Below are positions 1 to 22,282 of a stretch of DNA of 22,282 bases, piece after piece; the first letter of the stretch is position 1; each line of letters begins with the position of its first letter. The notes beneath the pieces were generated by a model, which searched no databases, was not told where the DNA came from, and saw only the letters and a list, made by a program, of their open reading frames with translations. Made by a program: the position numbers and the translations under genes. The stretch is from a virus, in IMG/VR virus record IMGVR_UViG_3300045135_003636, positions 1 through 22,282 of that record; one strand, written 5' to 3'.

Positions 1-957
1 TATCACTTCTTCCGCCGCCATCCGGGCGACAGCACCGATCCTGGGCTCGCGGGAGAGATTGTCAGAGTGCCCGCCTCGGAGGTGATCCACGTCATCGACC
101 CGGTGGAAGGCGGCCAGCTGCGCGGTGTGTCGAAACTCGCCCCGGCGATCGTGAAGCTCTTCCTCTTGGATCAGTACGACGATGCTGAACTCGACCGCAA
201 GAAGGTCGCCGCAATGTATGCGATGTTCGTCACCTCACCTGCCCCGGAGAACCCGCTGGCCCCCTTGGACGATGAGGAGATGCCCGCAGGCGTCGAGATC
301 AGCCCGGGCCAGATCGTCCGGCTGGATCCCGGCGAGGATGTCACCGTCGGCCAGCCGGCAGACAGCGGCGCGACCTATGAGCCGTTCCAGTATAGGACGC
401 TGCTGCAGATTTCGGCCGCGCTCGGGATCCCCTATCCCTATCTCGCCAATGACATGGTGAAGGGGAACTTCTCGAACTCGCGCCTGGCGCTGATCGAGTT
501 CCGCCGTCGGGTTTCAGCATGGCAGCATTCGGTGATGGTCTACCAGCTCTGCCGCCCGGTCTATGCGCGGTGGCTCGATCTGGCGGTGCTGTCCGGCGCG
601 CTGGCCCTGCCCGGCTATGAGGCTGAGCGCCCGCGCATGCTGGCCGCCGATTGGCTGCCCACCAAATGGGACTGGGTCGATCCGCTGAAAGACGCCAATG
701 CGGAGATCGCCCAGATCGAGGCTGGCCTCAAATCCCGCACGCAGGCCATCGCCGAGCGCGGCTACGACGCGGAGCAGGTCGACCGTGAAATCGCCGCTGA
801 ACGGGACCGCGAGCGTGCGCTGGGCCTTGATTTCCGCCGGCCGGGATCGCCCGCGCAGGGCGTTCAGGCAGTGCCAGCCGAGGGAGAAAAGCCAGACCCA
901 GAAGATGAAATTGATGAAGCGGAAGACCGCCCGCGCCCTGACGAGGACCAACCCTGA
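1..957 (+). CDS. Phage portal protein, lambda gpB family (5' truncated by window edge)
   Basis: The reading frame is open from base 1, so only the C-terminal 318 residues are visible; lambda-family portals are usually around 500 residues. Portals form the dodecameric ring at the capsid vertex through which DNA enters and leaves. The visible part carries family-typical stretches: VRVPASEVIHVIDPVEGGQLRGV near residues 21-43, the PYPYLANDMVKGNFSNSR region in the middle, and an acidic, proline-rich C-terminal tail after residue 290. An internal GTG at 67 could be mistaken for the start, but the preceding residues (YHFFRRHPGD...) also look like portal sequence. The stop overlaps the next ATG by one base (TGATG), implying coupling to the protease gene. 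Confident as to family from sequence pattern and from being first in a lambda-type head order. Confidence 0.88.
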   Translation, partial: YHFFRRHPGDSTDPGLAGEIVRVPASEVIHVIDPVEGGQLRGVSKLAPAIVKLFLLDQYDDAELDRKKVAAMYAMFVTSPAPENPLAPLDDEEMPAGVEISPGQIVRLDPGEDVTVGQPADSGATYEPFQYRTLLQISAALGIPYPYLANDMVKGNFSNSRLALIEFRRRVSAWQHSVMVYQLCRPVYARWLDLAVLSGALALPGYEAERPRMLAADWLPTKWDWVDPLKDANAEIAQIEAGLKSRTQAIAERGYDAEQVDREIAAERDRERALGLDFRRPGSPAQGVQAVPAEGEKPDPEDEIDEAEDRPRPDEDQP

Positions 958-2381
958 TGCTCCATGCCCGCATTGCCGCGCGCGCTTTCAACACGCCGCT
1001 CCTGGTTGAACCCACCAAGGCCATGGCTTTTCTGTCCGGGCTCGGGCCGCGCATTCTCGGGCGGCAGGTGGAACTGATGGAGGGTAGCGACGCCGCAGAT
1101 AGCTCTGCCTCACTCCCCGCCCGCGCTAGCATCCTCGCCGGGAACCTCACCGAGCGCCTACAGCAACACGGTGATGCGCCCTACCCGGTTGTAGACGGCA
1201 TCGCCGTGATCGAGATCGCGGGCGTGCTGATCCATCGCGGGGGCTGGATCGGCCAATCCTCGGGCCAGACCAGCTATGAGGGGATCGCCGCACAAATCGA
1301 GGCGGCGGCCAGTGATCCGGCGGTGCGCGGGATTGCATTGGAAATCGACAGCTTTGGCGGCGAGGTTGCCGGCGTCTTTGACCTGGCCGACCAGATCCGC
1401 GCCCTCCGCCGCGACAAGCCTTTCTGGGCCTTCGTCGCCGAACACGCCTTCTCTGCAGGCTACGCGCTGGCCTCCCAGGCGGACCGCATCCTGCTGCCGC
1501 GCACCGGCGCCGTTGGCAGTATCGGCGTGGTGGTGATGCATGCCGATCTGAGCGGCCAGCTGGATCAGGACGGGGTGCGTGTCACTCTGATCCACTCGGG
1601 CCAGCACAAGGTCGACGGCAATCCGTATGAGCCGCTGCCCGAGAACGTGCGCGACGACATCCAGCGCGAGATCGATGTCTTGCGGTTCCTCTTCGCCGAG
1701 ACCGTCGCGGCTGGGCGCGCTGGGCGGCTGAGCCAGCAGGCAGCGCTGGCGACCGAAGCCACGACCTTTCGCGGGGCGGATGCCGTCAGCGCTGGCCTAG
1801 CCGATGAAGTTGTAGATCTCACCCGTGGCTTTGCCCGGTTCCGTGAAAGCCTATCGAGCCCATCGCCCACCGCGCGGCTGCCCCGCGCAACCCATCCCAG
1901 AGCAAAGGAGGCCGCCATGAGCGCCACAACTGACGCCAATGAGGCAAATACGGAAATCAGCGATACCGAGGACACCGTGCTGGAGAGAGCTGATGAGAGC
2001 TCGGACGCCCAGGATGATGCAGGTGGCATGCAGGAAGCCGACCCCGCGCCCGTCGCCGCTACGGCACCAATGCACACGCCATCTGCTGCGCCAGAGAGTA
2101 ATTTAGCGGACCTGTCGGCGCAGCTTCGTGAGGCGGCCGCCGAGATCGCAGAGATCGCGGCGCAGGCCGGCCGTCTTGGCATCGCGATCGATGCCGCAAA
2201 AGCGCTGCGCGACGGCACCGCACCGGAGGCCTTGCGCCGGTTGGTCTTGGACCGGGCAAGCGCCGCAGCAGATGCGCGCGATATTGTTGCCGCGCCACCC
2301 TCTCCTGTTCTCCCCAAATCCGCTGAAAGCCCGATTGTGGCCGCCGCGAAGAAGGCTGCCTCGGCGGGCAGCAGGGGCTGA
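957..2381 (+). CDS. Prohead protease, S49 (SppA/lambda gpC-like), fused to scaffold domain
   Basis: 474-residue protein. The N-terminal two-thirds is an S49-family serine peptidase: a beta-strand GIAVIEIAGVL near residue 81, a substrate strand ALEIDSFGG at 127-135, the nucleophile Ser166 in HAFSAGY, and the general-base Lys218 in GQHKVDGN. This Ser-Lys dyad is the SppA/lambda C arrangement. After about residue 300 the sequence becomes low-complexity, acidic and Ala-rich, as in a scaffold, with a predicted helical stretch at about 380-450. In lambda, gpC processes head proteins and its C-terminal part is also made separately as the scaffold Nu3; the same layout is seen here (internal start at 1917). 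The ATG overlaps the portal stop. Role inferred: capsid maturation and scaffold removal. Confidence 0.9.
   Translation: MLHARIAARAFNTPLLVEPTKAMAFLSGLGPRILGRQVELMEGSDAADSSASLPARASILAGNLTERLQQHGDAPYPVVDGIAVIEIAGVLIHRGGWIGQSSGQTSYEGIAAQIEAAASDPAVRGIALEIDSFGGEVAGVFDLADQIRALRRDKPFWAFVAEHAFSAGYALASQADRILLPRTGAVGSIGVVVMHADLSGQLDQDGVRVTLIHSGQHKVDGNPYEPLPENVRDDIQREIDVLRFLFAETVAAGRAGRLSQQAALATEATTFRGADAVSAGLADEVVDLTRGFARFRESLSSPSPTARLPRATHPRAKEAAMSATTDANEANTEISDTEDTVLERADESSDAQDDAGGMQEADPAPVAATAPMHTPSAAPESNLADLSAQLREAAAEIAEIAAQAGRLGIAIDAAKALRDGTAPEALRRLVLDRASAAADARDIVAAPPSPVLPKSAESPIVAAAKKAASAGSRG
1917..2381 (+). CDS. Nested scaffold protein (Nu3-like), in-frame internal start of the protease gene
   Basis: An ATG at 1917 lies in the same frame as the protease (its Met321) and is preceded by a near-perfect Shine-Dalgarno, AAAGGAGG at 1904-1911, with about 5 bases of spacing. 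Such a strong site inside a coding sequence is unlikely to be accidental exactly where the peptidase domain ends and the scaffold-like domain begins. The product would be 154 residues, acidic at the N-terminus (EDTVLERADESSDAQDD) and Ala-rich helical later, as expected for a phage scaffold that is made in excess over protease. Lambda C/Nu3 is the established precedent; that both products are made here is inference. Confidence 0.72.
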   Translation: MSATTDANEANTEISDTEDTVLERADESSDAQDDAGGMQEADPAPVAATAPMHTPSAAPESNLADLSAQLREAAAEIAEIAAQAGRLGIAIDAAKALRDGTAPEALRRLVLDRASAAADARDIVAAPPSPVLPKSAESPIVAAAKKAASAGSRG

Positions 2382-2416
2382 ACCCACAGCCCCCAGCAGC
2401 TGACCGCTCACCTGAT

Positions 2417-2451
2417 CCCCCGCCGATCCTCCCCGGCGGGGGATTTCTTTT
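2417..2451 (+). terminator. Hairpin plus T-tract between scaffold and decoration genes
   Basis: Left arm CCCCCGCCG (2417-2425) pairs perfectly with CGGCGGGGG (2434-2442) across an 8-base loop, followed by ATTTCTTTTTG. It looks like an intrinsic terminator, although the T-tract is interrupted. It lies in the 97-bp gap between the protease/scaffold gene and the decoration gene, inside what should be one late operon, so it may be read through by antitermination or may act as an mRNA 3'-end stabiliser. Confidence 0.6.
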
Positions 2452-2478
2452 TGACCCACACATCTTCGGAGATTGCCC

Positions 2479-2859
2479 ATGTCCGTGCTGACCCAACCGC
2501 CCACCTTGGGCGATGTGCTCAAATACGAGCTGAACCCCAACTTCACCCGCGAGACCGTCACGCTGCTGGCCGGCGCCAACTACCCGGTTGGCGCTGTGCT
2601 GGGCCGCATAACTGCGAGCGGTAAGATGAAGCTCAGCACCGCCACAGGCACTGACGGCGCACAGAACGCAGCCGCCGTCCTGCTTTACGACGTCGACGCG
2701 ACAGCAGCTGATGCGACCGGCATCGTCGTCCTGCGCGGCCCCGCCATCGTCTCGAAAGCGGCGCTCGTCTTTGACGCCAGCGTTGATGACGCGGCCAAAA
2801 CGCTGGCCAAGCACGCCCAACTGACAACACTCGGCATCATCCCCCGCGACGCCGCCTGA
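2479..2859 (+). CDS. Head decoration protein, lambda gpD family
   Basis: 126-residue protein from the ATG at 2479, preceded by CGGAG about 8 bases upstream; an in-frame TTG at 2473 has no better site. The sequence follows the HDPD decoration pattern: an N-terminal extension with PPTLGDVLKYEL, then RETVTLLAGANYPVGAVLGRIT, an Ala/Val-rich middle VAAVLLYDVDATAADATGIV-like region, and a final beta segment ending LTTLGIIPRDAA. Members form trimers that clamp the expanded capsid at threefold positions and stabilise it against packaged DNA pressure. Position directly before the E-type capsid gene matches lambda D-E order. Confidence 0.88.
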   Translation: MSVLTQPPTLGDVLKYELNPNFTRETVTLLAGANYPVGAVLGRITASGKMKLSTATGTDGAQNAAAVLLYDVDATAADATGIVVLRGPAIVSKAALVFDASVDDAAKTLAKHAQLTTLGIIPRDAA

Positions 2860-2926
2860 TCCGGCGGATTGCCGGTTCCCATCATCGCGCTTGTGCGCGT
2901 CATCCCTCATTCCTCGGAGTTCTCCC

Positions 2927-3949
2927 ATGACCATCACCCGCAACCCGTTTGACGCGGGCGGCTATTCGCTCGCCGAGATGACGCAGGCCATCAACATCCT
3001 GCCCAATCTCTACACCCGCCTCGGCCAAATCGGCCTCTTCCGCTTTGAAGGCGTAACGCAACGTTCCATTGTCATCGAACAGCGCGAGGGGGTTCTGAGC
3101 CTCCTGCCCTCAGTTCCACTCGGCGCGCCGGCCACCGTCGGCACGCGTGAACAGCGCTCCATGCGCAGCTTTGCCCTGCCCTGGATCCCCCATGACGATG
3201 TGATACTACCCGCCGACATCCAAGGCATGCCGGCACTGGGCGTCTCGGATGCGGCAGACCCGCTGGTAGAGGTGATGAACCGCAAGCTGACGCTTATGCG
3301 CCGCAAGCATGCCCAGACCCGCGAATACATGGAGATGAACGCGCTCCGCGGCATCGTGAAGGACGGCGCGGGCACGACCCTCTACAACTACTTCACGGAA
3401 TTCGGGATCGAACAGATCTCGGTCGACTTCGTCTTCGGTACGGCCGGAACGAATGTGCAGGCCAAGGTTCGCACCGTGCTGCGTGGGATCGAGGACAGCC
3501 TGCTCGGAGAAACCATGACAACGGCGCATGCCCTCGTCAGTTCGGAGTTCTTCGACAAGCTGATCAGCCACCCCAAGACGGAAGAGGCCTACAAGTTCTT
3601 CTCCGCCACCGGCGGCCAGCCGCTGCGCGAAGACATGCGCCGGGCCTTCCCCTTCGCAGGCATCCTCTTTGAGGAATACAACGGCTCGGTCACTCTCTCA
3701 AACGGCGCCTCCGAGCGCCTGATCCCCGCGGGCGAAGGGATCGCTTTCCCGCTTGGCACTTTTGATACCTTCACCACCTATGGCGGGCCAGCCAATCTGC
3801 TGGAGACCGCCAACACCGTGGGCCTGCCACTTTACGCGCGGCAGATGCTGGATACTAAGGGCCGCTGGATCGATCTGATGACCGAGGCCTCAATCCTGCC
3901 GGTGAACAAGCGGCCACGCCTTGCGATCCGCCTGTTCAGTTCGAACTGA
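2927..3949 (+). CDS. Major capsid protein, lambda gpE family (HK97 fold)
   Basis: 340 residues from the ATG at 2927, which has TCGGAG upstream (2914-2919); an earlier in-frame start at 2891 adds residues without family character and has no clear ribosome site. Length matches lambda gpE (about 340). Recognisable points are the N-terminal NPFDAGGYSLAEMTQAINILPN stretch, a long charged helix around VMNRKLTLMRRKHAQTREYMEMNALRG (the spine helix in E-type capsids), and the C-terminal AFPLGTFDTFTTYGGPANLLET then KGRWIDLMTEASILPVNKRP, which parallels the gpE C-terminal domain where the last strands close the A domain. It forms the icosahedral shell. High confidence from length, order and motif pattern. 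Confidence 0.9.
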   Translation: MTITRNPFDAGGYSLAEMTQAINILPNLYTRLGQIGLFRFEGVTQRSIVIEQREGVLSLLPSVPLGAPATVGTREQRSMRSFALPWIPHDDVILPADIQGMPALGVSDAADPLVEVMNRKLTLMRRKHAQTREYMEMNALRGIVKDGAGTTLYNYFTEFGIEQISVDFVFGTAGTNVQAKVRTVLRGIEDSLLGETMTTAHALVSSEFFDKLISHPKTEEAYKFFSATGGQPLREDMRRAFPFAGILFEEYNGSVTLSNGASERLIPAGEGIAFPLGTFDTFTTYGGPANLLETANTVGLPLYARQMLDTKGRWIDLMTEASILPVNKRPRLAIRLFSSN

Positions 3950-3960
3950 GGTCATTGGGA

Positions 3961-4272
3961 ATGATGGCGCTCGCAGGCGCCCTCGATCTGCTCTTCGCTG
4001 ATCCGAACCTCGCCCACGAAGCCTGGCATCGTGACTGCGAAGGGCAGTTTACCCGCATCCGCATCATCATGCGTCGTAATGATGATGTGACCACGTTCGG
4101 GGCCGCGCGCCTAGTGTCAGAGACCATGCGCTTTGATGTGCGCGTCTCGGAACTCCCCGCGCCCCGCCCCGATGAGCAGATCCTCATCGGTGATGAAACC
4201 TTCCTGATCCAGGGCGAGCCGATCCGCGATCGCGAGCGCTTGATCTGGACAATCGAGGCGACGCCCGCGTGA
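3961..4272 (+). CDS. Head-tail joining protein, lambda gpFII-like
   Basis: 103 residues from the ATG at 3961 (an in-frame TTG at 3955 and ATG at 3964 are alternatives); GAGG at 3948-3951 is a plausible ribosome site. The protein is small, with a late beta-rich segment PRPDEQILIGDETFLIQGEPIRDRERLIW resembling the FII family pattern of a conserved turn (GDTLTIGEENFWVD in lambda) followed by a closing strand. FII proteins sit below the portal and form the docking surface for the tail. It directly follows the capsid gene; no separate gpFI-like gene is seen. The stop overlaps the next GTG start (GTGA). Confidence 0.72.
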   Translation: MMALAGALDLLFADPNLAHEAWHRDCEGQFTRIRIIMRRNDDVTTFGAARLVSETMRFDVRVSELPAPRPDEQILIGDETFLIQGEPIRDRERLIWTIEATPA

Positions 4273-4901
4273 AACTCGACCTCTCCGTCACGGGCGACAT
4301 CGTCAACGCCATGCGCGCTGAAATCCTCGCTGGCGAAAAGGCCGTGACCACGGCCATGCGCGTTGCAGGCTCTGGTCTCAAATCCAACTGGCGCGCCCAA
4401 ATCACACGCGCCCGCCTTGGACAGCGGCTTGCCAACACGATCAGGTCCAAGACCTATCCGGCGGCGGGCGAAAGCCTGGAAGCGGCTGCGCTCATTTGGT
4501 CCAACGCACCCCAGATCATCGGGGCGCATGACACGGGACCCTTGATCAGGTCGAAAGACGGGTTCTGGCTTGCCATCCCAACGCCAGCGGCCGGTAAGGG
4601 CACGCGCGGCAAGGCGCTCACGCCCGGCGAATGGGAAAGGCGGCGCGGTCTGCGTCTTCGGTTTGTCTATCGGCGGCGCGGGCCAAGCCTGCTCGTGGCC
4701 GACGGGCGGCTGAACAGTCGCGGGCTGGGCGTGGCCTCTCGGTCCAAGACTGGGCGTGGCCTGAGCACGGTGCCGATTTTCCTCTTGGTGCCTCAGGTGA
4801 AACTCGCCAAACGGCTGTCGCTGGCGCGCGACGCCGAACGCGCCCAAGCGTCAATACCGGGGGTGATCGTGGCGAATTGGCTCGATGCGCGGGCGCCGTG
4901 A
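4269..4901 (+). CDS. DUF6441-type phage protein, probable tail completion factor (gpZ position)
   Basis: 210 residues, GTG start overlapping the previous stop. The protein is basic (many Arg in GEWERRRGLRLRFVYRRRG and around RSKTGRGLSTV), with an N-terminal helix that resembles phage minor tail/HK97-gp10-like proteins (ILAGEKAVTTAMRVAGSGLKSNWRAQI). I recognise the pattern as the DUF6441 type found in Rhodobacterales prophages, but this recall is not verified. Its place between the FII-like gene and the tail terminator is that of lambda Z, which completes the tail before joining. The last bases abut a reverse-strand tRNA cluster. Function is inferred from position. Confidence 0.62.
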   Translation: MKLDLSVTGDIVNAMRAEILAGEKAVTTAMRVAGSGLKSNWRAQITRARLGQRLANTIRSKTYPAAGESLEAAALIWSNAPQIIGAHDTGPLIRSKDGFWLAIPTPAAGKGTRGKALTPGEWERRRGLRLRFVYRRRGPSLLVADGRLNSRGLGVASRSKTGRGLSTVPIFLLVPQVKLAKRLSLARDAERAQASIPGVIVANWLDARAP

Positions 4902-4907
4902 AAGGGC

Positions 4908-4997
4908 TGGCGGAAGCGGTGGGATTCGAACCCACGGTAGGCTTTCACCTACGCTGGTTTTCAAGACCAGAGCCTTAAACCACTCGGCCACACTTCC
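4908..4997 (-). tRNA. tRNA-Ser (anticodon TGA)
   Basis: Read on the minus strand, the gene begins GGAAGTG at 4997 and ends CGCTTCC-G-CCA at 4908. The 7-bp acceptor stem pairs with one G-T wobble. The anticodon arm is CTGGT-CTTGAAA-ACCAG giving TGA, the long variable arm (CGTAGGTGAAAGCCTACG) is the class II hallmark of serine tRNA, and the T-arm has GGGTTCGAATCCC. The discriminator is G, as expected for Ser. CCA is encoded. It lies head-to-tail with two other tRNAs with only 2-base gaps, so they are probably processed from one transcript antisense to the late operon. Confidence 0.93.
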
Positions 4998-4999
4998 TT

Positions 5000-5084
5000 T
5001 GGTGCCCCCTGCCGGACTCGAACCGGCACGCCCGAAGGCAAGGGATTTTAAGTCCCTGGCGTCTACCTATTCCGCCAAGGGGGC
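5000..5084 (-). tRNA. tRNA-Leu (anticodon TAA)
   Basis: On the minus strand the acceptor GCCCCCT (5084 downward) pairs perfectly with AGGGGGC, followed by discriminator A and an encoded CCA ending at 5000. The anticodon arm AGGGA-CTTAAAA-TCCCT gives anticodon TAA. A long variable arm (CTTGCCTTCGGGCG) and the T-arm CCGGTTCGAGTCCGG complete a class II leucine tRNA; A73 agrees with Leu identity. It reads TTA, and TTG by wobble, both of which should be rare in a genome this GC-rich. Confidence 0.93.
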
Positions 5085-5086
5085 GG

Positions 5087-5162
5087 TGGTAGGCCCGGCA
5101 GGATTCGAACCTGCGACCAAGGCGTTATGAGCGCCCTGCTCTAACCGCTGAGCTACAGGCCC
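5087..5162 (-). tRNA. tRNA with CAT anticodon, probably tRNA-Ile2 (lysidine-modified)
   Basis: 76 nt on the minus strand, starting GGGCCTG at 5162 and ending with discriminator A and encoded CCA at 5087. The acceptor has a G1-T72 wobble; other pairs fit. The anticodon loop is CTCATAA. The body (GTAGCTCAGCGGTTAGAGCAGG ... CTTGGTCGCAGG in two parts) closely parallels E. coli ileX rather than elongator tRNA-Met. If so, C34 would be converted to lysidine by host TilS and the tRNA would read ATA. Initiator identity is excluded because the initiator-type C1-A72 mismatch is absent. Met elongator remains possible. Confidence 0.85.
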
Positions 5163-5205
5163 GCCACTCGCTGTGATGGCGGAATTCAAGGCAGAAAACA
5201 ACCAC

Positions 5206-5631
5206 ATGCCCACCACCCGCGAAACCATCCTGACCGCCCTGGCGGACCTGCTCAGGACGATCCCGCATGTGCCTGTTCTGCGCGGGGAAGTTCTACCGGA
5301 ACGCATCCCGCCCGCAGGTCTCATGATCCTGCGTGACGGCACCCCGGGAGAGCCAGGCGTGACGTTGTCGCCGCTGACCTATCATTTCCAGCATCGCGCT
5401 GAACTCGAGATGATCGTGCAATCAGCAACAGATCGAGACGTCCTTTTCGACGCGCTTGTCGCTCAGGTCGGCGCTGTGATCGCCGCGGACCGGACTTTGC
5501 GAGGTCTATGCGACTGGGTCGAGCCGGATGCTGCTGAACCTGTCGATCTACCGGTCGAGGGGGCCGCCTCTCTGAAAGCCGGGATCATTCCGATCACCCT
5601 TCACTACGCGACCAGTGACGCGCTGGGCTGA
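5206..5631 (+). CDS. Tail terminator protein (gpU-like)
   Basis: 141 residues from ATG 5206. An in-frame GTG/ATG at 5173/5176 would add 10-11 residues but begins just 10 bases from the 5' end of a reverse-strand tRNA and lacks a ribosome site; the start MPTTRETILTALADLL reads like the usual amphipathic first helix of this family. The alpha/beta pattern (helix, VPVLRGEVLPERIPPAGLMILRDG, a beta hairpin, a central helix DRDVLFDALVAQVGAVIAADRTL, then a closing strand IIPITLHYAT) matches gpU/tail-completion folds that cap the tail tube as a hexamer. Called on order (just before the tail tube) and fold pattern rather than a strong motif. Confidence 0.72.
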   Translation: MPTTRETILTALADLLRTIPHVPVLRGEVLPERIPPAGLMILRDGTPGEPGVTLSPLTYHFQHRAELEMIVQSATDRDVLFDALVAQVGAVIAADRTLRGLCDWVEPDAAEPVDLPVEGAASLKAGIIPITLHYATSDALG

Positions 5632-5656
5632 CGAGACCAATTCAAGGAGAAACACC

Positions 5657-6598
5657 ATGGCACGAGCCCAAGGCGCGCGGGCGCAAATGGCGCTGGCGTT
5701 TGAGACGACTTATGGCACGCCGCCAGTGAGCGGCTTTACCAAGATGCCCTTCGCCAGTACGACGCTGGGAGCAGAGCAACCGCTGCAGACCTCAGAATTG
5801 CTGGGATACGGTCGGGATCCACAGGCTCCAATCAAGGATGCGGTGACGGCGGATGGCGATGTGGTCATCCCGATCGACGCCGAGGCGTTCGGCTTCTGGC
5901 TGAAGGCCGCTTTTGGCGCGCCCACCACAACGGATGCCGATGCGCCCTATAGCCACGAGTTCCGCTCTGGAAACTGGGCGCTGCCGAGCTTCTCGGTCGA
6001 GACTGGCATGCCGGAGGTGCCGCGCTACGCCATGTATTCCGGCTGCATGGTGGACAGCGTCAACTGGCAGATGGAACGGTCGGGCTTGCTGACAGCCACG
6101 GCGAGCATCGTGGCGCAGGGCGAGGCGATCGCTACGAGCACAGCCGCAGGGACGCCCGCCAATATCGCGCTGAAACGCTTTGGGCATTTCAACGGGGCAA
6201 TCACGCGAAACGGCGCAAATATCGGCAACGTGGTCTCCGCAGACCTGACCTATGCCAACAATCTCGATCGCATCGAAACCATCCGTGCAGACGGCAAGAT
6301 CGACGGCGCAGACCCTTCCATCGCTGCGCTGACCGGCAACGTCGTTGTCCGTTTCGCCGATCAGACGCTGGTGACCCAGGCGATCAACGGTGAGGCTTGC
6401 GAGCTGGAATTCTCCTACGCGCTGCCAACGGGCGAAAGCCTCACTGTCACTGCGCATGCCGTCTATCTTCCACGCCCCCGGATCGAAATCTCGGGTCCGC
6501 AAGGTGTGCAGGCCACCTTTGACTGGCAGGCTGCCAGCGATCCTGGGGTTGGCCGGATGTGCACAGTCACCCTAACCAACGATCGCGAGGATTACTGA
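5657..6598 (+). CDS. Major tail tube protein
   Basis: 313 residues from the ATG at 5657, with AAGGAG at 5644-5649 as a good ribosome site; earlier in-frame positions from 5615 belong to the terminator gene end. The N-terminus MARAQGARAQMALAFETTYGTPP is typical of the phage tail tube family that stacks as hexameric rings. The rest is beta-rich with a conserved-looking block VTADGDVVIPIDAEAFGFWLKAAFG, the YAMYSGCMVDSVNWQMERSGLLTATASIV beta sheet, and a C-terminal segment FDWQAASDPGVGRMCTVTLTNDRE that may be an extra domain on the tube exterior. The stop TGA overlaps the ATG of the chaperone gene (TGATG). Confidence 0.85.
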   Translation: MARAQGARAQMALAFETTYGTPPVSGFTKMPFASTTLGAEQPLQTSELLGYGRDPQAPIKDAVTADGDVVIPIDAEAFGFWLKAAFGAPTTTDADAPYSHEFRSGNWALPSFSVETGMPEVPRYAMYSGCMVDSVNWQMERSGLLTATASIVAQGEAIATSTAAGTPANIALKRFGHFNGAITRNGANIGNVVSADLTYANNLDRIETIRADGKIDGADPSIAALTGNVVVRFADQTLVTQAINGEACELEFSYALPTGESLTVTAHAVYLPRPRIEISGPQGVQATFDWQAASDPGVGRMCTVTLTNDREDY

Positions 6599-6960
6599 TG
6601 CTACGATTGAACCTGTCCACTGAGCCGCAATGGCTTGATCTTGGCCATGGCGTCCGGCTGCTTGTGGAGCCGCTGACCACGGCCATCATGCTGGCCGCGC
6701 GCAGTGATCCGGCGATCGTCGCCGCGGCGACAGATGCTGAAACCAGTGCCTCCAATGACGATCTCGCGCGTATCGTGGCCAAAGCGGTCGCGCGCATTGT
6801 TGTAAAAGACTGGGAAGGCGTCGGAGACGAGGACGGGAAACCGTTGCCGCTGACCCCAGTAGGCATCGACGCCCTTCTCGAGCTCTGGCCCATCTTCGAA
6901 GCGTTTGAGACCAAATACATCGCGGGTGCGCTTATTCTGGATGCGGAAAAAAACGCCTGA
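6598..6960 (+). CDS. Tail assembly chaperone, gpG-like (0-frame product)
   Basis: 120 residues starting at the ATG that overlaps the tail tube stop. It sits in the exact slot of lambda G, between tail tube and tape measure. The sequence has a beta-strand start (RLNLSTEPQWLDLGHGVRLLVEP) followed by helical regions and ends ILDAEKNA with a run of seven A residues in the DNA. Such chaperones bind and solubilise the tape measure during tube assembly. The end carries a -1 frameshift signal (6948-6995) that would extend a fraction of products into the next frame. Family assignment rests on order, size and frameshift architecture. Confidence 0.75.
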   Translation: MLRLNLSTEPQWLDLGHGVRLLVEPLTTAIMLAARSDPAIVAAATDAETSASNDDLARIVAKAVARIVVKDWEGVGDEDGKPLPLTPVGIDALLELWPIFEAFETKYIAGALILDAEKNA

Positions 6961-6995
6961 CCGCTCTCGCCGACTGGGAGTTCGGCGGGGGCGGT
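6948..6995 (+). promoter_or_regulatory. Programmed -1 ribosomal frameshift signal (slippery heptamer plus stem-loop)
   Basis: The heptamer A AAA AAC (6948-6954) is in the exact 0-frame phase of the gpG-like gene (..GAA AAA AAC GCC TGA). Five bases after it, 6960-6973 pairs with 6982-6995 to give a 14-bp stem including two T-G wobbles and an 8-base loop; the 0-frame stop at 6958-6960 lies at the foot of the stem. A -1 slip moves translation into the frame that is open from 6954 to 7301 with no stop. This is the standard layout for phage G/GT chaperone frameshifting. Confidence 0.82.
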
Positions 6996-7301
6996 GACTA
7001 TTGTGCCGCGTGCCCCTCTGTGTGCGTGGAATGCCCTCGGACCCAGCACAAACCTCTCACCCTGGAAGGCTGGCAGGTCTGGGATCTTGTTCAGCGCCTC
7101 GGCGGACAAATGCGCGTCGCGGGCAGTATGAACGGCGGCGCTATCCTCGGCTGGGACATGGGCGCGGCCCTTCAGCTTGGGGCGGCCCTCGGGCTCTCGC
7201 CGCTCATAATCGCAGAGCTCCTGCCGCCGATCGAGGCGGTGATGGTGCGCAAAATGAACGCGCAGACTGGATCAGGCAGCCTGGAGGGGCTTGATGTCTG
7301 A
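6954..7301 (+). CDS. Tail chaperone T extension, expressed as GT fusion by -1 frameshift
   Basis: Frame -1 relative to the gpG-like gene, open from 6954 to the stop at 7299-7301, adding 115 residues (RLTALADWEFGGGGDYC onward) to give a GT product of about 234 residues. A stand-alone start would be the GTG at 7020, but it has no ribosome site and would cut off the first CxxC of a CAAC-PSV-CVEC cluster, a possible zinc site. The fusion keeps all four cysteines, which supports frameshift expression. Further on are helical segments (LTLEGWQVWDLVQRLGGQM, LSPLIIAELLPPIEAVMVRKMN). The final 30 bases overlap the 3' end of the reverse-strand higA gene. Inferred role: the long chaperone form bridges tape measure and tail tube protein. 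Confidence 0.75.
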   Translation, partial: RLTALADWEFGGGGDYCAACPSVCVECPRTQHKPLTLEGWQVWDLVQRLGGQMRVAGSMNGGAILGWDMGAALQLGAALGLSPLIIAELLPPIEAVMVRKMNAQTGSGSLEGLDV

Positions 7302-7562
7302 GACATCAATGGTCTCGCGGGCACGCGCCAGATCCCAGGCGCGCTGGAGGTTCATCCAGTACTCCGGCGTCGTTGAAAAAAAACGGGCGAGCCGCATCGC
7401 GGTATCAACCGTGATAGCGGTCTGGCCTTTGACAAGGCGCTCGATCCGGGTGCGCGGCACGCCAAGCTTTGCAGCAAGCGTGATCGCGCTCATATCGAGT
7501 GGGGTCAGGTACAGCTCGGCCAGGACTTCGCCCGGGTGGGATGGATTGGTGACGAGGCTCAT
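7272..7562 (-). CDS. higA: HigA-family antitoxin (HTH)
   Basis: 96 residues from the ATG at 7562, with AGGAGG seven bases upstream on the minus strand; longer in-frame starts up to 7640 run into the toxin gene. The protein follows the HigA antidote pattern closely: HPGEVLAELYLTPLDMSAI, then an XRE-type helix-turn-helix (LAAKLGVPRTRIERLVKG), TVDTAMRLARFFSTTPEYWM and NLQRAWDLARARE. HigA binds and neutralises HigB and represses the operon through its HTH. It lies 11 bases after the toxin stop, in toxin-first order typical of higBA. Its 3' end overlaps the T-extension of the tail chaperone on the other strand. Confidence 0.92.
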   Translation of the reverse strand: MSLVTNPSHPGEVLAELYLTPLDMSAITLAAKLGVPRTRIERLVKGQTAITVDTAMRLARFFSTTPEYWMNLQRAWDLARARETIDVSDIKPLQAA

Positions 7563-7573
7563 GTCAGGCCCTC

Positions 7574-7855
7574 CTAGTGATAGTCCACGATCTCGACCTG
7601 TGAAGGTCCTTGATCGGTCCAGATGAAACAGATGCGCCATTGTCCGTTAATGCGCACCGAATGTTGTCCCGCGCGATCCCCGCTCAGGGCTTCAAGGTGA
7701 TTGCCCGGCGGAAACCGTAAATCTTCAAGTTCGACCGCAGCGTCTAATGCCGAAAGCATGGCACGCGTGCGTTTCACGATGTCGGCCGGAAAGCCTTTGC
7801 CAAAGCGGTCCTGAACCGCTCCAGCGGCAAGCTTTCCTCTTACGCTTACGATCAT
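7574..7855 (-). CDS. higB: HigB-family toxin (RelE/ParE fold mRNA interferase)
   Basis: 93 residues from ATG 7855. The sequence matches the HigB pattern throughout its second half: LEDLRFPPGNHLEALSGDR, GQHSVRINGQWRICFIW and the terminal VEIVDYH. HigB toxins cleave mRNA on translating ribosomes; the C-terminal Arg, Tyr/His and neighbouring basic residues are the usual active-site region. Longer upstream in-frame starts (to 8140) would overlap the tape-measure start and read as antisense. No Shine-Dalgarno precedes the ATG, so translation may be leaderless or weak, which would keep toxin below antitoxin. Tail assembly does not need it; it is a moron-type cassette. Confidence 0.92.
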   Translation of the reverse strand: MIVSVRGKLAAGAVQDRFGKGFPADIVKRTRAMLSALDAAVELEDLRFPPGNHLEALSGDRAGQHSVRINGQWRICFIWTDQGPSQVEIVDYH

Positions 7856-7863
7856 AGCGCAAC

Positions 7864-7880
7864 GTATCATGTAGTGATAC
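7864..7880 (-). promoter_or_regulatory. Inverted repeat upstream of higB, candidate HigA operator
   Basis: GTATCA (7864-7869) and TGATAC (7875-7880) form a perfect 6-bp inverted repeat with 5-base spacing, centred about 17 bases upstream of the higB start. This is the place and form expected for a HigA-type dimer site. On the minus strand a TTGCAA (7884-7889) could be a -35 element with a weak -10 (TACGTT) overlapping the repeat. On the plus strand the same repeat is just upstream of the tape-measure ribosome site. Confidence 0.6.
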
Positions 7881-7898
7881 ATTTTGCAAGGGTGCCCT

Positions 7899-10382
7899 AT
7901 GGCTGAAAAACGTGTCTCTGTCCGCCTATCCGCGACCGGCGGGCGCCAGGTGCGCGCCGAGCTGGAAGGTGTCGGTGCGGCCGGGTCGCGGGGTATGGGG
8001 CGTTTGAGCCGTGAATTGGACCAGGCAAATGCCCGCATGGCGGCTTTTGGGCGCCGTGCGCGCATTGCAGCCACCGCTGCTGCGGCCGCCTTGGCCGGTG
8101 CCGTTGTTGCAATGACCCGGTCCACGGTCGCGGCCGCCAACGAAATCGATCAGCTCTCCCAGGTGGCCAATGCGGCACCTGAGGTGTTTCAGCGCTGGTC
8201 GGCGGCCTCCGCCACCGTGGGGGTCGAGCAAGAGAAGCTCGCCGATATCCTGAAGGACGTGAACGACCGTGTGGGAGATTTCCTGCAGACGGGCGGCGGG
8301 CCGATGGCGGACTTCTTTGAGAACATCGCACCGCGGGTGGGGGTAACGGCCGATCAGTTCGCCCGCCTGTCCGGCCCTGAGGCGCTGCAGCTTTATGTCG
8401 ACAGCTTGGAGCGCGCAGGCATCAGCCAACAAGAGATGACCTTCTATCTCGAGGCCATGGCGTCCGATACCACGCGGCTCATTCCGCTTTTGCAAGACGG
8501 CGGTGCGGAGATGACAAGGCTTGGGGCACAGGCGCAGGCCCTCGGGGCTGTCCTTGACACGGACGCCATCGCGGCGATGCGCCGCTCAGAACTGGCGCTG
8601 GTCAGCATTGGCCAGGTTTTTACGGGCGTGCGCAACCGGATTGCCGTGGCGCTTGCCCCATCGCTGGAGGCGGTGGCCAATGCTTTTGTCGCGCTGGCCT
8701 CTTCCACCAGTCCGATCAGCCGGGCGTTTGACGCGGTTCTGACCAATCTTGACCGGTTGGCGATTTACGCAGGCACCTTTGCCACGTTCCTCGCTGGTCG
8801 CTGGGTGGCGGCGATGGGGGCTGCGGCACTCTCAGTGCGCGGGCTGGCAACGACGCTAGTAGTCCTGAAAGGCGCACTGATCCGCACTGGCATTGGCGCG
8901 TTGATCGTTGGCGCGGGTGAGCTGGTCTATTGGTTCACGCGCCTCGCCTCCGGCGCAGGCGGCTTCGGTGAGGCGATGCGCCTCCTGCAGGAGGTTGCTG
9001 TCGAGGTGTGGGACCGGATTAAGTTGGGGGCTTCGGCGGCTGGCGCGCGCGCCACGGCGATGTTTTATGATCTCAAGGCCGATGCCGCGACGGGCATGGC
9101 GGGCGCGATCGAGAGCGTTGTCGCCTTTGGTAACGCCACGGCCAACACCTTCGAGGGCGCACTTCTCGCCGTCCGCGAAATCTGGTCCCGCCTGCCAGCC
9201 GTGATCGGAGATCTCGTTTACGCGGCTGCCAATCGCATGCTCGACGGAATTGAGGCCATGCTGAACGGCGCAATCGCCCGGATTGACGCCTTTACGGGCA
9301 AGATCCGCGATGCGTTGGCGGCTGTGGGCATCGAGACCACCTTCGGCGAGATTGGTGAGATCAACCTTGGTGATATCGAAAATCCGTTCGCGGGGGCTAC
9401 GGCGGATGCAGCCGGCGCCGCTGCAGATGCGTTCCGACGGGCTTTTGAGGATAACCCGCTGACGGCGCCCGACCTTGGACTTGATGGGATTGCGGCCGAG
9501 GCACTCGCCACCGCGAACACCTACCGGCAGGCCGCCACCGATTTGGCGGCTGGTGCCACAGCCCCGCTGACGTCCTGGGCGGCACTCCGCGATGCTGTTG
9601 CGGGCACCGGCGAGGACGGCGCAGCGGCGCTAGATGACGCCACGGCCTCTGCGGGCCGCTTGGCGGAGGCCATGGCCGAGGCTGGGGATACGGTTAGTGG
9701 CGGCAGCGGGTCTGGTGGTGGCGCTGCCGAAAGGATTGTGACTGGCTGGCGCGCCGTCTCGGAAGCCCTGAACTCTTATGCCACGGACGCCCTGAACTGG
9801 GGCAAAGGTCTCGGAGAAACCTTATCCAGCGCGTTTTCTGGCGCCGAAAGTGCTTTCCGCAGCTTTGTGGAAACCGGCAAGCTCGACTTCAAGGGACTGG
9901 TGCGCTCGATCCTTGCGGATTTGGCCGTGTTGGCATTCAAGAATGCGGTGCTGGGACCCATTGCCAACGCGCTCTCAGGCGCTTTTGGCGGTGGCGGCTC
10001 TGTTGCGGCTGCGGTCTCGCATGCTGGCGGCATGGTTGGGATCTCCGGCCACACGCGGTCTGTGCCCGCAGCGGTTTTTGCCGGTGCGCCGCGCATGCAC
10101 AGCGGTGGCACCGTGGGGCCGGCTGGCTCCTGGGCCGGGCTCCGTCCTGATGAAGTGCCCACGATTTTGCAGCGGGGTGAGCGGGTCTTGTCGCGCGCAG
10201 AGGTTGCCCGTGGGGCAAACGGCAATATCCCGGTCGCCGTCCACTTCAATGTCGATGCGCGCGGCGCGCAGATGGGCGTGGCCGAGCAGATCGCTGCGGT
10301 GATGCGCGGCGCCCAGCCCGAGTTTGAGCGCATTGCGGTGGCCGCCGTTGGCAATGCCATGCGGCGGGGACGCATGGCATGA
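7899..10382 (+). CDS. Tail tape measure protein (lambda gpH type)
   Basis: 827 residues from ATG 7899, preceded by AAGGG at 7888-7892; an in-frame TTG at 7884 adds five residues only. Long, Ala-rich and helical, with hydrophobic segments near residues 45-70 and 285-345, and the lambda-type C-terminal block (FKGLVRSILADLAVLAFKNA, HSGGTVGP, GLRPDEVPTILQRGERVLSRAE). Tape measures fill the tail lumen and set its length; using the usual rule of about 1.5 angstrom per residue this would predict a tail of roughly 120 nm. A Gly/Ser-rich linker (VSGGSGSGGGAAE) precedes the C-terminal domain. The stop overlaps the next ATG (ATGA). The preceding reverse-strand higBA separates it from its chaperones. Confidence 0.9.
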   Translation: MAEKRVSVRLSATGGRQVRAELEGVGAAGSRGMGRLSRELDQANARMAAFGRRARIAATAAAAALAGAVVAMTRSTVAAANEIDQLSQVANAAPEVFQRWSAASATVGVEQEKLADILKDVNDRVGDFLQTGGGPMADFFENIAPRVGVTADQFARLSGPEALQLYVDSLERAGISQQEMTFYLEAMASDTTRLIPLLQDGGAEMTRLGAQAQALGAVLDTDAIAAMRRSELALVSIGQVFTGVRNRIAVALAPSLEAVANAFVALASSTSPISRAFDAVLTNLDRLAIYAGTFATFLAGRWVAAMGAAALSVRGLATTLVVLKGALIRTGIGALIVGAGELVYWFTRLASGAGGFGEAMRLLQEVAVEVWDRIKLGASAAGARATAMFYDLKADAATGMAGAIESVVAFGNATANTFEGALLAVREIWSRLPAVIGDLVYAAANRMLDGIEAMLNGAIARIDAFTGKIRDALAAVGIETTFGEIGEINLGDIENPFAGATADAAGAAADAFRRAFEDNPLTAPDLGLDGIAAEALATANTYRQAATDLAAGATAPLTSWAALRDAVAGTGEDGAAALDDATASAGRLAEAMAEAGDTVSGGSGSGGGAAERIVTGWRAVSEALNSYATDALNWGKGLGETLSSAFSGAESAFRSFVETGKLDFKGLVRSILADLAVLAFKNAVLGPIANALSGAFGGGGSVAAAVSHAGGMVGISGHTRSVPAAVFAGAPRMHSGGTVGPAGSWAGLRPDEVPTILQRGERVLSRAEVARGANGNIPVAVHFNVDARGAQMGVAEQIAAVMRGAQPEFERIAVAAVGNAMRRGRMA

Positions 10383-10978
10383 GCATCATTGTGGAATTGC
10401 CGCGCACCTGGGTGGCTGGGATCGAACGACGGCTCGTGACAGCCACCAGCCAGACGCAGTCGCCCTTTACCGGGACGACAGAGGTGCAGGACTGGGGCGG
10501 CGAATGGTGGGAATATGATATCGAATTTGCCGCGCAATCCGGACCGCTGGCGCGCTCGGTCTCTGCGGCACTCACGGCCCTTGGCTCTGGCCGGGGGCTG
10601 CTGCTTTTTGCTGATCCCTCCATTGAGCCAAAAGGGCTGACGCAACCGGTGACGCTGGCGACGCCCATCACGGGCGGCAATGTCGTACAAACGCAAGGCT
10701 GGCCACCGGGGCTGCCCGCTATGGCCTCTGGCGACTTTGTCTCCATCGGCACCGCGCGCGACACGCGTCTGCATCAAATTGCCTTCGACGCGTCGGCGGA
10801 TATCAACGGTCTGGCGACGCTGACAATCTTTCCGGCGATCCGCCGCGCGCTGCCCACCAACACCCCGTTGGAGGTGAACAGGCCGCAGGTGCTGCTACGC
10901 CCCACGAGTTCTGTGCCAACGCGCATTGAACGCGCAGCGCGTCACCGCTTCACCCTGTCAGCCCGCGAGGCAGTCTAA
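10379..10978 (+). CDS. Tail-tip protein following the tape measure (distal-tail-like position)
   Basis: 199 residues; ATG overlaps the tape-measure stop. Beta-rich with PRTWVAGIERRLVTATSQTQSP, VQDWGGEWWEYDIEFA, and a late IERAARHRFTLSAREAV. The WGGEWWEYDIEF segment resembles the N-terminal domain of distal tail proteins, whose rings cap the tail tube end. In gene transfer agents and related siphophages the gene in this slot belongs to the tip. The stop TAA at 10976-10978 lies at the junction with the IS110 element; if the element boundary is at 10973/10974, the last codon and stop are supplied by the element, so the native C-terminus is uncertain. Confidence 0.6.
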   Translation: MSIIVELPRTWVAGIERRLVTATSQTQSPFTGTTEVQDWGGEWWEYDIEFAAQSGPLARSVSAALTALGSGRGLLLFADPSIEPKGLTQPVTLATPITGGNVVQTQGWPPGLPAMASGDFVSIGTARDTRLHQIAFDASADINGLATLTIFPAIRRALPTNTPLEVNRPQVLLRPTSSVPTRIERAARHRFTLSAREAV

Positions 10979-10986
10979 TGGACGAG

Positions 10987-12171
10987 TCAAGCGGCAGATT
11001 TGAAGTTTTCGACGAAAGGCTGTCTGGTATTGAGTATTGCCCAGATGACGTTGATGCGTCTTCGGGCGAGCGCGATGACAGCCTGGTTGTGTCTTTTCCC
11101 CTCGGCTCGTTTTCGATCGTAGAACGCTTTGCTTTCGGGGTGAGAAAGCGCGACGAAGGCGGACTGGAAGAAGACCCTCTTGAGCGCCTTGTCGCCGCCG
11201 TTTGCGCGGCGGATGGCGTAGGATTTGCCCGACTGGCGCAGGACCGGCGTGAGGCCGGCCGCGGCAGCGAGCCCGTCGGCGGAACGGAAACGGCGGATGT
11301 CGCCGATATTGGCGATGAGTTCTGCCGTCATCACGACCCCCATCCCCGGCAGGCTCTGAATGAGGGCCGCATCAGGGTGGCAGGCGAGCAGTTCGGCGAT
11401 GTCGCGGTCGATCTGGTCGCGCATCTCGCGGGCGCGCAGGGCCTCGGTGGCCAGTTCTTTGACGAGGCGTGCCCGCGTCACGGCGCCCGGCACGTCCACG
11501 GTCTGTGCCTTTGCGAGGGTGATCGCTTCCTCGGAAAGCTGCGCCACGCCGCGCGAGAGCGGAGCCAGACGCATGATCCTTCTGGCGGCGCTTGCTGGTC
11601 GCGCTGCGCGCAGTTCATGCGGGGCGGCAAAGAGGCTGAGGAAGGCCAGACCGGTCTTCGTCTTCACGTCGATCCGGCGTTCAAGTGCCGGAAACACCGA
11701 GGACAGCAGGTCGCGCAAACGCGCCAGGCGACGAGTCTGGTCGCGCACGATCTCACTCCTCCGACCTACCAGCAGGCGGATGTTCACGTCGATCTCGCGC
11801 TCGGTATCAACGGGGCGCAGATCAGAGCGGGTGCGCGCGAGCTCGGCGATCGTGGCCGCGTCGCGCGGGTCGGACTTGTTCTCGCCGCCCCGCATCCCCT
11901 GCCGCGCCCGGTTCACCGACAGCCCCGGCACATGCACCAGCCGAAAGCCCGCCTCCACGATCATCGCACACAAGAGCGTGGCCATACCGCCCAGAATGTC
12001 GATCGCGACCGTGACCTCGTCTGCGTCAAGCGCGCCAATGTCCTCGATCAGGGCTGCAATCTGGTCGGGTTGGTTTGCCACAGAGCAGCTGAGAAGCGGC
12101 TTGGCGTTCCCATCGACCGCGCAGGCCCAGTGCACCTCATTGGCCACATCGAGGCCGACAAATATCTTCAT
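10987..12171 (-). CDS. IS110-family transposase (DEDD plus Transposase_20 domains)
   Basis: 394 residues from ATG 12171, preceded on the minus strand by GGGAGG; an in-frame upstream ATG at 12213 lacks a site. The N-terminal RuvC-like domain shows the DEDD pattern with Asp8 in KIFVGLDVA, Asp58 in VAIDILGG, and Asp101/Asp104 in NKSDPRDAATIAELA. A central coiled region follows (about 135-265). The C-terminal Transposase_20 part contains LPGMGVVMTAELIANIGDI and the conserved QSG, with Ser314 as the expected nucleophile. All hallmark residues are present and the frame is intact, so it may be active. IS110 enzymes are RNA-guided DEDD/serine recombinases that move through a circular intermediate. 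Confidence 0.95.
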   Translation of the reverse strand: MKIFVGLDVANEVHWACAVDGNAKPLLSCSVANQPDQIAALIEDIGALDADEVTVAIDILGGMATLLCAMIVEAGFRLVHVPGLSVNRARQGMRGGENKSDPRDAATIAELARTRSDLRPVDTEREIDVNIRLLVGRRSEIVRDQTRRLARLRDLLSSVFPALERRIDVKTKTGLAFLSLFAAPHELRAARPASAARRIMRLAPLSRGVAQLSEEAITLAKAQTVDVPGAVTRARLVKELATEALRAREMRDQIDRDIAELLACHPDAALIQSLPGMGVVMTAELIANIGDIRRFRSADGLAAAAGLTPVLRQSGKSYAIRRANGGDKALKRVFFQSAFVALSHPESKAFYDRKRAEGKRHNQAVIALARRRINVIWAILNTRQPFVENFKSAA

Positions 12172-12214
12172 GGTAATCCTCCCTTGCCGTTTCCTATCAG
12201 GCAGCCTTCCCATG

Positions 12215-12400
12215 CCGTCCTCGCCCTACACAGCGATGATCCGCAGAACCTAATCAGCGGTCAGGTCAGGCGTTGGGACCGGGTGGTTCTGCCTCGCGAG
12301 CCATCGAGGGCGGCCACTATGATAGCCATCCCCGGTCCCCTGCCTCCGCACAGCATCGCACCAACCGTGCAACCCGCAAAGACATGCGTCGAAACGCAAG
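12215..12400 (-). ncRNA. Candidate bridge RNA of the IS110 element
   Basis: The 12172-12416 region has no gene. On the minus strand it can be folded by eye into a 5' hairpin (TGCGT/ACGCA, 12385-12398), a putative target loop closed by a perfect 9-bp stem (12331-12339 with 12275-12283), and a putative donor loop around 12229-12260. In the target loop, CGCGAGGCAG (complement of 12289-12298) equals the phage flank 10964-10973. In the donor region, ATTAGGTT (12247-12254) can pair with the right end (ATTAGACT, 10972-10979) using two G-T wobbles, and CGCTGTG (12229-12235) can pair with the left end CATAGCG (12413-12419) with one wobble. The left target guide (UGGCU, 12324-12328) is weak. RNA limits are estimates. 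Confidence 0.6.
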
Positions 12401-12416
12401 AAAAAGGTAGGGCGCT

Positions 12417-12977
12417 ATGAGCCGGGATATCACAAATGACATGGCCACAGCGCTCGATTGTGCTGAACTACAGCCTGCCATCTTCTTTGAAGGGGAATTC
12501 CCGTCGGGCATGGTGCGGATCTGGACCGGTCCGGGGCCGATGGATTGGGACGGCAAGACCTGGACCGGCGTCGGCGTGCTTCTGGGGCTTGGGGCTCTTG
12601 AGGAAACCTCGGATGTTGTTGCCTCTGGCACCACGGTCTCTCTCTCTGGCGTGCCGCTTGATCTTGTAGGGCTTGCGATTGATGAGGCGCGCCAGGGTCA
12701 GGCGGGACGTATCTGGCTGGCGCTGCTGACGGAGGACCGAACCGTCATCGCTGATCCCGTGCAGGCCTTTACCGGCCGTCTCGATGTGCCGGAACTGCAA
12801 GAGGACGGGCAGAGATGCCGGATCACGATCAGCTATGAAAGCCGGCTCATTGATCTGAGCGTGCCGCGCAATTGGCGCTACACCCATGAAAGCCAACAGG
12901 TCCTGCATCCGGGCGATCGTGGGTTTGAGCATGTGACGGCCATTCAAGATCAAGAGATCACTTGGGGGCGCGGCTGA
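12417..12977 (+). CDS. Tail-tip hub-like protein (lambda gpL / GTA hub position)
   Basis: 186 residues from ATG 12417. The sequence MSRDITNDMATALDCAELQP then FFEGEFPSGMVRIWTGPGPMDWDG is the usual opening of a family of tail-tip proteins in alphaproteobacterial siphophages; the C-terminal part (RCRITISYESRLIDLSVP, RNWRYTHESQQVLHPGDRGFEHV) resembles the phage hub region that ends in a WG motif (ITWGRG). It directly precedes the NlpC-like gene, as in lambda L-K and GTA order. Its start codon coincides with the edge of the IS110 element, so its native start may be this ATG or the ATG at 12441. The stop overlaps the next ATG (TGATG). Confidence 0.65.
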   Translation: MSRDITNDMATALDCAELQPAIFFEGEFPSGMVRIWTGPGPMDWDGKTWTGVGVLLGLGALEETSDVVASGTTVSLSGVPLDLVGLAIDEARQGQAGRIWLALLTEDRTVIADPVQAFTGRLDVPELQEDGQRCRITISYESRLIDLSVPRNWRYTHESQQVLHPGDRGFEHVTAIQDQEITWGRG

Positions 12978-13390
12978 TGGAGCAAACCCGCGTGCCCCAT
13001 TGGGAACAGGTCCTCGCCACCGCCATAGCACGCGCGCAGGCCCAGCCCTTTGCATGGGGCGCGCACGACTGCGCGACCTGGGCATTTGATTTTTATCGCG
13101 ACCTCACAGATGGCCCGGATCATGCGGCGCTCTGGCGGGGGCGGTATCGCACACGGGTTGGTTGCGCGCGGGTGTTGCGCCGTCTTGGCTGGACAAACCT
13201 TGAAGAGGGCGGGCGCGCTTTGCTGGGCGACCCACTTGATAATGTACGGCTCGCACAGCGTGGCGATCTGATCCTGGGCGGCGCGCCTGAAGCTTTTGGC
13301 GTCGTCACCGGCGCCAAGGCTGCTTTTGTGGCCCCTGAGGGTCTGGTGCGCCTGCCGCTCTCAACCTGCCGTCTCGCCTGGAGGACGTGA
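12977..13390 (+). CDS. NlpC/P60-like tail peptidase (lambda gpK position, DUF6950-like)
   Basis: 137 residues. The motif FAWGAHDCATWAFDFYRD (residues 25-43) places a likely catalytic Cys32 at the start of a helix, as in NlpC/P60 cysteine peptidases, and the later RGDLILGG resembles their conserved GD-containing strand. A clear His partner is harder to fix by eye (a His is not obvious in the usual second motif), so activity is not certain. In lambda and GTA tails the enzyme in this slot is part of the tip and may cut cell-wall peptide cross-links during DNA entry. The ATG overlaps the previous stop, and the next gene begins three bases after the TGA. Confidence 0.75.
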   Translation: MEQTRVPHWEQVLATAIARAQAQPFAWGAHDCATWAFDFYRDLTDGPDHAALWRGRYRTRVGCARVLRRLGWTNLEEGGRALLGDPLDNVRLAQRGDLILGGAPEAFGVVTGAKAAFVAPEGLVRLPLSTCRLAWRT

Positions 13391-13393
13391 ACA

Positions 13394-15988
13394 ATGCCAC
13401 CCGTAGTTCTTGGTGCTGTCGCCCTCGGGGGCGCTGCCATTGCGGCCGGCGGTGTGGCCGCGGCTTTTGCAGCCACGGGTCTGGTCGGCTTTGCCGCCCA
13501 GTTCGGGGCGTCGATGCTGCTCTCGGCAGCCGCACAGGCCTTGATGCCCGGGCCAAGCCTTGGCCAGATGGAAATGAAGGCCCGCACAGTGACGGTGCGC
13601 GAGCCGGTGATGCCGCGCGAAATGGTCTACGGCCGCACGCGCAAGGGCGGTGTGATTGTGTTCCTGCATTCCACGGGAGCGAAAGACAAAGACCTGCACT
13701 TGGTGGTGGTGCTGGCGGCGCACCGCATCAAATCCATTGGCGCCATCTATTTTGAGGGCGAAGAGGCGATTGATGCCGCAGGTGCAGCCCAGGGCCGTTG
13801 GGCGGGCAAGGTCGCTGTGGAAAAGCGCCTCGGTGCTGATGACCAGACCGCCTTTGTGGGGCTTATTGCGGCGGCGCCCGAGCATTGGACGGATGCCCAT
13901 CGCCTTGCGGGCTGTGCGGCACTCTATTTGAAGTTGACCTATGATGCAGATGCCTTTCCGGGCGGCATTCCGAACATCACCGTGGATCTGGAGGGCAAGG
14001 ACGATATTCTCGATCCAAGGACGGGCACGCGGGTCTATACTGACAATGCGGCCCTCTGTGTGGCCGATTACATGGCACATCCAACCTATGGCATCGGGGC
14101 TGCAATCGGGGGTACGGATGGGATCGAGACCGACAGTCTGATCGAGGCCGCCAATATCTGCGATGAGACTGTGGCGCTGGCCACAGGTGGCACGGAGGCG
14201 CGCTATACCTGTAATGGTGTGGTCTCGCTCTCGGAAACGCCCAAAATCATTATTGAGGCGATGCTGACAGCCATGGCAGGCCGTTGCATCTGGCAGGCGG
14301 GCCAGTGGCGGATGCGGGCGGGGGCCTACCGGGTGCCGGAGACAGTGATCACGGCAGATGACCTGCGCGAGGGCGGGATGACCCTGACCACGCGGCAAAG
14401 CCGGGCGTCGAATTTTAATGCGGTGCGTGGCCAGTTTGTCAGCCCCGAAAACAGCTGGCAGCCAGATGACTTCCCGGCCTATGCCAGTGAGGCCTACCGC
14501 TTGGAGGACAATGGCGAGCGGGTCTGGCGGGATATCTCGCTGCCCTTCACGATCTCCGCGTCCATGGCGCAGCGGCTGGCGAAGATCGAGTTGGAACGCG
14601 CGCGCCGGCAAATGAGCCTGAAGGTAGCGGGCAAGCTCAAGGCCTGGCGGGTTGCCGCAGGCGAGACCACCTATGTGCGCTATGATCGCTGGGGGTTCGG
14701 CGGCGCGGCTCTGCCGGAGGGCAAGCCCTTTGAGGTTGAGGCGGTGCGGCTGGATCTGACGCAGATCGGACCAGGCCCGCGCTTGGCGCCAGAACTCCTC
14801 CTGCGCGAAACCTCTCCGCTCATATATGATTGGGATGCGAGTGAAGAGCAAATCTACGCAGTCGCCCCACGCACGACGCTGCCCTCGGCCTTTGACATCG
14901 CGCCACCGGGTGCGCCGCAGATCAGTGAAGAGCTTTATGTGACCCGCGACGGCTCGGCGGTGAAAGTTCTGGCGCGGATCGCCTGGGAGCCCGCGGCCTC
15001 GGGCTTTGTCGATACCTATCAGGTGGAAACTCGGCGCAATGGGGGTGACTGGCTGGACCGGGGCCGCACCTCTGGGACGGTGATGGAGTTGCGCGACATC
15101 CAGCCGGGCCAATGGGACGTGCGGATCAAGGCGATCTCGGTTTTGGGGGTCTCCTCAAGCTGGCGCGAAGGGGGCTTGGAGATCGTGGGACTGACGGCGC
15201 CACCAGCTGCGCTGACGGGGCTGACCATCCAGTCTGCGGGTGGTCTTGCCGTGTTGAAATGGCAGCGCTCGGTTGATGTGGACGTCCGCGTGGGCGGCAA
15301 TGTCATTATCCGCCATAGCAAGGAAATGGCCGCCACCTGGGCCAACTCCACGCTGATGGACCGCGTCTCGGGCGGCGAGGCGATTGCGGTCGTGCCGCTC
15401 AAACCCGGGACATACCTGCTACGGGCTGAAGACAGCGAGGGCCGCATTGGTCCTGTCAGTACGGTGAGCACCAAGGGCGTGCAGATCCTGAGCTTTGCCC
15501 AGCTGAATACGCTGGCGGCGGAGCCAAGCTTTGTGGGGACAAAGACCAATCTTGAAGCGGTCAGCGGAACCCTGAAGCTTGAGAGCGCGCCAGATGCAAG
15601 CGGCCGGCCTGAGGTTGCGGCACTTGAGGGGCTCTACGCTTTTGGCGATCGCCTTGATTTTGGCGGCCTGAAGCGGGTCCGGCTGCGCTCGGATATTCTG
15701 GTCGGGGCTTCGGCCCTGTCGGATTACATTGATGACCGCATGACACCGATAGATAGCTGGGCCGACTTTGACGGCTCCGAGGGCGCCGATATCGACGTCG
15801 TACTCGAGGTCCGCGAAACCGATGACGACCCAGCAGGTGCAAACCCCGTCTGGGGACCCTGGGGGCGGATCGACAACAGTGAAATCGAGGCCCATGCCGT
15901 TGAGGCACGCGCCTGGCTCAGAACCAGTGATCCGGCCTTTACGCCGATCGTCTCGGAATTGCGGCTGATAGCAGATGAGGTGGTGTAA
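13394..15988 (+). CDS. Tail tip attachment / host specificity protein, lambda gpJ-like
   Basis: 864 residues; ATG 13394 has GGAGG about 10 bases upstream. The N-terminus has hydrophobic Ala/Gly-rich segments (residues 4-52) seen in many J-like proteins, followed by PREMVYGRTRKGGVIVFL, a long central tip-forming domain (ADYMAHPTYGIGA, ICDETVAL, FNAVRGQFVSPENSWQPDDFP), and from about residue 515 two fibronectin III-like domains (PPGAPQISEELYVTRDG, WEPAASGFVDTYQVETRRNGGDW; then LTAPPAALTGLTIQS, LKWQRSVDVDV). The C-terminal 200 residues contain a beta sandwich with LRSDILVGASALSDYIDDRM. J proteins form the trimeric tip and contact the host receptor. The stop overlaps the ATG of the next gene (TAATG). 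Confidence 0.9.
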   Translation: MPPVVLGAVALGGAAIAAGGVAAAFAATGLVGFAAQFGASMLLSAAAQALMPGPSLGQMEMKARTVTVREPVMPREMVYGRTRKGGVIVFLHSTGAKDKDLHLVVVLAAHRIKSIGAIYFEGEEAIDAAGAAQGRWAGKVAVEKRLGADDQTAFVGLIAAAPEHWTDAHRLAGCAALYLKLTYDADAFPGGIPNITVDLEGKDDILDPRTGTRVYTDNAALCVADYMAHPTYGIGAAIGGTDGIETDSLIEAANICDETVALATGGTEARYTCNGVVSLSETPKIIIEAMLTAMAGRCIWQAGQWRMRAGAYRVPETVITADDLREGGMTLTTRQSRASNFNAVRGQFVSPENSWQPDDFPAYASEAYRLEDNGERVWRDISLPFTISASMAQRLAKIELERARRQMSLKVAGKLKAWRVAAGETTYVRYDRWGFGGAALPEGKPFEVEAVRLDLTQIGPGPRLAPELLLRETSPLIYDWDASEEQIYAVAPRTTLPSAFDIAPPGAPQISEELYVTRDGSAVKVLARIAWEPAASGFVDTYQVETRRNGGDWLDRGRTSGTVMELRDIQPGQWDVRIKAISVLGVSSSWREGGLEIVGLTAPPAALTGLTIQSAGGLAVLKWQRSVDVDVRVGGNVIIRHSKEMAATWANSTLMDRVSGGEAIAVVPLKPGTYLLRAEDSEGRIGPVSTVSTKGVQILSFAQLNTLAAEPSFVGTKTNLEAVSGTLKLESAPDASGRPEVAALEGLYAFGDRLDFGGLKRVRLRSDILVGASALSDYIDDRMTPIDSWADFDGSEGADIDVVLEVRETDDDPAGANPVWGPWGRIDNSEIEAHAVEARAWLRTSDPAFTPIVSELRLIADEVV

Positions 15989-16218
15989 TGGCTCAGGCCC
16001 CCAGCTTTGTGATCATCAACGACAACGGGGCAGCTGTGCGCGCCCAGATCAACCAGATTGTTGCCGCACTGCGCTCCACCAGTAGCGGTGCGGTGGAGCC
16101 TGCGGCGACCGCGCCGGGCATGTTGTGGCTGGATACCAGCACCACACCGCCGACGCTCAAGCTGCGCAATCTGGGCGATGCTGCCTTTGAGCCGCTGCTC
16201 GATGGCGGCGAATACTGA
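15988..16218 (+). CDS. Small tail fibre-type protein
   Basis: 76 residues. The ATG overlaps the J stop. The C-terminal half APGMLWLDTSTTPPTLKLRNLGDAAFEPL is a motif common in phage fibre and tip-associated proteins, where it forms a beta-hairpin triple-helix element; the N-terminal part is a short helix (NDNGAAVRAQINQIVAALR). Likely decorates or extends the J tip. The exact role is not known. No other start fits the TAATG overlap. Confidence 0.7.
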   Translation: MAQAPSFVIINDNGAAVRAQINQIVAALRSTSSGAVEPAATAPGMLWLDTSTTPPTLKLRNLGDAAFEPLLDGGEY

Positions 16219-16256
16219 TCAAGACCACGAAATATACACGACCACGGGAGGCGCCC

Positions 16257-16568
16257 ATGACCGAGCCGGGCTTTCTAGACACACTGAACAGCCTGTTTGG
16301 CGGGGCGGTGACGACGCTGATCGGAGCCTTTACCGGGCGGCTGATGTATCACTCGGGTGAGGTGAAACTTGGCCGGCGGCGGTTTTTTGGCAAGGAGCTC
16401 TTGTGGGAAATCCCCGTTGCCATCGGCATGGCCATCATTGGCGAGGCTATCGCAAGCCACTTTGATCTTGGCCAGCCAGTGCGCACGGGGCTTGTAGCCA
16501 CGCTGGCGTATCTGGGACCGCGCGGGGCGGAGGCCCTGATGACAGCCTGGCTTTGTCGCAAGAAGTAA
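16257..16568 (+). CDS. Holin (LydA / superfamily III type)
   Basis: 103 residues; ATG 16257 with GGGAGG nearby. Three hydrophobic stretches are visible (about 14-30, 49-66 and 77-98), separated by a charged loop KLGRRRFFGKELLW, and the protein ends CRKK. This pattern and size match LydA-like holins, which open the inner membrane at a set time and release endolysin. It stands at the start of the lysis cassette ahead of the endolysin and spanins, consistent with the call. The gap before it (38 bp) holds only the ribosome site. Confidence 0.82.
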   Translation: MTEPGFLDTLNSLFGGAVTTLIGAFTGRLMYHSGEVKLGRRRFFGKELLWEIPVAIGMAIIGEAIASHFDLGQPVRTGLVATLAYLGPRGAEALMTAWLCRKK

Positions 16569-16654
16569 CCTCGCATCTGCCTGGTCATATCTTGATGTTC
16601 AGCGGGATGACGCCATGTGAATGCCAGTGAATGGATAAAGGGAGGTACTTTCTT

Positions 16655-16882
16655 ATGACTGATATTGCTCAGGTTCTCGGCGAGGTGTCCACGGCGGCTG
16701 ATCCGGTCGACGTTCTGCGCGCGGCCGTTTTGTCACAAGATGGATTTTGGCCTTCGCAACAGGTGGGCGTCGGGATCTATGAAGTTCAACTCTTTGGCGT
16801 GGTCGGGATTGGCCCGTCGCAAGCGGGCGCAGTCGATGACTGGGTTGTGCAAGCCAATGCGTATGCGCGCACAGCCGCCTAA
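16655..16882 (+). CDS. Hypothetical small protein in lysis cassette
   Basis: 75 residues from the ATG at 16655, which has a strong AGGGAGGT at 16638-16645; the in-frame ATG at 16631 has none. I do not recognise the family. It is mixed alpha/beta with a central hydrophobic strand (VGVGIYEVQLFGVVGIG) and an Ala-rich C-terminal helix. It has no signal peptide or clear membrane segment. It sits between the holin and the endolysin and is followed by a terminator, so it may be an accessory lysis factor or an unrelated insertion. Confidence 0.6.
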   Translation: MTDIAQVLGEVSTAADPVDVLRAAVLSQDGFWPSQQVGVGIYEVQLFGVVGIGPSQAGAVDDWVVQANAYARTAA

Positions 16883-16942
16883 AGCAGGCGCCGCCTAATC
16901 AGCCCAGCCCGCAGGGCTCAGCAATTATTTTACGACCACCAC

Positions 16943-16966
16943 AGCCGCCCTCCGGGGCGGCTTTTT
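16943..16966 (+). terminator. Rho-independent terminator upstream of the endolysin gene
   Basis: AGCCGCCC (16943-16950) pairs with GGGCGGCT (16955-16962) across a TCCG loop, followed directly by a run of five T (16962-16966). It lies between the small hypothetical gene and the endolysin. A second, weaker hairpin (AGCCC/GGGCT) lies upstream near 16903-16918. Late transcripts must pass this to express the endolysin, or the endolysin has its own promoter, which I could not identify. Confidence 0.78.
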
Positions 16967-16981
16967 GCATGGGAGAACATC

Positions 16982-17914
16982 ATGACACCTTTTGAGATTG
17001 CCCGCGGGTATATCGGCACCACCGAGGGCCCGGGTCCCGCAAACAACCCCGTTGTCATGGGGATGTATGCCTCGGTCGGTCACGATTGGGTGGAGCACGA
17101 CTCTGTGGCGTGGTGCGCGGCGTTCGTTGGTCATTGCCTGGAGAAGGCTGGCATTCGCTCGACGCGCAAGCTGACGGCGCGGTCCTATCTCGAGTGGGGT
17201 GTCCCGGTAGAGATCGCGGATGTGCAGCCCGGTGATATCGGGATAAAACCCCGTGGGTCATCCAGCTGGCAGGGGCATGTGTTCTTTATCGATCGGATCG
17301 AGGGCGCCTGGGTTTGGGGTCTTGGCGGCAATCAGTCCGATGCGGTGAATGTGAAACGCTATCCGGTCTCAAAGCTCTTAGGCGTGCGGCGGGCTGGCAA
17401 TGTGGCGCCATCAGTGACCCTATCCGTCAAGGCAGTGCAGGCCCGCTTGAAAGATCTCGGATACCACGAGGTCGGCACCATCGACGGAATCAATGGTCCA
17501 CGCACGCGTGCTGCAATCCTGGCATTCCGCGATGACGCTGCACTGCCGTTGGTGCCCATCATTGATGTGGCGCTGGAGGAGGCTTTAGCCGTGGCGTCGC
17601 GACGAGCGGTTGCGCCGGAACGGGCAGCGGGCGCACCAATGGATAGCCGCATCGTGACGGCGGCGAGTGCGCAAATCGGGCTTGGGGTTCTGGGGGCCGC
17701 AGGCTCCATCACCTCTCAGATCGCACCAGCATTGAATGAGGCTGAACAGGCCCGGGATACGGCCTCCCGGATCTTGGCGCTCGCCGGTCTCGAGGAGTGG
17801 CTGGCCATGGCCTTGCCTTGGATCGGGATGGCGATGTTTGTCGGTGTCATTCTCTATGCGCTGAAGGCACGGGCCGCCCGCATTGACGATCACCGCACGG
17901 GGCGCACGCCATGA
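16982..17914 (+). CDS. Endolysin, TIGR02594-type NlpC/P60-like peptidase with PG-binding domain and C-terminal membrane segment
   Basis: 310 residues; ATG 16982 with GGGAGA about 6 bases upstream. Cys45 in VAWCAAFVGHC, His99 in GHVFFIDRI and Asn117 in GLGGNQSDAV form the cysteine-peptidase triad of the TIGR02594 group. Residues about 148-186 (VKAVQARLKDLGY, GTIDGINGPRTRAAILAFR) are a peptidoglycan-binding repeat of the PG_binding_1 type. The C-terminal part carries a hydrophobic helix at about 275-295 (WLAMALPWIGMAMFVGVIL), followed by a basic tail, so the enzyme may be membrane-tethered. It lacks an N-terminal signal, so release should depend on the holin. The stop overlaps the spanin start. 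Confidence 0.88.
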   Translation: MTPFEIARGYIGTTEGPGPANNPVVMGMYASVGHDWVEHDSVAWCAAFVGHCLEKAGIRSTRKLTARSYLEWGVPVEIADVQPGDIGIKPRGSSSWQGHVFFIDRIEGAWVWGLGGNQSDAVNVKRYPVSKLLGVRRAGNVAPSVTLSVKAVQARLKDLGYHEVGTIDGINGPRTRAAILAFRDDAALPLVPIIDVALEEALAVASRRAVAPERAAGAPMDSRIVTAASAQIGLGVLGAAGSITSQIAPALNEAEQARDTASRILALAGLEEWLAMALPWIGMAMFVGVILYALKARAARIDDHRTGRTP

Positions 17915-18171
17915 TGATGAGGTTTGCCTCTGCCTTCTTCACGCGCTTTGGCAGGCGCGCAGCATTCTACAGCGCGATCGCTTTGGCTGTGATTGTCGCC
18001 CTCTGGATCGCCTTCCGCCAAGGGCGCCAAGCCGCCGCGGCGCGTTTTGCCGTGCGCCGTGCCGATGCGCGCGTCAGATCCATGCAAACCTCAAAGGACA
18101 TTCGTCATGACGTGCAAAACGCTGACCGCGCTGATCTTGAGCGCCGCGCTGACCGCTGGATGCGCGATTGA
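17911..18171 (+). CDS. i-spanin (Rz-like)
   Basis: 86 residues; start ATG 17911 (or 17914/17917) overlapping the endolysin stop. A single N-terminal transmembrane helix (about residues 17-36, AAFYSAIALAVIVALWIAF) is followed by a polar, Ala/Arg-rich helical region likely to be coiled coil, the layout of an inner-membrane spanin. Its 3' end overlaps the o-spanin gene in another frame by 65 bases, as in the embedded or overlapping Rz/Rz1 class. The i-spanin/o-spanin pair fuses inner and outer membranes after peptidoglycan is cut. Identified by position and topology, not by sequence identity. Confidence 0.78.
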   Translation: MMMRFASAFFTRFGRRAAFYSAIALAVIVALWIAFRQGRQAAAARFAVRRADARVRSMQTSKDIRHDVQNADRADLERRADRWMRD

Positions 18172-18310
18172 TCCGACTGTCATGTATGAGGATTGCGACT
18201 GGGCAGAGCCTATTCGGCCGTCGCGTCATGATGTTTTGAGTGACGTGACGCTTGCGCAGATCGTGGCGCATAACGAGGTCGGCGCGCGGCTGTGTGGGTG
18301 GCGGCCATGA
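18107..18310 (+). CDS. o-spanin lipoprotein (Rz1-like)
   Basis: 67 residues from ATG 18107, with AAAGGA at 18093-18098 as a ribosome site; longer in-frame starts are shadows of the Rz gene. The N-terminus MTCKTLTALILSAALTAGC is a lipoprotein signal ending in the lipobox TAGC, so mature Cys19 would be acylated. Residue +2 is Ala, which favours outer-membrane sorting. The remaining 48 residues are soluble (AIDPTVMYEDCDWAEPIRP). The gene overlaps the Rz gene by 65 bases in the other frame, the expected genetic architecture. The stop overlaps the next ATG (ATGA). Confidence 0.85.
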   Translation: MTCKTLTALILSAALTAGCAIDPTVMYEDCDWAEPIRPSRHDVLSDVTLAQIVAHNEVGARLCGWRP

Positions 18311-18660
18311 CAACCACCACTGTGACGGAGGGCCCGGCCGTGCTCATTGGCTACGCGTGGCGGCTGCAGATTGAGGCCGAGGCGCCAGTCTTTGTTGAGG
18401 GTGCCCTTTATGCGGGGCAAATCCGTGAGCGGTCAAATGCGACGGAAGTCTTGGCCACGCTCACCAGCGCCGATCAGGGGATCCTGCGGGTCAGCGACAC
18501 CGTGCTGGAACTGGCGTTACGCCCGGACCAAACCGCTGATCTCGTGACCGGACGTGTTGTGCTTGACCTCGTGCGTACCGATCTCGCGCCTGATCTGCAT
18601 CTCGGCTTTCTCTTGGAACTCCCGGTCATCCTGCCGGTGACACGCGGGCTTGCCCCATGA
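18307..18660 (+). CDS. Beta-rich phage structural/adaptor protein
   Basis: 117 residues; ATG 18307 overlaps the o-spanin stop. The pattern (YAWRLQIEAEAPVFVEGALYAG, ATLTSADQGILRVSDTVLELAL, then DLVTGRVVLDLVR and a closing PVTRGL) is that of a small Ig-like or BppU-N-like domain found beside fibre genes in many phages, where it usually forms a beta sandwich that links fibres to the baseplate. The next gene is a collagen-like protein, a pairing often seen. I cannot name the family with certainty. Confidence 0.62.
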   Translation: MTTTTVTEGPAVLIGYAWRLQIEAEAPVFVEGALYAGQIRERSNATEVLATLTSADQGILRVSDTVLELALRPDQTADLVTGRVVLDLVRTDLAPDLHLGFLLELPVILPVTRGLAP

Positions 18661-18863
18661 GTGCCGCCATCTCGCAAACAGGGCCCATCACCATCACAGC
18701 CCCCATCAAGGTCCGCGTGGTGACAGGGCCGTTGCGCATCCGCCTTGGCGGCCAGCCGGGTCCAGAGGGCAAGGTCGGTCCACCCGGTGACAAAGGTGAT
18801 CAAGGCGATCCCGGGATCACCATCCTGCCCACAAACACCCCAATCAACGGAGGCTTCTTCTGA
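18657..18863 (+). CDS. Collagen-like mini-protein
   Basis: 68 residues; ATG 18657 overlaps the previous stop and the stop TGA overlaps the fibre ATG (TGATG). Residues 32-53 contain about seven consecutive G-X-Y triplets (GQP GPE GKV GPP GDK GDQ GDP G). Such triplets form a collagen triple helix and are common in phage fibres as a rigid trimeric rod. The N-terminal half is a beta-rich head (ISQTGPITITAPIKVRVVTGPLRIRL). It probably attaches the adaptor to the following fibre protein. The short length suggests a connector rather than a stand-alone fibre. Confidence 0.8.
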   Translation: MSAAISQTGPITITAPIKVRVVTGPLRIRLGGQPGPEGKVGPPGDKGDQGDPGITILPTNTPINGGFF

Positions 18864-19978
18864 TGGCCAATACGATCCAGTTCAAACGCCGCCAGGCAGG
18901 CAATGCCGGCGCGCCAGCCGCGCTCAAATCCGGCGAGGTCGCCCACAACGAGGTCGACGATACGCTCTATATCGGCAAAGGCGATGATGGCGGCGGGAAC
19001 GCGACTTCTATTGTGCCGTTGGCAGGAACAGGCGGGTTTGTGGCCCGCGTTGGCAGTCAGACCATTGGTGGCGCAAAGACATTCGCGGTTGCGCCGAAAT
19101 CAAGCCAGGAAGCCAGCAGCAGCACCGATCTTGTGCGCAAATCGCAGTTCGATGCGGGGCTTGCTGGCAAAGCTGCCGCCACCCACGCGCATGCGATCTC
19201 GGACGTGAGTGGGCTGCAGGCCGCTCTTGATGGCAAGGCCCCTGATGGGCACGGCCACGGCATCGGCGATGTCACAGGGTTGCAGTCGGCGTTGAGCGCG
19301 AAGGCCCCGGTGAACTCGCCAAATCTGACTGGCACCCCCACAGCACCGACGGCCGCCGGCGGGACAAATACAACCCAGCTGGCCACGACGGCCTTTGTGC
19401 AAACGGCACTGGCAGGCTTTGGCGCCGGCGATATGCTCAAATCCGCCTATGACACCGACAATGATGGTAAGGTCGACGCGGCCGAGGTGGCAGACAGTGT
19501 GCCTTGGGCAGGTGTCACCGGCAAACCCGCCACCTTTGCGCCAGCGTCCCACAGCCATGCGATCTCGCAGATCACCGGGCTGCAGGCCGTGATTGATAGC
19601 AAAGCCGGGCTAGCCTCGCCTGCCTTGACCGGCACGCCGAGTGCGCCCACGGCATCAAGTGGCACCAACACAACCCAGATCGCGAGCACCGCATTTGTCC
19701 AAGCGGCCATCGCCGCACTGATTGATGCAGCCCCCGGCGCGCTGAACACCTTGAACGAATTGGCCGCTGCCTTGGGCGATGATCCCAACTTCGCAAGCAC
19801 CGTGACCAATGGGCTGGCCGGCAAGCTGGCCGCAAGTTCCAACCTCGCAGACCTGCCCAATAAGGGCACGGCTAGGTCCAATCTGGGGCTCGGATCGCTG
19901 GCTGTGCAAGCGGCCAATGCAGTCGCCATCACCGGCGGGAGCATTACCGGCATCGCACTTGATGGCGGCACATTCTGA
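18863..19978 (+). CDS. Tail fibre protein with HxH metal motifs, EF-hand-like loop and Phage_fiber_2 repeats
   Basis: 371 residues. The head MANTIQFKRRQAGNAGAPAA ... GEVAHNEVDDTLYIGKGDD is the fibre attachment module that also occurs in the next gene. Three HxH motifs, HAH 108-110, HGH 130-132 and HSH 230-232, sit in repeats of the form HAISDVxGLQ, where trimeric fibres coordinate iron. Two near-identical segments (LTGTPTAPTAAGGTNTTQ... and LTGTPSAPTASSGTNTTQ...) are Phage_fiber_2 repeats 300 bases apart. Between them is DTDNDGKVDAAE (residues 197-208), a consensus EF-hand calcium loop. It ends with an ALDGGTF-type strand. It is the main side or tip fibre of the host-recognition module. Confidence 0.85.
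   Translation: MANTIQFKRRQAGNAGAPAALKSGEVAHNEVDDTLYIGKGDDGGGNATSIVPLAGTGGFVARVGSQTIGGAKTFAVAPKSSQEASSSTDLVRKSQFDAGLAGKAAATHAHAISDVSGLQAALDGKAPDGHGHGIGDVTGLQSALSAKAPVNSPNLTGTPTAPTAAGGTNTTQLATTAFVQTALAGFGAGDMLKSAYDTDNDGKVDAAEVADSVPWAGVTGKPATFAPASHSHAISQITGLQAVIDSKAGLASPALTGTPSAPTASSGTNTTQIASTAFVQAAIAALIDAAPGALNTLNELAAALGDDPNFASTVTNGLAGKLAASSNLADLPNKGTARSNLGLGSLAVQAANAVAITGGSITGIALDGGTF
19316..19411 (+). repeat. Phage_fiber_2 repeat, copy 1
   Basis: Encodes SPNLTGTPTAPTAAGG-TNTTQLATTAFVQTAL (32 residues). The second copy starts exactly 300 bases downstream. The two copies differ in about a third of their residues, so this is an old internal duplication of the fibre gene rather than a recent one. 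Confidence 0.8.
19616..19711 (+). repeat. Phage_fiber_2 repeat, copy 2
   Basis: Encodes SPALTGTPSAPTASSG-TNTTQIASTAFVQAAI (32 residues), paired with copy 1 at 19316. Each copy follows an HxH-GLQ module, so the duplicated unit is a composite of both. Confidence 0.8.
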
Positions 19979-20025
19979 TCCGCTTTGATCCGTCCCTCAC
20001 ATGAGGCAGAACCCCAGGAGGTCCC

Positions 20026-20316
20026 ATGGCCAGCACAATCCGTATGAAACGATCCGCCATTGCCACAAAGGTGCCAACCACGGCACAGCTGGATCTGGGC
20101 GAGCTTGCGATCAACACCCGCGACGGCAAGCTCTTCCTGAAACGCGCGGACGGCAGCGAGGAGATCATTGAGGTTGGCGCCCGTTGGGGCGCATTTACGG
20201 CCCATGCCACCGGATCGAGCCTGACCTTCCGCTATAATGGCACCGACGTGATGACGCTCGATGGTTCTGGCAATTTGAGAGTGCTCGGCGATGTCACCGC
20301 TTTTGGGAGCCCGTAA
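20026..20316 (+). CDS. Second short fibre-head protein
   Basis: 96 residues; ATG 20026 with a strong AGGAGG site. The N-terminus (MASTIRMKRSAIATKVPTT ... LGELAINTRDGKLFLKRADG) parallels the head of the preceding 371-aa fibre (MANTIQFKRRQ ... SGEVAHNEVDDTLYIGKGDD), suggesting a shared attachment fold. After it come a beta-hairpin and SSLTFRYNGTDVMTLDGSGNLRVLGDVTAFGSP, the short repeat used in many fibres near a chaperone or tip. It has no glycine-rich region. Probably a companion fibre that connects to the glycine-rich proteins downstream. Confidence 0.72.
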   Translation: MASTIRMKRSAIATKVPTTAQLDLGELAINTRDGKLFLKRADGSEEIIEVGARWGAFTAHATGSSLTFRYNGTDVMTLDGSGNLRVLGDVTAFGSP

Positions 20317-20319
20317 ACC

Positions 20320-21099
20320 ATGGCGCTTCCACTGATAGGTCCGATCTCGCTCAGCCAGATAAACACCGAACTTGGCCGTGCTGCTGGCGCTACGATCTCG
20401 CTTGGTGACGCAGGCGTGCGCGGGCTTGCAGGTGTGGCCAATGGTGCCATCGGCCTCGGCGCTCTGCGCGGCAAATCTGCCCAGTTCACCCATACGATCA
20501 CCACCCATCAGCAAGAGCTGAACCTGCACACATACCTGCAAGCGCAGGGCTGGGATGGCATGAGCAAGGTCGAGGTGACGGTGGCCGCCGGCATCTACCT
20601 CTGGTCTGATAATACCACGATCCCGGCGCTCGACATGGGCGGGGCCTTCCCCGGCGGGCTGACGCTGGTCAATCGTGGCTTTATCATGGGCAAAGGTGGC
20701 GACGGTGGCTACCAGCTGACGGACCGTACCAGTTACGTCGCACCAACGTCAGGTGGCCCGGCGATTGGTCTGACCGGCCCAATCACCATTGATAATGCCG
20801 CAGGGTATATTGGAGGCGGCGGAGGCGGTGGTGCCGCGGCAACCGGCAGTCCCATCGCGATCCTGAGCACGGCTGTGCACAGCCCTGGCGGCGGCGGTGC
20901 AGGCGGGGGGCGCGGCGGAGCCATGCCTTACGGCAATACATCAAGCCTTGTGCTGGGCGATTTTGGCCTCAGCGGTGCAATCGGCCAGCCGGGTTCAGTG
21001 GCCACGAATTCGAACAACTGGGCTGGCGCAACCATACCAAGCCATGGCGGAGCTGGCGGCGGGGGCGGCGCCGGCGCCACAGCCGGCGGCGGTATTTAG
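20320..21099 (+). CDS. Glycine-rich tail fibre / adhesin, first half (polyglycine type)
   Basis: 259 residues; ATG 20320 three bases after the preceding stop. The N-terminal part (PLIGPISLSQINTELGRAAGATISLGDAGVRGLAG) is the usual start of the phage glycine-rich fibre family, and the middle is a beta-rich trunk (AQFTHTITTHQQELNLHTYL, VAAGIYLWSDN). The C-terminal third has three polyglycine blocks, the arrangement of polyglycine-II receptor-binding domains seen in phage adhesins. It ends abruptly in GGAGATAGGGI followed by TAG. The TAG is part of TAGGAG, which is also the ribosome site of the next gene, so the two are likely translationally coupled. Confidence 0.78.
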   Translation: MALPLIGPISLSQINTELGRAAGATISLGDAGVRGLAGVANGAIGLGALRGKSAQFTHTITTHQQELNLHTYLQAQGWDGMSKVEVTVAAGIYLWSDNTTIPALDMGGAFPGGLTLVNRGFIMGKGGDGGYQLTDRTSYVAPTSGGPAIGLTGPITIDNAAGYIGGGGGGGAAATGSPIAILSTAVHSPGGGGAGGGRGGAMPYGNTSSLVLGDFGLSGAIGQPGSVATNSNNWAGATIPSHGGAGGGGGAGATAGGGI

Positions 21100-21110
21100 G
21101 AGAATAACAA

Positions 21111-21596
21111 ATGGGCAGTGGCAGTGGTGGAGGTCCGCTCAAAATTGGCGGCATATCGGGTCAGGGTGGCGGGCGCATTCTGCCGGGGACGGGCGGCAGT
21201 GTTGGGGAACTCATCCTGAGCGCGACCCGGTTTGATGCAACGGCCAATGTGGCGCTAGGTCAGCCGGACTATCGACCATCCCCACCTTATGGCTCCGCAT
21301 TCGATACGGTGTTTGCAGCGCCGGGTGGCGGGCCGGGGCAGCCCGGCAAAGGCGATGGGTTTGCCGTGTATGTCTCCGTGAATGCCAATGATGGCACGAC
21401 AGCACCAGTCACACCGACGTCTGGCGGCGGCGGGGGATGGGGCGCAGCAGGTGGCTCTGGAACGCAGTCCCTGCCGGACTTCACGGTTCAAAAAGGCGGC
21501 AACCTCGGCGCCGCAGGCGGCAAGGCCATCAAGACAAACGGCCATGCGGTCACCTGGCTCGCCGGGTCGGATCGGGCATACGGAGCAATCGGATGA
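21111..21596 (+). CDS. Glycine-rich tail fibre / adhesin, second half
   Basis: 161 residues; ATG 21111 with AGGAG eight bases upstream. It continues the glycine-rich pattern (MGSGSGGGPLKIGGISGQGGG, GGGPGQPGKGDGFA, SGGGGGWGAAGGSG) and ends GGKAIKTNGHAVTWL then AYGAIG, the typical ending of complete polyglycine fibre proteins. The first half lacks this ending, so the two together look like one fibre split in two. The frames differ and an in-frame stop (21105-21107) precedes this ATG. An older frameshift in a single gene, or a genuine two-part adhesin, would both explain it. The stop overlaps the next ATG. Confidence 0.75.
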   Translation: MGSGSGGGPLKIGGISGQGGGRILPGTGGSVGELILSATRFDATANVALGQPDYRPSPPYGSAFDTVFAAPGGGPGQPGKGDGFAVYVSVNANDGTTAPVTPTSGGGGGWGAAGGSGTQSLPDFTVQKGGNLGAAGGKAIKTNGHAVTWLAGSDRAYGAIG

Positions 21597-22282
21597 AAAC
21601 ATCCCTACAGTTTTTCAAAGATATGGGCGTCTGTGACGGCGCCTATGCCGTGCTTGAGCGCGTGTTTGGGCAGGCGGGCGTGACCGAGTTTGATTACGCG
21701 CAAGGGTATGAGGTGATGCTCGGCATGATGGACCAGCTTGAGGTTGAGGCCGGTCAAAGCGGCGAAGCCGGCCATGACACAGCCCAGGGCTGGCTGCAGT
21801 GGTGCTATGATCTACGCAACCGCCCTGAGGCCATCATGTATTTTGGGGATCATATTGCAGAGGACATATTCCGTACGGCTGACGGGCAGTTGCACGAGAC
21901 GCTGGACGCTGCGCGCGACCATGATCGGCGTCGTTACGCTGAATTGCGCAACGATCATGCTGCGGCGCGGGTGATCAACGGGGTGCGGTTTGCCGAGGGC
22001 GGTGCAGAGACCTGGGAGGTGGTAGATCCTGCGCGTGATGATCTCGCGGGCTTTGACGCCTTCGTTTGGCATGACAGTACGACGGGGGTGAACCACCGGA
22101 CCGACAGTGCGGCTGAGGCTGTGGCGTTCAACGCCGCGCAGGCAAAGGTCCTAGACGCGATTGAGGACGCAGAGCGAGCGGCAAGGATTGAGCGCAGGAT
22201 TAGCGACGAAAGTGGGGCGTTTAGGGTTTGGGTCTTGGGCGAGAACGGCAGTTCAACGCCGGATGCTGGAGGCGGCCGCTAG
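21593..22282 (+). CDS. Unrecognised protein after the fibre module (possible fibre assembly or accessory factor)
   Basis: 229 residues; ATG 21593 overlaps the adhesin stop (ATGA), which is a better choice than the longer in-frame starts from 21437 that read in a shadow frame. I do not recognise it. The N-terminal half is helical and acidic (FFKDMGVCDGAYAVLERVF, YEVMLGMMDQLEVEA, WLQWCYDLRNRPEAI), followed by a beta patch GAETWEVVDPARDDLAGFDAFVW and a charged helix DAIEDAERAARIERRIS. No signal peptide or membrane segment is seen. The stop TAG ends the window. Phages often place a fibre chaperone here, but nothing in the sequence proves that. Confidence 0.6.
   Translation: MKTSLQFFKDMGVCDGAYAVLERVFGQAGVTEFDYAQGYEVMLGMMDQLEVEAGQSGEAGHDTAQGWLQWCYDLRNRPEAIMYFGDHIAEDIFRTADGQLHETLDAARDHDRRRYAELRNDHAAARVINGVRFAEGGAETWEVVDPARDDLAGFDAFVWHDSTTGVNHRTDSAAEAVAFNAAQAKVLDAIEDAERAARIERRISDESGAFRVWVLGENGSSTPDAGGGR

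What the first reader, a model, noticed from the sequence alone, without database searches (positions are those of the whole stretch)
12215..12419. Bridge-RNA-like structure in the IS110 element with guide matches to its own ends and to the phage target
Seen: on the element strand, a 9-bp stem (12331-12339 with 12275-12283) closes a loop containing CGCGAGGCAG, identical to the phage flank 10964-10973 and ending in the AG of the CT core. Near a second, donor-type loop, ATTAGGTT (12247-12254) can pair with the right end ATTAGACT, and CGCTGTG (12229-12235) with the left end CATAGCG next to the other CT core. Known: IS110/IS621 elements use such RNAs with target and donor loops. Inference: this is a functional bridge RNA whose target guide still records the insertion site. 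The left target guide is weak (UGGCU only).
Basis: partly seen in the sequence, partly recalled or inferred. Interest (0 to 1): 0.8.

Follow-up and report, generated by a model that had tools for sequence, protein, structure and literature searches.

The report
Bridge RNA aimed at gene starts
A jumping gene sitting in a bacterial virus carries a guide RNA whose two short address sequences still spell out the exact spot where it landed, the ribosome-binding site and start codon between two virus genes, so it inserted without wrecking either gene.

Summary
The window is a viral contig with a 1,442-bp IS110-group element (10972-12413) inserted at a tail-gene junction. Relatives lacking it carry the uninterrupted site GCGAGGCGCTATGAGCC. 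The 5' non-coding end encodes a bridge RNA. A covariance model built without this sequence finds it at 12344-12202(-) with 101 bits (E=2.6e-19), and 19 of 29 consensus pairs show two-sided compensatory changes. The right target guide CGCGAGGC is right, but the next AG is a handshake guide to the element's own end, not core or phage DNA. The left target guide is not weak: UCAUAGU (12316-12322) pairs 7/7. The right donor guide is UAGGGC (12223-12228), not CGCUGUG. The core is GC, not CT. The real site scores best among 41,624 alternatives in the contig. Across 57 element-site pairs both target guides follow the flanks far beyond permutation. The address is a Shine-Dalgarno plus start codon: the upstream protein changes only its last residue, the downstream ATG survives, and the element supplies a new RBS-like sequence. 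The mechanism is the known IS621 one and the target preference resembles IS900's, so this is a well-supported new member of a known kind. Activity is untested.

The parts
10972..12413 (-). IS110-group insertion element, 1442 bp, inserted without target duplication (ends can slide up to 3 bp in the shared GCC)
   Evidence: Empty site in relatives L018/L020/L056/L057 equals window ..10971 joined to 12414..
10987..12171 (-). recombinase/transposase gene, 394 aa, DEDD_Tnp_IS110 + Transposase_20; acidic residues D8, D58, D101, D104 and S314 intact
   Evidence: Pfam; PDB match to IS621 8wt6, E 5.5e-16; residues invariant in 38 relatives
12202..12397 (-). bridge RNA (start near 12397 inferred from the -10 box; modelled part 12202-12344)
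   Evidence: Leave-out covariance model hit 12344-12202(-), 101.4 bits, E 2.6e-19
12385..12398 (-). 5' stem-loop UGCGU-UUCG-ACGCA
   Evidence: sequence; position as the 5' stem-loop of IS621 bridge RNA; not tested by covariation
12331..12339 (-). target-loop closing stem, 5' arm GGGACCGGG
   Evidence: 11 of 13 pairs of this helix show changes on both sides
12275..12283 (-). target-loop closing stem, 3' arm CCCGGUCCC
12316..12322 (-). left target guide UCAUAGU, pairs 7/7 (one G-U) with left target TCATAGC
12291..12298 (-). right target guide CGCGAGGC: CGCGAG pairs with right target CTCGCG, GC pairs with the core
12289..12290 (-). handshake guide AG, pairs with donor CT just left of the core
   Evidence: covaries with the right end in relatives, 1.92/2 vs 1.12 permuted
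12247..12254 (-). left donor guide AUUAGGUU, pairs with right end ATTAGACT
   Evidence: covaries: 4.70/5 vs 3.52 permuted
12223..12228 (-). right donor guide UAGGGC, pairs with GCCCTA of the left end
   Evidence: 6/6 in 23 of 23 distinct element ends
12404..12413 (-). left end GCCCTACCTT with -10 box TACCTT (12404-12409); core GC = 12412-12413
   Evidence: in the circle TTGACT-17 nt-TACCTT
10972..10990 (-). right end TTGACT...ATTAGACT; -35 box TTGACT 10985-10990 overlaps the recombinase stop codon
   Evidence: TTGAC conserved in all relatives
12414..12420 (-). left target (phage) TCATAGC = start codon side; downstream gene ATG 12417-12419
   Evidence: empty-site relatives
10964..10971 (-). right target plus core (phage) GCCTCGCG = Shine-Dalgarno-like CGCGAGGC on the gene strand
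   Evidence: empty-site relatives

Best explanation
The element is an IS110-group insertion sequence related to the Streptomyces/Mycobacterium branch (IS110/IS116/IS900-like). When it circularises, a promoter forms across the joined ends (-35 TTGACT in the right end, -10 TACCTT in the left end, 17 nt apart) and transcribes a bridge RNA of about 195 nt. One loop pairs with both strands of a target around a GC core (UCAUAGU left; CGCGAG+GC right). The other pairs with the joined ends of the element around the same core (AUUAGGUU left; UAGGGC right). The recombinase then exchanges strands at the core and inserts the circle without duplication. The target address reads, on the gene strand, a Shine-Dalgarno-like GAGG followed by the start codon at an ATGA stop/start overlap. 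The insertion therefore leaves both tail genes readable: the upstream protein ends REAV* instead of REAL*, and the downstream ATG is kept and preceded by an element-derived RBS-like sequence. Shown from sequence: boundaries, empty site, structure, guide pairing and covariation, one-residue change. Inferred: transcription, RNP formation, recombination and current activity (from IS621), and that the downstream gene is still translated.
For: Empty site in relatives. Covariance model built without the window finds it, E=2.6e-19; only weak background hits (best E=1) in 110 kb of related phage DNA. 29 pairs, 97.3% paired, 19 with two-sided changes, no shuffle reaches this. Target guides: 57 element-site pairs, left 6.26/7 vs 4.27+-0.13 and right 4.82/6 vs 2.71+-0.15 on permuted flanks; the window scores 7/7 and 6/6 plus core 2/2. 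Real site is the best of 41,624 positions in the contig. Donor guides and handshake guide covary with the ends. Core identical at both junctions in 68/68. Junction promoter in the relatives. Recombinase intact and similar to IS621. RBS pairing energy -5.9 before and -8.5 kcal/mol after insertion in the window; mean -7.6 before, -6.6 after over 39 loci, -2.7 to -3.5 for random sequence.
Against: No expression or activity data. Single-sequence folding is no more stable than shuffles (z=-0.68); the structure rests on comparison. Permutations do not remove shared ancestry. The RBS-like sequence is the reverse complement of the -10 region, so its role in translation may be a by-product. LTG pairing is poor in a few relatives (e.g. 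L156, L169, where the fixed register probably fails) and three loci could not be anchored. In the window's clade the RNA has one extra nucleotide between the left target guide and the second core base.
Confidence: 0.95

Rival explanations
1. The guide-flank matches are chance similarities in a GC-rich sequence; the left end is only an untranslated leader.
For: Matches are short; a single fold is not better than shuffles.
Against: Leave-out model, compensatory changes and guide-flank covariation across dozens of elements; the real site ranks first among 41,624 positions.
Confidence: 0.01
2. The recombinase protein itself prefers ribosome-binding sites, and guides look like the flanks only because both are purine-rich/start-codon-like.
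For: Many relatives share SD/ATG-type targets, so part of the pairing is shared (permuted left score 4.27/7).
Against: Other relatives with alignable recombinases have quite different guides and equally different targets (stop-codon contexts TCAGGCG-GC-GTCG in L148; TTCGTCGT-GC-ATCTCG in L151; TACATGAC-GC-ACATGG in L145), each matching its own guide.
Confidence: 0.03
3. A bridge RNA of the right kind, but the element is a dead relic that no longer moves.
For: Only one copy in the contig; no near-identical copies found in viral contigs or the genome collection; the left donor guide pairs with the right end through two G-U pairs.
Against: Recombinase frame, catalytic residues, all four guides, both promoter boxes and the core are intact.
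Confidence: 0.2

Closest known systems
IS621 bridge RNA and recombinase (IS110 group; PMC11208160, PMC11208158)
   Same: Bridge RNA in the left end, target loop before donor loop, LTG/RTG/LDG/RDG in the same order and strand logic, core inside the pairings, handshake guide, junction promoter, scarless insertion
   Different: Core is GC here (GC or TC in relatives) rather than CT; recombinase about 394 aa against about 326-328; second acidic residue Asp instead of Glu; target is a gene-start junction, not a REP element; no Rfam family reaches threshold on it
IS900 of Mycobacterium avium subsp. paratuberculosis (IS110 family; PMC8141618)
   Same: Published target motif CATGNNNNNNTCTCCTT = start codon plus antisense Shine-Dalgarno, rarely disrupts genes, long antisense ORF ('hed'); a M. 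avium IS110 relative (L015) carries guides UUUCAUG and GAAGGAGA that spell that kind of motif
   Different: IS900 itself was not examined here and its guides were not read; the window's spacing and motif differ (TCATAGC-GC-CTCGCG)
seekRNA of IS110/IS1111 elements (PMC11187229)
   Same: Short RNA from the non-coding end with segments matching both target strands, upstream of the transposase as in the IS110 type
   Different: No RNA data here; the tested elements have other targets
IS110-type elements of Sinorhizobium alkalisoli (L004) and Shinella zoogloeoides (L005) plasmids
   Same: 80% and 73% DNA identity, same loops, same gene-junction context
   Different: Target guides differ (UCAUGCU; CCGGAGGC / CGGGAGGC) and so do their flanks

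Membership tests
IS110-group insertion sequence | Recombinase with DEDD_Tnp_IS110 and Transposase_20 domains | tested here: met
   Pfam E 1.1e-35 and 1.3e-19
IS110-group insertion sequence | Catalytic acidic tetrad and serine | tested here: met
   D8, D58, D101, D104, S314 invariant in 38 relatives; the second residue is D, not the E of IS621
IS110-group insertion sequence | Insertion without target-site duplication | tested here: met
   empty-site comparison
IS110-group insertion sequence | Left non-coding end longer than right (IS110 rather than IS1111) | tested here: met
   left about 242 bp, right about 15 bp
Bridge RNA (IS621 type) | Conserved structured RNA in the left end with target loop then donor loop | tested here: met
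Bridge RNA (IS621 type) | Target guides pair with both strands of the insertion site and covary with it | tested here: met
Bridge RNA (IS621 type) | Donor guides pair with both ends of the element and covary with them | tested here: met
Bridge RNA (IS621 type) | Same core dinucleotide in target and donor | tested here: met
   GC at both junctions; equal in 68/68
Bridge RNA of the IS621 subgroup | CT core as in IS621 and close orthologues | tested here: not met
   core GC or TC in this branch; Durrant et al. show other cores can work, so this separates it from the IS621 subgroup, not from bridge RNAs as a whole
Bridge RNA (IS621 type) | Handshake guide pairing with donor positions 6-7 | tested here: met
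Bridge RNA (IS621 type) | Sigma-70 type promoter across the circle junction | tested here: met
   TTGACT-17-TACCTT by sequence; not measured
Bridge RNA (IS621 type) | RNA expressed, bound by the recombinase, required for recombination | not testable with these tools
   needs experiment
IS900-like RBS-targeting behaviour | Insertion between Shine-Dalgarno and start codon, transposase gene opposite to host genes | tested here: met
   window and annotated L004, L005, L013, L017

The most novel reading that the evidence does not exclude
In this branch of IS110 the bridge RNA is evolved to read gene boundaries (Shine-Dalgarno plus start codon, or in sister groups a stop-codon context), and the element's own ends repair what they split: a stop codon for the upstream gene and a new ribosome-binding site for the downstream gene. 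That would be RNA-guided, translation-neutral insertion, and would explain the long-known IS900 target preference.
Probability: 0.4. Interest if true: 0.65.

Novelty: new member of a known kind. Interest (0 to 1): 0.45.

Why it matters
It is a natural record of guide-directed insertion, with the guide, the filled site and the empty site all in hand, in a branch of IS110 whose core is GC/TC instead of CT and whose address is a gene start. It gives testable guides for a recombinase subfamily used little so far, and offers an RNA explanation for why IS900-like elements land between the ribosome-binding site and start codon with little damage.

Tried and rejected
Rfam gathering-threshold scan finds no bridge RNA, so an own model was built. 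Single-sequence folding is uninformative. Single-protein scans of viral and genome contigs found no close copies; relatives came from plasmids and from Streptomycetaceae genomes. No DNA match in the phage collection. The CT core, the CATAGCG left end, the CGCUGUG donor guide and the UGGCU target guide were considered and rejected after the empty site and the relatives were seen. A phage-specific targeting role was considered and rejected: relatives with similar guides sit in plasmid metabolic, replication and partition genes, and nothing in the address is phage-specific. Two script runs were spoiled by a wrong CDS start and by loose anchors; both were redone.

Full report
What is there. The window is a 22,282-bp viral record of a tailed phage or prophage (major head, tape measure, distal tail and tail-fibre proteins). 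On the minus strand lies an IS110-group element: the recombinase CDS 10987-12171 has both Pfam domains, is related by sequence to IS621 (PDB 8wt6, E 5.5e-16) and keeps D8, D58, D101, D104 and S314, all invariant among 38 relatives.

Boundaries and empty site. Viral relatives of the interrupted tail-gene pair carry the junction unbroken: CGCGAGGCGCTATGAGCCGGGATATC in L018, L020, L056 and L057. Comparison gives an insertion of exactly 1,442 bp, 10972-12413, with no duplication or loss. In the element's orientation the target is TCATAGC-GC-CTCGCG, the left junction TCATAGC-GC-CCTACC and the right junction ATTAGACT-GC-CTCGCG. The string shared by both junctions is GC(C), so the exchange point is the GC core. 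In 68 of 68 relatives analysed the dinucleotide at this position is the same at both junctions, GC or TC.

The RNA. Thirty-six relatives (Rhizobiaceae and other plasmids, Streptomycetaceae genomes) were aligned without the window and turned into a covariance model. It finds the window at 12344-12202(-) with 101.4 bits, E=2.6e-19; in 110 kb of related phage DNA nothing scores better than E=1. On the alignment with the window, 97.3% of cells pair against 85.8% after shuffling, and 19 of 29 pairs change on both sides, with no shuffle reaching this and with sliding the partners destroying it. Folding of the single sequence is not significant.

Guides. Guide positions were taken from homology, not searched for. 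Left target guide UCAUAGU pairs 7/7 with TCATAGC; right target guide CGCGAGGC pairs 6/6 with CTCGCG and 2/2 with the core; left donor guide AUUAGGUU pairs with ATTAGACT; right donor guide UAGGGC pairs with GCCCTA. The AG following the right target guide pairs with the CT just outside the core in the donor, the place of the handshake guide of IS621 (PMC11208158). In 57 non-redundant element-site pairs, left guides pair 6.26 of 7 positions with their own flank against 4.27+-0.13 with permuted flanks (maximum of 20,000: 4.82), right guides 4.82 of 6 against 2.71+-0.15 (maximum 3.33); with one row per guide and within the nine closest relatives the result holds. Donor guides: 4.70 of 5 against 3.52+-0.16, and 6 of 6 in 23 of 23 against 4.95+-0.14. 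Handshake guide: 1.92 of 2 against 1.12+-0.10. Scanning the window's two target guides over both strands of the rest of the contig, no position of 41,624 reaches the 15/15 of the real site; the next best has 13. Two copies of one element at different sites (L008/L010, L011/L012; several in Streptomyces) keep the guide-matching bases and differ outside.

Promoter. In the circle, TTGACT (10985-10990) and TACCTT (12404-12409) stand 17 nt apart across the core; the -35 box overlaps the recombinase stop codon, and both boxes are recognisable in the relatives. This is the arrangement reported for IS621 (PMC11208160). It predicts an RNA start near 12397.

What the address means. On the gene strand the target reads CGCGAGGC-GC-TATGA: a Shine-Dalgarno-like GAGG and the start codon at an ATGA stop/start overlap. 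The upstream tail protein ends REAL* in empty relatives and REAV* in the window; the downstream ATG is intact. The 20 nt before that ATG pair with the 16S tail at -5.9 kcal/mol before and -8.5 after insertion; over 39 loci with a nearby ATG the means are -7.6 before and -6.6 after, against -2.7 to -3.5 for random sequence. Because the RBS-like AAGGTAGGG is the reverse complement of the -10 region, this may be a by-product, so the repair idea is an inference. Annotated relatives (L004, L005, L013, L016, L017) sit between two same-strand genes that face the recombinase gene. Other Streptomyces groups have guides and targets at stop-codon contexts (e.g. UCAGGCGGC in L148), each matching its own site.

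Known context. The mechanism is that of IS621 (PMC11208160, PMC11208158) and of seekRNA (PMC11187229). Insertion at start codon plus Shine-Dalgarno is the published motif of IS900, CATGNNNNNNTCTCCTT, with rare gene disruption (PMC8141618). A M. avium IS110 relative (L015) carries guides spelling that kind of motif, but IS900 itself was not read here. That IS900 was described early on as inserting between ribosome-binding site and start codon is from my own knowledge. No paper in the held library has both 'bridge RNA' and 'IS900', which is not proof of novelty.

Limits. No expression or activity data; permutations do not remove shared ancestry; a few relatives could not be anchored or pair badly in the fixed register; only one group of genomes (Streptomycetaceae) was sampled in depth.

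Noticed in passing
7275-7846 (-): A HigB-like toxin (PF05015) and an HTH antitoxin lie between tail genes, antisense to them.
   Followed up: partly
4908-5162 (-): A trio of tRNA genes (Ser-TGA, Leu-TAA, Met-CAT) sits inside the structural gene module, on the opposite strand.
   Followed up: no
10978-12420 (+): A 480-codon antisense ORF spans the whole element; its ATG comes from the element and lies shortly after the phage Shine-Dalgarno-like GAGG, like the 'hed' ORF of IS900. It is open in most but not all relatives and may reflect codon bias.
   Followed up: partly
L141, L143, L148, L170-L179, L188-L189: Streptomyces IS110 groups whose left guides read UCAG.. target stop-codon contexts (TGA) at gene ends rather than start codons.
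   Followed up: partly
10987-12171 (-) and relatives: The second catalytic acidic residue is Asp (D58) in all 38 recombinases examined, where IS621 has Glu60.
   Followed up: partly
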